DNA from: Chthoniobacterales bacterium
Lineage (GTDB): Bacteria; Verrucomicrobiota; Verrucomicrobiia; Chthoniobacterales; UBA10450
Assembly: GCA_035274845.1 (NCBI GenBank)
Contig: DATENU010000012.1
Coordinates: forward strand, 108,908 to 172,907
Direction of reading: 5' to 3'
DNA: 64,000 bases
Part shown: in pieces, positions 1-64,000 of the stretch
Layout: every line of letters begins with the position of its first letter
Numbering within the stretch: the first letter of the stretch is position 1
The notes under the pieces: generated by a model
Database searches by the model: none
What the model saw: the letters and a program-made list of their open reading frames with translations, nothing else
What the model was told of the DNA's origin: nothing
Position numbers and translations under genes: made by a program

Positions 1-130
1 TGGCAAAGACCTTCTCCAACTCCTCTTCAAATAGTTCCGGCGCTATGAAGTAACGCTGCGGCAAGGTTTTTGCGTCCTGCCCAAATGGGTCCGCGGTTTT
101 TCGGGACGTGGCTGCGGCTTGGGACTGCAT
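1..130 (-). CDS. Rieske-type ring-hydroxylating oxygenase alpha subunit, N-terminal fragment
   Basis: Reading leftward from an ATG at 130-128, an open frame runs off the window edge and gives 43 residues. After a variable leader it has the block TLPQRYFIAPELFEEELEKV. This is the usual N-terminus of Rieske [2Fe-2S] aromatic-ring or glycine-betaine type oxygenase alpha subunits: 'TLP.rYf..pe.f..E.e.iF', just before the Rieske domain. The iron-sulfur motifs would lie outside the window, so the substrate cannot be named. The gene lies about 57 bp downstream of the RES gene on the same strand. Confidence 0.55.
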   Translation of the reverse strand, partial: MQSQAAATSRKTADPFGQDAKTLPQRYFIAPELFEEELEKVFA

Positions 131-187
131 CGTCGGGCGAAGCATAAGCCGTTTTCGCGGTTTGCGCAGGCGGTGTCGATCGGGCCA

Positions 188-916
188 CTAAGGCGAAACT
201 CGGCTGACCTCCAGGTCGACCAGCGTCGCATCGAGTTCGGGGTGCGTAGCCAGAATTTGCATCGGCCCATAGATAAGGTCGGCGGAGTGCGCGGCGTCCG
301 GAGTCCATCCGGGCAAGTTAGCAATGGTCAAAGTGGGGTCGTGGTGTGGAGTGGCAAGGGCCAACCGTTTAAACAAGGCGATGTTCTGGCGCGTGGGATC
401 GTGGCGCGAGGGAAAGACAATCCCGTCAATCATATGGGGGTGTGACATCATCCGCATGGCCCATACTTGCGTGCCCGCATACTCGCCCGTGTACATCTGC
501 GCATCCATTCCGATTTTTGACAAATGGTTGGGGCCGCCGCAGTCAAACAGCGTCACCGGGGGCAGATAAATCAGGGTTTCCCAGGTTTCATTGAGTTGTT
601 GCTCAGTCAAGCTGCGACTGTCATCTCCCGCCGGACCCCACGAGTCGTCGAACTTCTCCATCAGGGCGCCGCCCAACGATTGACCGACGCACATGGTGCC
701 CACTCCTCCAACCGGGTCGAAGCGAGTCGTGCCGCGGGTACTAAAATAGATGGCAGGCCATGGATCCGACGTGTCCAGATTGAGCACGTGGAGCCGCCGA
801 AACAGGCCAGTCTCGGTTCGGCAATAACTGCGCAGGGGGATTTTTTTGTCGAAAGCAGCCTGCGGCGGAGGCTTTGCAACTTTACCAGCTGCCTTCAGCT
901 GCGTTGTTCTGGGCAT
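188..916 (-). CDS. RES-domain toxin (predicted NAD+-degrading)
   Basis: A 242-residue protein with a RES domain over about residues 38-200. Family landmarks are visible: an arginine pair at 40-41, the block YFSTRGTTRFDP (57-68) followed by a glycine-rich stretch ending in E87, and the late block DGIVFPSRHDP (164-174). Characterised RES toxins are NAD+ phosphorylases or glycohydrolases that deplete NAD+. The gene starts inside the end of its upstream partner (35-bp overlap), so the two are translationally coupled in the antitoxin-toxin order normal for RES/Xre modules. The conserved residues look intact, but activity is inferred from the family. Confidence 0.72.
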   Translation of the reverse strand: MPRTTQLKAAGKVAKPPPQAAFDKKIPLRSYCRTETGLFRRLHVLNLDTSDPWPAIYFSTRGTTRFDPVGGVGTMCVGQSLGGALMEKFDDSWGPAGDDSRSLTEQQLNETWETLIYLPPVTLFDCGGPNHLSKIGMDAQMYTGEYAGTQVWAMRMMSHPHMIDGIVFPSRHDPTRQNIALFKRLALATPHHDPTLTIANLPGWTPDAAHSADLIYGPMQILATHPELDATLVDLEVSRVSP

Positions 917-1508
917 GGGAGATCACTTTTTCTACCTCCCCCGAGCGCAGCAAGTCGAGCGGCTTTTTGCCCTCGAGCTGGCGCCGGGGCGAGAGAAAAT
1001 AACGCATGACCCGCCACTCGTCCGTGCTGTTGAAAACCTTCAGGATATCTTCGATGCCCGGCCGCATCGCTCCAGCCTCGGTAAATTGCCACTGCGGATA
1101 GAAAAAATCATGCTTGGCATCTCGCCAAAAGACGATTCGGCGCATCTTGCGACGGCCATGCAATGTCGCCGAGGTTAGACCAAATCGCTCGTTCAGCTCC
1201 CTACCGCTCCATGAGCCGCCTTCCGACTCCTTCAGTTTCTGCACCAAGGCAAGCCCGGCCGCGCGTGGATCGAACGCCGCCACTTTCGCCATTTTGGCGT
1301 CATCGCCAACATCGGTAAGCGAAACTTTCACCACCACCTGTTTATCCTCGGTCCCGACTCCGTGCGCGGTGAGCGCACTTTTCAACTCCCTGGCTAGCTC
1401 GCGAATGCCCTTTTGGCTCGAGAGTGGCCGTTCGATCACCAACACCTCGTCCCCTCGCGTATCCTGTGATTTGACCTTGGTAGCTTCCCTTGTTGCCGTC
1501 GCTGTCAT
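882..1508 (-). CDS. Xre/MbcA/ParS-type antitoxin (DUF2384-like C-terminus)
   Basis: A 208-residue protein directly upstream of the RES gene and overlapping it. The middle (about 85-150) looks like a DNA-binding region, with LNERFGLTSATLHGRRK. The C-terminal 55 residues match the MbcA/ParS toxin-binding module: 'FNSTDEWRVMRYFLSPRRQL', then 'GKKPLDLLRSGEVEKVI'. In known systems this domain plugs the RES active site and the protein represses its own operon. The N-terminal 80 residues (DEVLVIERPLSSQKGIRELA...) are not typical of the family and may be a separate oligomerisation or DNA-binding region. Start chosen at the ATG at 1508, which abuts a strong promoter. Confidence 0.7.
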   Translation of the reverse strand: MTATATREATKVKSQDTRGDEVLVIERPLSSQKGIRELARELKSALTAHGVGTEDKQVVVKVSLTDVGDDAKMAKVAAFDPRAAGLALVQKLKESEGGSWSGRELNERFGLTSATLHGRRKMRRIVFWRDAKHDFFYPQWQFTEAGAMRPGIEDILKVFNSTDEWRVMRYFLSPRRQLEGKKPLDLLRSGEVEKVISHAQNNAAEGSW

Positions 1509-1515
1509 ATGATCA

Positions 1516-1543
1516 ATGATATCAACCTGATCAATTGTGTCAA
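1516..1543 (-). promoter_or_regulatory. Promoter of the Xre/RES operon, possibly leaderless
   Basis: On the minus strand TTGACA (1543-1538) and TATCAT (1521-1516) are separated by 16 bp, a near-consensus sigma-70 promoter. Only 7 bp separate the -10 box from the ATG at 1508, so transcription would start at or next to the start codon. Repeated TTGATCA/TGATCA words overlap both boxes and could be the antitoxin operator. Confidence 0.6.
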
Positions 1544-1597
1544 CAACATAAAGAATTGTTCTGTGCCGCGGACCAGCCGCACTGCCGGGCCTGCGAC

Positions 1598-4297
1598 CTA
1601 CTGAGCCCGTAACGCGATCATCGGGTCGACGCGAGTCGCACGGAGCGCGGGGAGGTAACTCGCCAGGAGGGCGACGGCCAGAAGCACGAGTGAGATGCTG
1701 ATGAAGGTGAGCGGGTCGGTGGCGCTGATGCCGAAGAGGAGGGTCGCCATTACCCGGGTGAGAACGAAGGCCGCCAGGAGGCCAATAATCAGGCCCAGGC
1801 CGACGAGCTTCAGCCCCTGTTTCACGGTCATCTTCAGGACGTCGCTGCGCTGGGCGCCGAGGGCCATGCGAATGCCGATCTCCCGGGTTTGCTGCGCGAC
1901 GGAGTAGCTCATGACGCCATAAATCCCGACGGCGGCGAGGATAAGCGCAACGCCGGCGAAGATCGCCAGGAGCAACATACTGAAACGCTGGCGCGCCACG
2001 GCCCCCGCCACGATTGTTTCCATCGAATCCATGTTCGAGACCGGCTGGTCTTTGTCGACCGCCCAGACGGAGTTCCGGACCGACGTTGCGAGGCTTAGAG
2101 GATCGACCGCTGTCCGGACGACGAGCGCATTCGCGACCAGGCTTCGGACCTGCCGAAAGTTGAAATACATCTGCATCTTTGGTTCGGCGATGAAATCATT
2201 TTGCCGGACATCCTTCACGACCCCGATCACAGTCCGCCACGGGCTCGAACCCGCGGTCGAACCGGGCTTGAGACGTTTGCCGATCGGGTCCTCGTCAGGC
2301 CAATAACGTTTGGCAGTTTTTTCGCTGATCACCACGCCAAGGGTGGTGTCGAGCGTGTCCTGGTCGGTGAAATCGCGGCCGCGCACCAACGGGATTCCCA
2401 TGGTGCTGAAGTAATTCGGGCCGACCGTGCGAAAAATCACATCCGGCCATTGATCCGGTGGGGGATCGGGAATCCCTTCGACACCGATGGGCATGGAATC
2501 ACCGTTGTAGGTGAACGGCAGATTCCCGGCGACGGCCACGGAGCGGACACCCGGCAACGCTTGGACGCGCCGCACCACTTCGTCGAAGAAGGCAGTTCGC
2601 TTCGCCGTGTCCGGATACTTCACCTCCGACAGATCGACGTTCAGAGCGAGCAAATGATCGGCACGAAAACCGGGATCGAGATTCCGCAGGTGCATGAAGC
2701 TGTTGATCAAAAGGCCGGCGCCGATCAGGAGAAGGAACGAGACGGCCACTTCGCCGATGACGAGCGCGCTCCGCAATCGCTTTCCCCGAGGGCCGGCGCC
2801 GGAATCACGGCCGCCTTCTTTCAAGGTGTCGTTCAGATTGAAATGCGTTGCCTGGCTGGCGGGGGCGAGCCCAAAAATGAGCCCGGTAACCAGAGCCACG
2901 AGCAGCGTGAAGAGAAGTACTTTCGCGTCGATCGCGATCATGTCCGCGTGGGCCACATCCGGCGGAATAAAACGGGTCAACACCTGGAGGCCGGCATAGG
3001 CCAGGGCCAACCCGACGGCGCCGCCGAGGAGCGAAAGCATTACGCTTTCGACCAGCAGCTGTTTCGTCAGCCGGACGCGATCGGCACCCAGGGCAAGCCG
3101 GAGCGCGATCTCCTTGTGCCGCGCCGCCGCGCGAGCGAGCAACAAATTGGCGACATTCGCGCAGGCGATGAGGAGCACGAAGGCAACCGCGCCGAGCAGA
3201 ATGAGCAGCGCCGGCTTCATGTCGCCGACGATCTCTTCGTGCAACGGCGTCACCACGGAGCCGATCCGCGTGTTTTCCTCCGGATACTGCTGGGCCAAGC
3301 GCGCGGCGATCGTTTCCATTTCGGCTCGGGCCTGCGGGAGCGTCACGCCGGGTTTCATCCGCCCGATGACTTCCAGAAAATGATTCCCGCGACTGGCGGC
3401 TTCTTCCGCCGGGAATGCCAGTGGGACCCAGACCTGGTCTCGCCAGTTTCCGAAGCCCGGAAGCCGGACACTGTTTGGGAGGACGCCGACGACCGTATAG
3501 CTCTCGCCGTTGAGCGCCAGGGCGCGCCCGATGACGCCGGGGTCGCTTCCGAAGCGACGTTTCCAGAGACTCTCGTTCAGGAGAGCGACCTTCGTCCCGG
3601 GTTTGTCTTCGTCCGGGACAAAGGTGCGGCCGAGAATTGGTTTCACGCCCAACAACTCAAAGAGGTTCGCCGAAACACGCCGGCCTTCGAGCCGCTCCGG
3701 CTCGCCCACGCCGGTCAGATTGAAAGTGCGCTCGGCGAATGCGCCCATTCCGGTGAAGAGCGTGTTCTGCTTTTGCCAGTCGAGAAAATTGGCTGGCGAC
3801 GGCGTGTTCTTTGGAAATCCGAGGTGGGTCGCATTTTCCCAAATGACGACCAATTGCTCCGGGTTCTTATAGGGTAACGGCCGGAGCAGGAGAGTATTGA
3901 CCACGCTGAAAATGGCGGTGTTTGCTCCAATGCCAAGGGCAAGCGCGAGCACTGCGATAATCGTGAACGCCGGATTTTTCATCAGCATGCGGAGGCCGTA
4001 GCGAACGTCCTGGCGAAGATCTCCAATCATATTTGTTTTCCTTTCCGTTCCCATCTGGATGGGGTTTTGGGGGACCCGCCGCTCGACGCGTTTCAGGGCC
4101 GGAGCCAGCAGTTCATTCCCGCTGAGCTCGGATAAGATCGCCTCCCGGGCTTCGGCTTCCGATGCGCCGCGACTAAGCGACTGCTCGTACTGATCCTCGA
4201 GGTGTTGAGACAACTCCTCGACGATCTCGATCTCGCGGGCCGGAGAGAGATTTAATCCCTCGAGTCGCTTCCTGATTTCTTCCTCGAACTCAGGCAT
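1598..4297 (-). CDS. ADOP-family ABC transporter permease (MacB/FtsX type)
   Basis: An 899-residue permease of the duplicated orphan type (ADOP). Residues 1-60 form the acidic helical prefix domain. A first membrane segment (about 110-140, FTIIAVLALALGIGANTAIF) is followed by a MacB periplasmic core and an FtsX unit of three helices near 370-480. A second core/FtsX set follows, with a helix near 515-540 and a final set near 780-895 containing QQTREIGIRMALGAQ. No ATPase is encoded beside it, as is usual for this group. Its ATG overlaps the end of the padR-like gene by 8 bp, so regulator and permease are co-translated. Such proteins are presumed to work in export or cell-envelope stress; the substrate is unknown. 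Confidence 0.9.
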   Translation of the reverse strand: MPEFEEEIRKRLEGLNLSPAREIEIVEELSQHLEDQYEQSLSRGASEAEAREAILSELSGNELLAPALKRVERRVPQNPIQMGTERKTNMIGDLRQDVRYGLRMLMKNPAFTIIAVLALALGIGANTAIFSVVNTLLLRPLPYKNPEQLVVIWENATHLGFPKNTPSPANFLDWQKQNTLFTGMGAFAERTFNLTGVGEPERLEGRRVSANLFELLGVKPILGRTFVPDEDKPGTKVALLNESLWKRRFGSDPGVIGRALALNGESYTVVGVLPNSVRLPGFGNWRDQVWVPLAFPAEEAASRGNHFLEVIGRMKPGVTLPQARAEMETIAARLAQQYPEENTRIGSVVTPLHEEIVGDMKPALLILLGAVAFVLLIACANVANLLLARAAARHKEIALRLALGADRVRLTKQLLVESVMLSLLGGAVGLALAYAGLQVLTRFIPPDVAHADMIAIDAKVLLFTLLVALVTGLIFGLAPASQATHFNLNDTLKEGGRDSGAGPRGKRLRSALVIGEVAVSFLLLIGAGLLINSFMHLRNLDPGFRADHLLALNVDLSEVKYPDTAKRTAFFDEVVRRVQALPGVRSVAVAGNLPFTYNGDSMPIGVEGIPDPPPDQWPDVIFRTVGPNYFSTMGIPLVRGRDFTDQDTLDTTLGVVISEKTAKRYWPDEDPIGKRLKPGSTAGSSPWRTVIGVVKDVRQNDFIAEPKMQMYFNFRQVRSLVANALVVRTAVDPLSLATSVRNSVWAVDKDQPVSNMDSMETIVAGAVARQRFSMLLLAIFAGVALILAAVGIYGVMSYSVAQQTREIGIRMALGAQRSDVLKMTVKQGLKLVGLGLIIGLLAAFVLTRVMATLLFGISATDPLTFISISLVLLAVALLASYLPALRATRVDPMIALRAQ

Positions 4298-4607
4298 GTT
4301 GAATTCCCGTGATCCGACTGATCGCTTCGACGAATTCGCGCCAGCCTTCCCGCTGCGCTTTCAAAATCTTCTCCCCGGCCGGGGTGAGCCGGTAGTAGCG
4401 CCGGCGCCGCTGCCCCGCTTTCTCCACCCAGCGGCCGCGAATCCAGCCGCGCTTTTCCAAGCGATAGAGCAACGGATAAAGCGACGCGACATTGAACCGG
4501 AGCGTCCCGCGCGAACGCAGTTCGATGAGCTGCCCGATGTCATAGCCATGCCGGGGCCGATCCTCCACCAGAGACAGGATCAAAAGCTCGGCGCTGCCTT
4601 TCTTCAG
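4290..4607 (-). CDS. PadR-family transcriptional regulator (start codon uncertain)
   Basis: A winged-helix regulator of about 97-107 residues. The core LSLVEDRPRHGYDIGQLIE, then LYPLLYRLEKRGWI and RRRYYRLTPAGEKIL, is canonical PadR. The conserved N-terminal residues LKKGSAELLIL lie upstream of the first common start (TTG at 4583). In that frame there is no ATG or GTG before the stop at 4640-4638, only CTG at 4607, so I place the start there tentatively. The gene overlaps the ADOP permease downstream by 8 bp. An AT-rich palindrome at 4631-4645 is the likely autoregulatory operator. Confidence 0.8.
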   Translation of the reverse strand: MKKGSAELLILSLVEDRPRHGYDIGQLIELRSRGTLRFNVASLYPLLYRLEKRGWIRGRWVEKAGQRRRRYYRLTPAGEKILKAQREGWREFVEAISRITGIQHA

Positions 4608-4630
4608 TTCGCGATCAAGATTCGTTGAAG

Positions 4631-4652
4631 CTATATGTTATATAGCCATATA
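4631..4652. promoter_or_regulatory. Probable PadR operator
   Basis: CTATATGTTATATAG (4631-4645) is a perfect inverted repeat with 6-bp arms and a 3-bp spacer. It overlaps a second AT-rich dyad running to 4652. PadR repressors commonly bind ATAT...ATAT dyads at their own promoters, and this one sits just before the padR coding frame. Binding is inferred. Confidence 0.5.
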
Positions 4653-4747
4653 TGATTTAAACGAATCTCCAAGCGAAATCTGTCTAAACTTTTCTCGTTG
4701 CCACTGGGATCTCCGATCCCGGCCGTGGAGAGCGGGCGCCTCGTGGA

Positions 4748-4771
4748 AAAGGTAACAATCGCGTTACCTTT
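4748..4771. promoter_or_regulatory. Perfect 9-bp inverted repeat, possible operator
   Basis: AAAGGTAAC (4748-4756) and GTTACCTTT (4763-4771) flank a 6-bp spacer, 41 bp upstream of the start of the FN3/Ig-like gene. No T-run directly follows, so an operator is more likely than a terminator for the divergent padR and surface-protein promoters. The binding factor is unknown. Confidence 0.35.
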
Positions 4772-4812
4772 CGTCGGTCGCGGCTCTTGCCTGGTTTTTT
4801 TATAAACAGCGT

Positions 4813-7740
4813 ATGAGCTACGCCACCGTTCGCGCCACCTTCACCGCACTTTTGCTTCTCACCACCGTCGAATGGTCGGTCGCGTCAAAGGGTTCCGGAT
4901 CGCGTCCAACTCCTACTCCGCCGCCCACTCAGAACGGGCCGGCGGCGCCCGCGCTCGTCGCACCGGCCAGCGGCGCGTCGCTCGTCCAACCGATCACGCT
5001 CGATTGGGACGCGACGTCCGCCACTGGTGGACCGATCGGCAGCTACACTTGGCAGGTCGCCACTACCTCGGGGTTCACATCGATTGTCGCCTCCGGCTTC
5101 ACCAACATGGACAACGTTCCCTCGGTGCCAACGGCGACGCAGGCTCAACTGAGCGGTCTGCCGAATGGAACGTATTTTTGGAGAGTCAAAGCCACCCAGA
5201 TGGTCGGGGGCGCGACCGGTTCGGTGGACTCGGCCTGGTCGGCCGTTCGGAGTCTCTCCGTCACCGGGTTGGGACCGGCGCCGGCCGGGGTCCCGCAGTT
5301 CATCACGCCGGTGAACAACGCCCAATTTCATCTCGTCGAAACCTTCGACTTGAAATGGTCCGCCGTGCCGGGCGCGCACTATTATCTGCTCGAGATCGAC
5401 GACGAACCGACCTTTTCGTATCCGCTGACCCTGACCAACAATTCGCTGGTGTTCGGCACTTTCGCGCAGGGAGGCTGGGGTAACGCCCTGGCCAATGTTT
5501 ACTACCGCGTCCGAGCGGTTTCGGCGGATAACGTGCGCGGGCTGCCTTCGGCAACGTTGACCGTTCACATCACAAATTCGGCGCCCGTTGCGGCCGCGCC
5601 GACGCTTCTGTCTCCGGCAGCCGGAGCGACCGCGAGTCTGCCCTTCTTTTTCGACTGGTCGGACACCGCGAACCCGCAGGTGCCGGGGTACGATCTCGAC
5701 GTCGATACGGATCCCGCGTTCTCTGGCAGCTTCGGAACGCTCTTGCTTCAGGGGATCACTCGTTCCGACTTCATGATCACGCCGAACCTGCTTCCGCCCG
5801 GCAATTACTTCTGGCGCGTGCGCGCGCTGCATGGCGACGTCGCCGGCCCCTGGACGGCAGGCCGCGCCCTCACCGTTACCGCGGGTCAGGCGGCCGCACC
5901 GAATTTGAATTTGTTCGCCATCGTCACGGAGCCGGGAAATGGCTACGGCGGGAATTCCACCCAGGCCCGGGTCATGCTCGACGGGCCCGCGCCGTCTGGC
6001 GGCGCGGTTGTCACCCTGGCCAGCGACATTCCGCAAGCTGAAGTTCCCGCGCGCACGGTCACGATCCCGGCCGGAAAAACGGACGTCCTTGTCGGTCCGG
6101 TGACGACCGGCCCTGTTCCGCCTTTTGGCCTCATTGGAATCTTGCGCGCGACCTACGGCGATGTTTGGCAACAGAGTTCGCTCGGCGTTCTCCCGATTTT
6201 CTACGGACTGCACTTAAGCAACGAGAGCGTAGTCGGCGGGACGTCGGTGACCGCGACGGCGACCTTGCAATCGGCGGCGCCGCCGGGAGGCGTCACCGTC
6301 CGGCTGATCAGCGGCGATACGAGTCTCGTTAGGCCACCGGCCACTGTATTCATCCCCGAGGGATCAACTGACGTCGACTTCCCGATCGCGACGAGCCCGG
6401 TATCGGCGCCGACGAGGATCACTCTCGATCCCGGAACGGAGAGCGACAGTGGTGTTCATCCGTTCCAAGTTTCGATCGTGCTCACACCGGCGGGCAGCGC
6501 AGCCCCGCCCCCGGCGCTTTCGTCACTGGTCCTCAATCAACCTTCGATCGCGGCCGGACAAACGGCCACCGGCACAGTGCGGCTCACCTCTCCCGCCCCG
6601 GCGGGCGGCGCGGTGGTCGTGTTGCAAGGCAGCATGGAAGGGCAGGTCATCGTTCCGCCGAACGTCACCGTTCCGGCTGGCAGCATGAGCGCTACGTTCA
6701 CCACCCTGCGCGCTCCGCAAGTAAACGCGCCGCATTGGGTGTTCATCGGCGCGATCTACGGCACATCCAACGGCGCGCAGGCCCGCATCCTCCGGATCGA
6801 TCCGGCGCCGGGCCCGGCCACGTTGCAGGCCATCGGCCCAGCGTCGCAGAACGTGATCGGTGGCACCTCCGGCCGTGCGGCCGTGGGACTCGTGATTCCT
6901 GCGCCCGCGGGCGGCGGGACGGTCAGTCTGTCGACCGACAATCCATCACTCCTTCAAGTGCCGGCGAGCGTCAGCATCAGCGAGGGCAACAGCACCGCCA
7001 GCTTTGCCATCGGCACCAGTTCCGTTTCGGGCCTGACCACCGGAGCGAATATTTTCGCGACGGCCGGCGGCGTGACGAAATCGATTTTCGTCAACGTGAG
7101 TCCCGACCCGAATGCCGCACCACTTCTGCAATCGCTCACGATTAGTCCCGCGAGCGTGCCTGGTGGAACTAGTGCGACCGGCACCGTGTCTCTCAGCGCG
7201 CCGGCGCCATCTGGTGGAATCTCCGTGACCCTGTCGACGAGCAACCGCTTCGTCGCGAGTGTGCCCGGCGTTGTCAGCATTCCGGCGGGCCAGACGTCGG
7301 CAAGTTTCAGCATCAGCACTTTCGCGGTCTCCGCGGACACCTCGGCTACGATTAGCGCGCTCTATGACACGACGCGCTCAGCGAGTCTCCTGGTAACCCG
7401 CGGCACGGCCCCCACCCCGGCACCTTCGGTTTCACCGCCGCCCGCCACAACATTGCCGGCGCCATCGTTGCTCAGCCCGCCGGCCGACGCTCGTTTCGCG
7501 CCGGGAACCAACATCACCTTCGATTGGAGTGACGTGACCGGCGGCGCCAGCTACACCATTCAGATCGACGATTCAGAATCGTTCCCGACGCCGCTGATCG
7601 TTCAACAAACTGTCACCGCCTCTCAATTCAGCACGAGCACTCTGCCGGCGACCAGAATGTGGTGGCGCGTTCGGGCAAACAACTCGTCCGGCGCGCCGGG
7701 CGCCTGGTCAGCGGTGCGCCGGTTTGAAGTGAAAAACTAG
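4813..7740 (+). CDS. Secreted FN3/Ig-like multi-repeat surface protein
   Basis: A 975-residue exported protein. It has a hydrophobic signal segment (about 8-24) and a proline/threonine linker. Three FN3-like units follow (about 45-150, 160-255, 260-355), each ending in a 'YFWRVRA' strand and tryptophan-rich turn. Five related beta-sandwich modules of about 100 residues come next (about 365-865) with the recurring signature 'GGTS.TATV.L..PAP.GG..V.L....' and 'IPAG.TSASF.I'. A fourth FN3-like unit closes the protein. I see no catalytic motif, so binding, adhesion or matrix roles are most likely. It stands alone between two ADOP permease genes that converge on or diverge from it. The repeats are diverged from one another. 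Confidence 0.85.
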   Translation: MSYATVRATFTALLLLTTVEWSVASKGSGSRPTPTPPPTQNGPAAPALVAPASGASLVQPITLDWDATSATGGPIGSYTWQVATTSGFTSIVASGFTNMDNVPSVPTATQAQLSGLPNGTYFWRVKATQMVGGATGSVDSAWSAVRSLSVTGLGPAPAGVPQFITPVNNAQFHLVETFDLKWSAVPGAHYYLLEIDDEPTFSYPLTLTNNSLVFGTFAQGGWGNALANVYYRVRAVSADNVRGLPSATLTVHITNSAPVAAAPTLLSPAAGATASLPFFFDWSDTANPQVPGYDLDVDTDPAFSGSFGTLLLQGITRSDFMITPNLLPPGNYFWRVRALHGDVAGPWTAGRALTVTAGQAAAPNLNLFAIVTEPGNGYGGNSTQARVMLDGPAPSGGAVVTLASDIPQAEVPARTVTIPAGKTDVLVGPVTTGPVPPFGLIGILRATYGDVWQQSSLGVLPIFYGLHLSNESVVGGTSVTATATLQSAAPPGGVTVRLISGDTSLVRPPATVFIPEGSTDVDFPIATSPVSAPTRITLDPGTESDSGVHPFQVSIVLTPAGSAAPPPALSSLVLNQPSIAAGQTATGTVRLTSPAPAGGAVVVLQGSMEGQVIVPPNVTVPAGSMSATFTTLRAPQVNAPHWVFIGAIYGTSNGAQARILRIDPAPGPATLQAIGPASQNVIGGTSGRAAVGLVIPAPAGGGTVSLSTDNPSLLQVPASVSISEGNSTASFAIGTSSVSGLTTGANIFATAGGVTKSIFVNVSPDPNAAPLLQSLTISPASVPGGTSATGTVSLSAPAPSGGISVTLSTSNRFVASVPGVVSIPAGQTSASFSISTFAVSADTSATISALYDTTRSASLLVTRGTAPTPAPSVSPPPATTLPAPSLLSPPADARFAPGTNITFDWSDVTGGASYTIQIDDSESFPTPLIVQQTVTASQFSTSTLPATRMWWRVRANNSSGAPGAWSAVRRFEVKN

Positions 7741-7751
7741 ACAGCGCGCGG

Positions 7752-10346
7752 TCATTCTGTCCGCAACGCCGTCATCGGACTGATCCGGGTGGCGCGCCGG
7801 GCCGGCAGCCAGGTTGCCACCAAGGTGGCCGCACCGAGAACCAGCGGGGCGGCCAGGAATGCGACGGGGTCGAGCGCGCCCACCTGATAAAGGATGCCGG
7901 CGAGGAGCTGTCCGGTCGCGGCGGCCAGCAGAAGGCCGATGACGATTCCGCTGGCCAGCATGACGGCGCCTTCGCGCACGATCATCCATTGCACGCCTTG
8001 CGGCCGCGCTCCGAGCGCCATTCGGATACCGATCTCGCGGGTGCGGCGCGCGACGGAGTAGGCTTTCACGCCATAAACGCCCACGATTGCCAGCAGCAGC
8101 GCCAGGGCGCCGAAGATCGAAAACAAGGTGGCTCCCGTGCGGATGATGAATATCTGCATGTTCGCGTCGAGATGCTGGGGAAATGTCTTCAGCGTCAGGA
8201 TCGGCAACGTCGGATCGGTCTCGCGCACCGCCCGCCGGATTGCATCCGCGCTCTCGGTGACCGTCTTCGGGTTAAGGGAGGCGAATTGAACAAAGAAAAA
8301 TGCGTTGTTGTGGAAACCGCGGGCGAACGGGACATAGATCGCGCCCCGCGGCGCATGCTCGATCACCCCGCCCCGCGTCACTGCGGAGATGCCGACCACT
8401 TCGATCGGCTCTTCCTGCTTGATGTTGGATTTGCCGCCCTGGTTGATCCCCATGTTCTGTCCGCCATCGTCACGCTTGGCGCGGGGGGCTGCGTCAGGCG
8501 CGTATTGGATTCGCTGGCCGAGCGCGTCGCCATCCGGCCAAAGCTTTTTGGCGAGCGCCTCGTCAATAATTGCGACCGGCGGAGCATCCGCCTGCGTCGC
8601 TTCCGCGGCGGTGAATGCGCGGCCGCGGAGGATCGGGATGCCCATCGTCGCAAAATAATCGGCGCCGATACTGTTGTAGCGCGCGCTGTAGGCGAGTCCG
8701 TCCGCGGCCGTCCCGGGCTTGTCATCCTTGCCGACATGGACGCCGGCCCGCTGAATAGCCTTGCCGAGCGTGAGCATTCCGAAGGGCGCGCTCGCCGAGA
8801 CGGAGACGTGCTGCACGCCAGGAAGCGCGGCGAGCCGATCGTTGAGGGTGCGGTAAAGTTGTTCGGCGCGTTGCGCGTCGAACCCGCCCAGGCTCGCGTC
8901 CACTTCCAGCATCAGGTTCCTTTCCATCTTCAATCCGGTTTGGAGCGAGGATGCTTTCTCCGCGCCGCGAACGAACAGGCCAGCCGCGGTGAGCAGGGCA
9001 AGCGAAAAGGCGGTCTGGATGACGACGAGCGGATTGCGCGGAAGGAAACGCCAGCGGCGGCGGACGACATCGTCCCCGGCATGCTCCTTCAAATCCCCGA
9101 TCACACTCTGGCGAGAGAGCTTTAGCGCGGGCCCGAGAGCGAAGGCGACCGTGCCGACGAGGCAAAAGAGAAAGGTCGCTACCAGAATCGGCAGGTTTGG
9201 CGTTGCATTCCAAACCACGTCGAGCGGAAGCAGGGGGCTCATTGACATGGCGAGAAGCTTTGAGGTCCAAAGCCCGACCACGAGCCCAGCCGCGCCGCCG
9301 ACGAGCGCGAGCAGCAATCCTTCCGTGAGCAATTGCCTGACGACGCGCCAGCGGCTTCCGCCAAGCGCGAGCCGGATCGCGATCTCTTTCCGGCGCGCCG
9401 TGCCGCGGGCGAGCAGCATGTTCGCCAGGTTCAGGCAGGCCACGAGCAAAACAACCGACGCCATCCCCAGCAGCATGGGCGCGGCGACTCCCATTTGGCT
9501 GTCGTCCGGCGGATCGTCGCTGATCGAGAAGCGCGAGAGCGGCGCCGTCACCAAGGTCTGGTCCTTTTGCTCCACGGGATAGGCACGTTCGAGATTTGTT
9601 GCGAGCGTCTTCAGCGCGGCTTCCGCCTGGGGAGTGGTCACGCCGGGCTTCAAACGCGCCATGGTAAGAAGTTGTTCGCTGGCGCGATTAGCGACGTTCT
9701 GCGCTGGGTCATTCGTCGGGTTCGGCGCGATGAGTTCCATCGCGCTCAGCGGCAGCCAGACTTCCGGTGACAGCACGGCGAGCGTGCCGGTGAAGGTTTT
9801 GGGCAGGACTCCGACAATCGTACAAGACCGGCCATTGATCAGGACCTGTGAGCCGAGGACAGCAGCGTTGCGGTCATGCCGTGTCCAATAGCTATAGCTC
9901 ACCAACGCGACTGACGCGGCCCGGCCCGGCTGTTCTTCGTCCTGGGTGAAGCCGCGGCCAAGCGCGGGCTGCACGGCTAGCACATCAAGGTAGTTGGAAG
10001 TGACGACGGAGGCGAAAGTCCGACGGGTATTGTTCTTCTCTCCGATCCCGACCATGCCGACGTTGAAGCCCGCCACGCCGCTGAAGACTGAGTTTTGTTC
10101 CCGGATGTCGCTTAATAGCGGATACGAAAACGCCCGATAAACCTTCGGGTTCTTGGTGTCCTGGGAGAAGATCTGGACCAGCTCGTTCGGCCGGGGATAA
10201 CCCGGCGGGGCGAACAACATTGTGTGGACGAGACTGAAGATCGCGGTATTCGCGCCGATCCCAAGGGTAAGAACCAGCACCGCCGCAATCGTGAACCCCG
10301 GCGCCTTCCACAGCTGCCGGACCGCGAACCGAAGATCTTGCATCAT
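7752..10346 (-). CDS. ADOP-family ABC transporter permease, second copy
   Basis: An 864-residue MacB/FtsX-type permease of the same family as the one at 1598-4297, but without the acidic prefix domain. It begins directly at MMQDLRFAVRQLWKAPGFTI. The first helix (about 18-45, LVLTLGIGANTAIFSLVHTML) is followed by a periplasmic core, an FtsX unit with TARRKEIAIRLALGGSRWR, and a second helix set near residue 440. A second core and a terminal FtsX unit (RRTREIGIRMALGARPQGV) complete it. No padR or ATPase gene is attached. It ends 11 bp from the end of the FN3/Ig-like gene, with which it converges. Confidence 0.9.
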   Translation of the reverse strand: MMQDLRFAVRQLWKAPGFTIAAVLVLTLGIGANTAIFSLVHTMLFAPPGYPRPNELVQIFSQDTKNPKVYRAFSYPLLSDIREQNSVFSGVAGFNVGMVGIGEKNNTRRTFASVVTSNYLDVLAVQPALGRGFTQDEEQPGRAASVALVSYSYWTRHDRNAAVLGSQVLINGRSCTIVGVLPKTFTGTLAVLSPEVWLPLSAMELIAPNPTNDPAQNVANRASEQLLTMARLKPGVTTPQAEAALKTLATNLERAYPVEQKDQTLVTAPLSRFSISDDPPDDSQMGVAAPMLLGMASVVLLVACLNLANMLLARGTARRKEIAIRLALGGSRWRVVRQLLTEGLLLALVGGAAGLVVGLWTSKLLAMSMSPLLPLDVVWNATPNLPILVATFLFCLVGTVAFALGPALKLSRQSVIGDLKEHAGDDVVRRRWRFLPRNPLVVIQTAFSLALLTAAGLFVRGAEKASSLQTGLKMERNLMLEVDASLGGFDAQRAEQLYRTLNDRLAALPGVQHVSVSASAPFGMLTLGKAIQRAGVHVGKDDKPGTAADGLAYSARYNSIGADYFATMGIPILRGRAFTAAEATQADAPPVAIIDEALAKKLWPDGDALGQRIQYAPDAAPRAKRDDGGQNMGINQGGKSNIKQEEPIEVVGISAVTRGGVIEHAPRGAIYVPFARGFHNNAFFFVQFASLNPKTVTESADAIRRAVRETDPTLPILTLKTFPQHLDANMQIFIIRTGATLFSIFGALALLLAIVGVYGVKAYSVARRTREIGIRMALGARPQGVQWMIVREGAVMLASGIVIGLLLAAATGQLLAGILYQVGALDPVAFLAAPLVLGAATLVATWLPARRATRISPMTALRTE

Positions 10347-10473
10347 CTTGTCCTTGAGATGCGCGAACCCGCCTGGCCGGATTCAAAAATTTCTTTGATC
10401 TAACGGGAGCGCAACACGCTTGCCTTCCGGCGGTCTTGTCGTGCACGCTTCTTCACCCAACCACTGGCATCCC

Positions 10474-10980
10474 ATGAAAACCAAACACCTGCTTCTCTTC
10501 GTCCTCGTCCTCGTCGTCGTCCTCCCTCTTTCGGCTGTTTCGCAGAGCTCCCCCGCCCCCGCTCCTGAAGCCGGCGAACTGACGAAATTGCTGAAAGACT
10601 TCCTCGCCGGCGCCTCGACCAACAACATCACCGTCCACGAGCACTTCTGGGCCGATGACCTCATCTACACCAGCGCGTTAGGCCGCCGGAAAGGCAAAGC
10701 CGACATCATGCGCGAGTTGCGGGCCGAAGCCGCCGTGTCTCCGACTCCCACGCCGGCGGATGAGGGCTCGACCGTTTACACCGCCGAAGACATTCGCATC
10801 CAGCAATACGGCACCACCGCCATCGTCGCCTTCCGTCTCGTCGCCACGACCAAGAAGGCCGACAAGACCGAAGTGGCGAACTATCTGAACACCGGCACGT
10901 TCCTCAAGCGCAACGGCAAATGGCAGGCTGTCGGCTGGCAGGCAACCAAGATGCCGGCCGAAGCCGAGCCGAAGAAATAG
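10474..10980 (+). CDS. Secreted NTF2-like (SnoaL/DUF4440-type) protein
   Basis: A 168-residue protein. It has a clear signal peptide (MKTKHLLLFVLVLVVVLPLSAVSQ) and a cone-shaped NTF2-like domain: an N-terminal helix (LTKLLKDFLAGAS), a 'FWADDLIYTSALGRRKGKADIMREL' block, and terminal strands (YLNTGTFLKRNGKWQAVGWQATK). This resembles DUF4440/SnoaL proteins, which bind small ligands or act as isomerase-like enzymes. No substrate can be assigned. The start at 10474 is chosen because the signal peptide begins there. It diverges from the second ADOP permease and converges on the TIR gene. Confidence 0.75.
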   Translation: MKTKHLLLFVLVLVVVLPLSAVSQSSPAPAPEAGELTKLLKDFLAGASTNNITVHEHFWADDLIYTSALGRRKGKADIMRELRAEAAVSPTPTPADEGSTVYTAEDIRIQQYGTTAIVAFRLVATTKKADKTEVANYLNTGTFLKRNGKWQAVGWQATKMPAEAEPKK

Positions 10981-11092
10981 CCCAGTTTGCCTGGCGAACT
11001 TTCGCTTCCTTGCTCGCCGTGAATGGAAGGAAACCCAAAAACTGGGTAATGCGGGCAACTCACAACATGTAGGAAGCAATAATGCTGGCCCA

Positions 11093-14000
11093 CTAATCGC
11101 CAAGAATGCGTTCTCGCCAGCGCCGCACGCTACTCAAGTCCAGCCGTTCGCCTTTGAACTCGATCTGCTTCACTGCTCTGGTGCCGTTCTTACTTTCGCG
11201 TTTGAGGACGCTGGTGATTTCCATCCAGCGTACGTCGGCGAACTCAACCTTCCCTTTTCCGACTGCCCGCTCGTCCTCCTCGGAGAAAGTGCCGATCACA
11301 AGCATTACCGGGTAGGGTTGACTCATCCATGTCTTCACCCAGCGTTGTTTCTTGATCGGGAACATCTCGGCCCCGTCGGTCTTTCGCTGCTTTAGGAATG
11401 AGTTACCAGCCTTGAGTTGCAAGCAAAGCCCCTTGCCCACTCCATTGCCATCTTCGTTAGTGAATTCGAGCATGATGTCGATTCCGTCGTCTTCATCCCC
11501 CGGGATCTCGAACCACTTCTGATTTGCGCTCGTGATGCGGGCACCTACGTCGAGCACGAGCAGCTTCCCTTTTCTCCTGGTGGTCAACTTCGCAAGATCA
11601 TCGGCCTGAAGTTCCTCGACCTGTTCGCGAACCGCCTCGCTTGCAAACTTTCGTTCCAGCGCATCCCAAAGTGGGAACCGTGTCTCGCACTTGTCGCACT
11701 CAGCATCCGCCGTTTCCTTCTTGGTGACGAGCTTCTCCATGAGCACTTGCGGGTTGCCCTTCGGCGTATGGCATTTTGGACAGACGTAGTGCCGAAGTCG
11801 TATCGCCTGTTCGCACGTGTCACCAAGATGCGCGTGGATGTAGTTTGCGAAAATCACCTGCTCCTCCTGTGTGACGCCCGGTCCGAAATAGACGCTAATA
11901 CCCCCATCGCTGCCACTCTCGCGCGTCAGTTTGATCCCCATATGGAAATCTCCGCGAAGCGTCACGAAGTCTGCGGCATCGCGCCAGAGTTCTTTAAGTT
12001 GGAAAGATTCGCTGTCCGCCAGCTTCACTACCAGCGTCGCATAGATGTCGTCAAGGTAACCCTTCACCGCGTAGGTCACAAAAACGGATGGATGCTCCAG
12101 CACTGCCGGGCGCTCACGTCCGCAGTGGCTCGGGAAGACCAGCTTGTCTCCCTGACGCAGGCATAGGCCGCGCTGCTCGAGTCGCCGCTCCATCTCGCCA
12201 AGCACCACGCGCTCTTCGGTGTGCGGCAGGCGCTTCATCTCCACTGGAACACCGTCGCGCCCTATGCTCTGGTAGATCAGTTTCCCCTCAGCGATGCTGC
12301 GCAGCGGCAGCACGCCGAGATCGTTCTCCGCACTTCGTAAGGTGCGGATTACCGCCTGCGCGTAGGCATTGATCCACTGCGGCGCAAGCAGGATATAAGT
12401 GCCGTAGTCGAGCTCCTTCACTACGCCGGGCCCATCCAACAGTCCAATCACCGTCTGTAAAGTCTCGTCCGTGAAGCGCGGTTCGCCCGGCAGGCGCCGC
12501 CACAGCAATTCTCGCAGTTCCTTGAAGGTATGCAGCACCTGTCCTTCGTCCCGCACCTTTAGGATTTCGTCCTTGATCAGCTTGAAAATGCGGGGCGACG
12601 TACGCTTCTCCATCTGCGCCCACGGGATGGCGTCGATCATGGCCGTGCGCAACTCGCCGCAGCCATCGCCCGCTTTTGCGCTCGTCTCGTGGTAGGCGAG
12701 CCCCTGTTCCTTCGCAAAGGCTTCCAGTTTTCCCCGGCTCGCCTTGAAACCGGTGTCGATTCGCCCGGCCACGAGGAAGTGCGGAATCTTCTCCTTTACA
12801 CAACGTCGCAGTGCTGTCTGCCAATCGCGCAGACCGGGCAGGACATCTTCTTGGTCCGCATTGAAGAGCAGCAGGATGAGCGCGGTGCGATCCATGTAGA
12901 GTTGGTGAATAAGCCGCTGATCCGCCTGTCCTCCGAAATCCCACAGCCAGATTTCACGATCAACACCTGGCGCCGCGTTGGCGTCCTTGATCGGCCATTG
13001 CGTCGACCACGCGCCAACGGTGGAGTCTTCGCTAGGTTTCCATTCACCAGTTGCGAGACGATGCGTCAACCCGGTCTTTCCTGCGTTTGTGTCCCCGACT
13101 AGGAGAACTTTGGCGTTAGAGTATTGGACCTGGTCCGGTGTGGATGCCGCAATTCCGGCCTCGAAGATAAAGTTCGACAAGTTCCATACTCGGATATCGC
13201 CCGTTCTATCCCCAGATAGAACGCAGCGTCCATCCGCGGTCCACGCAACAGTCACCACCTGTGCACGATGGCCTGCAAGCGTGTGGAGACAGCGCCCTAC
13301 TTCAACGTCCCAAAGCCGAACGCTACCAACATCGTCGCAGGAGACTGCGAGTCGACCATTAACATTCCATTTTACGTCGTTTACGTCGCCCTCATGACCT
13401 TCGAGGATGCGCACGCAATCGCCCGTGTTTACGTCCCATAATCGAACCGTATCATCCACAGAGCAGGAGAGAGCAAATCGTTGATCCGGGCTCCACGCGA
13501 CCCCCCAGACTTCGCTCGCATGCCCTTCGAATACCCGCAAACAGCGCCCGGTCCGCAAATCCCAAAGCCGCACAGTTTTGTCCGTGTCGTGGTCCGAACC
13601 AGATAGCGCGAGCTTCTGATCCGGGCTAAATGCAACACAGTGGATATAGCTCTTATGTCCCTCTAAAGTTTGCAAAGTTCGACCGCTCTCCAAATCCCAA
13701 AGTCGCAATGTTTTGTCGTACGATCCGCTCAGTACGTGTTTATTGTCCGCGCTCAATGCAACGCTCATCACCCATTGGGAATGGCCCTCGAAAACGCGCA
13801 GGCATCGCCCTGATTTCACATCCCACAACCGGACCGTTTTGTCGTGTCCGCCGGATAAGATTCGCGCTTGATCCGCGCTCCAGGTCACGCTTTCGACTGC
13901 GTCGGTATGCCCTTCAAAAACGCGAATGCAGCGTCCGCTGCTAAGATCCCAATGCCGCACTGTCTTATCATCACTCGCTGTGAGGGCCCATTTTCCATCT

Positions 14001-14524
14001 GGGCTGAATCCATAAGACATTATCTCCGCGTCTTTGTACTCGAGTTGGAGAGCGCTTACGGTAAGAGGATCGCTTGTTGCCTCTACGTGATCAGCCTTTA
14101 GATTCGCGAAACCCCAGCATCCCTCGAGTAATTTCGTATACTCATACTCGCGGACGGCAGGCAACCAGTTGATGTAGAGGAATTGCGCCAGGGAGCCTTT
14201 GATGGGCGCGTTGTCTAGACGCAGGGGAATGAAGCGGCGCTCCTTGTTCAGCGGATCGCGGAAGCGAAATGTTCGGGATTCCAACCTGGCCCACTCCGAA
14301 CCGAACGCGTTCGCCGACATGCAGAACACAAGCACACGCGAGTTCGCTAACGCGGCTTCGATCCTTTCCGGCGTATGGTCTCCCGTTTCCAGCTCCCAAA
14401 CATCGAACCAGACCCGCAAGCCATCCGCTCGCAGACGATCGGCAATCTCACGCACCGCTTTTCTGTCCTTTCGACTGTAGCTGAGAAAAACGTCGTATTG
14501 GAACACAGAGTCTGGGGCAGTCAT
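11093..14524 (-). CDS. TIR-WD40-ROC GTPase-COR-zinc ribbon-DUF4365 protein (predicted immune sensor/effector)
   Basis: A single 1143-residue protein with six recognisable parts. Residues 1-135 are a TIR domain: DVFLSYSRKDR, and WARLE with the candidate catalytic E82. Residues 165-450 form seven WD40 repeats (DKTVRLWD-type ends), enough for one propeller. Residues 470-635 are a ROC-type GTPase with P-loop GDTNAGKT (477-484), DFGGQ (529-533) and ETSAK, but a diverged G4 motif (GRID, 587-590). Residues 640-905 resemble a COR/winged-helix dimerisation region. A CxxC...CxxC zinc ribbon uses C915, C918, C943 and C946. Residues 990-1130 look like DUF4365, with GIDIMLE and LQLKAG (D1016, Q1036, K1038) resembling a PD-(D/E)xK nuclease core. 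TIR domains of this sort often consume NAD+. The architecture suggests sensor, switch and two possible effectors in one chain. It diverges from a J-domain gene. Function is inferred. Confidence 0.88.
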   Translation of the reverse strand: MTAPDSVFQYDVFLSYSRKDRKAVREIADRLRADGLRVWFDVWELETGDHTPERIEAALANSRVLVFCMSANAFGSEWARLESRTFRFRDPLNKERRFIPLRLDNAPIKGSLAQFLYINWLPAVREYEYTKLLEGCWGFANLKADHVEATSDPLTVSALQLEYKDAEIMSYGFSPDGKWALTASDDKTVRHWDLSSGRCIRVFEGHTDAVESVTWSADQARILSGGHDKTVRLWDVKSGRCLRVFEGHSQWVMSVALSADNKHVLSGSYDKTLRLWDLESGRTLQTLEGHKSYIHCVAFSPDQKLALSGSDHDTDKTVRLWDLRTGRCLRVFEGHASEVWGVAWSPDQRFALSCSVDDTVRLWDVNTGDCVRILEGHEGDVNDVKWNVNGRLAVSCDDVGSVRLWDVEVGRCLHTLAGHRAQVVTVAWTADGRCVLSGDRTGDIRVWNLSNFIFEAGIAASTPDQVQYSNAKVLLVGDTNAGKTGLTHRLATGEWKPSEDSTVGAWSTQWPIKDANAAPGVDREIWLWDFGGQADQRLIHQLYMDRTALILLLFNADQEDVLPGLRDWQTALRRCVKEKIPHFLVAGRIDTGFKASRGKLEAFAKEQGLAYHETSAKAGDGCGELRTAMIDAIPWAQMEKRTSPRIFKLIKDEILKVRDEGQVLHTFKELRELLWRRLPGEPRFTDETLQTVIGLLDGPGVVKELDYGTYILLAPQWINAYAQAVIRTLRSAENDLGVLPLRSIAEGKLIYQSIGRDGVPVEMKRLPHTEERVVLGEMERRLEQRGLCLRQGDKLVFPSHCGRERPAVLEHPSVFVTYAVKGYLDDIYATLVVKLADSESFQLKELWRDAADFVTLRGDFHMGIKLTRESGSDGGISVYFGPGVTQEEQVIFANYIHAHLGDTCEQAIRLRHYVCPKCHTPKGNPQVLMEKLVTKKETADAECDKCETRFPLWDALERKFASEAVREQVEELQADDLAKLTTRRKGKLLVLDVGARITSANQKWFEIPGDEDDGIDIMLEFTNEDGNGVGKGLCLQLKAGNSFLKQRKTDGAEMFPIKKQRWVKTWMSQPYPVMLVIGTFSEEDERAVGKGKVEFADVRWMEITSVLKRESKNGTRAVKQIEFKGERLDLSSVRRWRERILGD

Positions 14525-14695
14525 CTGAGGTTAGTTAAACAACTACCCGTAACCGTTGCATCAGTCCATATTATCTGACCAAATCTTCGCCACCTATTTA
14601 GCTAACGAAACAGGCTGTGGACGAAGTGGCACCGCCGTAGCAGCGACTCTCTCAAAACTGTTTTTGGTTCGCGGAGGGTCGCGTAGGCTTCACAG

Positions 14696-15847
14696 ATGTC
14701 GGGCGCGAGTAAGGTTGGGCGGGGAGCGAGGCGAAAAGAGCCCGTCGGGGGCATTGAGCGCCACATCATCCTGATCGATCAGAAGCCTTTGCGGCGCGCG
14801 ACCGGGGCCGAATGCAGCGCGGCGATGGCGAAGCTCGATGACGCGCGCGCGGCCTGGCACCGATTTGAGCGGGAAGACCGGCCGAGCTTTGTCCGGTGGC
14901 GGGCCCGGGAGTTCGGTCCGCTTCTGAGCGAGCTGCGGGACGTGGAAGCGGGGATTCGCGAGAGCGAGGCGCTTGTGCATGAAGTGGAAATGGAAATGCG
15001 CCGCGGGTTCTACGATCCCTGGAGCGCTTATCAGCGAGTGATGTTTCGCCGGGAGAACCCATCCCTGGCGGATAACGGCGCCGAACCGGTGCACCGTCCG
15101 AGAGCGCGAGCCGGCGAGGAACAGAAATTCTTCACTGAATTTGAGAAGGAAGCGCTTTTCCAGGAATGGGTGCAGAAGTTCATCGGGACGAATCCGGACA
15201 AGCTGGATGACGAAGCTTACACGACGACGTTCGAGGCTTTCAAAACGCACATGTTCCGGACCCGCCCGGAAGAGCCGCCCCCCTCAACGAATTCCCGGGC
15301 AGCCAAGCCGGAACCCCGGCCAGCCGCCGAAGAAGAGCCGGCCCCGGCGCCGATTGATGCGCGGGTGAAGGAACTCTACCGGCTCCTGGTTCGCCGGTTG
15401 CATCCCGATCTGCGCGCGGACGGCAGCGCCGCGGTGTCCGCGTTGTGGCACGAAGTCCAGGAAGCGTACGGGGCGAGCGATATCGCACATCTCGAAATCC
15501 TGCTCGCCCTCAGCGACATCGAGTCCGATCGCTTCAGCGATCAAACGAGCGTGTCGCAAATGCGCGCGGTCCTGGCGGAACTGACCCGCGCCTTGTTCGC
15601 GCTCGAGGACAGCCTGCGCCAGGCGCGAGACGAGGATGCGTGGGGGTTCGCCCGCACCGGCCCCGTCTCCGGCTTGCGCGAGCGCGTGGAACGAGAGCTA
15701 AAAGCAACTCTGCGGATGCGATCCGACCGACTCGACCTGCTGAAGCGCACGATCGCGGATTGGTCGCGTTCACCGCTTACCAGCGGACCGATACAATTCG
15801 GTCAATCCCTGGGCACGTTTTCGCAAAAGCCGCGTCGCGCTATCTGA
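14696..15847 (+). CDS. J-domain (DnaJ-like) protein
   Basis: A 383-residue soluble protein. A helical N-terminal half (about 40-190) is joined by a proline/glutamate-rich linker (190-220) to a J-domain-like segment (about 221-270) containing KELYRLLVRRLHPDL, with the HPD triad at 236-238 that contacts DnaK. A further helical region (about 280-370) follows. J-domain proteins recruit Hsp70 to particular clients; the client here is unknown. The gene is divergent from the TIR-WD40-ROC gene with 171 bp between them, which may or may not mean joint function. No good ribosome site is seen close to the ATG. Confidence 0.7.
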   Translation: MSGASKVGRGARRKEPVGGIERHIILIDQKPLRRATGAECSAAMAKLDDARAAWHRFEREDRPSFVRWRAREFGPLLSELRDVEAGIRESEALVHEVEMEMRRGFYDPWSAYQRVMFRRENPSLADNGAEPVHRPRARAGEEQKFFTEFEKEALFQEWVQKFIGTNPDKLDDEAYTTTFEAFKTHMFRTRPEEPPPSTNSRAAKPEPRPAAEEEPAPAPIDARVKELYRLLVRRLHPDLRADGSAAVSALWHEVQEAYGASDIAHLEILLALSDIESDRFSDQTSVSQMRAVLAELTRALFALEDSLRQARDEDAWGFARTGPVSGLRERVERELKATLRMRSDRLDLLKRTIADWSRSPLTSGPIQFGQSLGTFSQKPRRAI

Positions 15848-15864
15848 GCCGGATATCCCGTTGT

Positions 15865-17349
15865 CTATTCCTGGGGGCCGTTCCGGACTGGCAGTTTCGT
15901 GTAAAGCACGGTGAAAGAGACCTTCCGCTCCTCGCCTGGCTTGACCGGAATATTGAACTCAATCGTGTGCGCGTCCTTCTTCGTGAAGGGATCCGACTTG
16001 GCAGAAATATCCCAAGTATGCCAGCGACCGAGGCTTTCAACGACGCGAATCTCAACGGGAACCTTCTTATGGTTCCGCAGCTTGATCTCAAATGATTCCG
16101 TCGCGGTGTGTTTCTCAGAGTCGACCTCAAATTTCGTTCGGATTCGCTCCGCCACGAGGTCGAACGCGTCACCCGTCGTCGCCTGAACCATTTCATTGGC
16201 TGGCGTTGCCGGCGCATCATACTCGCCAATGAACTCGAGTTCGCCGTCCGCCGCCCGCCGGAAAAATCGCATTCGCCCCGTGGGTAACGGGACACCGAGA
16301 TGGTTAGCCCCGCTATTCCTAAACTCACGCGCCACCGCTATCTTCGAAGAGGAATCAACGCCATCGTTTGGGTTCAAGTTAGCGCCGTTACCAGTGGTCC
16401 GGATCTCCGCCGCGCCCGCATAAACAAATATCTTTTTCGATTGAATGCCTTCTGCGCGGAGAAATTGCACCTGTTTTTGTTCACGGTCCTTGAGGGACAA
16501 GGGCGAGGGATGGGTGTAGACGTAATATTCGTCAAGCTCCTTCGCCACGACCGGGATGTAGGAACCGGTCACAACCACCCTCTCCGTCGTAGCCTCCTCT
16601 GGCACAGCAGGCTTGGCCTGCGGCTCCATTTTCGACATCATCCCGGCGACGAATTTCACCCGGGTATTCTCGAAGCTCTTTCCCGTTTCGTTGTCGATTG
16701 TCATCCAGCCCAGGAGCTGCACCAGGTCGGAATCCTCCGCCGTGATCACGTTGTAATCCGCGTACCAATGAATCCCGTAGGCCGTATAGGCGATCTCGGC
16801 ATCGAGCTGCACCGGCGCCTGGGTCGCAATCTTCCAGAGAAATTCCGGCTTGATCGTTCGGTCGGCGGAAAGAGGCGGAAAGCGCGGTGTCCCCGGGAGC
16901 TCGAACTGTGTCTTGCCCTCCACCTCGATGATCGGCATGACTGACGGCACCTTTTGGCTACTGTCGTCCCGACTCTTATTCCGTCCGCTCCGGATGATTT
17001 TCCCAGTGACGACATGGCTCTTGCCCTCATCGTAGCGGAGGAATTCGATGGTCTGTCCTTCAAACCAGGAAAGCATCGTCTCTTGAGTCACGGCGCTTCC
17101 GCGAAACGCCTGCTCCTGAATGTCTAACTCTACCTTTCCGCTCTTGTCGCGAAGGATCACAGAGCTCGGTTCGGCGAAAAGCGCTACGTCGGAGTAGCGA
17201 ATTTCATTTACTCCAGACTTGAGATCCAGTTTTAAGCTGTCGCGGATGATTGCGAAATCCTTGTTATAAATTGTGAGCGAAGTCTCGCCATCGATGCTTT
17301 TCAGGAGACTGAGAGCAATCAGAGCAGTCAGGAAGGGGGCTTTGCGCAT
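15865..17349 (-). CDS. DUF4139-type exported protein
   Basis: A 494-residue protein starting at MRKAPFLTALIALSLL, a short signal peptide. The start at 17349 is preferred over an in-frame ATG 39 bp upstream because the signal peptide begins there. The mature part begins with LTIYNKDFAIIRDSLKLDLKSG and later has LLGWMTIDNETGKSFENTRVKF. It ends with a beta-sandwich region (IKLRNHKKVPVEIRVVE, then VPVKPGEERKVSFTVLY). This order is typical of DUF4139 proteins, which are periplasmic or surface proteins without known activity. It converges on the J-domain gene. Confidence 0.75.
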   Translation of the reverse strand: MRKAPFLTALIALSLLKSIDGETSLTIYNKDFAIIRDSLKLDLKSGVNEIRYSDVALFAEPSSVILRDKSGKVELDIQEQAFRGSAVTQETMLSWFEGQTIEFLRYDEGKSHVVTGKIIRSGRNKSRDDSSQKVPSVMPIIEVEGKTQFELPGTPRFPPLSADRTIKPEFLWKIATQAPVQLDAEIAYTAYGIHWYADYNVITAEDSDLVQLLGWMTIDNETGKSFENTRVKFVAGMMSKMEPQAKPAVPEEATTERVVVTGSYIPVVAKELDEYYVYTHPSPLSLKDREQKQVQFLRAEGIQSKKIFVYAGAAEIRTTGNGANLNPNDGVDSSSKIAVAREFRNSGANHLGVPLPTGRMRFFRRAADGELEFIGEYDAPATPANEMVQATTGDAFDLVAERIRTKFEVDSEKHTATESFEIKLRNHKKVPVEIRVVESLGRWHTWDISAKSDPFTKKDAHTIEFNIPVKPGEERKVSFTVLYTKLPVRNGPQE

Positions 17350-17433
17350 GCGATCGGTGTAGAGAGTCTCAGCCGTCCCCGCGAGCATTAATTAAGCAAC
17401 AGACAGCCGGCAGCACCAAAACGTGCGGCCGGA

Positions 17434-17949
17434 CTATTTTGGCGGCTTTGGTTTCGTGGAGAGAGCGCGATAAGTCGCCAGGGTATTGAGAATCTCGGGG
17501 TCGCCCTGGGCCCATGCGTTGGAGATCGTGATCCGTTTCAGCCGCCATTTCTGGCCGTCACGGACGAGGTCGCAATCGTATCGGTTCATCAGGAGCGCGT
17601 TCTCCGCCCCGCGGCGGGCCCCCTGACGCGGCATGAAATGTTGCGCCATGATGAAGCCGGAAAGCGTCGCGGAATCGTCGCTGACCTCGATCTGGAGATT
17701 CGTCGCGGAGTGGCTGGTATCGAGCGGACCGATGAGCGGGAGCACCGAATTGACGATCGTCTGCCGTCCGGTCATCAAGGGGAAATCGAGATTCAGTTTT
17801 TTACCGGCAGGGCGGAAGTCCATGACACAATCTTCGGTGAGCGCCGAGGTGAAAGAATCGGCGTCGCCGTGATCCAGGCCAAAGCAGAAACGGTGGAGCG
17901 CGTCGGCGATTTCGTAACGGTCGTTGGCGAGTTGGGCGAGATCACTCAT
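17434..17949 (-). CDS. SnoaL-like (NTF2 superfamily) protein
   Basis: A 171-residue protein of the SnoaL_4 type: a helical start (LAQLANDRYEIADALHRFCF), then the dehydratase-like block TEDCVMDFRP, and C-terminal strands (MNRYDCDLVRDGQKWRLKRI). Related proteins include dehydratases, isomerases and ring-hydroxylase beta subunits; a specific reaction cannot be named. There is no signal peptide, so it is cytoplasmic. A short broken copy of a related gene is visible near 29.8 kb. It is divergent from the ABC transporter genes across a hairpin repeat. Confidence 0.75.
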   Translation of the reverse strand: MSDLAQLANDRYEIADALHRFCFGLDHGDADSFTSALTEDCVMDFRPAGKKLNLDFPLMTGRQTIVNSVLPLIGPLDTSHSATNLQIEVSDDSATLSGFIMAQHFMPRQGARRGAENALLMNRYDCDLVRDGQKWRLKRITISNAWAQGDPEILNTLATYRALSTKPKPPK

Positions 17950-18007
17950 GGGAGGAGAAACGTCGAATACGCACCCCGCCTTCGCAAGGTAATGGCCTGG
18001 AAAATTA

Positions 18008-18092
18008 GACCGCGGATTACGCGGATAACACGGATGGGGAAAGAGTGGGAATCTGGAATTCCCATCCGCGAAATCCGCGTCATCCGCGGTTC
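18008..18092. repeat. Hairpin repeat, family A (ATCCGCGG type), copy A1
   Basis: The left arm begins ACCGCGGATTACGCGGAT and the right arm ends ATCCGCGTCATCCGCGGT. The two 30-base arms pair at about 25 positions around a short loop. The element lies in the divergent region between the SnoaL-like and ABC genes. Related copies are at 35441-35540, 39139-39165 (one arm) and 41414-41500. Confidence 0.75.
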
Positions 18093-18142
18093 AACTGAAG
18101 TATGCCGTGACGGATTCGTAGCGCGCGTGACATACTTCCGGG

Positions 18143-19021
18143 GTGCTGAAGATCGAGAACGTTTCAAAGAGATTTCGCGCGGGGAATTTCGGAGTGCGGG
18201 ATCTGTCGCTGGAAGTGAAGTCGGGCGTAATCGGGCTGCTGGGCCCGAATGGCGCGGGAAAAACGACTTTGATGCAGATGATCGCAACGATCACCCGGCC
18301 GACGAATGGGCGCATCCTGTTTCACGGTGAAGATGTGGTGCGGCGGCCGAACGGATTGCGCCGCAAGCTCGGATATCTGCCGCAGGATTTCGGCGTTTAC
18401 GATAATCTCACCGCCACCGAATTCCTGACTTACTTCGCCGCGCTCAAGGGCGTGCGCTCGAAAAAGCGGGTAACGGAAATGCTGGAGAGCGTGAATTTGC
18501 ACGGCGTCGCCAACCGGACCGTGGGCGGGTTCTCCGGCGGAATGAAGCAGCGGCTCGGTATCGCCCAGGCCCTGATCAACGATCCCGAGCTGGTCATTGT
18601 GGACGAACCAACCGCCGGGCTGGATCCGGAGGAAAGGGTCCGCTTTCGCAATGTGCTTTCCGAAATTGGATTCGGGAAGCTGGTGATTCTGTCTACCCAC
18701 ATTGTCTCGGACGTGGAATCGATCGCCACCGAGATCGCGGTCATGAAGAACGGTTCGCTGCTGACGATGGCAACGCCGGAAATGTTGCTTCGGACCTGTG
18801 AAGGCCATGTTTGGCAGGCCGTGGTCACTTCCGAGCAATTCGATCAATTGCGCACGACCCTGAAGATCTCAAGCGCCGTCCGCAAGCCGGACGGAGTCCA
18901 TGTCCGGTTCGTCGGCCCTTCGCCGGAAATCACGGCCCAGCCGGCCGAGGCGGAGCTGGAAGACGCGTTCCTCTATTTGATGAATTTCGGAACGGCCGCG
19001 CAGCCGCCGCCCCTGCCATGA
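18143..19021 (+). CDS. ABC transporter ATP-binding protein (ABC-2 exporter)
   Basis: A 292-residue ATPase with a GTG start. Walker A is GPNGAGKTT (about 34-42), the Q-loop is in YLPQDFG, the signature is FSGGMKQRLG, Walker B is LVIVDEPTAGLD, and the switch His is in LSTH. The C-terminal 80 residues form an accessory domain. It is coupled by a 4-bp ATGA overlap to the membrane protein downstream. It is of the kind that powers export of antibiotics, lipids or copper-related (NosF-like) substrates; the substrate is unknown. Confidence 0.9.
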   Translation: MLKIENVSKRFRAGNFGVRDLSLEVKSGVIGLLGPNGAGKTTLMQMIATITRPTNGRILFHGEDVVRRPNGLRRKLGYLPQDFGVYDNLTATEFLTYFAALKGVRSKKRVTEMLESVNLHGVANRTVGGFSGGMKQRLGIAQALINDPELVIVDEPTAGLDPEERVRFRNVLSEIGFGKLVILSTHIVSDVESIATEIAVMKNGSLLTMATPEMLLRTCEGHVWQAVVTSEQFDQLRTTLKISSAVRKPDGVHVRFVGPSPEITAQPAEAELEDAFLYLMNFGTAAQPPPLP

Positions 19022-20586
19022 CGGCTTCGCTTTCTCGAATCGGCGCAATCGTCAGCGCGGATTTTCGGATCCGGTTCCGGCGAGTTTCGACCGTGATCGT
19101 GTTCCTGTTGCTGAGCGCGTTTGCCTACGTTTGGGTCCCCAATCCTTCGACCGGCCGGACGCTCATCCAGATCAATGGCCAGCGCGCAATCTACAACTCC
19201 GGTGCAATCGGAATGGCAACAGCCTCGCTCGCCATGATCTTCGTGGGCCTTTTCGGTTTCTACGTGATCTCAAATGCGGTCCGGCGCGACCTTGTGACGC
19301 GGTGCGGAGTCATCGCGGCCTCCACCCCGATGCGCTCCGGCGAATACCTCCTCGGCAAGTTTTTTGGCAACCTTGCTTTCCTCGCGACATTCACGAGCGG
19401 CTTCATGCTCAGCTCGATGGCGATGCTGGTGGCCCGGGGCGAAGCGCCTCTCGAGCCTTTCGTCTTCATCGGTCAATACCTCCTCCTCACTCCCGCCGCG
19501 ATTGTCTTCGTCTCGGCCGTGGCGGTCCTGTTCGAATCGATTCGCTGGCTCTCCGGAAAATTGGGGGACGTCCTCTATTTTTTCCTCTGGATGACAGTGA
19601 TCGGTCTCGTGGTCGCGAACGAAACCACGCACGGCCGGATCAATTGGGCGCGCTGTTTCGATTTCACGGGATTCGGGTTCATGATCGACCAGATGCAGCG
19701 GACGCTCCACACGGAGTCGGTCTCGATCGGCGCGTCGAGTTTCGATCCCACCAAACCGACGATCCTTTTTCCCGGATTAACTTTGACGCGCGAGTGGGTT
19801 TTGCCACGACTCATCTCAATCCTGACTCCGTTGCTCCTGCTGCCGATGGCGGCTCTCGTGTTCCACCGCTTTGATCCGGTCCGAACCGGGCGCGTTGCGG
19901 GAAAAGGTCGCCGTAACTGGATCGGGAAAATTCAGAGCCTTTTCAAGCCGCTGAGCCGGCGAGCAGCGGCCCTGATCATGGCGCCGGGCCGGGGAGGCTC
20001 GTTCGTTGGCGCGATGTGGATTGATGCCGCGCTCACTTTCACCCTGTTTCCGTTTGTCTTCGTGGCGTTCGTTGTCATCACGATCATGAGTTTATCAGGG
20101 CCGCCGGCCGGGAGCCTGCCGATCGTGTTCGCGGCGCTCGCGCTCATCATGTCGGACATCGCCACCCGCGACGCTCGCGCTGGAACGACGGCGTGCGTGC
20201 GCTCAATCTCGCGGCTCCGGGAAAACTACGTCTGGTGGAAGCTCGGCTCCGCCTGCCTGCTCGGTTTCCTTCTTTGCGCTGCGCCTCTCGCCCGGACCAT
20301 CTCGCAGGGATCACTGGCGTTTGCCGCCCTTGCTTGCGGAATTGTGTTCGTCGCCTCAACGGCAACGGCCCTCGGGGTGGCGACAGCGAACCCGAAGACA
20401 TTCATCGTTGGGTTCCTGACGTTCTGGTATGTGGTCGTCAACGATCGGGGCCTGAGTCCCAGGTTGGATTTCGCCGGCTTTTACGGCCATTCGACTCCCC
20501 AAACTATCGCGATTTATGCCGGCGTGAGCGTGCTCGCCGTGCTGTTCGCTCAATTGTTTTACCGCGCGCGCCTGGCGCGAATGTAA
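19018..20586 (+). CDS. ABC-2 type transporter permease
   Basis: A 522-residue membrane protein overlapping the ATPase gene by 4 bp. About a dozen hydrophobic segments are visible. They include one near 22-40 (STVIVFLLLSAFAYVWV), a pair near 65-90 and 120-145, a cluster from 160-205, and four in the C-terminal third (340-385 and 415-515). A soluble loop lies near 225-270. The layout matches large ABC-2 permeases of the NosY or gliding type. The start at 19018 is fixed by the ATGA overlap; longer upstream readings run through the ATPase gene in another frame. Confidence 0.85.
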   Translation: MTASLSRIGAIVSADFRIRFRRVSTVIVFLLLSAFAYVWVPNPSTGRTLIQINGQRAIYNSGAIGMATASLAMIFVGLFGFYVISNAVRRDLVTRCGVIAASTPMRSGEYLLGKFFGNLAFLATFTSGFMLSSMAMLVARGEAPLEPFVFIGQYLLLTPAAIVFVSAVAVLFESIRWLSGKLGDVLYFFLWMTVIGLVVANETTHGRINWARCFDFTGFGFMIDQMQRTLHTESVSIGASSFDPTKPTILFPGLTLTREWVLPRLISILTPLLLLPMAALVFHRFDPVRTGRVAGKGRRNWIGKIQSLFKPLSRRAAALIMAPGRGGSFVGAMWIDAALTFTLFPFVFVAFVVITIMSLSGPPAGSLPIVFAALALIMSDIATRDARAGTTACVRSISRLRENYVWWKLGSACLLGFLLCAAPLARTISQGSLAFAALACGIVFVASTATALGVATANPKTFIVGFLTFWYVVVNDRGLSPRLDFAGFYGHSTPQTIAIYAGVSVLAVLFAQLFYRARLARM

Positions 20587-20602
20587 AAAAACAAAGTCGC
20601 GA

Positions 20603-22453
20603 TCACGCCGCTACCGAGGGGGCGTGGGTCGATTGGTTCACGCGAATGCGTTGCGAAACGATCACCATGTCCGAAGCGGCTTCGCCAATCTGGAAGGTTT
20701 CCTCCAGCAGCGGCGCATTGAAGGAGGCCTGGAGATCGAGACGAAAGAGCGACTCCGTCAGGGAGTGACGCACATCATAGAAAAGGCGATCGAAGATTTC
20801 GCCGAAATCGGCTTCCAAACGCTCTCGAAACCCCTGCTGAGAATCGCCGAGCCGCTGCTTGAAATCCTTGAGCACGCTCGACCGGCGCCAGAGCAGCCCC
20901 ACCGCGATCAGAAAGATACCCGCGCCGAGGAAAATTCCGCCCGTGATATCGAGCCAGAGAATCGGCGAGAGCGCCGCGATAATGACTCCGACCAGTGCGA
21001 GGAGACTACCGGCAACGGCCAGTTTCCTTACCCCGGTGGTTTCCTCTAGCGCTCCCCGAAGAATGGTGTCATCCACCCGGATGCCCTCCAGTTTCGTCTG
21101 CAATAGTTTCAGGGTCCCCAATTGATCGGCAGCTTTCGGGAAAAGCACGTCGGCCCGGATCCGCTCGTGCCTTCGCGCAATGCTCTGATTCAGATCATTC
21201 ATCATCGCGCGCATTTCGTTGAAAAGATCATTCGAAACCTGCGCGGCTTCGGCCTTGATTTCGCTTCGAGCCGATTTCTCAAATTTCCCCTTCACATCCT
21301 GGAGCCACGCCTCCGTGTTTTTGTCCCGCAAGAAAGGAACGGCGCGCCGCATGAGCTTGCCCACCCGCAGTCCTTTCGCAAAGTCGTCCTCCGATCGCCG
21401 GGCGAGGCTGTTGTAGGTGGCCGCGAGCTTATCGACAATCAACTGCTTCAAGCCCCTCGCCTTCTCCTCCCGCACATCCACCTGGCAAAGCAGCTCCTGG
21501 TAAAACGCGCGTTCCTCTTCCACCGCAATTTTCTCAGCCCGAAGGTGAGACAACAACCGCGTCATGACCGAGCGGATGGTTTGATAAGAGCCTTCCACCT
21601 TCATCCGCCACGCCTCGCCGCAGGCAATCGTGTTTTGGAGGAAGTTACGAAATTCGGCGAAAGCCTGTTCCGGAATGCCTTCCATCTCGCGCTTCGCCGA
21701 GAGGATGAAGACGGTCGGATTCTCGACCTGGCGTTCCCGCGCATATTGCTTCACGTGTTCGAGATTTGTGCTCAGCTCCGTCTGGCTCGCGCGGTCCGAT
21801 TGCTGGAGAACGAAAACCATCTTGCGGTGCCACTCCTTCTTGATCAGGGTAAGCAACTCCCAGGCGGACTTGGTGTGAGGGTTCACCGCCGAAAAAACGA
21901 AAACGACGAGATCGCTTTGCGGGATGTAATTCTCCGTGATCGTCTGGTGATCTTTTACGATCGAATTGGTGCCGGGAGTGTCCACCATGGTGATTTCGCG
22001 GAGAACTTCTTTCGGCAGTGAGACCCGCTGCCACGATTCCCCCAGCGTTTTGACGCTACGTTCCGCGCCATAAATCAATTCCTGGATGCGGACGGTGCAG
22101 GGACCCGGCGCCACTTCGCAGACGTGTTCCCGAAGGAGCGCGTTGATGAAACTGCTCTTGCCCGCTTTCACTTCGCCGACGATGACGAGCAGCGCCGCCG
22201 CCTGAAGATTTGTCAGCCGAGCCCGAAGAATCTGGGTGGCTTCGATATCCGCGCATCTCTCCGCCAACCACAACGCACGTTGCAGCAAACTGCGGAGCGT
22301 CTCGAACTGCTGCTTCAATTCCGGACTCAGAATGTGAGGGGCAACCGCGCGATTCTCGCCTCCGTGTTCTGGGTGCAACTGTTCCATTTGGCTCATGCGG
22401 CGCCGATCATAACGACCGACTTCTTTCCTGCCTATTGGAATTTTGGAAATCAT
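20603..22453 (-). CDS. Bacterial dynamin-like GTPase
   Basis: A 616-residue GTPase. The P-loop is GEVKAGKSS (93-101), G3 is DTPG (158-161) and G4 is QQSD rather than TKAD. A long helical middle (about 270-470) contains coiled-coil stretches such as ERAFYQELLCQVDVREEK. Two hydrophobic segments near 470-525 (VAGSLLALVGVIIAALSPIL and GGIFLGAGIFLIAVGLLW) probably insert into membrane as the paddle does in other family members. Such proteins remodel membranes, and some protect against phage or antibiotic damage. The true start may be M20 (22396) instead of 22453. It is divergent from hflX. Confidence 0.82.
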   Translation of the reverse strand: MISKIPIGRKEVGRYDRRRMSQMEQLHPEHGGENRAVAPHILSPELKQQFETLRSLLQRALWLAERCADIEATQILRARLTNLQAAALLVIVGEVKAGKSSFINALLREHVCEVAPGPCTVRIQELIYGAERSVKTLGESWQRVSLPKEVLREITMVDTPGTNSIVKDHQTITENYIPQSDLVVFVFSAVNPHTKSAWELLTLIKKEWHRKMVFVLQQSDRASQTELSTNLEHVKQYARERQVENPTVFILSAKREMEGIPEQAFAEFRNFLQNTIACGEAWRMKVEGSYQTIRSVMTRLLSHLRAEKIAVEEERAFYQELLCQVDVREEKARGLKQLIVDKLAATYNSLARRSEDDFAKGLRVGKLMRRAVPFLRDKNTEAWLQDVKGKFEKSARSEIKAEAAQVSNDLFNEMRAMMNDLNQSIARRHERIRADVLFPKAADQLGTLKLLQTKLEGIRVDDTILRGALEETTGVRKLAVAGSLLALVGVIIAALSPILWLDITGGIFLGAGIFLIAVGLLWRRSSVLKDFKQRLGDSQQGFRERLEADFGEIFDRLFYDVRHSLTESLFRLDLQASFNAPLLEETFQIGEAASDMVIVSQRIRVNQSTHAPSVAA

Positions 22454-22546
22454 CCGAAGTTATTAACAACGGCTCTGGAATCGCCTTAAATGCGGGACGC
22501 AAATCCTCCACGACCCCTGCCATTCCTCTGCTAAATTGTCGGTCCG

Positions 22547-23854
22547 ATGTTTGAGATCAAAGCCAGGGACAAAATGGTGGAGCGCGCCCTTCTCATCGGC
22601 GCGTACACCGACGCCGGCCAGAAGGCCGAGGCGCTGAGTTTGCTCGAGGAGCTCGAGGAACTCGTTGATACCCTTGGCATTCCGGTCATCGAGCGGAAGC
22701 TGGTTCATCATCGGGAACAGCACCCTCGCTACCTGATCGGCTCGGGCAAAGCGCAGGAGATTGTCGATCACGCCAAAGACCTGGAGTGCGATGTCCTGAT
22801 TTTCGATAACGAGCTGAGTCCGTCGCAGCAACGCAACTGGGAAGAGCTCGCCGGCATGACCGTGGCCGACCGGCAGGAGATTATCCTCGATATTTTCGGC
22901 GCTCGCGCCCAAACCCGGGAAGCGCGCATCCAGGTGGACCTCGCCCGGATGTCGTATTCGCTTCCGCGTCTCACCCGCGCCTGGAGTCACCTCGGTCAGC
23001 AGGGGGGCGGCATTGGCGCCAAGGGCGAAGGCGAAAGTCAGCTCGAGCAGGATAAACGGAAGATCCGTCTCCAGATCGACCGCCTGAAGCGCGAGCTGGT
23101 GGCAGTCCGCAGTTCACGCGCCACCCAGCGAAAGGACCGCAAGCGGGCCCCGGTGCCCAACGCCGCGATCGTCGGCTACACCAACGTGGGCAAGTCGTCG
23201 CTCCTCCGCCGGCTCACCGGCGCCGATGTTCTGGTTGAGAACAAACTCTTTGCCACCCTCGATACGACCACGCGCAAAATCGCGCTCCCGAACAAGCAGC
23301 CGCTGTTGCTGACCGACACGGTGGGATTCGTGCGCAAGCTGCCTCACCAATTGGTCGAAGCGTTCAACGCCACTCTCGAGGAAGCCGCTCTCTCCGATTT
23401 TCTCATCCACGTCCTTGATGCGTCGCAGCCTGAAGTGATGGAATTTTACAATACCACCATGCGGGTCCTGGCCGATCTCGGCGCCGATACCAAACAGATG
23501 TTGGTGGTCTTCAACAAAGTCGACAAGGTGAGCGACCCGGCGGCGCTCTTTGCCCTGCGCCGGCATTTTCCGGAAGCGGTTTCGGTGTCAGCCAAGACCG
23601 GCGAGGGCATGCCAGAGTTGATCGAGCGAATTTCCGAATTCGTCGCGCGGGGAACCATGACCATTTCGCTCCGTCTTCCGGCAGAGCGGGCGGATCTGCT
23701 CGCGCGATTGCACCGCGAGGGCTCGGTCCACAATGTCCAGTACGAGGAAGGCTTTACCCTGGTCGCCGCCACGATCCCGACGCGGTCCTTGGAAGTGTTC
23801 GCGCCGTTTATCGCGGTCCCCCAACCGGCGACCCTGAACCCGATTGTCTCTTAA
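22547..23854 (+). CDS. hflX: GTPase HflX
   Basis: A 435-residue protein with the full HflX layout. An N-terminal domain (1-110) has HHREQHPRYLIGSGKAQEI. A glycine-rich linker has QGGGIGAKGEGESQLE, followed by a coiled helix pair. The G domain has GYTNVGKSS, DTVGFVRKLP, NKVDK and VSAKTG. HflX binds the large ribosomal subunit and splits or rescues stalled 70S ribosomes under stress. The length is normal. It stands alone on the plus strand between two minus-strand genes. Confidence 0.95.
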   Translation: MFEIKARDKMVERALLIGAYTDAGQKAEALSLLEELEELVDTLGIPVIERKLVHHREQHPRYLIGSGKAQEIVDHAKDLECDVLIFDNELSPSQQRNWEELAGMTVADRQEIILDIFGARAQTREARIQVDLARMSYSLPRLTRAWSHLGQQGGGIGAKGEGESQLEQDKRKIRLQIDRLKRELVAVRSSRATQRKDRKRAPVPNAAIVGYTNVGKSSLLRRLTGADVLVENKLFATLDTTTRKIALPNKQPLLLTDTVGFVRKLPHQLVEAFNATLEEAALSDFLIHVLDASQPEVMEFYNTTMRVLADLGADTKQMLVVFNKVDKVSDPAALFALRRHFPEAVSVSAKTGEGMPELIERISEFVARGTMTISLRLPAERADLLARLHREGSVHNVQYEEGFTLVAATIPTRSLEVFAPFIAVPQPATLNPIVS

Positions 23855-23863
23855 GGAGCGGCC

Positions 23864-24307
23864 CTACTTCAGGACGGCCTGATGAAATTCGTGCCAGTCG
23901 TCCAAGTTGTTCAGGTTCACCGCGTCCCTGGCGGCGGCACCGTCGTCGGGCAATCCACAGGAGCCCAGAATTTTCTTCCGGGTTTCATCGTCATGATTAT
24001 ACCCGCGGACCGAGGCGTTATGCTTCTCGATCGCTTCTGGCGTGAGGGTCTTCGCGTTCTTTTTCACCCACGCTTCGAACTCCGGATAGGTCGGCTTGTT
24101 TTGCTTGATGTAATCTTTCACTGCCTGCTCATCGAGCCCGAGGGCGGCACAAGTCATCGCGTCGTATCCGCGACCGATCCCAGGGTAACCCGCCGCCAGT
24201 TTGCCCGCCGCTTCAAGAGAGACCTTCTGCCAAAGCCGGGGCAGATGCAGAACGCCGAGAGGTCCGGCCGTGCCGGAACTGATTAATGGAACGTAAGTAT
24301 CGCTCAT
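23864..24307 (-). CDS. DUF5069 domain protein
   Basis: A 147-residue soluble protein. The stretch LPRLWQKVSLEAAGKL, then YPGIGRGYDAMTCAALGLDE and a C-terminal NLNNLDDWHEFHQAVLK, matches DUF5069, a small helical family of unknown function common in Verrucomicrobiota. No catalytic motif is visible. It begins about 45 bp after the end of the comM remnant on the same strand. Confidence 0.8.
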   Translation of the reverse strand: MSDTYVPLISSGTAGPLGVLHLPRLWQKVSLEAAGKLAAGYPGIGRGYDAMTCAALGLDEQAVKDYIKQNKPTYPEFEAWVKKNAKTLTPEAIEKHNASVRGYNHDDETRKKILGSCGLPDDGAAARDAVNLNNLDDWHEFHQAVLK

Positions 24308-24353
24308 GGTTTGCCGAGGCTAGCGAGCGCGCACCCGGAAAACAATCCGATTC

Positions 24354-24781
24354 AGCGACGCGGATCAACTCCTGCGATTCGTCGGTGAGCTGGCAATGTT
24401 GTTTGATCTGACGCGGGCCCATCCGGGCGTTGCAGTTCACTTTCCTGTCGGAACGAAAACGGGTGCGCTGTCTTTCGCGGGCCAGCTGGACGCGCTCGCG
24501 AATCGCGGCGGAAGGTTCTTCGGCGCGCGTGCTCGAGAGGTCGCGGTATTCGACGGCGGGCACTTCGATGTGGAGATCGATCCGGTCGAGGAGCGGACCG
24601 GAGGTCCGCCGGCGATAGCGCTGGACCTGAACCGGCCCGCAGCGGCATTCGCGTTTCAGATCGCCGAAGTAGCCGCAGGGAGATGGGTTCATCGCGGCGA
24701 CAAGCATGAACTCGGAGGGAAAGGTGACGCTCCCGGCGGCCCGCGAAACCGTCACTTTCCCGTCTTCGAGCGGATGACCGT
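24354..24781 (-). pseudogene. comM: comM (YifB-type Mg-chelatase-like ATPase) internal remnant
   Basis: The minus strand carries a piece of about 140 codons that matches only the late central part of ComM. It has HPLEDGKVTVSRAAGS, FMLVAAMNPSPCGYFGD, then SGPLLDRIDLHIEVPAV, and ends near RQIKQHCQLTDESQELI. The Walker A half and the terminal helical domain are missing at both ends. The match begins directly after an in-frame stop, so this is a truncated remnant. ComM is a branch-migration helicase used in natural transformation. Remaining codons show no frameshift, so the loss may be recent. Confidence 0.75.
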
Positions 24782-25089
24782 GTCAACACTTATTTACGCT
24801 GGTTCAACTCGACGGCCGCCGATCCCCGCGTCGGTGCCTCTTGGCCACACACCATCGGAAACCTAAGTGGGAACGCGCGCATTCACTAGGGTATTTCGAT
24901 GCTCGAAGACCGAATCAGTCTCGAATCTATTGCGCTGTCACCAGAGGCGTGTCGATGTAACCAACCCCGACACAACGAGCATTTCCGGGAGGAGCCTCAC
25001 TTTGGGTCTGTGTTTCCTGCTGCTCGATTGCTTAATTATACCGAGCGAATTTGCTGAGATTCTACGACTACCTCCTCCGCGTCCCTGAC
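24782..25089. other. Non-coding stretch beside the comM remnant
   Basis: About 300 bp with no convincing gene, RNA or repeat. One open frame of 73 codons on the plus strand has no family features and no ribosome site. The stretch is visibly less GC-rich than the flanks and probably marks where sequence was lost or inserted together with the comM deletion and the RHS module. Confidence 0.4.
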
Positions 25090-25761
25090 TCAGCGCCTGC
25101 CGGCTTGCCACACTTCTTCCAACAAAGCTAGCGAGCTCGCTCCTCCGAGGGCGACCACGGATTTCTTGAGCCTCTCTAACGAGCTATTAGGAAGATCCGT
25201 CGTGTAGTGTGAAATAATACTGATTGCCGCGTCTTTCTGTTTGTTCCAAACCATCAACACTATCGCGCTTTCAATATATGCTTGGTATCGGCTCGGCCTC
25301 ATCTGTCGAAGCGCAGTCAAAATTTTCGCTGTCGCGTCTACTCTGCCGGTGCCGGCCGCTGTTCCCAATTCCAACGGATCACCATGATGGTTAAGGTGCA
25401 ACGCTCCTTTACAGTCTAACAAAAAGGCGACCAAATCGAGATTGTCTGATTCGATAGCGTACCGCAGCGGGCTTTCCTCGGCAATTGCCGGATGGCGCTG
25501 GATTACGAACGATGGTTCGGCTCCAAGATCCACCAACGCCTTAACCGCTTCCAACTTCCCTAAACGACAAGCTGTAATTAATCCTGCATTTAGCTTGGCT
25601 TTCGGCACGCCGCGGACAGCTGCGACAAGCTGCTTGGTGTCTTCGTGATGAATCGCCGAAATCGCAGATTCAGGGAGTTCAAGCTCGGCCCAGTGCGCCC
25701 CTTGCGCCGTAGCGACAAGTAACAGTGAAGTAAGAATTAATACGCAAGGTCCTGCCTTCAT
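25090..25761 (-). CDS. Exported ankyrin-repeat protein, probable immunity protein of the RHS tip
   Basis: A 223-residue protein with a signal peptide (about 1-22, VLILTSLLLVATAQGAHW). It has three or four ankyrin-like repeats, clearest at NAGLITACRLGKLEAVKALVDLGAEP and SPLRYAIESDNLDLVAFLLD. Its ATG overlaps the stop of the RHS gene in an ATGA, so it is translated with it. Ankyrin proteins placed directly after polymorphic toxins often act as immunity proteins. A periplasmic location would fit protection against a toxin acting outside the cytoplasm. Role inferred from position. Confidence 0.72.
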   Translation of the reverse strand: MKAGPCVLILTSLLLVATAQGAHWAELELPESAISAIHHEDTKQLVAAVRGVPKAKLNAGLITACRLGKLEAVKALVDLGAEPSFVIQRHPAIAEESPLRYAIESDNLDLVAFLLDCKGALHLNHHGDPLELGTAAGTGRVDATAKILTALRQMRPSRYQAYIESAIVLMVWNKQKDAAISIISHYTTDLPNSSLERLKKSVVALGGASSLALLEEVWQAGRR

Positions 25762-26810
25762 CGGAAGGTCACCCCCCGTTGTGAGTCAACTTTCTTCCCA
25801 GCCCTGAAAGTGTTCCAAGTATTCTTAAGCCCCACGTCGTTCCCGTTAATCGTTCTTGGGTTAGTTTCCCCGACCGCACCAGACACAGAGATGTCGCCGC
25901 GCTGAAGTTTCGCAAGCTTTGCCGAGATATCTTGCGCCATCTCCGACGAATTGCATCCGAATAGTTTTACAGCGCCATCGGGTGCAACTGCTGTGGCCAG
26001 CGCATTGACAAGCGCGTCGATGGTCCTGGCGGTGGGTCCCACGACGGCCCCGTATGCTGCGGCCAGCGCAGTAGGGTTACCGTAAACTCCCGTCAGACTG
26101 TTACCCGTCAATGGCCCTTCGGGCGTTCCTCGAATACCGCCGCCACCGTCCGACCACATATGACCGTGAATTGCCAAACGTTCGACACCGGTCGTTGATG
26201 ACAAGAGGCTAACCAAACTAGCCCCCGTAGGCGTTTCCACGGGCGATGTTCCTTGGAACATCGAAGCTCGCTGTTGAAAGGAGGTTGTGTCCCGCGGGTC
26301 GTCGGCGTTTGAAAAGAAAACTGCCATCGGATCCAAGCCCAAGGGATCGTTTTTATTTACCGGACCATTGTGGCAGTAGCGGTAAAGATTCAATTCGGAT
26401 GCGATGAACGTCTCCGGAGCACCGCCCGTCATATACAGGGCCTTTTGCTCCGCCGAAAGCTTTGCGCCTTCAATTTGCAGGCCCAGCGGGTCTGTCTGGA
26501 TAAAGCGCCCCAGCTCAGGGTGGTAAATCCGGTACCGGTAATCGTAAAGGCCGAGGGTGTAAATATACTCCCTCCCAGTGAACAGAAACCGGTTTCCATG
26601 GTTGCTGATCGGACGGTCACCTCCGTCCCACCCGGTGATGGTCGGCTTGCCGAAAACGTCATACGTGTATTTCTCCAGGCCCGGATTCGGCTCAACGTGG
26701 CTCGCCGGCGTTTTGGCCACTTGATAGAGCACCGATGGCTCGTTCGTAAACCCGTCCGATTTTTTGAGAGTCGCTAACGGTGACGTCGAGGTCCCGGAGA
26801 AGCCCGCCAT
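25758..26810 (-). CDS. Truncated RHS core with C-terminal His/Cys peptidase-like toxin domain
   Basis: A 350-residue tip of an RHS protein. Residues about 45-160 are the RHS-associated core: YTYDVFGKPTI, RFLFTGREYIYTLGLYDYRYR, YHPELGRFIQTDPLGL and the closing NDPLGLDP. Residues 161-350 are a variable tip with H215-G-H217 (LAIHGHMW) and G285-C286 (VKLFGCNSSE). This resembles the His/Cys pair of DUF4347 and other clan CD-like (caspase/CHAT type) peptidases. The upstream thousand or more residues of a normal RHS protein are absent. The frame begins inside the carbonic anhydrase gene, so true expression is uncertain. It is coupled to an ankyrin gene. Confidence 0.7.
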   Translation of the reverse strand: MAGFSGTSTSPLATLKKSDGFTNEPSVLYQVAKTPASHVEPNPGLEKYTYDVFGKPTITGWDGGDRPISNHGNRFLFTGREYIYTLGLYDYRYRIYHPELGRFIQTDPLGLQIEGAKLSAEQKALYMTGGAPETFIASELNLYRYCHNGPVNKNDPLGLDPMAVFFSNADDPRDTTSFQQRASMFQGTSPVETPTGASLVSLLSSTTGVERLAIHGHMWSDGGGGIRGTPEGPLTGNSLTGVYGNPTALAAAYGAVVGPTARTIDALVNALATAVAPDGAVKLFGCNSSEMAQDISAKLAKLQRGDISVSGAVGETNPRTINGNDVGLKNTWNTFRAGKKVDSQRGVTFR

Positions 26811-27360
26811 GGAGTCCGTAAATCCACCCGTGGATCGCTAGTTCCTGGCCACGCTCCCACGCATCCCGGGCGATGGTCGTGCAACAGACGTTGGTCACCT
26901 GCTCGACCACATTCAGCTCACACAGCCGATCCACCGCTTCCGTTTCCGCCGCTTTCGCCAGCAACTGGCGGTGCTTTTCCCTGACATCTTGAATATGCCG
27001 AAGCCAGTTGTCGCTCAGGCCCAGGCGATCGCCCCGCAACGCCGCCCCCACCCCGCTGCACCCATAATGTCCGCAGACAATGATGTGGCGCACCTTCAGG
27101 ATATCGACCGCGAACTGCATTACCGACAGGCAGTTCAGGTCCGTGTGCACGACCAGGTTGGCGATATTCCGGTGAACAAACAATTCGCCCGGCGCCAGGC
27201 CGACAATCTGGTTCGCGGGCACCCGGCTGTCCGAGCAACCGATCCAAAGATATTTCGGGGACTGTTGCCGGGAGAGCTCGAGAAAGAATTCCGGTTTTAC
27301 CTGCCGAATTCCTTCGGACCAGGCCCGGTTATTTTCGAAAAGGTGGTGGAGGGTCTCCAT
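26692..27360 (-). CDS. can: Beta-class carbonic anhydrase
   Basis: A 222-residue enzyme catalysing CO2/bicarbonate interconversion. Zinc ligands are C42, H98 and C101 (CSDSRVP and CGHYGCSG), and the Asp/Arg dyad is D44/R46. The start at 27360 (METLHHLFENNRAWSEG) is the family's usual N-terminus; an upstream in-frame start adds only a few unlikely residues. Its last 40 codons lie inside the open frame of the RHS tip, in another frame of the same strand, so the RHS junction falls at or just after its end. The C-terminus still reads LLRDLDVTVSDSQKIGRVYE, close to normal, so it is probably functional. Confidence 0.93.
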   Translation of the reverse strand: METLHHLFENNRAWSEGIRQVKPEFFLELSRQQSPKYLWIGCSDSRVPANQIVGLAPGELFVHRNIANLVVHTDLNCLSVMQFAVDILKVRHIIVCGHYGCSGVGAALRGDRLGLSDNWLRHIQDVREKHRQLLAKAAETEAVDRLCELNVVEQVTNVCCTTIARDAWERGQELAIHGWIYGLHGGLLRDLDVTVSDSQKIGRVYERAIGALSSGQNAGEPR

Positions 27361-27651
27361 GTGTCGGCAAAGGCGACGCAACGTAGACAGGATGCGTTAG
27401 TTTGCCAACCGCTCAATGTGGCGAACGAATCGAATTCCATCGGCAAATTGGGCGGAACGTCGGCCGCGGTAACCCGCTCCAACCTTAACCAAGGGCGCGA
27501 TCCTCCCCGGCCGGTTTTCCGTTCGCTGCATTGAGTAACGGCTTCGTCCTCATTGGCAACGTGAAAAAGACGGTCCACGAACTCGCCCATCTTCATGCCG
27601 AGACCGGGAAATCGCGCTCGTGTCTGGAGCAACAAAGATTAGTGATCCAGG
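27361..27651. other. Intergenic stretch before the carbonic anhydrase gene
   Basis: About 290 bp between the S41-like gene and the carbonic anhydrase gene, both on the minus strand. A minus-strand frame runs through much of it, but the predicted protein resembles nothing I recognise. I see no RNA gene, terminator or clear repeat. Confidence 0.35.
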
Positions 27652-29691
27652 TTATATCTGCAGGCGGGTGCTGACCACGAGTTCTCCGGTCCGGTACCCG
27701 TTGGCTCTCAAATTACTTCCTCTCGGCGCCGGAGTTGGCAGGTCGACCGTTAGCGAGTCGGCCATAACATTCTGCGACGCTACTGGACGATCATTCAAAA
27801 AGACATCGAGACGATCGATATTGCTGCACTGGGCCGTAAATTGTCGGAGCGGGGACGCTGCGGCTGGGGACAAGCGGAGTGTCTGTTTCGGAAGGCCGGC
27901 AAGAATCTTGGCGCAAGCTGCGATGAGGTCCTCATTATTTCCGACCACGTCCGTTTTCGTTATGTAATAGCGAACATCAGGCACAACTCCGTAATCTTCG
28001 ACGGGACTGCCGGATCGATTCCCAACCCTCGTGCAGCGTCGCGCAGCGACGCGCATTCCGGCTCCCTGCGGAAGAGGGACGAATGGGTTAGTCGGCTTAA
28101 TGGCCAAGCGCTGAAGAAAGCCCGCATCCCAGACGTTCGCTCCGCCCGCTCCGGTGCTGGCATGGCAACCAAGGATGGTCCCAATCTGGTGGTCTTGAAA
28201 CCCGGCAGAAAAGATGTCCGTCGTGCTATAGCAAAGAGCATCCGTGACTAACACGACTGGTCCTTGGTACATCTGTCCTAGCTCATTGCACGCCTTCGGG
28301 TCGGTCAGGGGAAAACCCTGCGAGAAGCTTGCGCCGGATTCGAGTCCCTGAACGATCGTCTCGTTCCAGGCATCGAGTCCGTTCTCTGGCGTGGCCATCG
28401 TTAAAGTCAAGGGAGTGGCAAGGAAATGAAATGGCTCGGGCGTAATCTCCCAAGGAGTGAGCATCTGCAAAATGCGCTCCCCGATATTGATGTATCCACC
28501 CCCATTGCCGCGAACATCGAGGATCAGGCCGGTCTGTGGAAGCGTGGCAAGAATTCGTCCCATTTCCGCTACCACGCGATCAACCACGTTGGAATCCTCC
28601 GAGTTTGGCGCAAACGACTTCAGCCGAATATAGGCGACGGTTCCGGACGGGGTCTTAACTTCTCCGAAGCGAGGAAATACTTCTGGAAAAACACTTACCG
28701 CTGACCGCGCGGGAGCGGGAACAGGCGCGGCGGCGGCCGATCCCTCCAGGTGGGTTGTGGCCTCCTCCTCCACAAAGACGGCCTGGGGATCGAAGACGAG
28801 CTTGCGGACCCGATCCAGAAGGACTCGATTCAAATCCAACCCCAATGCCAAGCTCGCCCCGACGGCATCGTTCAGTCCCGCAAGCAATGCCACCCGATCG
28901 AATGCATCGATCACTTCCCAGTCGAAGCGGGATTCGTAGGTCTTGGTTCCGTTCGTGTAGGTCAGATTCACCCAGTCCTCGTCCGGTGGCAGAGACATCC
29001 CGAGCCAGCGCAGGGTAAGAGCCTCTATTCCCTGAGCCCGGCGCGCATCTGAATTACTGCCGGCTTCCCGATTCCCGTTCCGGGCCACGGCCAGGTCGAT
29101 GGGGCTTCCGTTCCAATGCGTCACAATCATTCCCTCTTTGAGACTGCTGACGGTGTTCACGGGCGATACCCACGAGACGATGTAATTCCGGATCCGAGCG
29201 GTGGTGTCCGGGTTTGGAGCTACTCCACCTTGTTCGTAATACTCTTCCACCCGGAAGGGTAGGAAAGCGAACTTCTGAGCATAACCGGTGGGGAGAATGT
29301 AATTGGTGTGCAAGTCTCGAAGACCTAGGAACACATCCATTAGCGCGGAATGAAATGCCCGTTCGTCTAGTCCCGCCTGGCGGAGGCGGAGCAGCCGGAG
29401 CGACTGGATCGGGTCGTTCGCGTGCAAAGCACGTTTGAGCGGCAAATGCGCGTACACCTTATCGAGAATGTCGAGCGCCTGGTCGATGAGCAGCTCGCGC
29501 TCCTTTGAGGTGAGCGGTATAACTGTCGATCGGTAGTCGGCGAGTTTGGTCCGTCCAGCGAGGTGCGTATCCACTGCCGAGATCGTGTCCGCCTTCGACA
29601 TTTTCGGCCGGTACGGCACTGCTCCTCTGACCCTTACAGTAGCTGCGTTGACCAGCTTCTTGTTGCGAGCGTCACCCTTAGTCTTGTTCAT
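27652..29691 (-). CDS. S41-family (tail-specific/C-terminal processing) peptidase-like protein
   Basis: A 679-residue protein. An N-terminal helical region (about 60-135: ERELLIDQALDILDKVYAHLP, HTNYILP) and a region with PDZ-like features precede the S41 core at about 360-590. The core has VAYIRLKSFAPNSED, LILDVRGNGGGYINIG, the candidate nucleophile in CYSTTDIFSAGFQDH and DYGVVPD. The last 80 residues form a beta domain (LDVFLNDRPVASQNV). No signal peptide is seen, so it may be cytoplasmic, unlike classic Prc/CtpA. The Ser position fits the S41 nucleophile, but the Lys partner is not obvious. Confidence 0.75.
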   Translation of the reverse strand: MNKTKGDARNKKLVNAATVRVRGAVPYRPKMSKADTISAVDTHLAGRTKLADYRSTVIPLTSKERELLIDQALDILDKVYAHLPLKRALHANDPIQSLRLLRLRQAGLDERAFHSALMDVFLGLRDLHTNYILPTGYAQKFAFLPFRVEEYYEQGGVAPNPDTTARIRNYIVSWVSPVNTVSSLKEGMIVTHWNGSPIDLAVARNGNREAGSNSDARRAQGIEALTLRWLGMSLPPDEDWVNLTYTNGTKTYESRFDWEVIDAFDRVALLAGLNDAVGASLALGLDLNRVLLDRVRKLVFDPQAVFVEEEATTHLEGSAAAAPVPAPARSAVSVFPEVFPRFGEVKTPSGTVAYIRLKSFAPNSEDSNVVDRVVAEMGRILATLPQTGLILDVRGNGGGYINIGERILQMLTPWEITPEPFHFLATPLTLTMATPENGLDAWNETIVQGLESGASFSQGFPLTDPKACNELGQMYQGPVVLVTDALCYSTTDIFSAGFQDHQIGTILGCHASTGAGGANVWDAGFLQRLAIKPTNPFVPLPQGAGMRVAARRCTRVGNRSGSPVEDYGVVPDVRYYITKTDVVGNNEDLIAACAKILAGLPKQTLRLSPAAASPLRQFTAQCSNIDRLDVFLNDRPVASQNVMADSLTVDLPTPAPRGSNLRANGYRTGELVVSTRLQI

Positions 29692-29759
29692 CCGCGTTTA
29701 CTACGGGCCACGCAGATAGAAGTTCCGTTGAATTCAAACAAGGCGTCGGGGCTTGTGAA

Positions 29760-29864
29760 ATTTTGGCAGAAGTGAACGAGGAGAATCGGAGGTCGGATCA
29801 GCGTGGTTGGTATAGAGCGGGCCGATGAGCTCGTTCGCAAGCTGGGCGATGTCGGTGCTCCGAA
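29760..29864 (-). pseudogene. Remnant of a SnoaL-like gene
   Basis: A minus-strand frame just downstream of kmo reads STDIAQLANE followed at once by LIGPLYTNHADPTSD. These match two separate segments of the SnoaL-like protein at 17434-17949: SDLAQLANDR near its start, and LIGPLDTSHSATN some 65 residues later. The pieces are joined, with the intervening part deleted. It is a decayed, internally deleted paralogue. Confidence 0.5.
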
Positions 29865-31187
29865 CTAGAACAGCCGGGCTACCAACAGCGCGACCAGCAG
29901 AAGGAGAATTCCAAGCCCGCCGTACACGATGGCGTCCTGGACGCGCGCGCGTGTTGCGGCCACCGCGTACGGCATCCGGGTGAAGGTCACCATCGTGTAG
30001 AGCGGGAGATAAATACCGGGCATCCAGCCTTCGAGCCAATGGTCGAGCTTTTTCTTGGCCCGGAATCTTTTTGAGGCGGTTTTGTCGCGCATCTCGACAA
30101 AGTTTTCGATCGCCAGATCGGCGAGCGCATCGGTGTTCTCCTTCCGGCGGGAAAAATAATGGGCGAAGGCGACCTTCCGGTTATCGGAGAATTCGGCCAG
30201 GCATTCATCGAGCACCACACAATCCTCGAATGCAGCGTTCATTCCCTGGCCATAAAACGGCACCACCGCATGCGCGGCGTCCCCGACCAGCGCGACCTTG
30301 TCGCGGTAGAACCAGGGAGCGCAACGAATCGTCACGAGCGATCCAGTTGGATTTTCTCGAAAATCTTCGAGCAACGTGGGCATGAGCGGGACGGCGTCGG
30401 GGAACTCTTCGTCGAAGAAACGCCGGACATCTTCGTCGGTCGTGGTCGTTTCGAAGCTGCGCGGCCCTTTGAATTCCCAGAAGAGCGTGCAGGTGAAGGA
30501 ACCGTCCGGGTTTGGAAGCGCGATCATCATGAAGCTTTTGCGCGGCCAGATGTGGAGCGCTTCTTTTTCCATGCGCCACGATCCGTCCGGCGTGGGCGGA
30601 ATAGTCAGCTCCTTGTAACCGTGCGGGAGGTAGCTCTCGTCGTATTGGAAACCGCCGATTTGTTTCTGCATCGATTGCCGGACGGCGGAGAACGCGCCAT
30701 CGACTCCGATGACGGCGTCGCCGGAGGCAGAGACAAGTTGAGCGTTTGAGGAATCGGTGAATCGCGCCGTGGCCGAGTCGAGGTCGACCTCCGTGCACCT
30801 GTGATTGAAATGCACCCGGACGTTCGGGTGACGCAGGGCGGCTTCAATCACCGTGGTGTTGAGCGCGGCGCGCCCGATCGAATTGATGAATTTGTTCGGG
30901 TTGCGATCGTAAGGTGAGAAATGAAGCTCGCCTGATTTGTCGTGGATCATGCGGCCCCGCATCGGGATGGCGTGCTGGAGGACTTCCGGCGCAATGCCGA
31001 GCTGCTGAAGCGCATGGATCCCGCGGGTCGAGAGGGCGAGGTTGATCGAGCGTCCCCCGACGATGTTGCCTTCTCGCGGATCGCTCCGCCGTTCGTAAAG
31101 CTCCACCTGGTGTCCACGCTTACCAAGAAACGCGGCGAGCAATCCCCCGGCAAGGCCACTCCCGATCAGCACAAATTTTGTTGCCAT
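29865..31187 (-). CDS. kmo: Kynurenine 3-monooxygenase
   Basis: A 440-residue FAD enzyme that hydroxylates L-kynurenine to 3-hydroxykynurenine with NADPH and O2. It has an N-terminal dinucleotide fold (LIGSGLAGGLLAAFLGKRGH), the family motif GRSINLALSTRG, and the late FAD motif VALVGDAAHAVVPFYGQGMN. It carries a C-terminal membrane anchor (about 418-440, VYGGLGILLLLVALLVARLF), as in eukaryotic and several bacterial KMOs. With kynureninase at 34.2-35.4 kb and the semialdehyde dehydrogenase at 40-41.4 kb it outlines tryptophan breakdown via 3-hydroxyanthranilate. Confidence 0.93.
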   Translation of the reverse strand: MATKFVLIGSGLAGGLLAAFLGKRGHQVELYERRSDPREGNIVGGRSINLALSTRGIHALQQLGIAPEVLQHAIPMRGRMIHDKSGELHFSPYDRNPNKFINSIGRAALNTTVIEAALRHPNVRVHFNHRCTEVDLDSATARFTDSSNAQLVSASGDAVIGVDGAFSAVRQSMQKQIGGFQYDESYLPHGYKELTIPPTPDGSWRMEKEALHIWPRKSFMMIALPNPDGSFTCTLFWEFKGPRSFETTTTDEDVRRFFDEEFPDAVPLMPTLLEDFRENPTGSLVTIRCAPWFYRDKVALVGDAAHAVVPFYGQGMNAAFEDCVVLDECLAEFSDNRKVAFAHYFSRRKENTDALADLAIENFVEMRDKTASKRFRAKKKLDHWLEGWMPGIYLPLYTMVTFTRMPYAVAATRARVQDAIVYGGLGILLLLVALLVARLF

Positions 31188-31256
31188 AAAATCAATCCGC
31201 GGCCGAAATCATCTCGCACAACGGCCACAAAGGACACAACTTAGCCGATCTCGACA

Positions 31257-31649
31257 ATGAAACATTCTTATCTCGCCCTGCTCGTCGCTTCGATCTGTTT
31301 TTGTCTCGCGGCAAGATCCTCGTTCGGAGAAGAACCAAAAACCGATAAGCCGCAGCAATTCATTTACGTGCTCCGGCTCGTCCCGCGGCTGCATTCCGAT
31401 TCAGCCTGGACCAAGGAAGACAACATGGTGATTTCGCGTCATTTCACGCGCTTTCAACACGCCATCGAGACCGGCGAGCTGATCCTGGCCGGGCGAACGA
31501 AGGAGCCGGGCGACAAAACTTTCGGCATCGCGATTTTCGAAGCGAAGGACGAAGCCGCCGCGCGCGCCTTCATGGAAAGCGATCCTGCCGTAGTGGCCGG
31601 CTTGATGACCGCGGAGCTGCACCCGTTTTCGGTGGCGCTCAAGCGGTGA
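31257..31649 (+). CDS. Exported YciI-like (YCII-related) protein
   Basis: A 130-residue protein with a signal peptide (about 1-24) and a dimeric alpha-beta barrel YCII domain: FIYVLRLVPRL, then RHFTRFQHAIETGELILAG, GIAIFEAKDEAAARAFMESDP and ELHPFSVAL. The YciI family is related to muconolactone isomerase-like folds; most members have no assigned reaction. Export is unusual for YciI proteins. It is 22 bp upstream of a TPR gene and probably shares its transcript, divergent from kmo. Confidence 0.75.
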   Translation: MKHSYLALLVASICFCLAARSSFGEEPKTDKPQQFIYVLRLVPRLHSDSAWTKEDNMVISRHFTRFQHAIETGELILAGRTKEPGDKTFGIAIFEAKDEAAARAFMESDPAVVAGLMTAELHPFSVALKR

Positions 31650-31671
31650 AGATTGTTCGTTAATCAAGTCG

Positions 31672-32427
31672 ATGACTTTTCTCCGCCACCTGGCTCTTGG
31701 TCTGGCCGCTTTTCTATGGGCAGTTCTCAGCAGCCCGTTCCTCAACGCCGCTCCTTCCGATGATCCAGACAAGGACCCTGACCTGCCGAAGCGCCTTCAC
31801 GAGGCGCGCGCCTTGATCGACGACAAAAAACCGCAGCCCGGGATAGCGATTTGCGACAAAGTGATCGCGGCCTTCCAGGCGCATTACGGGAAGAGCAAAC
31901 ACAAGATTTATTGCGCGCGCAGCCAAACTGAGAACCTGGCCTACCTGGTCACGGCCGCGGCAGCAATGAGCAAGGGAGAGTTTGATAAAGGCAAAAAGGA
32001 TGCGATTTGCCTGTCGTCCACCTGGGCAAACGCATTCTATATTAAGGGTTACGCGCTGCAGGAACTGCGGCGCCTAGCGGAAGCCAAGGCGGCACTCAAA
32101 AGGGCGATCGAATTTTCGCCACAACATTCTCAATATCTTTCGGAACTCGGGAGCCTTTATGTGCTCGAGAAGAATTGGGATGACGCCATGAAAACCTTCC
32201 TGGCCGCCGAGGACGATGCCGCGATCTCGCCAGATGATGTGCGGAGCGACGAATTAGGACGGGCTCGGCGTGGAATCGGTTACGTCCTCGTCGAGCTCGG
32301 CAAATTGGACGAGGCGGAAAAGAAATACGAACAATGCCTCGCGGATAATCCGAAGGATTCGCGCGCGGCCGAAGAATTGAAATATGTCCGCAATCTGAAG
32401 GCGAAGAAGCGCGGAAACCTTAATTAA
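31672..32427 (+). CDS. Exported TPR protein
   Basis: A 251-residue protein with a signal peptide (about 1-27) and three to four tetratricopeptide repeats. Examples are NAFYIKGYALQELRRLAEAK, SQYLSELGSLYVLEKNWDDA and GYVLVELGKLDEAEKKYEQC. TPRs mediate protein-protein contacts; partners are unknown. It follows the YciI-like gene closely, so co-expression is likely. Start chosen at the ATG that begins the signal peptide. Confidence 0.8.
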   Translation: MTFLRHLALGLAAFLWAVLSSPFLNAAPSDDPDKDPDLPKRLHEARALIDDKKPQPGIAICDKVIAAFQAHYGKSKHKIYCARSQTENLAYLVTAAAAMSKGEFDKGKKDAICLSSTWANAFYIKGYALQELRRLAEAKAALKRAIEFSPQHSQYLSELGSLYVLEKNWDDAMKTFLAAEDDAAISPDDVRSDELGRARRGIGYVLVELGKLDEAEKKYEQCLADNPKDSRAAEELKYVRNLKAKKRGNLN

Positions 32428-32433
32428 TCCGGT

Positions 32434-32811
32434 TCACGGCTGAAAGATGGCCGGGAACTTGAAGCGGTAGACCCAGAGAAGGAAGAGCGCCAGAACGGCG
32501 GTCGCCAATGCAATCGGCAGGCCCTGCGTTTCGAGGAAGATGTGGAAGAGAACGATGTTGACGATTATCGGGCCGAGAAAAGTGAGTCCGAGAGGAACAA
32601 AGCGCGCGCCGAGAAGCAGACAAAGGCCGCCCAGAACCTGAAACACCGCGATGGCCTGCATATAGCCACTGCTCATTAACGCGTTAATGAATTCCCCGGC
32701 ATGTCCCGACATTTCCGGCGGTGGCCCCATAAACTTGAAAAACGCGTTCGAACCGAAGACGACGAACATGAGACCGAGCAGGACGCGAACAATGATGATG
32801 ACGTATTTCAT
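32434..32811 (-). CDS. DoxX-family membrane protein
   Basis: A 125-residue protein with four hydrophobic helices: VIIIVRVLLGLMFVVFGSNA, MQAIAVFQVLGGLCLLLGA, PIIVNIVLFHIFLETQG and ALATAVLALFLLWVY. They are separated by the family motif GG.. and a HIF loop. The start at 32811 gives the normal DoxX N-terminus; the longer upstream reading is unlikely. DoxX-like proteins are small integral membrane proteins linked to redox or sulfur metabolism, without a settled activity. It converges on the TPR gene and is divergent from the response regulator. Confidence 0.8.
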   Translation of the reverse strand: MKYVIIIVRVLLGLMFVVFGSNAFFKFMGPPPEMSGHAGEFINALMSSGYMQAIAVFQVLGGLCLLLGARFVPLGLTFLGPIIVNIVLFHIFLETQGLPIALATAVLALFLLWVYRFKFPAIFQP

Positions 32812-32906
32812 AGAGCGGCCCCGTGTTAACGCAGTCCGGCGCGAAATGAAATGCCTATTTGCGGCCAATCGCCCGTAACGCCCTGACAAATCGCTAACGT
32901 TGAGCT

Positions 32907-33383
32907 ATGACTGTCAGGCAACAGGCCCAATTTCGAATTATGGCGGACGAAAAACCACAGACCTCGACCCAGCAGGCCGTCCACCCGCTCCCGCTCAAAG
33001 CGGTCCTCGTGGTGGACGACGACAAGCAACTCGCCTCGGCGTTGCAATGGATCCTGGCCGATGAAAATTATCTCGTCGACGTCGCCTTCGACGGAGAAGA
33101 AGCGCTGCTCAAGCTAAAGGTTCACGAATACGATGTGATCATCTGCGATCTGCTCATGCCCCGGATGCGAGGCGACGAGTTTTATTTGCAAGCGAACGAA
33201 CTGCGGCCGGACGTAGGAGAACGTTTCATTTTCATCACCGGTTTCGCGGCCGATTCCCACAACAAGGAATTTCTGAGCCGGCGGGGTATCAGGTACTTAA
33301 TCAAGCCGTTTCCGATCAATGACTTGATCGCGGCAGTTCAGGAACTGTTGGCCGAGCACTCTGGCGAAGCGGAACCTGGATAG
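32907..33383 (+). CDS. Single-domain response regulator (receiver only)
   Basis: A 158-residue CheY-like protein. The acidic pocket is DDD (37-39), the phosphoacceptor is D81 in IICDLLMPRMRG, the conserved Thr is in FITGF, and K133 is in LIKPF. There is no output domain after about residue 155, so it acts by protein-protein contact or as a phosphate sink. No histidine kinase is nearby. An internal ATG at 32940 (MADEKPQ) could be the true start. Confidence 0.87.
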   Translation: MTVRQQAQFRIMADEKPQTSTQQAVHPLPLKAVLVVDDDKQLASALQWILADENYLVDVAFDGEEALLKLKVHEYDVIICDLLMPRMRGDEFYLQANELRPDVGERFIFITGFAADSHNKEFLSRRGIRYLIKPFPINDLIAAVQELLAEHSGEAEPG

Positions 33384-33467
33384 CCGCTCCAACAACACTC
33401 TTCCGGCACGGAAATCACCGTAGCCGGTCACGATTCGCTTGGTGCGAATAGCGGGACAATCCGCAAA

Positions 33468-34169
33468 TCATTTGAAGAAGAATTGGGCGACCGTCGTTTC
33501 CCATTCCCAGTAAATCATGGCGTAGGCGGCGAGATCGAACGCGACATGCGCAATCATTAGGAAGTAGAGCCGTCCGGTCACGGCGAAGATCGAGCCGAAG
33601 ATCAATCCAACCACAGTCGAGTTTTGAACGCCCATGGTCCCTTGAAAACCGTAGTGGGCCCAGCCGAACCAGGCTGACGTTATCAGGATTGCGAGCACCT
33701 TCACCCACAGCGCGTCGCCGAGCAGGCTGCGAAAGCGCTCGAAGGGCCACCCGCGGAAGATCATCTCTTCGCCGAACCCGGCTCCAATAACAATGATGTA
33801 GAGCATCGCCGGAATTTCCGCCGGGTTATGCGCGAGATAATGGAAAGGGCCGTTGACCGGAGGCGCACCCAGCAATGGCATCACGATCGATTTCATGGCG
33901 AACTTGAGCGCGACACCGAAAACACATCCAAGCGCAATCGTGCGGGGCCAGCTGCGAGGCCGCGCCAGGCCGAGCTCGCGCCATGGCGTTTTCGACAGCC
34001 AGGCCCAGACGAGAATGAGAATCCCGCTCAGCGGGACGAAGAGCAGGTTCCCTCCGAGGATGATCACGCCCGCGACGATCCCGAGAGGGCCGAAACCGCG
34101 CAGATGCTTCGCGAGCCGATCTTCCTGTAGCGGCGGTCTCGGACCGTCGACTCCTTCCGCGTCGTTCAC
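33468..34169 (-). CDS. CPBP-family intramembrane metalloprotease
   Basis: A 233-residue membrane protein with about six hydrophobic helices. The CPBP (Abi) motifs are EEMIFRG (134-140), a histidine in WFGWAHYGFQG (near 178) and a second in MIAHVAFDL (near 215). Together they form the metal site seen in Rce1-type intramembrane proteases. Its ATG overlaps the stop of kynU by 4 bp, so it is translated with kynureninase, a pairing with no obvious biochemical logic. It converges on the response-regulator gene. Confidence 0.85.
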   Translation of the reverse strand: MNDAEGVDGPRPPLQEDRLAKHLRGFGPLGIVAGVIILGGNLLFVPLSGILILVWAWLSKTPWRELGLARPRSWPRTIALGCVFGVALKFAMKSIVMPLLGAPPVNGPFHYLAHNPAEIPAMLYIIVIGAGFGEEMIFRGWPFERFRSLLGDALWVKVLAILITSAWFGWAHYGFQGTMGVQNSTVVGLIFGSIFAVTGRLYFLMIAHVAFDLAAYAMIYWEWETTVAQFFFK

Positions 34170-35437
34170 CGAGGTGCGCTCATGATCTGCGCGAATCGCC
34201 AGACATCGTGGAACGAATTGTAAAGCGGTGTCGGCGCGGCCCGGATGACATTGGGCTCGCGGAAATCCGCTTTTACTCCTGCCGCTTCAAGCTCTTCGTG
34301 CAATCGCTTCGGATTCTGATGGGCCAGGATCGAGAGCTGGCAGCCGCGCGCCTCCGGTTCGCGGGGCGTGATCACGGTGAAGCGATCCGACCCGGCGCGC
34401 TCCAGGAGAAACTCGAGATAACCAGTGAGCTTCTTCGATTTCTCGCGAAGCGGCCCCATTCCCCCGGCCTCATCGAAGATGGCAAGCGAGGCGATGAGCG
34501 GCGCCATGGAGAAAATCGGCGGGTTACTGATCTGCCAGCCGTCGGCGGAAGGAACCGGAATGAATTCCGGATTAAGCTGCATCCGGAAGCGCGTGTTCGG
34601 ATCGTTGCCGAACCAGCCGGCCAAGCGCGGCAACTGCGTGTTGGTCGCATGCCGTTCGTGGACAAATGCGCCCGCGATCGCGCCTGGGCCGGAGTTCAGA
34701 TATTTGTAGGAACACCAGACGGCGAAATCGACGTTCCAATCGTGCAGCGACAGCGGCACGTTGCCCACGGCATGCGCGAAATCGATGCCGACGGTGATGC
34801 CGTGTTTCCGCGCCGCTGCGGCGATCGCCGGAATATCAAAAAACTGGCCCGTGAAGAAATTCACCGCGCCGATCAGCACCAAGGCGAGGGAATCAGCGTT
34901 GCGTTCGATTAACTCGACAATGTCCTCTGTGCGCAAGATCGCTTCGCCTTCGCGCGGATGCGCCACGAGCAACGTCTCCTTCGGCGTGAGCCCATGATGA
35001 ACGATCTGCGTTTTGATCGCGTAGTTGTCGGAAGGAAACGCGGGGTCTTCCATCAGGATTTTAAAGCGCGCCCCGGTGGGCCGGTAAAATGTCGCCATCA
35101 TCAGGTGGAGATTCACCGTCAGGCTGTTCATGGCGATCACCTCGACCTGCTTCGCCCCCACCACTCGCGCCATCGGTTCACGCAGATTCTCGTGGTAGGA
35201 ATACCAGGGCGTGGCCGCTTCCAGGTGCGCGTCGACGCCGAGCCGCGCCCAGTCATCCAATTCCTGTTCGACAATCTGCCTCGCCGATTTCGGCATGAGA
35301 CCCAGCGAATTGCCGGCGAAATAGATGAGCGGCTGGCCGTTCTTGCCCAACGGCATATGGAATTTCTCGCGGAACGAGCGCAACGGATCGTTCGCATCCA
35401 TCTGGCGCGCGAAATCTTCCTCAGGAGAAAAATCCAT
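34166..35437 (-). CDS. kynU: Kynureninase
   Basis: A 423-residue PLP enzyme that cleaves kynurenine or 3-hydroxykynurenine to (3-hydroxy)anthranilate and alanine. It has the N-terminal GNSLGLMPK, the PLP-phosphate region MNSLTVNLHLMM, D219 and H222 in IDFAHAVGN, the Schiff-base lysine K245 in CSYKYLNSGPG, and the C-terminal RAAPTPLYNSFHDVW. The length is normal. The start codon lies 4 bp from a family-A hairpin repeat. It acts after kmo in the same pathway; the two genes are 3 kb apart with unrelated genes between. Confidence 0.94.
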   Translation of the reverse strand: MDFSPEEDFARQMDANDPLRSFREKFHMPLGKNGQPLIYFAGNSLGLMPKSARQIVEQELDDWARLGVDAHLEAATPWYSYHENLREPMARVVGAKQVEVIAMNSLTVNLHLMMATFYRPTGARFKILMEDPAFPSDNYAIKTQIVHHGLTPKETLLVAHPREGEAILRTEDIVELIERNADSLALVLIGAVNFFTGQFFDIPAIAAAARKHGITVGIDFAHAVGNVPLSLHDWNVDFAVWCSYKYLNSGPGAIAGAFVHERHATNTQLPRLAGWFGNDPNTRFRMQLNPEFIPVPSADGWQISNPPIFSMAPLIASLAIFDEAGGMGPLREKSKKLTGYLEFLLERAGSDRFTVITPREPEARGCQLSILAHQNPKRLHEELEAAGVKADFREPNVIRAAPTPLYNSFHDVWRFAQIMSAPR

Positions 35438-35440
35438 TGA

Positions 35441-35540
35441 ACCGCAGATTACGCAGATTTCGCGGATTCAAAAAGGAAAGCACTGTTCCGCAAGCTAAAT
35501 TTCCCCGCCTCTTATCCGTGCCATCCGCGTCATCCGCGGT
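35441..35540. repeat. Hairpin repeat, family A, copy A2
   Basis: The left arm is ACCGCAGATTACGCAGAT plus TTCGCGGAT (35441-35467). The right arm ends ATCCGCGTCATCCGCGGT (35523-35540) after ATCCGTGCC. It fills almost the whole gap between the VOC and kynU genes and sits 4 bp upstream of the kynU start. Confidence 0.75.
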
Positions 35541-35547
35541 CCAATTC

Positions 35548-36000
35548 TCAGCTCGGCATCTGCATCAACTCGATAGTCGTCCCGTCGGGGTCGCGGACGT
35601 AGATGACGCGCTTGCCGGCATTCGGACCCACGGTCAGCGTTTGCGGTTTTCCGGCGGCTTTCCAGCCAGAATCCGCCATTCGCTCCAGGATTTCTTCGAG
35701 GTTCTCCACCGTCAGCGCAATGTGGACATGGCCCAGATCGCAGGGACGAAGGTGATTCTGTTTTTTGCGATCGATCGGTGCGCGGTATTCAAGCAGCTCG
35801 ATCTTGTGTCCTGGCGCCTTGAGAACCGCGATCACGATCTCCGCCCCGGCAACCCCGGTAATCTGTTCGGCGAGCTCGCCCTTTTGATGGGCACGATGGG
35901 AAAGCTCAAATCCAAGAACATCCCGCCAGAATGCGAGCGAGCGCTCGATGTCCGAGACCGTGATTCCGGTGTGATCGGCCGCGAGGATTCGAAAAGACAT
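35548..36000 (-). CDS. VOC-family (glyoxalase/dioxygenase fold) protein
   Basis: A 150-residue protein with two beta-alpha-beta-beta-beta units. The first starts HTGITVSDIERSLAFWRDVLG and the second GHVHIALTVENLEEILE. The C-terminal RVIYVRDPDGTTIELMQ supplies the usual metal-binding Glu, with H10 and a later His as partners. The substrate is unknown; ring-cleavage or glyoxalase-like chemistry are both possible. Its place between kynU and a RidA gene hints at aromatic metabolism but does not prove it. Confidence 0.82.
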   Translation of the reverse strand: MSFRILAADHTGITVSDIERSLAFWRDVLGFELSHRAHQKGELAEQITGVAGAEIVIAVLKAPGHKIELLEYRAPIDRKKQNHLRPCDLGHVHIALTVENLEEILERMADSGWKAAGKPQTLTVGPNAGKRVIYVRDPDGTTIELMQMPS

Positions 36001-36028
36001 TACGCAAGCCGGTTTGATGGCCGCGCGC

Positions 36029-36454
36029 CTATTTGAACGCCGCGATCACTTTCAACTCGATCGCGATCGGCGTGGGCAGCGAGATAATTTCGATCGTGGT
36101 CCGGGTCGGGTTCGGTTTTCCTTCCCCGGCGAAATACTCGGCGTAGAGTTTGTTATAGATTGCGAAGTCGTCTTTCATGTTCGTGAGGAACACCGTGACA
36201 TCGACGATGTCGTTCCAGCCCGCGCCGGCATCTTCCAGGACGAGCCGCACATTTTCAAAAACGGCGCGGCATTGCGTCTCGATGTCGTAACTGACGATGT
36301 TGCGCGCCGCGTCGAGCGTTACGCCGGGAATCTCCTTGCTCCCGCGCACCCGCGGTCCGATCCCGGAAAGAAACAACAAATTCCCGACCCGCTTCGCATG
36401 GGGGAAAGCGCCGACGGGTTCCGGCGCGCGTGAGCTTTCAAACGATTCCGGCAT
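36029..36454 (-). CDS. RidA-family protein, possible 2-aminomuconate deaminase
   Basis: A 141-residue RidA/YjgF-like protein. The family core is FPHAKRVGNLLFLSGIGP, then ENVRLVLEDAGAGWNDIVDVTVFL and the anion-binding arginine in NPTRTTIEI. RidA proteins hydrolyse reactive enamines and imines; one subgroup is the 2-aminomuconate deaminase of the kynurenine route. The RGSKEIPGVTLD insertion and the presence of kmo, kynU and a muconate-semialdehyde dehydrogenase gene nearby favour that subgroup, but this is inference. Confidence 0.8.
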   Translation of the reverse strand: MPESFESSRAPEPVGAFPHAKRVGNLLFLSGIGPRVRGSKEIPGVTLDAARNIVSYDIETQCRAVFENVRLVLEDAGAGWNDIVDVTVFLTNMKDDFAIYNKLYAEYFAGEGKPNPTRTTIEIISLPTPIAIELKVIAAFK

Positions 36455-36484
36455 GAAATCACCTCGTTGTCAGAGTCCAAACGC

Positions 36485-36772
36485 TCACGCGTAGCGATGC
36501 TCGGGAATCGCAAACCGTTTCGCCGAACGCGCTCGCGCTTTGGCCGCTTCAGTCTCGCGATCGCGCGGCGGCGCGTTGCTGACGAGCGACGCGAGCAGAT
36601 GTTCGGCGGCATGCGTAACGTCGTGCACGGCGCGGTTGAAGGCTTCTTCGTTCGCTTTCGAAGGCCTCGTGAAACCGCTCAGCTTGCGGACAAACTGGAG
36701 CGCGGAGGCGTGCACTTCGTCGTGGGTCGCCGGGGGCAGGAAGTTATGCAGGGTCTTGATATTTCGGCACAT
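36485..36772 (-). CDS. DUF2277 protein
   Basis: A 95-residue protein that matches DUF2277 throughout: MCRNIKTLHNFLPPATHDEV at the start, then LQFVRKLSGFTRPSKANEEAF and APPRDRETEAAKARARSAKR. It is a small cytoplasmic family of unknown function found in many phyla. It lies 30 bp upstream of the RidA-like gene on the same strand and may be co-transcribed with it. Confidence 0.85.
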   Translation of the reverse strand: MCRNIKTLHNFLPPATHDEVHASALQFVRKLSGFTRPSKANEEAFNRAVHDVTHAAEHLLASLVSNAPPRDRETEAAKARARSAKRFAIPEHRYA

Positions 36773-36875
36773 GATGATGGGAAGTAAGAATTAGGAATTA
36801 AGAAAAAAGAACCTGGAAGCAAGCCTTGAGATCATAAGAGAATAAGTTTTGAAAACGAGCTGCACTGTTACAGCC

Positions 36876-37355
36876 TCAGGCGTCCCACTCCGTGACCACC
36901 TGGCCGTCGACCTCGTACTCGACCGTTTTGCAATCCGGAGCGTGCAATTTGACTGTCTTTTCCAGGGCTCCTTGAATCGATTGCGAAAGCGAGATGGGGC
37001 TATCGAGATACAACATCGCGTCACCCGAGAAACGCAGCGTCACGGTTTTTCCCTTTTTGCGAACGCCCCGAAAATACTGGTAGAGCGGCCCCTTTTTCTC
37101 ATAAGCCACCCTTCCGACCGACTCCGGAAAGAATGGTGCGGTTAGGCTCTTATTCGGAGCCTGCGGTGAGAGGGTAAGGAGGGCGAAAACGATCGTATCA
37201 AGCGATTTGAAATCGCCTGGGACCGTGGTTTCTACAAAGGGGTTCTTCTCTCCGTCGGCAACTTTTTTCGAATCGGGCAGGATGATTTTCGTGTCGGCGC
37301 ACAGGGGCGTGGCTGCGGCCAGGATAAAAAGGCAGATCAGATATCGGCAGCGCAT
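36876..37355 (-). CDS. Exported protein with GerMN-like C-terminal domain
   Basis: A 159-residue protein with a signal peptide (about 1-20, LICLFILAAATPLCAD). The second half (VTLRFSGDAMLYLDSPISLS, then TVEYEVDGQVVTEWDA) resembles the end of GerMN domains, where a strand precedes 'alltl..fp.v..V.f.vdG'. The similarity is moderate and the N-terminal half of the domain is unclear. No activity is known for this family. It is preceded by an AT-rich stretch. Confidence 0.55.
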   Translation of the reverse strand: MRCRYLICLFILAAATPLCADTKIILPDSKKVADGEKNPFVETTVPGDFKSLDTIVFALLTLSPQAPNKSLTAPFFPESVGRVAYEKKGPLYQYFRGVRKKGKTVTLRFSGDAMLYLDSPISLSQSIQGALEKTVKLHAPDCKTVEYEVDGQVVTEWDA

Positions 37356-37420
37356 ATTTTTAACTCCATTAGAAGGTCAGTCTCATAGGATCCCTGGGGG
37401 TTAAGGTTCGGCCCGTCTCT

Positions 37421-37717
37421 TCACCCGCCGGCAATCGCGCCCATGATGAAGAACGGCTCGCTCCCATTCGCGATGGCGTCCGGCAATGGAGTGTCTGGCG
37501 ATTCGTGGGACAAATCCTCGCCGCAGACGAAAAAGCGCACCATCGGGCGGCGTTTAAGGGTGCCGTGATCGCGGATAGTTCCCTGGAGCATGGGATACTT
37601 GGTTTCCAGAGCGTCGAGCACGGAATGGATCGTCGCCGAACCGTCGAGGTCGAGCTGAACTTCTTCAGTCACGCGAGCGAGAGTCCGGAGATGGTGTGGA
37701 AGGACGATGCGAATCAT
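37421..37717 (-). CDS. MoaD/ThiS-like sulfur-carrier protein
   Basis: A 98-residue beta-grasp protein. It starts [16 protein letters not shown], has a ubiquitin-like middle ([15 protein letters not shown]) and ends in the exposed IMGAIAGG. The terminal Gly-Gly is what MoaD and ThiS use for adenylation and thiocarboxylation. The start at 37717 is preferred; the longer upstream reading is a translation of a repeat. No MoaE, ThiG or E1-like partner is in the window. The gene follows a BNR-propeller gene, with a family-B repeat between. Confidence 0.8.
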
Positions 37718-37858
37718 GGTTTCAAAATCCCAAATCCCAAACTCCAAATCCCAGGTAAGATTCAAATTCCAAAATCCAAAGCCGAGTTTCGCCGCCCGCT
37801 GTGATTTCGTTGGCCATTGAGATTTGTTTGAGATTTGGACCCTGGGATTTGGGATTTA
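37718..37858. repeat. Hairpin repeat, family B (AAATCCCAAA type), copy B1
   Basis: Left part with AAATCCCAAATCCCAAA-like words (37725-37785), right part with the complementary TTTGGGATTTGGGA-like words (37835-37858), and an unrelated loop between. It abuts the ATG of the MoaD-like gene. A second copy lies at 50619-50750. Confidence 0.7.
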
Positions 37859-37868
37859 CCGCCGCGCG

Positions 37869-39056
37869 TTAGCGCAAGGTCTGCACTTCTACTGATAGGA
37901 CGGCGGGTAAGTCGCGCACGATCGCTTTCCAGTTATCCCCTCCATCCGGCGAACAATAAACCTGTCCGCCAGTGGTCCCGAAATAAATTCCGCACGAATC
38001 CAGCGAATCGACTGCCATGGCATCGCGCAGCACGTTTACGTAACAATCCTTCTGGGGCAGACCCTTCGTTAGTTCCTCCCATTCGTTCCCGCCGCTCCGG
38101 CTGCGATAGACGCGCAGTTTGCCGTCGAGTGGAAAATGCTCCGAGTCGCTCTTGATCGGAACGACGTAAATGGTTTCCGGCTCGTGGGCGTGAATGTCGA
38201 TCGGGAACCCGAAATCGGTCGGCAGATTTCCGCTGACCTCGCGCCACGAGTCGCCGGCGTCATCGCTCCGCATGATGTCCCAGTGTTTCTGCATGAAGAG
38301 CGTCGACGGACGGGAGGGATGCAGGGCGATGTGATGAACGCAGTGGCCGACTTCCGCTTTTGGATCGGGAATGTATTGCGAATGGAGACCCTGGTTGATT
38401 GGTTTCCAGGTCTGGCCGCCGTCGTCGGTTCGAAAGGCGCCCGCGGCCGAGATCGCGATGAAAATTCGCCGCGGGTTCTTAGGATCGAGCAGGATCGAAT
38501 GCAGACACATCCCGCCCGCGCCCGGCTGCCACTGCGGCCCCGTACCATGTCCGCGCAAACCGGGCAGCTCCCGCCAGTTTTGGCCGCCGTCCTTAGACTC
38601 GAACAAGGCGGCGTCTTCCACGCCGGCATACACGTGATTGGGATCGGTGAGCGACGGTTCGAGATGCCAGACCCGTTTGAATTCCCAAGGATGCTGGGTG
38701 CCGTCGTACCACATGTGGGAGGTGAGTGGCTTGCCGGTTTCCGGTGAAACATCGTAGGCGAACTTGTTGCTCTCCCCTTTCGGCATTCCGTCGGGGGTGG
38801 TCGTCGGTTCCCCTGGGGCGAGCCCGGGCTGGAACCAGGTTTTCCCGCCATCATCCGACCGTTGAATAATTTGTCCGAACCATCCGCTCGTCTGCGACGC
38901 GTAGATCCGGTTTGGATCCACGGGTGAGCCTTTCAGGTGGTACAACTCCCACCCCGCGAAAAACGGCCCGTTCACTTCCCAATTCTCCCGCTTCCCATCC
39001 GCCGTCAGGACAAAGGCCCCTTTGCGCGTCCCGACCAAAACTCGAACTCCGCTCAT
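37869..39056 (-). CDS. BNR/sialidase-like beta-propeller protein
   Basis: A 395-residue protein with at least five BNR/Asp-box repeats of the form [49 protein letters not shown] and [11 protein letters not shown]. It starts with [14 protein letters not shown], typical of cytoplasmic BNR proteins rather than secreted sialidases. No signal peptide is seen. Such propellers bind ligands or partner proteins; hydrolase activity is not supported because the sialidase catalytic residues are not evident. It is followed by the MoaD-like gene on the same strand. Confidence 0.83.
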
Positions 39057-39138
39057 GTTTTATCCTCCGTCGTTATCGTCCTCGTCCTCGCCCGCCACGC
39101 CGTAGCGTCAGCGAAGGCGGGTGCTCGAAGAAATTTGT

Positions 39139-39170
39139 AACCGCGGATTACGCGGATGAAAACGGATTTC
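39139..39170. repeat. Single arm of a family-A repeat
   Basis: AACCGCGGATTACGCGGATG followed by AAAACGGATT, matching the left arm of copy A1. No right arm follows. It is a half-element between the BNR gene and the esterase gene. Confidence 0.6.
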
Positions 39171-39187
39171 TTGTTCGGCCCACTCCG

Positions 39188-39949
39188 TCATTGCGGTGAT
39201 TTCCTCCGTTGCTCGGCCAGCCATTTGAGCACGTCGGGGCGATCGAAAACATCGAGGATGTAATGGTCGCGATCGGGGAAAAGGGTGAACTGCGGATGGC
39301 CGCCAGCTGCGACAACCGCGTCGACCAATTCCTTGATTTCCTTGACCGTCGTGAATTGATCGTTCGCACCATGAAACACCCAGAGCGGAATCGCAGAAAG
39401 TTTCTCGGCCCATCCTGTGATCGGGCAAACCGGGCTCAATGACAATACCGCGGCAAAACGTCCAGGCATTTTGTAAGCCGCGTAAAGTGCGCCCCGCCCC
39501 CCCATGCTGTGTCCGGCGACGTAGACGCGATCCGGGTCCACCCGGCAGGTGGCCATAACCTCATCGACCACAGCCGCAAGCCCGTCCATATCCGTCCAAA
39601 TTTCTCCCGGGTGACATTGCGGCGACACGACGATGAAAGGGAAGTTCGGATCAGCTTCGGCCTTCTGCGCTACGCCCAAGCGCTTCATTTTGGTGATGTC
39701 GCTGCCACGAACCGACCCGCCATGAAGATAGAGAATGAGCGGATACCGATCCGAGTTTCCAGCATATCCCTTCGGCAGAGACAAGACGTATTGAACCCGG
39801 GCGTGATGCGACACGACCTTCTCCAAGGTGTAGTTTTGAATTCGCGAAGAAGAATTCGTCGGCCTGTTTTCCGTTGTCTGCGCGCTACTCGTTCCGACCA
39901 CCCATGCCGTCAGTAGCAGAAAAACTAACGGCTCTTTTCGATTCATCAT
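39188..39949 (-). CDS. Exported alpha/beta-hydrolase (esterase/peptidase S9-like)
   Basis: A 253-residue protein with a signal peptide (about 1-22) and an alpha/beta-hydrolase fold. It has an oxyanion strand (YPLILYLHGG), the nucleophile in VAGHSMGGRGALYAA, a later Asp near GANDQFTT, and His in FPDRDHYILD. It resembles secreted carboxylesterases related to prolyl oligopeptidases. Its ATG overlaps the stop of the upstream aldehyde dehydrogenase gene by 4 bp (ATGA), so it is co-translated. The substrate is unknown. Kynurenine formamidase is conceivable from context, but export argues against it. Confidence 0.82.
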   Translation of the reverse strand: MMNRKEPLVFLLLTAWVVGTSSAQTTENRPTNSSSRIQNYTLEKVVSHHARVQYVLSLPKGYAGNSDRYPLILYLHGGSVRGSDITKMKRLGVAQKAEADPNFPFIVVSPQCHPGEIWTDMDGLAAVVDEVMATCRVDPDRVYVAGHSMGGRGALYAAYKMPGRFAAVLSLSPVCPITGWAEKLSAIPLWVFHGANDQFTTVKEIKELVDAVVAAGGHPQFTLFPDRDHYILDVFDRPDVLKWLAEQRRKSPQ

Positions 39950-41421
39950 TTCGCGATGCAGACGTTCTTGGGCTCGGTGAAGAAGCGGAGGGCTTCTTCG
40001 CCGCCTTCACGGCCGACGCCGCTTTGTTTCATGCCGCCGAAGGGGACGCGCAGGTCGCGGACGAGCCAGCAGTTTATCCAAACGGTGCCGGTATGGATCT
40101 TTTCGGCAACGCGGTGGGCGCGGCTGAGATTCTGGGTCCAAACGCTCGAAGCCAGGCCGTATTCGTTGTCGTTCGCGTAGCCGACCACTTCCTCCTCGCT
40201 GTCGAACGGCGTGATGGTGACGACCGGGCCGAAGATTTCTTCGCGGTTTGTCCGGCAGGAAACGGGGAGATCGGTAAGGACAGTCGGTGGGAAAAAATAG
40301 CCTGCGCGGCAACGATCGTTAATCGATTCCGGCGCTTTCCCGCCGAGAACCACTTTGCCACCTTCCTTTTGCGCGAGGTCGACGTAGAACTTCACTTTGT
40401 CGAGCTGGGTCTGGCTCACGATCGCCCCTTGCTCCGTTTTTTCGTCGAGCGGGTCCCCCTGCTTCAACTGGCCGACCTTCCCGACGAAACGATCGACGAA
40501 ATCGTGGTAGATCGAGCGTTCGACGAAAACGCGCGAGCCGCAGAGACAAACCTGGCCCTGGTTCGCGAAGGACGACCGGACGCTGCCGGCAATCGCGGCC
40601 TCCAGATCGGCATCCGCAAAAATGATGTTCGGATTCTTCCCCCCGAGCTCGAGCGAGACCTTCTTGAACAACGGCGCAGACGTCTCCGCAACTTTGCGGC
40701 CCGTGACGGTACCGCCAGTGAACGAGATCGTGCCAATCTTTGGATGCGCGGTTATGGCCGCGCCGACGTTGGGCCCGGTGCCATGCACGACGTTGAGGAC
40801 GCCCTTCGGCAAACCCGCTTCCGCGCACAGCTCGCAGAGAAGAAATGCCGTCATCGGCGTGAGCTCACTCGGCTTGGCGATGGCGGTATTCCCAACGGCA
40901 ATGGCCGGCGCAATTTTCCAGCTCAACAGATAAAGCGGCAGATTCCAGGGCGAGATCAATCCGGCGATCCCACGCGGCTGGCGCAGGGTGTAATTGAACG
41001 CCACGCCGTCGGTGACGTGCGCTTCATTTTCGGTGTGAAGAATCGCGGTGGCGAAGAAACGGAAATTGCTGGCCGCCCTCGGAATGTCGAGCGACCGGGC
41101 GAGCGAGAGCGGCTTGCCGGTGTCGATCGATTCCGCGCGGGCGAGTTTTTCGAGGTCGCGTTCGATGAGGTCAGCGATGCGAAGCAGAATGCGGGAGCGA
41201 TCAGCCGCAGGTGTCTTCGACCACTCCGGAAAAGCTTTGTCCGCCGCGGCCACGGCCAGCTCGACGTCGCGGGCCTCGCTGTCGGGCACCTGGGAGTAGG
41301 GCTTTCCTGTCGCGGGCTCGATATTCTCGAGATATTTGCCGCCAAGCGGTTCGAGAAATTGGCCGTCGATGAAATTGCGGATCCTCAGCATCTCGGAAGA
41401 CATCGGGAATTCTTTAGCCAC
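39946..41421 (-). CDS. Aldehyde dehydrogenase, probably 2-aminomuconate/2-hydroxymuconate semialdehyde type
   Basis: A 491-residue NAD(P)-dependent aldehyde dehydrogenase. It has the cofactor motifs SPWNLPLYLLSWK and FTGGTVTGRK, catalytic E258 in LELGGKNPN and the nucleophile C292 in GQVCLCGSR. The C-terminal EEALRFFTEPKNVCIAK and the 'NFRFFAT' block are typical of the hydroxymuconic/aminomuconic semialdehyde group, not of betaine aldehyde dehydrogenases. This fits the step that follows ring opening and decarboxylation in 3-hydroxyanthranilate catabolism. The next gene, an esterase, overlaps it. Confidence 0.85.
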   Translation of the reverse strand: MAKEFPMSSEMLRIRNFIDGQFLEPLGGKYLENIEPATGKPYSQVPDSEARDVELAVAAADKAFPEWSKTPAADRSRILLRIADLIERDLEKLARAESIDTGKPLSLARSLDIPRAASNFRFFATAILHTENEAHVTDGVAFNYTLRQPRGIAGLISPWNLPLYLLSWKIAPAIAVGNTAIAKPSELTPMTAFLLCELCAEAGLPKGVLNVVHGTGPNVGAAITAHPKIGTISFTGGTVTGRKVAETSAPLFKKVSLELGGKNPNIIFADADLEAAIAGSVRSSFANQGQVCLCGSRVFVERSIYHDFVDRFVGKVGQLKQGDPLDEKTEQGAIVSQTQLDKVKFYVDLAQKEGGKVVLGGKAPESINDRCRAGYFFPPTVLTDLPVSCRTNREEIFGPVVTITPFDSEEEVVGYANDNEYGLASSVWTQNLSRAHRVAEKIHTGTVWINCWLVRDLRVPFGGMKQSGVGREGGEEALRFFTEPKNVCIAK

Positions 41422-41500
41422 AGATTAACACGGATGAAACACGGATGAAGATTGTTTCAATTCTTTCCGTCCGTGGCAATCCGTGTTCATCCGTGGCTAA
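41414..41500. repeat. Hairpin repeat, family A (ACACGGATG variant), copy A4
   Basis: The left arm starts TTAGCCACAGATTAACACGG and the right arm ends CCGTGTTCATCCGTGGCTAA. The arms pair with few mismatches. The element fills the gap between lpxB and the aldehyde dehydrogenase gene. The stop codon of lpxB (41497-41499) lies within its right arm. Confidence 0.75.
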
Positions 41501-42630
41501 TGCTCCCCTCCCAACTCCTCCAGGATCGCCCGCGCGGCTTTTCCGCTGGCCCCGGCTTCACCGAGCTTATCGATGATGGCGTCGAACTCCGTCACCATTT
41601 TCTGCCGGGCCGCCGGATCGTTCAGAAGCTTCAGGGTGGCGGCCGCGATCGCTCGCGGCCGGGCCTCGTGCTGGAGAAATTCAGGAACGATTTCGCGATC
41701 GGCCAGGACATTCGGCATCCCGAGAAATCTTGTTCGAATAACGAGCCGGGCGGCGAAATAGGTGGGCCAGGAAACTTTGTAAACCAGGACGAACGGCATT
41801 CGGAAGTAGGCCGATTCCAGGGTGGCAGTGCCTGAGGCGACCATTCCGGCACAGGCGCGCTGCATGGTTCCGGAGCTGTCCGCGGTCACGATTCGCAACC
41901 GGTCCCCGAGAGAGGCAGCGGCGCTCATCCGGTTGATTTCGCGCGCCAGGGTTTCGGAGGCAGCCGCGACTTCAAAACGAGATTCCGGCCGTTGCTTTGC
42001 GATCTCTGCCGCGGCTTCGAGCATGATCGGGAAAATTTTCTTCACCTCGCGCGCTCTGCTGCCGGGAAAAAGCCCGACCAGGTTGGGATCGCGGGGTTCG
42101 CCCGTGCGACGCTGCGCGAGATTCTCGATCATCGGATGGCCGACAAAGATCGTGCGCAACCCGGAGGCGTTGTAGAGCTCGGCTTCGAACGGAAAGATGC
42201 AGAGCATCAGGTCGAGGTAGCGCGCCATTTGCGAGATCCGGCCGCGATTCCAGGCCCAGACTTGGGGACTGATGTAGTAGATAATTTTCGTTCCGGGTGC
42301 GTGCGCACGCAGGGTCCGCGCGAGCCTCAGATTGAACCCGGGATAATCAATCAACACGACCGCATCCGGCTGGGCCGCCGCGATCTCGCGCAGGGTTTCG
42401 TCAAATTGCTTGCGGAAATAGGGATATCGCCGCACGACTTCCCAGAGCCCGACGACCGCCGCGGCATCGATCCAATTGTTAAATCTCTCCCCGGCGATTG
42501 TCTTCATGCGAGGACCGCCCCGGCCCTGAAACTCGCAATCCGGCGCGAGATCCCGCAGAGCCCGCATTAAGGCCGCGCCATGCTCATCCCCACTGGCCTC
42601 GCCCGCGACGAAATAAAGTCGCCTAGCCAC
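41497..42630 (-). CDS. lpxB: Lipid-A-disaccharide synthase
   Basis: A 377-residue GT19 enzyme. It joins UDP-2,3-diacylglucosamine to lipid X to give the disaccharide of lipid A, at the inner face of the membrane. Landmarks are VAGEASGDEHGAALMRAL at the start, FQGRGGPRMK, VVLIDYPGFNLRLA and YISPQVWAWN. GLFPGSRAREVKKIFPIML and LESAYFRMPFVLVYK follow in the C-terminal half. The stop codon is supplied by a hairpin repeat. It overlaps the upstream oxidoreductase gene by 8 bp. It shows an outer membrane with lipopolysaccharide or a related glycolipid. Confidence 0.95.
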   Translation of the reverse strand: MARRLYFVAGEASGDEHGAALMRALRDLAPDCEFQGRGGPRMKTIAGERFNNWIDAAAVVGLWEVVRRYPYFRKQFDETLREIAAAQPDAVVLIDYPGFNLRLARTLRAHAPGTKIIYYISPQVWAWNRGRISQMARYLDLMLCIFPFEAELYNASGLRTIFVGHPMIENLAQRRTGEPRDPNLVGLFPGSRAREVKKIFPIMLEAAAEIAKQRPESRFEVAAASETLAREINRMSAAASLGDRLRIVTADSSGTMQRACAGMVASGTATLESAYFRMPFVLVYKVSWPTYFAARLVIRTRFLGMPNVLADREIVPEFLQHEARPRAIAAATLKLLNDPAARQKMVTEFDAIIDKLGEAGASGKAARAILEELGGEH

Positions 42631-43549
42631 GCGCTCCGGAATCGATCCGCTTTGTGATTTCGACGGCCAGCTCCAGGGCGGCGGCGGCCTGAAAGCCGGA
42701 GACTTTCGGAGCCCGGCCGGTAGCGGCGCATTCGAGAAAGGCGGCGAGCTCGCGCTTCAACGGTTCCTCGCGCTCAATCTCAACTGCGTCACGCTCGAGA
42801 CCTTTCGCCGTTCGCCGGTAGATTTCGCCGCTCTGGTTTTGGTAATCGAGGGAAAGATAAACATCCTCCTGGAACACGCGGATCTTGCGCATCTGTTCCG
42901 GACTGATCCGGCTCGAAGTAATGTTGGCGACGCAGCCGTTCTCAAAGCGGATCCGGGCATTGGCAATGTCTTCGCCGCGGCTCAACACCGGCACGCCGAC
43001 GGCATCGATGCTTTCAACCGGTGCGCGCACCAGGTGCAAAATGATTTCGAGATCGTGGATCATCAGATCGAGAACAACGCCGATATCGGTGCTGCGATTT
43101 GGATAGGGCGACAGCCGATGCGCCTCGATGAACCGCGGGTTGGTGAGGCGTTTTTCGAGCGCGCCCAGGACCGGGTTGAATCGCTCGACGTGGCCGACCT
43201 GAAGGACCAGTCCGCGCGCCGCGGCCAGCGCCGCCAGCTCGCTGGCATGCGCGGTATTGTGGGCAATCGGCTTTTCGACCAGCAAATGCTTCCCGCGCCG
43301 CAGAAGTTCGCTGCCGATCTCGAAATGGGTGTTCGTCGGCGTAGCGATCGAAGCGGCATCGACCAGGCCCGCAAATTCCTCCAGCGATCCCGCCACTTTG
43401 GCTCCGAATTCGGCCGCGCGCTGCTCGGCCACGGCGCGGTCGCTGTCATAAATCGCCGTGAAACCCGCCCCCGCCAACTCCGCATAAAGCCGGGCGTGAT
43501 TTTTCCCGATATGGCCGACGCCGACCACCCCCACGCGTGGCCCTTTCAT
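42623..43549 (-). CDS. Gfo/Idh/MocA-family oxidoreductase
   Basis: A 308-residue NAD(P)-dependent sugar oxidoreductase. It has an N-terminal Rossmann fold (VGVVGVGHIGKNHARLYAE), the conserved EKP motif in LLVEKPIAHNT and a C-terminal alpha/beta domain with DLMIHDLEIIL. The start at 43549 is fixed by its ATGA overlap with the upstream fucose-synthase gene; the longer upstream reading runs through that gene in another frame. The gene overlaps lpxB by 8 bp. Envelope sugar metabolism is likely, because both neighbours act in it; a UDP-GlcNAc-derived substrate is possible but not shown. Confidence 0.88.
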   Translation of the reverse strand: MKGPRVGVVGVGHIGKNHARLYAELAGAGFTAIYDSDRAVAEQRAAEFGAKVAGSLEEFAGLVDAASIATPTNTHFEIGSELLRRGKHLLVEKPIAHNTAHASELAALAAARGLVLQVGHVERFNPVLGALEKRLTNPRFIEAHRLSPYPNRSTDIGVVLDLMIHDLEIILHLVRAPVESIDAVGVPVLSRGEDIANARIRFENGCVANITSSRISPEQMRKIRVFQEDVYLSLDYQNQSGEIYRRTAKGLERDAVEIEREEPLKRELAAFLECAATGRAPKVSGFQAAAALELAVEITKRIDSGARG

Positions 43550-44502
43550 CGTTTGTTTTCCAGAAACCATTCGTAAGTCCGCCTGAGACCCTCGCGAAAA
43601 CCGATCTGGTGGCGCCAGCCAAGCGCGTGAATCTTCGAAACGTCGAGCAACTTTCGCGGTGTGCCATCGGGCTTGGTTGTGTCCCAGGCCAGCTCGCCCT
43701 TGAAGCCGACGACCTCGCAGATCAAGCCGGCCAGCTCGCTGATCGAGATGTCTTCCCCGCAACCGACATTAATCACTTCGGGGCTGTCATATTTCTCCAG
43801 GAGGAAAACGCAGGCGGCGGCCAGATCGTCCACGTGAAGAAATTCCCGGCGCGGCCGGCCCGAGCCCCAGACCACCAGCTCGCGAGCGTTTTCCAGTTTG
43901 GCGATGTGGGCCTTGTGCAGGAGAGCCGCTGCCACGTGCGAGGAAAGCAGGTCGAAGTTGTCGTTAGGCCCATAAAGATTTGTCGGCATCGCGGAAATGA
44001 AATTGGCGCCGTACTCCCGGGCATAGGCCTGGCAAAGCTTGATCCCGGCAATCTTGGCGATCGCGTAGCCCTCGTTGGTCGGTTCGAGGGGCCCGCTGAG
44101 GAGCGCGCTTTCGGGAATCGGCTGGGGCGCCATTCTTGGGTAGATGCAGGAGCTCCCCAAAAAAAGAAGCTTTTGCACGCCGGTTTCGTAGGCGGCCCGG
44201 ACGACATTGTTCTGCATCTCGAGATTTTCGAGGAGAAATTCCACGGGCGAATCGTTGTTGGCCTTGATGCCTCCCACTTTCGCCGCGGCCAGGATGACAA
44301 ACGCGGGCTTCTCCGCCGCGAAAAATTGAGCGACGGAGGCGGCGTTACGCAGGTCGAGTTCCCCTCGAGTCCGGGTGACGATGTGGGCAAACCCATCTTG
44401 CTCAAGTCTGCGGACGACAGCGCTGCCCACCAGGCCCCGGTGGCCGGCGACGAATATTTTGTCGGATTTTTGCACGGCCACAAAGGAGTGTTTGCCTACC
44501 AT
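43546..44502 (-). CDS. fcl: GDP-L-fucose synthase
   Basis: A 318-residue short-chain dehydrogenase-type epimerase/reductase that converts GDP-4-keto-6-deoxymannose to GDP-L-fucose. It has FVAGHRGLVGSAVVRRLE at the NADP site, the catalytic Ser/Tyr/Lys in FLGSSCIYPRMAPQPIPE and EGYAIAKIAGIKLCQAY, and NLYGPNDNFD. The C-terminal GWRHQIGFREGLRRTYEWFL is typical. It is the first gene of an overlapping fcl-oxidoreductase-lpxB set. Fucose is probably destined for surface polysaccharide. No GDP-mannose dehydratase gene (gmd) is in the window. Confidence 0.93.
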   Translation of the reverse strand: MVGKHSFVAVQKSDKIFVAGHRGLVGSAVVRRLEQDGFAHIVTRTRGELDLRNAASVAQFFAAEKPAFVILAAAKVGGIKANNDSPVEFLLENLEMQNNVVRAAYETGVQKLLFLGSSCIYPRMAPQPIPESALLSGPLEPTNEGYAIAKIAGIKLCQAYAREYGANFISAMPTNLYGPNDNFDLLSSHVAAALLHKAHIAKLENARELVVWGSGRPRREFLHVDDLAAACVFLLEKYDSPEVINVGCGEDISISELAGLICEVVGFKGELAWDTTKPDGTPRKLLDVSKIHALGWRHQIGFREGLRRTYEWFLENKR

Positions 44503-44655
44503 TTTCTGTTTTGGCCCGATACGCAATCCTCACTTCTCGGGATAACCGCGTCGTGGGCGGTCAGACCTCGATTTTTCAGGCCGTGCGGCTCACCTCCGGG
44601 CCGTAATAATGGGCAGTTTCGCGGGCATCGAAATAGCTATGGTAGAACGCATAAA

Positions 44656-45885
44656 ATGCACGTCCCCAGTCTCATCGAAAAGAAACGCGAAGGTCAGGAA
44701 CTAACCGCAGAGGAACTCTCCGACCTCATTTCCGGATTCACCACCGGAGAGGTCCCCGAGCACCAAATGGCCGCCTGGGCCATGGCGGTCTTTTTCAACG
44801 GGATGGCGCCCGCGGAAACCCGCCATCTTGCTACCGCGATGATGGAGAGCGGGAGCGTCCTGGAATATCCGGCGGATTCGCCGCCGAAAGTGGGCAAATA
44901 TTCCACGGGCGGCGTGGGCGATAAGGCCTCTTTGATCCTGGCGCCGTTGCTGGCCTGCGATGAAAACTGGGTGCCGATGATTTTGGGACGCGGCCCGGGC
45001 AATGCCGGTGAAACGCTCGACAAGCTCGAAAGCATCCCGGGATTCAATAGTCGCCTCGACGATCGCCGGGCCCGCGCCCAGCTCCAGAGCATCGGGGTAT
45101 TCGTGATCGAACAAAGCGCGGACCTCTGCCCGGCGGAGACCAAACTGGCCGCGTTGCGTGACACGACCGGAACAATGCCGTCCGAGCCCCTGATCGTGGC
45201 CGGCATCCTGAGCAAGAAGATCACCGAGAATCTGGATCGTCTCGTTCTCGACCTGAAGTTCGGGAGCGGCACGTACGTAAAAACACGGAAGGCCGCACAA
45301 GCACTCGCGGCGGCCATGACGAAAGTGGGCAAGCTCATGGGCGTGCAAGTCCGGCATGTTCTCAGCCCGATGAAGGAACCTCTCGGGCGCACGGTTGGCA
45401 ACGCGCTCGAGATCGCCGAATGCGTGGAAGTCCTGCGCGGCGGAGGCCCGAAGGACGTGGTGAAACTTGTGCTCGACCTGGCTGAGCAGGTTTCCAAAGC
45501 GAAGCGCGCTCGCCTTGAGACCTGGCTCAAGGATGGAACGGCCTGGAAAAAATTTATTTCCCTCGTTTACGCGCAGGACGGTGACGCGTCGTCGCTGGAG
45601 AAGCTCGGCGAAATCCACTGCGCCCCGATCATCCATCCCTTCGCAGCCAAGTCGTCGGGGAAAGTGAAAAAAATGGACGCCGAATCTATCCGCCGGGCTT
45701 TGCTCCTCCTGGGCGGCGGCCGGGCAAGGAACGAGGACGCGATCGATTTCGCCGTGGGATTTTCCGGGATAAAGAAGATTGGCGAACAGGTGGAAAAGGG
45801 CGAGCCGCTTTTCAACGTGCACGCCCGGACCGAAGTGGCCTTGCGCGCGGCGCTGCCGGCTCTCGAGCAGGCCGCAGAGGTGTAA
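44656..45885 (+). CDS. deoA: Thymidine/pyrimidine-nucleoside phosphorylase
   Basis: A 409-residue enzyme that splits thymidine with phosphate to thymine and deoxyribose-1-phosphate. It has an N-terminal helical domain (PSLIEKKREGQELTAEELSD), the phosphate loop KYSTGGVGDKASLILAPL, and the family signature around GRGPGNAGETLDKLESIPGF. The C-terminal IGEQVEKGEPLFNVHA completes it. The length suits the short bacterial type. The plus-strand frame stays open far upstream, but that part is antisense to fcl and the oxidoreductase. The ATG at 44656 is the real start by homology. Confidence 0.93.
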   Translation: MHVPSLIEKKREGQELTAEELSDLISGFTTGEVPEHQMAAWAMAVFFNGMAPAETRHLATAMMESGSVLEYPADSPPKVGKYSTGGVGDKASLILAPLLACDENWVPMILGRGPGNAGETLDKLESIPGFNSRLDDRRARAQLQSIGVFVIEQSADLCPAETKLAALRDTTGTMPSEPLIVAGILSKKITENLDRLVLDLKFGSGTYVKTRKAAQALAAAMTKVGKLMGVQVRHVLSPMKEPLGRTVGNALEIAECVEVLRGGGPKDVVKLVLDLAEQVSKAKRARLETWLKDGTAWKKFISLVYAQDGDASSLEKLGEIHCAPIIHPFAAKSSGKVKKMDAESIRRALLLLGGGRARNEDAIDFAVGFSGIKKIGEQVEKGEPLFNVHARTEVALRAALPALEQAAEV

Positions 45886-45927
45886 AGCCAGGGCTGGATC
45901 TCGTTCGTTCGCTAAGGGCGTTCGATT

Positions 45928-47361
45928 TCAAGTCGTAGGCAGGACGGTGGCCGGCGCGACCGTTTGGGGAAGAGGTGGAGCAGGCGCTTTCCCAGGGCCC
46001 GGAGCTGGAGGATTGGTGGCTCCCGGCGGGGCTTTTTCCCCTTCCTGTTCGGTGGAAATATTTTGCGCCACTTTGGTGCGCAGGCTGGCCATGCTCTTGA
46101 GGGCATTAAACCAGAAGGGAGCCCCTAAACTTAGGAGCGCGGCGGAGAAGATCATCCCCCAGAGATGTTTTAAGAACCCATCGGACCAACTGTCTCCCCA
46201 TCGTCCTTTCCCATTGAGTGGAACAAGGGCGAAACCGGTATGGTCGAGATCGAGCTTTACCTCGCTGAGCTGTTTGGTGGAGGCCTGCACAGAAGTCTGA
46301 ACCGTCTCATCAATCGTCTTATCCAGGTCTGCCAACAGCTTCTCCGCGTCAGCGACACCGGCTTGGTCCAGGGCTTCTTTCACCTTTTGCTGGAAGCGCT
46401 CCCGGGTGTCGGTAGCGGGAACAGCGACCTTCTCCACCGCCGTCTTTGCCTTGTCGTCTGACAAGCCGGTTTTCCAGGTATTAAAGGCCTGTTGCAGGAC
46501 GGTGGAGCTGTCGCCCAGGATTTTTTCCGCCTGCCTGGTCACATTGGTGGATTGGGCGACTAAAGCATCCCGAACGGCCCGATTGGTCGAGACAAGCTTG
46601 TAGATCTCGATGGTGTCGAGTTGAAACCAGAAGGCAAAGATGATGGCAAAAACAACCGTCCACCAACGCGTGTGCGTGGTAAACCATTGCTGCGCCCTTT
46701 CCTGGCCAACTTCGAACCAATACTTAAACTTCTTGTAGGCGGCTTCCACGGCTTGAGCGACGGCGGCCGCATTCTGATGGAGTTGCTGGACGGCCGCGGT
46801 TTCATAGGAATTAAGCCGATCCGAAATCGCCGAGACTGCCGCCTGGACAGTTGCTTGTTGTTCCGGAGGCAGCTGCTGAATTACCGCGGCGGCATTGTCT
46901 TTCAGTTGCTTGACGGTGTTTGTCACCTCTTGAACTCCAGTCGCAGCTGCCACTTGAGCCGTGGCATGCTCCAAATCCGCATCCGTTAGGCCCAGTCCCT
47001 TAAGCAGAAGGCGCGCGTTTTCCCTTAATTCCGGCAAAGCCGCGGGCACCCTCCCCGTCGCGATCCGGTGAATCGCATCGAAGACTTCATCGGGACGCGC
47101 CGCCGACGCCACGCGTTTCGTGCTTTTTCGCACGCTGCTATCGGAAAGAAGCGGACCACTCAGGATCTGCTTGACCAGGTCCCTGGCCCGGTCCTCCAGT
47201 CCGGGAATAATCACGGTCACGGTATGGATCATTCCTTTCACCAGGTTTTTGCCGCGAAGATTAAGCAGGGTGGACGCGATTTGGACGGCCACCGTGATGA
47301 GGATGCTCACGACGAGCATGATGGTTACAAAAGCGATGATGGTATCGATGCTATCAAGCAT
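45928..47361 (-). CDS. Large membrane protein with coiled helical regions, function unknown
   Basis: A 477-residue protein. It has three hydrophobic segments (about 8-33 TIIAFVTIMLVVSILITVAV; 235-255 WWTVVFAIIFAFWFQL; 405-425 LWGMIFSAALLSLGAPFWF). They are separated by long alanine- and glutamine-rich helices (about 140-230 and 275-385) that look like coiled coil. A proline-rich tail (440-477) closes it. I recognise no named domain. The first helix is directly at the N-terminus, with no cleavable signal evident. A structural or scaffold role in the membrane is possible. It converges on deoA. Confidence 0.7.
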   Translation of the reverse strand: MLDSIDTIIAFVTIMLVVSILITVAVQIASTLLNLRGKNLVKGMIHTVTVIIPGLEDRARDLVKQILSGPLLSDSSVRKSTKRVASAARPDEVFDAIHRIATGRVPAALPELRENARLLLKGLGLTDADLEHATAQVAAATGVQEVTNTVKQLKDNAAAVIQQLPPEQQATVQAAVSAISDRLNSYETAAVQQLHQNAAAVAQAVEAAYKKFKYWFEVGQERAQQWFTTHTRWWTVVFAIIFAFWFQLDTIEIYKLVSTNRAVRDALVAQSTNVTRQAEKILGDSSTVLQQAFNTWKTGLSDDKAKTAVEKVAVPATDTRERFQQKVKEALDQAGVADAEKLLADLDKTIDETVQTSVQASTKQLSEVKLDLDHTGFALVPLNGKGRWGDSWSDGFLKHLWGMIFSAALLSLGAPFWFNALKSMASLRTKVAQNISTEQEGEKAPPGATNPPAPGPGKAPAPPLPQTVAPATVLPTT

Positions 47362-47629
47362 AGAGGTCTAAGTAGGGTGATGGAGTTAGGTTACTGCTGG
47401 AATCCAGGGAAATGGGTCGATGGCATTCCAGAGGGAGAAATACGAGATTCCGGAAGGGAATTCTCCGTGCCGGCCTGATGGGAGTCGGCTCGCCGGCGAC
47501 ATAGGGCGCGGGGGATCACGCACCGGATCAAAGCAGGCCACTCCTAAAGGGATCAAGGAAAAACTGGGATGAGCGAAGCAGAACCACAAGCCGCTTGCCC
47601 ATCGAGGAGACGGAAGTGATGTTAGCCGG
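47362..47629. other. Leader region of the ribBA operon with two hairpins
   Basis: A 268-bp divergent gap. CTGGAAT (47397-47403) pairs with ATTCCAG (47425-47431), and GGAGAA (47434-47439) pairs with TTCTCC (47461-47466). The conserved words of the FMN riboswitch are not found. The hairpins may be part of an untranslated leader, but no known class fits. Confidence 0.3.
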
Positions 47630-48847
47630 GTGATTGCGGAAGCACCAGTATCTCTTGAATTTGACGCGATTGACGATGTCGTGCGGGACATCGCCGCGGG
47701 AAAACTCGTCATCGTGACGGACGATGCGGACCGGGAGAACGAAGGCGACCTGGTCATGGCAGCGGAAAAGGCGACGCCCAAAACGATTAATTTCATGGCG
47801 ATGCACGGACGCGGCCTGATCTGTGTGCCGATTTCCAACGAACGGGCGGAGCAGCTGGGCCTGCAGAGGATGGTGGCGCAAAACCGGGAAATGTATCGGA
47901 CCGATTTCACGGTCTCCGTCGATGCTTCAAAAGGGGTCACGACCGGGATCAGCGCCCATGACCGGGCCGCTACGATCCAGACCATCGCCGATCCAAAATC
48001 GACGCCGGAGGATTTGGTTCAGCCCGGTCATGTCTTTCCGCTGCGCGCGAAGGACGGGGGCGTCCTGCGGCGCGCGGGACATACCGAAGCCGCGGTCGAT
48101 CTGGCGCGCCTGGCTGGCCTTCAGCCGGCTGGCGTTCTCTGCGAAATCCTCCATGACGACGGAACGATGGCGCGTTTGCCCGAGCTGATGGAATTCCGGA
48201 AGAAACATGGCCTGCGCATCTGCACGATCCAAAGCCTGATTGCCCACCGGCGCCTCACCGAGAAGCTGGTCGAGGCGGAGCAGATCGTGAAATTGCCCAC
48301 TGATTACGGCGAGTTCGACCTGCATCTTTACCGATCCAGGCTCGACGGCGCCCACCATCTCGCCCTGGTCATGGGCAAGATTTCCAAAGAGCGCGCGACC
48401 CTGGTGCGGGTCCACAGCGAATGTCTCACCGGGGATGTGTTCGGTTCGCGCCGCTGCGATTGCGGGAACCAGCTGCACGCGGCCCTGCGGCAGATCGCCG
48501 AGGAAGGCAACGGCGTTCTCGTTTACATGCGGCAGGAAGGTCGCGGCATTGGGCTCGCGGCCAAAATCCACGCTTACAAATTGCAGGAGGAAGGCCTCGA
48601 TACGGTCGAAGCCAACGCGCGTCTTGGGTTCGCCACCGATCTGCGGGATTACGGCCTGGGCGCCCAGATTCTTTTCGATCTCGGCGTGCGCAAATTCCGC
48701 TTCCTGACGAACAATCCCAAGAAAGTCGTCGGGCTCGAAGGTTACGGAATCCAGATGGTCGAACAGGTGCCGATTCGGAGCGAAGCGAATCCGCACAATG
48801 CGCGCTACCTGGAAACCAAGCGGACCAAAATGGGGCACGCCCTTTAA
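47630..48847 (+). CDS. ribBA: Riboflavin biosynthesis protein RibBA (DHBP synthase/GTP cyclohydrolase II)
   Basis: A 405-residue fusion. Residues about 10-205 are 3,4-dihydroxy-2-butanone-4-phosphate synthase: DDADRENEGDLVMAA, HGRGLICVP, GISAHDRAAT and GHTEAAVDLARLAGL. Residues about 210-400 are GTP cyclohydrolase II: the zinc Cys set in SRRCDCGNQL with C in SECLTGD, MRQEGRGIGLA and FLTNNPKKVVGLEGYGI. It makes both precursors of riboflavin. It starts at GTG. It overlaps ribH by one base (TAATG) and heads the ribBA-ribH-nusB-ftsY operon. Confidence 0.95.
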   Translation: MIAEAPVSLEFDAIDDVVRDIAAGKLVIVTDDADRENEGDLVMAAEKATPKTINFMAMHGRGLICVPISNERAEQLGLQRMVAQNREMYRTDFTVSVDASKGVTTGISAHDRAATIQTIADPKSTPEDLVQPGHVFPLRAKDGGVLRRAGHTEAAVDLARLAGLQPAGVLCEILHDDGTMARLPELMEFRKKHGLRICTIQSLIAHRRLTEKLVEAEQIVKLPTDYGEFDLHLYRSRLDGAHHLALVMGKISKERATLVRVHSECLTGDVFGSRRCDCGNQLHAALRQIAEEGNGVLVYMRQEGRGIGLAAKIHAYKLQEEGLDTVEANARLGFATDLRDYGLGAQILFDLGVRKFRFLTNNPKKVVGLEGYGIQMVEQVPIRSEANPHNARYLETKRTKMGHAL

Positions 48848-49323
48848 TGTCCAAGCTCGCCCCGCACCGGCCGCGCCCTTCCCGGCGCAAACAGCATTTC
48901 GCGATCGTGGCCAGTTTGTTTAACCGGGTTTATGTCCAGGGACTCGTCGATCACGCCGTCGCCGAGCTGCGGTCGTTGTCGCCGTCGGCCGATATTTTCA
49001 TCCATCAAGTGCCGGGCGCGTTCGAGATTCCCGTGGTCGTGCGCGAAGTCGCGCTCAGGAAAAAAGCGAACGCGATTCTGGCGCTCGGCGTGATTTTGCA
49101 GGGCAAAACGAGCCATGCCCAGAACCTGGCCCATTCCGTTACCGACGCCCTCCAAAAGGTCGCGATCGATTACGGCGTGCCGGTTATCAACGCCGTCCTG
49201 AGCCTGGAGAACGAACCGCAGGCCCGCGAGCGTTGCCTCGGCTCGAAGATCAATCGTGGCACGGAAGCGGCGCGCGCCGCGGTGATGGTGGGTGAAGTGT
49301 TGGCCGATCTGCGGACGAAATAA
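48847..49323 (+). CDS. ribH: 6,7-dimethyl-8-ribityllumazine synthase
   Basis: A 158-residue protein that condenses the two riboflavin precursors made downstream of RibBA into lumazine. Landmarks are ASLFNRVYVQGLVDHAVAEL, HQVPGAFEIPVVVREVAL, and the catalytic region LALGVILQGKTSHAQNLAHS. The C-terminal NRGTEAARAAVMVGEVLADL is also present. The active-site residue after ILQGKT-S lies in an H-A context; the family's usual His is present. It forms icosahedral or pentameric shells in relatives. It is translationally coupled to ribBA and followed 3 bp later by nusB. Confidence 0.94.
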   Translation: MSKLAPHRPRPSRRKQHFAIVASLFNRVYVQGLVDHAVAELRSLSPSADIFIHQVPGAFEIPVVVREVALRKKANAILALGVILQGKTSHAQNLAHSVTDALQKVAIDYGVPVINAVLSLENEPQARERCLGSKINRGTEAARAAVMVGEVLADLRTK

Positions 49324-49325
49324 TT

Positions 49326-49775
49326 ATGGGCAAACGGCGCGCAGCGCGGCAGGCGGCCGTGCAATTTCATTTCTGGCGCGATCTCCATGGCGACGGCGCC
49401 CCGGAGCGAATGGACGAATTCTGGGAATTCTGCCCGGCTACACCGCGAGTGAAGGCCTTCGCCCAACCGCTTATCGACGGCATGATCGCGCATTTGCCGG
49501 AAATCGACGATCGCATCCGCAAGTATTGCGAGAACTACGATTTTCGCCGCATCTCCGCCGTCGATCGCAATGTCCTCCGGCTGGCCATTTACGAAATGCT
49601 CCACCGGGACGACATCCCGCCGGTGGTTTCCATTAACGAGGCGATTGAGCTGGCCAAGACGTTCGGCGGTCCTGACTCAGGGCGTTTTGTGAACGGCATT
49701 CTTGACCGCGTGAAAGACGATCTAAAAAGGCCGTTGCGGGAAGCCGCGCCGCCCGAGTCCGAGGCGGCCGAATGA
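49326..49775 (+). CDS. nusB: Transcription antitermination factor NusB
   Basis: A 149-residue all-helical protein. It has RRAARQAAVQFHFW at the start, the central KYCENYDFRRISAVDRNVLR, and the C-terminal PVVSINEAIELAKTFGGPDSGRFVNGIL. NusB joins NusE (S10) on boxA RNA to support rRNA transcription. The C-terminal tail of about 15 residues is an extra. The gene sits between ribH and ftsY, as in many bacteria, and its end overlaps the ftsY start (ATGA). Confidence 0.93.
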   Translation: MGKRRAARQAAVQFHFWRDLHGDGAPERMDEFWEFCPATPRVKAFAQPLIDGMIAHLPEIDDRIRKYCENYDFRRISAVDRNVLRLAIYEMLHRDDIPPVVSINEAIELAKTFGGPDSGRFVNGILDRVKDDLKRPLREAAPPESEAAE

Positions 49776-50620
49776 ATTTTCTAAAATCGCTCGTCCAAAA
49801 GTTTACCGGGCGTCCCGTCGATTGGGATGAGCTGGAGGCGATGTTGATCCGGGCTGATCTGGGCGTGCCGATGACGTTGCGCATTATCAAGGCGCTCCAG
49901 GCGCGGGCCGAGCGGACAACGATCACGTCGAACGACATTGCCGAGGTCGCGCGGGACGAGATCGGCCGGGTGTTGCCGATGGCGCCGTTGCCGATTACTC
50001 CCCACCCGGCGCGGCCGAAGGTCCTTCTCATCGTTGGCGTCAACGGCACCGGCAAAACGACCTCGACCGCAAAGCTGGCGCATTATTTCAAACGCAATCG
50101 CCACAGCGTAATGCTCGCGGCCGCGGATACGTTTCGGGCGGCGGCGATCGAACAGCTGGGAGTCTGGGCCGAACGCATCGGCGTCGAAATGATCCGAGGC
50201 CAGTACAACGCCGACCCGGCCGCGCTTTGTTACGAGGCCTATGCGGCCGCGGACCGCAAGAACATCGAGTTTTTGATCTGCGACACCGCCGGGCGGCTTC
50301 ACACGAAAAGCAATCTGATGGCGGAGCTGAGCAAGGTGAAACGCAGCCTGGCGAAGCAAAACGAGAAAGCGCCGGACGAAACCTTGCTCGTCGTGGACGC
50401 GACCACCGGCAGCAACGCGCTCTCGCAAGCGCGTGAATTTCACCAGGCGATCGGGTTGACCGGTCTGATCGTGACCAAGCTCGACGGCAGCGGCAAAGGC
50501 GGCATCGTCATCGCAATCCAGGACGAGCTCGGTCTTCCGACGCGTTTTGTCGGCACCGGCGAGAAGCTCGAAGACCTGGCGCCGTTTGATGGGCGCGATT
50601 TCATCGCGAACATGGTGTAA
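49772..50620 (+). CDS. ftsY: Signal recognition particle receptor FtsY
   Basis: A 282-residue NG-domain GTPase. An N-terminal four-helix part (1-75) precedes the G domain, with GVNGTGKTT (89-97), the [11 protein letters not shown] box, [20 protein letters not shown] and the closing [13 protein letters not shown]. It docks SRP-ribosome complexes on the membrane. It lacks the long acidic A domain of E. coli FtsY, as do many bacteria. Its ATG overlaps nusB. A family-B hairpin repeat begins at its stop codon. Confidence 0.95.
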
Positions 50621-50750
50621 ATCCCAAGTCCCAAAATCCAAATTCCAAGTAGGTTTCAAATTTCAAATCTCAATACATCGGCGCTGCACTAATTTGGTCA
50701 TTGAATTTTGGGGATTGTTTGGGATTTGGGACCTTGGGATTTGGATTTTC
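50619..50750. repeat. Hairpin repeat, family B, copy B2
   Basis: The left arm has AAATCCCAAGTCCCAAAATC (from 50619), and the right arm has TTTGGGATTTGGGACCTTGG near 50719-50750. The arms are complementary over about 30 bases. It begins at the ftsY stop and ends 12 bp before the MFS gene. Same family as 37718-37858. Confidence 0.7.
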
Positions 50751-50762
50751 CGGCGATGACCG

Positions 50763-52238
50763 ATGAGCAATGCAATAAAAATAACCCCGGGTGAAGAACA
50801 CGCTCCGGCAGGCGGTTTCGCCGGCTTCATCGGCAAATTCACGGTCCTCCGCGGCGCGCAACGCGAGCTCTGGCTGACGTTCCTCCTCAAGTTCCTGATC
50901 TACGTGGCCTACTCGGTCACGAACAAGACGATGGTCCTGTGGCTCTCAAAGGATCTTGGCTTCAGCGACCAGGCCGCGGGCGCGCTCGTGGGCTGGGGCT
51001 GGGCGCCGGCCATGACGATCTTCACGCTGCTGGCCGGCTCGCTCACGGATGCGATCGGTCTTAAGCGAACGTTCTATCTCGGCGTCGCGATTTGCACCGT
51101 CGCCCGGACGGTCATGGTGACGACCACGATTCCGTGGCTCGCCCTCCTGGGTGGCGTTCTGCCCCTCGCGATCGGCGAGGCGCTCGGGACGCCCGTTCTT
51201 CTCGCGGCCACTCGGCGTTACTCGACCACCGCGCAACGCTCCATGTCATTTTCCATCATCTACATGGTGATGAATGTCGGTTACTTCGCCGCCGGTTACA
51301 TTTTCGATTTCGTCAGGCGTCTCGATACGCGTTTTACCCTCTTCGGGTTCGAGCCTACGACGCACCAGAAGCTTTTCATGGTGAGCCTCGCCATCGAGAT
51401 CGTGATTTTCCCCGCGATTTACTTCCTCCGGCGCGGTGAAGATGAAGAGCGCGAGAAGAAGGTCGTGGCGAACGCCGGATTCCTGCCCGGAATCTGGGAC
51501 ACCGTCCGGCAGAGTGCGGTTGAGACAGTTCAGTTGTTCAAGCGGCTCGCGGGTCAATCCGCTTTTGCGCGCATCCTCTTTTTCTTCCTGCTCATTGGCT
51601 TCCTCAAGGCCATCTTCCTGCAGATGGATTATGTTTTTCCAAAGTTCGGCGACCGGGAACTGGGAGCGCGCGCCCCGGTGGGCAAGCTCGCCAACATCAA
51701 CGCCATCATCGTCATTTTTCTGGTTCCAGTTATCGGCGCGCTCACCCAGCGGTTTTCAGCTTATCTTATGGTGATAGTCGGCGGGGCAATCTGCGCGACG
51801 GGAGTCTTTATCATGGCGTTGCCGCCGCCTTGGTTTGCCGTGGCGACGGATAGCGGCCTCGGTCAGTGGCTGGGTCACAGCTATCTCGGGCTGGAGGGAG
51901 CAATCCATCCTTATTACATCATGGCCGCGCTTTACCTGATCGTGTTCTCGATCGGCGAATGTTTCTATTCACCCCGCGTTTACGAGTATGCCGCCGCCAT
52001 CGCGCCGAAAGGGCAGGAAGCCTCCTACGGCGCGCTCGCCTACCTTCCTTTCCTTATCGGCAAACTGCTGGTCGGCACGAGCGGCTGGATTCTGGCCGCA
52101 TTCTGCCCCGCCGAAGGCCCGCGCCGTTCCGATCTCATGTGGCTCGTCTTCGCGCTCGCCGCTTCTGTCGCCCCGGTCGGCCTCCTCCTCTTCCGCCGCT
52201 ACATTCGCGTCCCCGAAGCGGGCCGGACCGACGATTAG
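50763..52238 (+). CDS. Major facilitator superfamily transporter
   Basis: A 491-residue membrane protein with about twelve hydrophobic segments. The MFS motif is seen between the second and third ([15 protein letters not shown]). Helices such as [40 protein letters not shown] and [20 protein letters not shown] are followed by further pairs. The overall pattern with [19 protein letters not shown] resembles peptide/POT-like transporters, but the substrate is unknown. It stands between the ftsY repeat and the MsrB-like gene. Confidence 0.83.
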
Positions 52239-52363
52239 CGATTTTTTCTACTGGAATTGCCCCGGCCATTTCACCGGCTGCTTGCGAATCAATCAGGGGT
52301 ATCAATTACGTAACGCACTGGGGGAATGCGTTTTCTCAGGAAGGGTTTTATTCCGTCTTTAAG

Positions 52364-52966
52364 ATGACCAGGATCGTTCATCCATCGTCACTCGCTTCGC
52401 GTCTCACTTTTATCGGTGCAATAATGGTCGCCATTGGTCTGGCTATCGGCCTCATTTTCTGGAGCCACGCCCAGGAAATGAAAATCAGTGAAAGGCTCCA
52501 CCCGCTCGAGGTCCCGGTGCCGCCCGACCGGGATCTTCGCCGATTGCTGAGTCAGGAACAATATCACGTCACCCGCGAAAACGGGACGGAAACCGCGTTT
52601 CGAAATTCCTACTGGGACGAAACTCACCCCGGCATTTACGTTGACATCATCACCAATGAGCCGCTCTTCTCTTCCACCGACAAGTTCGACAGCGGCATCG
52701 GCTGGCCCAGTTTCACCAAGCCAATCGCGCCCGAACACGTCGTCGAGAAAGTCGATCAAAGCTACGGCATGACCCGCACCGAGGTGCGCGCCAAAAAAAG
52801 CGATTCGCATCTCGGGCATGTTTTTAATGATGGCCCGCCGCCGACCAACTTGCGTTACCAGGTGAATTCAGCCGCGCTCCGCTTTATTCCGCTGGAAAAG
52901 CTGAAGGAGGAAGGCTACGGCGAATATCTCCCGCTCTTTCAGCAAGCGACGCCGGCTGGAAAATAG
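52364..52966 (+). CDS. Membrane-anchored MsrB-like protein without cysteines
   Basis: A 200-residue protein with an N-terminal anchor (about 14-35, [20 protein letters not shown]) and an MsrB/SelR fold: [52 protein letters not shown] and [13 protein letters not shown]. Functional MsrB enzymes use a nucleophilic Cys in 'RYCINS'; here it is Q166 (RYQVNS). The common Cys in 'SGCGWPSF' is I112. There is no Cys anywhere in the protein, so methionine-sulfoxide reduction by the known mechanism looks impossible. It may bind sulfoxides or be a scaffold. The start at 52364 precedes the anchor. Confidence 0.8.
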
Positions 52967-52967
52967 C

Positions 52968-53056
52968 CTGGAGACGGCTCGCCATCGAGCCGTTCGGAGT
53001 ACGCGCCGCCCGCAGCCTTGATTCCCCTGCCCGGCACGATGGCGTGCCGGCTCCAG
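52968..53056. repeat. Double-hairpin repeat, family D, copy D1
   Basis: The outer arms (CTGGAGACGGCTCGCC... and ...GGCGTGCCGGCTCCAG) are inverted copies of each other, and each arm itself folds (GGCTCGCCATCGAGCC; GGCACGATGGCGTGCC). It starts 2 bp after the stop of the MsrB-like gene. A related copy is at 63236-63384. Confidence 0.7.
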
Positions 53057-53058
53057 CG

Positions 53059-55014
53059 TCACTTTCCTAGAATGTCTTCAAATCGCGAATCGCCGCGCAA
53101 CGGATCCCATTCGGGCTCGACTCGCAACGTGCCGGGCGTCGGGCCATTCGGGACCTTGATTAATTCCGCGAGCAATTGCAGCGCGCGATCCAGTTCGCCT
53201 GAGTGCGCGTAGATCACCGCCAGCTTTGTGGCGATGAGCGGCCCGTCGAACGCGTCTTTCGAAATCGGGAGCAATTCAGTCGCCCGCCGGCCAGCGGCGA
53301 TCGCCTCCTGGTAATTGCCGCGCATCGCCAGGACCAGGCCGAGCATCGCGATGACTTTCACGTCGTCATGCGCTTTCGCGAGATCCTCCTCCACGATTTG
53401 TTGCACGGAGGCAAAGGCGCTCTCGGCCCCGGCCGCATTCCCGCGAGCCCGCTCGATCAGCCCTTCATACCAACTCTTTGGAAATGTGTACCCGTCCAAA
53501 ATGCTCGCGGACCCGCCGACGCCGATATCGTTAAGCCGGGCGTACCGCGATTTCCTCAGCCAGCGCTCAGCCTCATCGTAATCCCGCGCTGAAAGATAAA
53601 CGCGAACCGCGATGTTCGTTACGCCGCCGCCCGGATCGAAATCGGGCGGAATGGAACAGAGGACCGTGCAGAGCGGCTCAAGGTTCCCCTGGGTTCTAAA
53701 GGCAATTGCCGCTTGCGCCAAAGTAAACAAATGCGCATCCGCATTTGCCTCCTTCCCAATCGCAAATCCTCGCGTCGACTCTTCGCTCCGGCCCACGCAG
53801 GCGTAAGTCTCCGCCAGGTTCCAGAGCACCGAAGCATTACGCGGATCGAGTTCCTTGGCCTTTTCGAAATTGGAAATCGCGTCGTCCCACCGGCCCTGGC
53901 GACGATCGATAGCCGCGGCCGCATCCCAGGCTTCGGCGTCGTTGGGCGCCGCCGCGTGCGCAATGGCCAGCTCCGTCCGCGCCAGCTCATAGTCGCGGTA
54001 GCCGTAATAATAATAGTAGGCCATCGCCAGGCGGACATCGCTCGAGTCCGGTTGCAGCCGCAACGCCGTGTCGGCGGCAAGCTTTGCCTGCGTCAGGCGT
54101 TGCCGGCTTCGGTCGTACCCGAACCAGAAAAGCTCCGCGTGAAACCGCGAGGTGAGACAATGGGCGAGCGCGAAATGCGGATCGCGCGCCACGGCTTCTT
54201 CGAGCAACTTCAAGGCGCGCTCGCCATTTTCGCGCGGATCGCCGGACCCGCTCCAGCGAAAAAGGTCGCGGGCCCGCAAAAACAAATCGTAAGCCTCGAG
54301 ATCGCTTGTCGGATGGGTTTGCAGGCGGACTTTTTCTTCTGGCGAAAGATTGGCGCGCAAGGCGAAAGCGATGCGCCGCGCCAGCTCAGTCTGAAGCGCA
54401 AACAGATCGGTGATCTCGCGGTCGAAGGTATCGTTCCAGACGTGGAGATCAGTCCGGGCATCGATGAATTGCGCATTGATCCGCACCCGGTTCGCCTCCC
54501 GCCGCACTGTTCCCTCGAGGATATAGGCGACCCCGAGCGCTTCACCGATTTCGCGAATGTTGCGCGTGCCGGTCCGATACTGGCGCACCGAAGTGCGGCT
54601 GATCACCTTCAGATCCGCCACCTTCGCGAGATTGGAGAGAATGTCGTCCTGAATTCCATCCGCAAAGTAGGTGTTCTGCTGGTCGTCGCTGAGATTTTCG
54701 AATGGCAGAACGGCGATGCTTTTTTCCGGAGGCGGAGACTTCGCGACCGGCATCGCGTCTTTCGCCGGCTCGATCTCTTCGGTCCGGATAATGCCGGCCG
54801 GCGTCAAATCGAACAACCAGGACAACAGCAGCGCCACGGGCAAGCCGAGGGCGAGCCCTATAATAATGAGCCGAACGATCCAGGCCGGAATCTCAAGAAA
54901 CGGAAAGACCTGCGTCGCGATCTGGATCAGCAGCCAGGCCAGGACCGCGTAGGCCACCGCGACGCGATAGACCTTGCGCCGCTTGAGTTCGGAAAAAAAC
55001 TTTCTGGCATTCAT
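53059..55014 (-). CDS. TolB-like/TPR membrane protein
   Basis: A 651-residue protein. Two membrane helices lie near the N-terminus (about 15-35 and 45-68: AVAYAVLAWLLIQIATQVF, LIIIGLALGLPVALLLSWLF). A TolB-like domain (about 95-215) has KSIAVLPFENLSDDQQNTYF, ADGIQDDILSNLAKVADLKV, and YILEGTVRREANRVRI. Many TPR units cover about 230-640, for example NASVLWNLAETYACVGRSEE. This architecture is usually found after adenylate cyclase or winged-helix domains as a signalling or scaffold module; here the N-terminus is a membrane anchor instead. Function unknown. Confidence 0.82.
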   Translation of the reverse strand: MNARKFFSELKRRKVYRVAVAYAVLAWLLIQIATQVFPFLEIPAWIVRLIIIGLALGLPVALLLSWLFDLTPAGIIRTEEIEPAKDAMPVAKSPPPEKSIAVLPFENLSDDQQNTYFADGIQDDILSNLAKVADLKVISRTSVRQYRTGTRNIREIGEALGVAYILEGTVRREANRVRINAQFIDARTDLHVWNDTFDREITDLFALQTELARRIAFALRANLSPEEKVRLQTHPTSDLEAYDLFLRARDLFRWSGSGDPRENGERALKLLEEAVARDPHFALAHCLTSRFHAELFWFGYDRSRQRLTQAKLAADTALRLQPDSSDVRLAMAYYYYYGYRDYELARTELAIAHAAAPNDAEAWDAAAAIDRRQGRWDDAISNFEKAKELDPRNASVLWNLAETYACVGRSEESTRGFAIGKEANADAHLFTLAQAAIAFRTQGNLEPLCTVLCSIPPDFDPGGGVTNIAVRVYLSARDYDEAERWLRKSRYARLNDIGVGGSASILDGYTFPKSWYEGLIERARGNAAGAESAFASVQQIVEEDLAKAHDDVKVIAMLGLVLAMRGNYQEAIAAGRRATELLPISKDAFDGPLIATKLAVIYAHSGELDRALQLLAELIKVPNGPTPGTLRVEPEWDPLRGDSRFEDILGK

Positions 55015-55038
55015 TCCCTCGGCAATCGCTTTTAGAAT

Positions 55039-55100
55039 GTAGAGGCGCTTGTGCCAAGCGCCTGTTCAATTACTTAGGCGCCTGGCCCAAGCGCCTCTAC
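55039..55100. repeat. Hairpin repeat, family E
   Basis: GTAGAGGCGCTTG (55039-55051) and CAAGCGCCTCTAC (55088-55100) are perfect 13-bp complements, with a loop holding further GGCGC words. It lies in the divergent gap between the TolB/TPR gene and rarD, just before the rarD start. Confidence 0.7.
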
Positions 55101-55110
55101 AATCTCACCG

Positions 55111-56058
55111 ATGTCTTCTCCAACTAATGCCGGCGCAGCGCGCGAAGACCGGTCCGGACTCATCGCCGGCATCGCGGCCTTCGGCGCCTGGGGATTCATT
55201 CCGGTCTACTGGAAGCTTTTCACCAGCCTCTCGGCCTCCGAAATCCTGGCGCACCGCTTCGTTTGGACGACCGGTTTCCTCGTCGGATTGCTGAGTTGGC
55301 AAGGGCGTTGGCCTGAGGTTCGCGAGGCCATTCGATCGCGCCGGGCGCTGTTATACTGCCTCGCCAGCGGCCTCGCCATCTCCGTGAACTGGTTTTGCTT
55401 CATCTGGGCGGTGAACGTCGGACGCGTCATCGAAACGAGCCTCGGATATTTCATGACGCCGCTCATGAATGTCCTCCTGGGTGCGACGTTTCTGCGCGAG
55501 CGGCTCACCCGCCCGCAACTGATCTCGGTCCTGCTGGCGCTCGTCGGAGTCCTGAATCTCACGCTGGGCTACGGCCGCTTTCCCTGGCTCGCGCTCACCC
55601 TCTGCGTTTCGTTCGGCCTTTATGGATTGCTTCGAAAAAAATCCGGTGTGCGCCCGATCCCGGGCTTGTTTCTCGAAACGACCCTGCTTACTCCCGTCGC
55701 CGCGGCGTGGTTGCTTTACCTCCAATTTGCCGGCCATTCCGCGTTCAGCTCCAACGGTTGGTCGATGGCGGCGCTCCTCGTCAGCACCGGCATCGTCACC
55801 GGGGTCCCGCTGGTCTGGTTTGGCCATGCCGCTCGCCATCTCCGGCTCACCACCCTCGGCTTTCTCCAATACCTGGCGCCAAGCTTCAGCTTTTTCCTGG
55901 GCGTTTTCCTGTATCACGAACCTTTCACCCGGGCGCATCTGATCACGTTCACCTTCATCTGGGTCGCCCTGATCATATTTACCGCCGAAGCCATCTGGCG
56001 CTGGCGCTCCGACCGCGCAGAACCAATCGCCGAACCGGTAGCCCGCGCCGCGCATTAG
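55111..56058 (+). CDS. rarD: EamA-family transporter RarD
   Basis: A 315-residue membrane protein with ten helices of the DMT superfamily. The start is typical of RarD (GLIAGIAAFGAWGFIPVYWKLF), and residues such as EILAHRFVWTTGFL and SLGYFMTPLMNVLLGA fit the family. RarD proteins are linked to chloramphenicol sensitivity, but the true substrate is unknown. The stop codon TAG overlaps the left arm of a double-hairpin repeat. Confidence 0.88.
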   Translation: MSSPTNAGAAREDRSGLIAGIAAFGAWGFIPVYWKLFTSLSASEILAHRFVWTTGFLVGLLSWQGRWPEVREAIRSRRALLYCLASGLAISVNWFCFIWAVNVGRVIETSLGYFMTPLMNVLLGATFLRERLTRPQLISVLLALVGVLNLTLGYGRFPWLALTLCVSFGLYGLLRKKSGVRPIPGLFLETTLLTPVAAAWLLYLQFAGHSAFSSNGWSMAALLVSTGIVTGVPLVWFGHAARHLRLTTLGFLQYLAPSFSFFLGVFLYHEPFTRAHLITFTFIWVALIIFTAEAIWRWRSDRAEPIAEPVARAAH

Positions 56059-56166
56059 GTGGATCGCGCGCTACGTCGCGCGATTTTTGGCGCGTTTAAC
56101 TCTTTTCAGCAGCGAATTTCCACAGTGACGCTGCACTCATCGAGCGACGTAGCGCTCGATCCACCT
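56057..56166. repeat. Double-hairpin repeat, family F
   Basis: The left arm AGGTGGATCGCGCGCTACGT... (56057-56084) and the right arm ...ACGTAGCGCTCGATCCACCT (56139-56166) are complementary at 26 of 28 positions. Each arm contains an inner palindrome. The repeat spans the whole gap after rarD and contains its stop codon's last two bases. Confidence 0.75.
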
Positions 56167-56213
56167 TGCCCTACCAATTACGGCCGTCCGCGATTACCGT
56201 AGACGCCGCAGCC

Positions 56214-56735
56214 ATGACTGAAGACGATTTCCAATATGCGATCGAAAACACGCGCGTCATCGTGGCGCCGCAACAGCAGATCGCCAGCTTTGGCAGCACC
56301 AGTTTCCGGTTCTACCTGATCTCGGAATTGATGGATCGAGTGAACGAAATCCGGGTGCGCGACGGACGGATCCACGCCGAGCGTCCGCAGATTCTCACTC
56401 CCGACCATTACTGCCGGCTGCTCCTGGAAGGGTTTGGCGAAAAGGCCGAAAAATATGTCGAGCAACTCCGGGAACGCACCCGCAACATGGCGGTGCTCCG
56501 CTACGGATTTCAATTCCGCAAGACCGATGTCGTGGAAAACACCGTCCGCGACAGCATGGATGCAGTCGTCGAACGAACGAGGCGGCAGATCGAACATTCC
56601 AACGAACCGCTCAGCGCCGTCATCCAGGGCGTGGACGATGCCTGGGAAGTTTGCTTGCTGAAATTCACAATCGATCTCATCGAACGCTCCAGCGGCGGAA
56701 ACATGGGCGATTTCCGCCGGCGCGGGCTGGTTTGA
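56214..56735 (+). CDS. Conserved hypothetical protein
   Basis: A 173-residue soluble protein that I do not recognise. Features are an N-terminal TEDDFQYAIENTRVIVAPQQQI, a central FYLISELMDRVNEIRVRDGR and a helical C-terminal half (EKAEKYVEQLRERTRNMAVL, then VRDSMDAVVERTRRQIEHSN). There is no membrane segment. The start at 56214 begins at the first ATG that gives a normal-looking N-terminus; an upstream in-frame option at 56166 lies in the repeat region. Taxon-restricted family likely. Confidence 0.6.
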   Translation: MTEDDFQYAIENTRVIVAPQQQIASFGSTSFRFYLISELMDRVNEIRVRDGRIHAERPQILTPDHYCRLLLEGFGEKAEKYVEQLRERTRNMAVLRYGFQFRKTDVVENTVRDSMDAVVERTRRQIEHSNEPLSAVIQGVDDAWEVCLLKFTIDLIERSSGGNMGDFRRRGLV

Positions 56736-56752
56736 CCGCGCGGTTTCTAAGA

Positions 56753-56843
56753 CAAGGAGCGGCGGTTTGAAACCGCCGTCTGGAATTAGCAGACAGCGTC
56801 GCTTGCCTTATGGGGTCGGCGGTGAAGACACCGCCGCTCCTTG
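56753..56843. repeat. Double-hairpin repeat, family G
   Basis: The left arm CAAGGAGCGGCGGTTTGAAA plus CCGCCG and the right arm CGGCGGTGAAGACACCGCCG plus CTCCTTG are complementary to each other over about 26 bases. Each arm also forms its own hairpin (CGGCGGT...ACCGCCG). It fills the convergent gap between the hypothetical gene and the glycosyltransferase gene. Confidence 0.75.
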
Positions 56844-56877
56844 AAGCCGATCGCGACTTACGCGGGATAGTCCGCCC

Positions 56878-57576
56878 CTACAGTTTTCGATACCGCCGCA
56901 TCAGCTTGAAAAAGCGGAGGGTGTCTCGCACCGGATGAATGCTGCTGACTTCGTCGGAATATACCGTGGTGATGGGCACCGATTCGATCCGGCAGCCTTT
57001 GCGACTGGCGATGATCAGCATTTCGGTCTCGTAGTCGAAGCGATCCGCGCCACCCAGTAATTCCGGAATGACACTGCGGTGCACCATCCGAAACCCGCAT
57101 TGCGTATCCGGAACATCCTGCCCGCAAACCCGGCTGATCTTGCGGCTCATGTATCGATTGACCGCGCGACGCAACCGCGGCATGTCGCGCACGTCGTTCA
57201 TCCGCGTCCCAATCAGGAGTCCGGCGGACGTGGCCGCGGCCGCGGCCAGGAACCGTTCGATTTCCTCGGGTAAATGCTGGCCGTCCCCGTCCAGGATCAT
57301 CACATATTCGTATCCACGCTCGAGCCAGTGGCGCAGGCCGGTCTTGATCGACTCGCCCTTGCCGCGGTTCTGCTCGTGCACAATGACTTGGGCGCCGCTG
57401 GCCCGCGCGTTTTCCGCGGTCGCATCCGGGGAGCCGTCATCCACCACCAGGACTTGATCGAGTTGCGCCAGGGTTCGCCGGGCTACGTCACCGACGTGCT
57501 TCTCTTCCAGGTAAGCGGGAATGATCGCCGCGACCGTGGTCCGATTGATGGCAACGCCTTCCGAAAGCGCCGCCAT
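56878..57576 (-). CDS. Family 2 glycosyltransferase (dolichyl-phosphate mannose synthase-like)
   Basis: A 232-residue GT-A enzyme. It has AIIPAYLEEKHVGDVARR at the start, the nucleotide-binding VVDDGSPD, NRGKGESIKTGL, the metal-binding ILDGDGQHLPEEI, and the acceptor region QCGFRMVHRSVI. It lacks C-terminal membrane helices, as in soluble DPM-type enzymes. It probably transfers a sugar to a polyprenyl phosphate for envelope glycans. It lies 2 bp after lipA and is probably co-transcribed with it, which has no obvious metabolic logic. Confidence 0.85.
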   Translation of the reverse strand: MAALSEGVAINRTTVAAIIPAYLEEKHVGDVARRTLAQLDQVLVVDDGSPDATAENARASGAQVIVHEQNRGKGESIKTGLRHWLERGYEYVMILDGDGQHLPEEIERFLAAAAATSAGLLIGTRMNDVRDMPRLRRAVNRYMSRKISRVCGQDVPDTQCGFRMVHRSVIPELLGGADRFDYETEMLIIASRKGCRIESVPITTVYSDEVSSIHPVRDTLRFFKLMRRYRKL

Positions 57577-57578
57577 TT

Positions 57579-58466
57579 TCAGCGAACGACCGGGTGGAAA
57601 TCGGCCGCGTGATACGAGCTGCGGACGAGCGGACCCGAAGCGACGTGCGCGAACCCTTTGGCGCGCGCGATTTCACCGTAAGCCTCAAAGCGCTCCGGGG
57701 AAACGAACTCGACCACCGGGAGATGCTGCGGAGTCGGGCGGAGGTATTGGCCAAGAGTGAGCACCTGGCAGCCGATCTCGCGCAAATCGTCCATCGTTTC
57801 GAAAAGCTCCGGCTCCCGTTCGCCGAGGCCAAGCATCACTCCGCTTTTCGTCACGATCTTCGGCGCAAGCTCCTTCGCTTTTCGCAACACCTCGAGCGAC
57901 GTCCGATATTTTGCCCGCGAACGCACCACCGGCGTCAGCCGTTCCACCGTCTCCAGGTTATGATTGAAAATATCCGGACCGGCCTCGAGCACGGTCTGGA
58001 TCGGCTCGCCCTCAGCATGAAAATCGGGGACCAGCACTTCGACAATCACCGACGCGTCCATCTCGCGGATCGCCTGGATCGTCCGCGCGAAATGGTTCGC
58101 GCCGCCATCCTTCAGATCGTCCCGAGCCACGGCGGTAATCACGACATGCTTCAAACCCATCCGCCGCACGGCCTCCGCGACACGCGCCGGTTCGTCCTCT
58201 TCGAGCGCAAACGGCTTCGCGGTGGTCACCGCGCAAAAGCCGCAGGCGCGGGTGCAACGGTCGCCGGCGATCATCATGGTCGCGGTCCCCTGGCTCCAGC
58301 ACTCCCAGCGATTCGGGCACTGCGCGCTTTCGCAGACGGTATGAAGACGCAAATCGGAAATCAGCGCCTTGGTCGAAAAGAAGACCGGGTTCGACGGCAA
58401 GCGCACCTTGATCCAGGGCGGCTTTTGCGCCTGGTGCAGGGCCGGATCGATCTTCGCGCAGGACAT
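57579..58466 (-). CDS. lipA: Lipoyl synthase
   Basis: A 295-residue radical SAM enzyme that inserts two sulfurs into octanoyl groups on lipoyl domains. The auxiliary 4Fe-4S cluster motif is C45, C50 and C56 (CESAQCPNRWEC). The radical SAM motif is C71, C75 and C78 (CTRACGFC). The closing Ser is in LVRSSYHA. The length is normal. It is followed directly by the glycosyltransferase gene and preceded by a family-C repeat at its 5' end. Confidence 0.96.
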   Translation of the reverse strand: MSCAKIDPALHQAQKPPWIKVRLPSNPVFFSTKALISDLRLHTVCESAQCPNRWECWSQGTATMMIAGDRCTRACGFCAVTTAKPFALEEDEPARVAEAVRRMGLKHVVITAVARDDLKDGGANHFARTIQAIREMDASVIVEVLVPDFHAEGEPIQTVLEAGPDIFNHNLETVERLTPVVRSRAKYRTSLEVLRKAKELAPKIVTKSGVMLGLGEREPELFETMDDLREIGCQVLTLGQYLRPTPQHLPVVEFVSPERFEAYGEIARAKGFAHVASGPLVRSSYHAADFHPVVR

Positions 58467-58478
58467 GGGGAAAGAAAG

Positions 58479-58553
58479 AGTGACATGTGACGAGTGACAA
58501 GTGACAAGTTCGACTCTCGCCGCGTCCCCTCACGTCACATGTCACACGTCACT
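58479..58553. repeat. Repeat, family C (GTGACAAGT type), copy C1
   Basis: The core GTGACAAGTGACAAGTTCGA (from 58494), then CTCTCGCCGCGTCCCCTCAC, then TCACATGTCACACGTCACT. The arms are complementary (GTGACATGTGACGAGTGAC versus GTCACACGTCACT-like words). Over 60 bp it differs at one position from copy C2 at 59001-59060. Confidence 0.75.
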
Positions 58554-58612
58554 TTCTTCAAAGCCTTGTCCCGTCCCGAGGTAGCGGGGCTGCGAGTCGA
58601 GGGTGGTTGAAC

Positions 58613-58921
58613 TCAACGACAATTTCCGGGTCGATGAAAGGTAATCGGCGTCTTTACCGGACTCCGCGTATGGGGCTTAAAGCGCCATTTCCGAAAGGCA
58701 GCAAGGGCCTCCGCGTCACAACGAGGATATCCGGTGCTCTCCAACATGCGGGCGGACGTGACCTTTCCTGTATTGTAGTCGACGTCCATCAAGACGAGGC
58801 CACTGCCATGTCCGTAATCAGCCGGTAGAATTTTAGGGAACTTCGCGGATGGCTGCCCGTATGCCGACGCGCCAAGAATTATCGCCAGGATGATTGAGAT
58901 GAGTTTTGACGCTGCGTTCAT
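58613..58921 (-). CDS. Exported TonB C-terminal-domain-like protein
   Basis: A 102-residue protein with a signal peptide (about 1-22, LISIILAIILGASAYGQ) and a small domain typical of TonB C-termini: VDYNTGKVTSARMLESTGY, then CDAEALAAFRKWRFKP and the closing TPITF. It lacks the membrane-spanning and proline-rich parts of TonB, so it is a stand-alone domain. It may interact with envelope partners. It is flanked on both sides by near-identical family-C repeats. Confidence 0.75.
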   Translation of the reverse strand: MNAASKLISIILAIILGASAYGQPSAKFPKILPADYGHGSGLVLMDVDYNTGKVTSARMLESTGYPRCDAEALAAFRKWRFKPHTRSPVKTPITFHRPGNCR

Positions 58922-59000
58922 GAGTGGGGCTCTCTAATCCATCTGGGGAAAACGACGAATGATCGCAGGCCGGCGAGTTGGTGGCAACGGCGCTCTGATT

Positions 59001-59069
59001 GTGACAAGTGACAAGTTCGACTCTCGCCGCGTCCCCTCACTTCACATGTCACACGTCACTCGTCACTTC
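59001..59069. repeat. Repeat, family C, copy C2
   Basis: Starts GTGACAAGTGACAAGTTCGA and has the same core as C1, with one base changed in 60. Followed by an extra CGTCACTTCA. It lies between the TonB-like gene and recR, near the recR 3' end. Confidence 0.75.
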
Positions 59070-59071
59070 AT

Positions 59072-59677
59072 TCAAAGCTTCGTTCGCCCGGACAAAGCTT
59101 GATACAGCGTCAACTCATCCGCGGACTCCAATCCCCCGCCCGCGGGAAGACCGTGCGCAATCCGGGTCAACGTTACCGGAAACGGCTTGAGCAATTCGAC
59201 CAGGTAATTTGTCGTCGCTTCGCCTTCCACATCGGCGGACAGGGCCAGGATGATCTCCGAGAATTTTTCAGCTTCCACCCGGGCCAGCAATTCCTTGATC
59301 CGCAAATCGTCCGGACCGACATGGTCGAGCGGAGAAATCCGCCCGCCCAGCGCGTGGTAGCGCCCCCGAAACGCGCTCGTTTTTTCGAGCGGAAGAATAT
59401 CCGTCGCCTGTTCCACGACACAAAGCAGGTCCGCCGCGCGGGTTGTGTCCGAGCAAATCCCGCACACTTCTTCCATGGTGAAAAATCCGCAGCGCGGACA
59501 GGGGCGGACCGTTTCCCGGGTCGTGGCGATCGCGCTCGAAATCTTTTCCGGCTGATCGCCACGCGCCTGGACAATCCAGAGCGCGATGCGTTCCGCGGAG
59601 CGCGGACCGATTCCCGGCATTTGCCGGAGCTGCGCGATCAAATCCCGGATCGCCGAGGGATATTCGGTCTTCCTCAA
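59072..59677 (-). CDS. recR: Recombination protein RecR
   Basis: A 201-residue protein of the RecFOR pathway, which loads RecA at gaps. It has a helix-hairpin-helix near MPGIGPRSAERIALW, a zinc finger C60, C63, C72 and C75 (CPRCGFFTMEEVCGIC), and a Toprim domain (about 83-180) with CVVEQATDILPLE and YHALGGRISPLDHVGPDDL. The length is normal. It follows the cyclase-like gene by 16 bp on the same strand and is part of the clpX-like/cyclase-like/recR operon. Confidence 0.95.
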   Translation of the reverse strand: MRKTEYPSAIRDLIAQLRQMPGIGPRSAERIALWIVQARGDQPEKISSAIATTRETVRPCPRCGFFTMEEVCGICSDTTRAADLLCVVEQATDILPLEKTSAFRGRYHALGGRISPLDHVGPDDLRIKELLARVEAEKFSEIILALSADVEGEATTNYLVELLKPFPVTLTRIAHGLPAGGGLESADELTLYQALSGRTKL

Positions 59678-59693
59678 GGGCGGAGAAAAAACC

Positions 59694-61046
59694 TCACTCG
59701 TCTAGCGGCGTGTTGGTCAATTGGAGGGCGAGCGGCTCGAGCCGGCGGAGATACAACTGAAGCGGCCGATCCTCTTCTCCTTCGGGCCCACGGGCGTTTT
59801 GAAATTGCGAATACGCTTCGGCCCAGCGCTTTTCCCGGTAAAGGACCACGCCATTCCAGAAAGCGTCGCGCCGGGTAATGATCTCGCGCGAAGCGTTGAG
59901 GGCCAGGGCTACCGGCTCATAAATCTCATGCCGCTCGCGCACATCGACGCCGCTCAGGAAATCGATCGGGCGCGCCACGAGAATCTTGCTGGCCAGCTCA
60001 AATGTGCGCGGCCCGAGCAAAACGCGCGAGCCGTAAAAGCGATTGGCGATACAGAACCGTCGCGCCAATTCGACTGGCTCACCGGTCGCCAGCAGGTTGC
60101 GTTGCCCATTGTTTTTTACCGGCGCCATAATCATCGACCCGGAGCTGACCCCGGCGTGGAGTCCCGCGTTCCGGAGCGCGTCCACTTTGCTTGATTTGTT
60201 GGAGTCGGAAAACGACTGGGTGAGCGCCATCGCTTTGCGGGTCGCCTTTTCCGCGTGCTGCTTGTCGCTCTCCGGGTAACCGAAAATGGCGACGACCCCC
60301 TCGCCTCCCGCGGATTCGATGTAGGCGCCCTCCGCGCGCAACGCCTGGGTCACATGCGCGATGAATCTTTCCGTGATGTCGGCAAACATGGCCGGCTCGC
60401 ATTCCTCCGCGATATCGTGCTTGTTCGCGAGATCGCACACCACCGCGGTCACTTCGCAAACTCGCGCGGCATCCGCGGAGCTGTCTCCGCGCCGGGCGCG
60501 GGCCCGCGGTTTTTCCACCACTTTTTCGACCACTCTTTCGGTGACCTTTTCCGGCTTTTCGGGCGCCACGGCCGGGACGAGCGCGATTGGCGCGGCGCGG
60601 GGCACCGGCGCCGGTTTGATTTTCGGCGGCCGCGAACGCCGTTCTTCGAGATAAGCGGTCAGTTTCTCCTGCAACCAGAGGTAAGCCGGCGGCGCGAGAA
60701 AACCGAGCACCACCGCTAACATCGGGGGGAATGGCTGAAAGAAGACCCGGAAGAGCGAACAAATCCACGCCACTCCCAACAGCTCAACGAGTAAAATCCC
60801 CACAATCCCGGCCATCCGCCCCAGCCGCGAGGTGGCCAGCGTCACGAGCGCGACTCCGATGGCCAGCAGGAAGGCGATGACGTACAGCCAGAGGTCCGGC
60901 ACTTGTTGGGTCGTCTCTCCCCAGCGCGATACCAGATCGGCGAGCGCCCGCTCCGGCCCGGCCAGCCAGCCGCTCATGTGCAGGCCCACGATCAGGCCGC
61001 CCACGATCAGGCCAATGACAATTGCTGCGGTTAAATGCCGTTTCAT
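59694..61046 (-). CDS. Membrane class III nucleotidyl cyclase-like protein, degenerate active site
   Basis: A 450-residue protein. Four hydrophobic segments (about 8-28, 53-73, 78-98, 107-125) precede a linker with EKVTERVVEKVVEKPRARAR and a cyclase-homology domain (about 198-380). The first metal Asp is present (D205, VVCDLANKHD), but the second position is E249 (GGEGVVAIFG) where active enzymes have Asp. The transition-state Asn/Arg region reads TGEPVELARRF. Catalysis is doubtful; nucleotide binding or a structural role is possible. It sits between the clpX-like gene (13 bp upstream) and recR. Confidence 0.75.
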   Translation of the reverse strand: MKRHLTAAIVIGLIVGGLIVGLHMSGWLAGPERALADLVSRWGETTQQVPDLWLYVIAFLLAIGVALVTLATSRLGRMAGIVGILLVELLGVAWICSLFRVFFQPFPPMLAVVLGFLAPPAYLWLQEKLTAYLEERRSRPPKIKPAPVPRAAPIALVPAVAPEKPEKVTERVVEKVVEKPRARARRGDSSADAARVCEVTAVVCDLANKHDIAEECEPAMFADITERFIAHVTQALRAEGAYIESAGGEGVVAIFGYPESDKQHAEKATRKAMALTQSFSDSNKSSKVDALRNAGLHAGVSSGSMIMAPVKNNGQRNLLATGEPVELARRFCIANRFYGSRVLLGPRTFELASKILVARPIDFLSGVDVRERHEIYEPVALALNASREIITRRDAFWNGVVLYREKRWAEAYSQFQNARGPEGEEDRPLQLYLRRLEPLALQLTNTPLDE

Positions 61047-61059
61047 TTAGGGACTGGTT

Positions 61060-62655
61060 TCAATTCTTTGCCGCGGACGCAAGTGGATAGTGTGATTGAA
61101 CCACCAGTTCGCTCAAGAACTTATCGGGCGCATCAACCGCTTCCCGGCCCAGGGCGAACGTTTTTTGGCCGGTATTTTTTTGGATCAGGCTCAACCCAAA
61201 CTGGTAATCTTTGAACAAATGGCCGCAGAGTTCCGCCATCGTCATCCGCTCGGCGTGGGCCCGCTCGATGAGCCGGGCGATCGCAGCGTCGTCGAAAACA
61301 ATCTCCAGCCCGTGCGCACTCTCGAATCCTTCTGCGAAGATTCGCGCGTCGCGTTCAAGGGCCGCTTCCTCCTGCCGGTGCCCTTCCGCCCGCAACCGGT
61401 CGAGCACCTTCTTCGGCTCGCGCACCAGCTCGGCCGTGACGCGTAATTGGCTCAACCCCGAGCCCGCCAGGTAATATTTGTAATCGCGAAACAGCTTTTC
61501 CCAGACGGTAAGAAGACCGCGCGCCCCCGTTTTTTCCTTCGCGGCCGCTTCCGCCATCAAGCGGAGCGCTTCATCCTCGAAACTGATCTCGATCCCGTAG
61601 GCGCGAAACGCCCGCTCATATTGCCGGAGAATGCTCCCCTCCGAGAACTTCATGATCTGGAAAAGATCGTCCGCAATGAGTTCCTCGCAGACCACCCGCA
61701 CCGGGAGCCGGCCAATAAATTCCGGCTCGAAGCCGTACTCGATGAAATCCTGCGTCTCCACGAACTGGAACAATTCGTTGTCCATCACCGGCCGCGGCTC
61801 GGTATTGAACCCGATCTGGCCCTGGGTGAGACGTCGCGCCAGTTGCTGCTTGAGCCGCTCGAACGCGCCGCTCACCACAAAAAGAATATGACGGGTGCTG
61901 ATCGTTTCCCGCTTCGCTTTGCCGCCGCGCCGTTGGAATTCGAACGCCGCCTGGAGTTGCGCCTGCAAATCGTTCGCGCTCCGCACCGGCACTTCAGTTT
62001 CTTCCATTAACTTCAACAGCGTCGTCTGCACCCCGCGCCCGCTCACGTCGCGCCCCACCAGGTTCCCCGCCGCCGCGATCTTATCGATCTCGTCGATGTA
62101 AATGATGCCGAATTGCGCCAGCTCCACGTCCCCGTCGGCTTTATCTACCAGCTCGCGCACCAGATCTTCCACGTCGCCGCCCACGTAACCGGTCTCGCTG
62201 AACTTCGTCGCGTCCGCCTTCACAAACGGCACCTTGATCAGCTCCGCGATGTGCTTGATCAGGTACGTCTTCCCCACCCCCGTCGGGCCGACCAGGATGA
62301 CGTTCTGCTTTGAATATTCCGTTTCCCCGGCCCGCGCGGCGTCCTCCGCTTCCAGCCGGCGCTGATAATTGACGTGGTTATAATGATCGCACACCGCGAT
62401 TGAGAGCACCTTCTTCGCTTCGTCCTGTTTGATCACGAACCTGTCCAGGTGCGCCTTGATATCGCGCGGCAGAAAATCGAAAACGAACGGCTCCGTCGCG
62501 GGCGGCGCCTTCGGCTTTTCCTCCACGCTCGATTCCGCCAGCTCCGGCTCCGTGTAGGTCGCAAACGACACTTTATCGCCGAAATTCGTCTTCATGAATT
62601 CGGACAGCTTCGCCTTGAGTTCTTCAGGCGACGGAAACGGCGGATTTTGCGTCAT
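61060..62655 (-). CDS. ClpX-like AAA+ ATPase without zinc finger, with duplicated C-terminal domain
   Basis: A 531-residue AAA+ protein. It has Walker A GPTGVGKT (123-130), Walker [10 protein letters not shown] (184-192), the ClpX-type [10 protein letters not shown] (156-165), and the sensor/arginine region [10 protein letters not shown] (309-318). Sensor 2 is in [10 protein letters not shown] (376-385). The N-terminal zinc finger of ClpX is absent; instead residues 1-60 are a disordered acidic leader. After the normal small domain (about 350-395) a second, similar small-domain-like segment follows (about 440-490: [20 protein letters not shown]..., LFKDYQFGL). It is probably an unfoldase with an altered substrate or peptidase interface. 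It heads an operon with the cyclase-like gene and recR. Confidence 0.85.
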
Positions 62656-62856
62656 CGAAACCGTAACCTAGCATCGGCATTTCGAGTGTAAACGGCGGCC
62701 GTCCCGGCCCCGCTCTTTCTCTTGCTCCTGCTTACTCTTCCTCCCCCTCGTTCTCGTCCTCGTTCTCGTCTCCGCATTCGAAATTCGAAATTTCCCCCTT
62801 CCCCCTGTTACCTTTCCCCGTTTGACCCCACCCCTCCGGAGCCGTATTTTCCTCTT

Positions 62857-63147
62857 ATGAAACGGTTAATATTGGGTGCAGCGATTGGTGCCCTCACGCT
62901 CGGCTCGGCCGTGGCCGGCAAGCCGGTTGTGGAAGAGAAAACCCAGGCGGATAACGCCGATTACGAATACGTGACGGTTACCGGGTCGCATCTGAAACAG
63001 AAGATCCAGAAACGCAACATCATCACCACGACCAGGCACGGCAACGTCCTGACGATCGACCAGCGTGAGATGGAGCGGAACGGGAACGCCCCGATTGCGG
63101 ATCAATTGAACCGCTATCCTGGCATCCAGATCAGCGGCCGGCACTAA
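62857..63147 (+). CDS. Small exported protein, TonB-dependent-receptor plug-like
   Basis: A 96-residue protein starting MKRLILGAAIGALTLGSAVAG, a signal peptide. The mature part (YEYVTVTGSHLKQKIQK, then HGNVLTIDQREMERNGNAPI and ADQLNRYPGIQISGRH) resembles the first half of a TonB receptor plug domain, including the 'VTVTGS' TonB-box-like strand. It stops where a barrel would begin. It is either a mini-protein or a truncated receptor remnant. The start at 62857 is chosen by the signal peptide. Confidence 0.6.
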   Translation: MKRLILGAAIGALTLGSAVAGKPVVEEKTQADNADYEYVTVTGSHLKQKIQKRNIITTTRHGNVLTIDQREMERNGNAPIADQLNRYPGIQISGRH

Positions 63148-63182
63148 GCGTAGTTGTAGCGTGCGCTGTCACCAGCGCATTA

Positions 63183-63203
63183 AAACGGCCTCCCCGAGGC
63201 CGT
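63183..63203. repeat. Perfect hairpin
   Basis: AACGGCCTC, CCC, GAGGCCGTT: a 9-bp stem with a 3-base loop, 35 bp after the plug-like gene. No T-run directly follows on the plus strand, so a repeat hairpin is more likely than a terminator. Confidence 0.45.
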
Positions 63204-63235
63204 TGCCAGCCGTTTATTGCGTTGCAATCGGCACA

Positions 63236-63384
63236 ATGGAGACGGCTCGCCACCGGGCCGTTGAGGGAAACCTCGTTTCTTCCTCCGCCCATTGGAGCCC
63301 GGTCGCCGCGGCGAGCCGTTGAGACAAGAGCTCCGCCTCGATTATTTGTTTCCCCCCCTCCGGCACGATGGCGTGCCGGCTCCA
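63236..63384. repeat. Double-hairpin repeat, family D, copy D2
   Basis: Starts TGGAGACGGCTCGCCACCGG and ends CGGCACGATGGCGTGCCGGC plus TCCA, the same arms as D1 with a longer middle. A third arm-like segment (TTGGAGCCCGGTCGCCGCGG) lies inside. Fills most of the gap before the pseudouridine synthase gene. Confidence 0.65.
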
Positions 63385-63451
63385 ACCTCCCGCGCCTCTC
63401 GTCCCTCGTTCCCTGCCCGCAAATGCTAACAGCGTTGCACGGGGACTCTTC

Positions 63452-63482
63452 TCACGTCACATGTCACAGGTCACATGTCACT
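63452..63482. repeat. Partial family-C repeat overlapping a start codon
   Basis: TCACGTCACATGTCACAGGT and CACATGTCACT, matching the right half of the family-C elements. The last ATG in it (63475) is the start codon of the next gene. Confidence 0.6.
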
Positions 63483-64000
63483 TTCCACGATTACGCTTCA
63501 GGTCGAAAAGCAATCCGCCGGTGCGCGCCTCGACCGTTTTCTCGCCCTGGCTCTCCCCGCCTTTTCCCGGGCCCGACTCCAAACCCTCATTCGCGACGGG
63601 TTCATTAAACTCAACGGCAAAATCCCCCGGCCGCGCGATCCCGTCCGTTCCGGCGACACCGTCGAACTGACCGAGCCCGAGATCGAGAAGGTCGAAGCGC
63701 TCCCGGAAACGATCCCGCTCGAGATCTTGTTTGAGGACGACGATCTCCTGGTCGTGAACAAGCCGGCCGGGCTCGTCGTCCATCCGGGCGCCGGACATCA
63801 GCGGCACACGTTGGTCAACGCTTTGCTGGCCCATTGCCAGAATCTTTCCGGGATCGGCGGGAAAGAACGGCCCGGGATCGTTCATCGTCTGGACAAGGAA
63901 ACGAGCGGCTGCCTCGTCGTGGCCAAGAACGATGCCACCCACCGCGATCTTTCCCGGCAATTTGCCGCGCGCACCATGGGCAAAATTTATCTCGCGCTCG
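63475..64000 (+). CDS. RluA/RluD-family pseudouridine synthase, 3' truncated by the window edge
   Basis: The first 175 residues of an rRNA or tRNA pseudouridine synthase. An S4-like RNA-binding domain (about 16-60, GARLDRFLALALPAFSRARL) is followed by the catalytic domain with VVNKPAGLVVHPGAGH and the catalytic Asp D140 in VHRLDKETSGCLVVAK. The window ends inside the catalytic domain. The start codon lies in a family-C repeat; no good ribosome site precedes it. The RluD-type S4 and motif order favour an rRNA target. Confidence 0.88.
   Translation, partial: MSLSTITLQVEKQSAGARLDRFLALALPAFSRARLQTLIRDGFIKLNGKIPRPRDPVRSGDTVELTEPEIEKVEALPETIPLEILFEDDDLLVVNKPAGLVVHPGAGHQRHTLVNALLAHCQNLSGIGGKERPGIVHRLDKETSGCLVVAKNDATHRDLSRQFAARTMGKIYLAL

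Follow-up and report, generated by a model that had tools for sequence, protein, structure and literature searches.

Four elements, here called D, E, F and G, in a 64 kb stretch of a 4.54 Mb soil Verrucomicrobiota genome assembled into 24 contigs (the window; G000, contig C12, positions 108908-172907) are very probably REP doublets of the BIME/REPIN type. We assign them to four REP families, which are non-autonomous and would owe their spread to RAYT (TnpAREP) HUH/tyrosine transposases whose genes lie at other places in the genome. D and F would form REPtrons with a resident RAYT, G would most likely depend on the RAYT at locus L003, and E would be a fossil family lacking a partner in this genome. 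Direct support comes from the anatomy of the elements, their copy number, the D- and F-type repeats flanking RAYT genes, and presence or absence at orthologous sites. D-G are confirmed as a known kind of element (REP/BIME/REPIN with RAYT), with the uncommon GGAG head found in two of them as a variant.

The sequence-only reading had described four double-hairpin elements, all of which were recovered. Element D (52968-53056) lies between the end of an msrB-like gene and a convergent TPR gene, whereas E (55039-55100), from a low-copy family that looks like a relic, lies in a divergent gene pair, 10 bp upstream of the ATG of a rarD-like gene. Element F (56057-56166) begins on the stop codon of the rarD-like gene, and G (56753-56843) has convergent genes on either side. 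Folded as single DNA strands, all four scored far better than 200 dinucleotide shuffles each (z-scores of -6.0, -9.3, -7.0 and -5.7 for D, E, F and G, respectively), with no shuffle being as good. The shared design initially put forward, an outer inverted repeat with self-folding arms in D, F and G, holds for these elements but had set E apart too strictly: both E arms, GTAG-AGGCGCTTGTGCCAAGCGCCT and GTAG-AGGCGCTTGGGCCAGGCGCCT, also fold on themselves, so the design is common to all four.

Each element consists of two convergent, head-out REP units, a unit being a hairpin of 8-9 bp with a head of four bases on its 5' side. In D, both heads read GGAG, with stems ACGGCTCG/CGAGCCGT in the left unit (52970-52992, plus strand) and CCGGCACG/CGTGCCGG in the right unit (53032-53054, minus strand). 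The E units (55039-55063, plus; 55076-55100, minus) both carry GTAG heads. Those of F carry GTGG, written GGTGG when the preceding G is included; the left unit (56058-56083, plus) has the stem ATCGCGCG/CGCGCGAT with a T run after it, and the right unit (56140-56165, minus) the stem ATCGAGCG/CGCTCGAT. The G units again have GGAG heads, with CGGCGGTT/AACCGCCG on the left (56756-56778, plus) and CGGCGGTG/CACCGCCG on the right (56817-56840, minus). A blind scan of the full window for this anatomy (head G[GT][AG]G, perfect 8-9 bp stem, 2-6 nt loop) returned nine sites, seven of which fall within D, E, F and G, while the same scan of the reversed window returned none. The remaining two sites are a D-type unit at 63360 and an unassigned GTGG hairpin, CGGCCGCGA, at 41636. 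An inverted-repeat search of the window reported E and F but, at the limits used, not D and G; Rfam gave no match to the window, and element F had no match in a phage collection. Elsewhere in the window, beyond the interval first described, we noted another head-out D-type doublet (63238-63383), a lone GTAG-CGGCGGTCTCGGACCGTCG unit belonging to the family of the L007 RAYT (34127-34149) and, as another type of repeat, long AAATCCC/GGGATTT inverted repeats (37725-37857 and 50619-50742). The TPR protein adjoining D and E (53059-55014) belongs to a large paralogous family, with 21 matches in this genome and up to 57 in one relative.

Across the whole genome, strict unit patterns matched 114 D-type, 81 F-type, 69 G-type and 6 E-type units, the latter forming three doublets, whereas reversed-pattern controls gave zero matches for each of the four. 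Stem covariation was counted for the D family: at the one stem pair that the pattern does not fix, 34 of 35 exact D-type matches were Watson-Crick, with four different pair types represented, and one was T-G. The families are therefore multi-copy and the D stem covaries, which removes the concern, raised along with the original description, that the elements might be single-copy and unconserved in structure. Strict units less than 200 bp apart formed head-out plus/minus doublets in 11 of 11 close G pairs and 18 of 27 close F pairs. As 47 of the 69 strict G units had no strict partner within 200 bp, many are either singletons or have degenerate partners.

These genome-wide copies also bear on a different explanation, namely that the elements are locally selected intrinsic terminators, bidirectional between convergent genes, that merely look similar. 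The location of D and G between convergent gene ends and the start of F on a stop codon would suit such a role, as would the left hairpin of F (56058-56095), which has ATTTTTGG directly after it and a terminator-like score, so that F may also terminate rarD-like transcripts. However, terminator-like sites in the region did not exceed those in shuffled sequences (7 versus a mean of 5.3, sd 2.0), E lies between divergent genes, fixed-head, near-identical copies are spread across the whole genome, and relatives have empty orthologous sites. We consider this explanation very unlikely; termination may be a by-product of the elements.

The suggestion to look for a common processing enzyme proved fruitful, with nine Y1/HUH transposase (Y1_Tnp) genes found in the genome, most of them RAYTs. 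Five of six genes checked scored above the cut-off of the NCBI model for REP-associated tyrosine transposases (NF047646), the sixth, L001, being of the IS200 type. REP hairpins were present on both flanks of eight of the nine genes; L001 instead had a longer repeat. The RAYT of locus L006, which matched E. coli TnpAREP (4er8) with an E-value of 1.4e-9, is accompanied by six D-type units lying on both sides of it, and the RAYT of L008 is bounded on both sides by F-type units. Thus, D at L006 and F at L008 show the REPtron arrangement of a RAYT between its own REPs. The E family does not, as no E doublet flanked any of the nine transposase genes, and no RAYT partner for E turned up in the loci covered by the search. 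In the case of G, doublets combining G-type with L003-type units were found beside the L003 RAYT and at L097:9701-9756; the linked repeats at L003, GGAG-GGGCGCTTTCC mixed with G-like units, are related to G but not identical. The other transposase loci carried GTAG-GGACGGCG (L009), GTAG-CCGCTTCGC (L002), GTAG-CGGCGGTCTC (L007), GGAG-GTTAGGCT (L005) and GTGG-CGCAAGTT (L004), and this separate repeat family per locus indicates that several RAYT/REP pairs coexist in one genome. Being short, non-autonomous, multi-copy and built as inverted repeats, the elements could also be read as classical MITEs, which a DDE transposase would mobilise and target-site duplications would border. We nevertheless regard a MITE origin as extremely improbable: the elements show heads and hairpins rather than plain terminal repeats, a RAYT gene sits between the same repeats, and no target duplication was evident when the F site was compared with the empty site of G006, a single site that counts as weak evidence.

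Gene order around the elements is conserved in genomes of the same genus, allowing orthologous sites to be compared. G006 has no element at the F site, which another family occupies in G005, G003, G002 and G004; directly after F, GCCCTACC (56168-56175), with a GTAG head on the minus strand, is a remnant of the older REP family that occupies this site in relatives. At the D site, G005 likewise has an element of D type, whereas that of G006 is from another family, and we found at the G site no element in G003, G002 and G001 and a different repeat in G004. E-type elements with altered stems precede the rarD-like gene of G006, G003 and G002, with a chimeric one in G020, and this presence in several relatives makes E look like the oldest of the four. 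Since sites in sister species are either empty or filled by other families, the elements come and go, a pattern that fits their arrival, decay and replacement. The sequence-only reading had left a choice between a shared mechanism of spread and a cruciform-based function. The former is supported by one anatomy in four families, by D- and F-flanked RAYTs in the same genome and by this site turnover, whereas the analysis lent no support to the latter, folded single strands being the substrate in published RAYT work. A related proposal is that the elements are cruciform-forming regulatory or nucleoid-protein sites, a role that has been put forward for E. coli BIMEs, and are kept by function rather than transposition. 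The strong folding potential of D-G and the retention of E ahead of the rarD-like gene by three relatives, G003, G002 and G006, are in its favor, but patchy presence and the change of family at one site speak against it, and we judge it unlikely, although D-G may carry some function on top of their mobility.

We compared the REP doublets and their RAYTs with known systems. Two inverted REPs with a short spacer, the hallmark of BIMEs and REPINs, were found in all four elements. REPINs (PMC3116915) share this unit of two inverted REPs with D-G, and differ in spacer and family composition. PMC3733652 describes GTAG-tagged REPs in Verrucomicrobia (Opitutus terrae), including copies inside genes, and its GTAG super-family resembles D-G in having a head tetranucleotide, a short hairpin and dimers in opposite orientation, and further agrees with the present genome in the presence of several families per genome, repeats inside genes and complementary stem variants. 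All four elements have the unpaired head and palindrome of this super-family, G, D and F are present at high copy number whereas E has only its 6 units, and stem complementarity was found in the D family. The listed super-family heads are GTAG, GYAG, GYRG, GTRG, GTMG and GTGG; D and G instead have the GGAG variant, and no word starting with GGAG occurs in the text of that paper. In the same line, this head departs from the GT(A/G)G of RAYT-linked REPs as given in PMC2817692, and our search of open-licence PMC papers gave none that contains RAYT, REP and GGAG as whole words.

RAYTs located between REPs are already known (PMC2817692), and REPtrons, as covered by PMC2817692 and PMC8266576, share with our loci a RAYT between inverted REPs, one RAYT per family and an abundance tied to the RAYT. 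They differ from ours in that GGAG heads occur here and that some of our RAYTs lie within protein-coding genes. Besides the five genes above the RAYT model cut-off, the carB-embedded enzyme described below has the HUH motif, the catalytic tyrosine and a modeled TnpAREP-like fold. According to PMC8266576, RAYT substrates are folded single strands: TnpAREP attaches to the REP in this form, is guided by the head, makes its cut next to it and then carries out strand transfer. By analogy with this published biochemistry, a RAYT would bind the folded single-stranded REP via head and stem, its tyrosine would cut adjacent to the REP, and the strand would be re-joined elsewhere, probably during lagging-strand synthesis. 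Under the guide model of the same work, the GGAG head would retain the A3G4 guide directing it to CT sites, and the GTGG head should pick CC sites. To this known class, D-G add a genome from the Verrucomicrobiota in which many REP families coexist and GGAG heads occur, and this helps to test how the head is read by RAYTs.

Two of the nine Y1_Tnp genes lie in frame inside housekeeping genes, namely carB (L080:2981-6934 on contig C9, a frame of 1318 aa) and valS (L079:2539-6033 on contig C20, 1165 aa), each with its own REPs. Pfam and NCBIfam both confirmed host and Y1 domain in the two frames. Both hosts are single-copy in this genome, with one match to the valS query and two matches to the carB query within one internally duplicated gene. 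Terminal inverted repeats of 49 nt, separated by 645 nt, mark the carB unit, and the valS repeat family comprises 13 units in the genome, five of them within valS (control, 0). We then surveyed the carB linker, which in E. coli CarB would be found at roughly residues 470-494, in the 49 family genomes in which both linker sides were found; two more stopped at contig ends. A stop-free, in-frame RAYT with its catalytic motif was present in 19, a broken-frame RAYT in two (G044, with seven stops, and G064, with an insert containing a run of N), short inserts of 63-192 nt, some of them reading as in-frame REP hairpins, in 12, and a linker of 39-45 nt in 16. Linker length was a multiple of three in all 28 RAYT-free cases. 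Palindromic repeats in frame inside genes are also described for the Rickettsia palindromic elements mentioned in PMC3733652; there it is the repeat alone, whereas here a complete transposase gene and its repeats are in frame.

Host and insert identities were uncorrelated (Spearman -0.04 for the 171 pairs of 19 genomes; 0.01 for the 153 pairs without G067; pairs are non-independent in both cases), indicating that the histories of CarB host and insert disagree. Between G000 and G006, for example, the CarB halves are 92-94% identical and the inserts 49%; inserts appeared vertically inherited in two close pairs, G010/G054 and G016/G056. A FastTree phylogeny with 104 rows, which leaves out loci with frames of at least 330 aa but no named host, the duplicates L167, L169 and L246, domains under 120 aa and the broken G044 and G064 inserts, placed 20 of 21 CarB RAYTs in one clade, shared with three MqnA RAYTs, while the CarB RAYT of G067 grouped with the MetH/AlaS type. 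Changes between free and embedded states numbered 16, of which five were forced by well-supported branches; L249, L008 and L009 are long branches in this tree and should be read with caution. The H-x-H motif and the tyrosine of the carB-embedded RAYT were invariant in 17 of 17 alignment rows (A1), and dN/dS was 0.07-0.13 in the five of nine pairs with usable dS, three of which are non-independent MqnA pairs, the four saturated pairs being left out. The embedded RAYT domains are not decaying. The predicted structure of the carB-embedded RAYT (mean pLDDT 87.2) had as its best PDB match 4er8, that is TnpAREP with its REP hairpin (E-value 2.6e-6), with a modest TM-score of 0.47.

We give about even chances to the broader reading that a RAYT lineage lives in frame in essential enzymes, where it is produced as an internal domain that keeps its catalytic residues and is subject to purifying selection, and that it returns again and again to one and the same permissive linker, with carB foremost. 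Most of the genomes are MAGs, and an open in-frame reading is no proof of one long protein. Moreover, an ancient insertion with later recombination and loss could give the same picture as homing, and enrichment in essential genes is expected as a survivor effect, with no adaptation needed, if insertions elsewhere are freely lost. If in-frame residence is real, the RAYT would sit in a gene that cannot be lost, making imprecise deletion lethal and guaranteeing expression, and carbamoyl-phosphate synthase-type enzymes would carry a whole DNA-processing domain in a linker. The persistence of single-copy RAYT transposases has been an open question; residence in ValS or CarB would help explain why they persist as single-copy 'domesticated' transposases and is a testable answer. 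Inteins with homing endonucleases likewise place a mobile-element enzyme in frame in essential proteins, repeatedly at one site. Embedded RAYTs resemble them in these respects and differ in that the RAYT domain would remain part of its host. In eight embedded hosts scanned with Pfam and NCBIfam, no protein-splicing domain of an intein/Hint family was listed (for one host, among the best 25 of 39 families). Our search of open-licence PMC papers found no description of RAYTs embedded in frame in housekeeping enzymes. The only trace of them in the papers searched was in PMC6006769, where 'unexpectedly long proteins' with Y1 were discarded as fusions or annotation errors; such proteins, set aside before, merit re-examination.

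More globally, the RAYT subfamily was matched at an E-value of at most 1e-20 in 118 of 387 genomes of the phylum, and the named relatives of the embedded RAYTs are mostly Verrucomicrobiota, such as Chthoniobacterales bins. Among the best 80 named loci (more matched), the RAYT lay within an open frame that extends for at least 120 aa on both sides in 30 and on at least one side in 39. Of 33 frames given to a Pfam host scan, L224 was dropped because its frame missed the RAYT, and a host family was named for 30 of the 32 usable ones, L198 and L235 remaining without a family. Hosts in these frames included CarB, ValS, LeuS, HsdR, Eco57I-type IIG and MmeI enzymes, PriA, the ExoVII large subunit, an SNF2 helicase, IspG, HypF and others, and the family genomes added MetH, AlaS, ClpB, Sua5 and MqnA. 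The embedded RAYTs span Verrucomicrobiota, Kiritimatiellota, Planctomycetota, Chloroflexota, Bacteroidota, Ignavibacteriota and other phyla; one of them, L240, is from a cultured type strain, Flavobacterium branchiophilum NBRC 15030, and is therefore not a binning artefact. Restriction-enzyme hosts are non-essential, which puts part of the hosts outside the persistence argument. Eco57I-type IIG restriction-modification hosts recurred in several phyla (L179, L184, L186, L214, L221, L225 and L240), with the RAYT located about 490-615 aa from the start of the open frame, representing another recurrent site.
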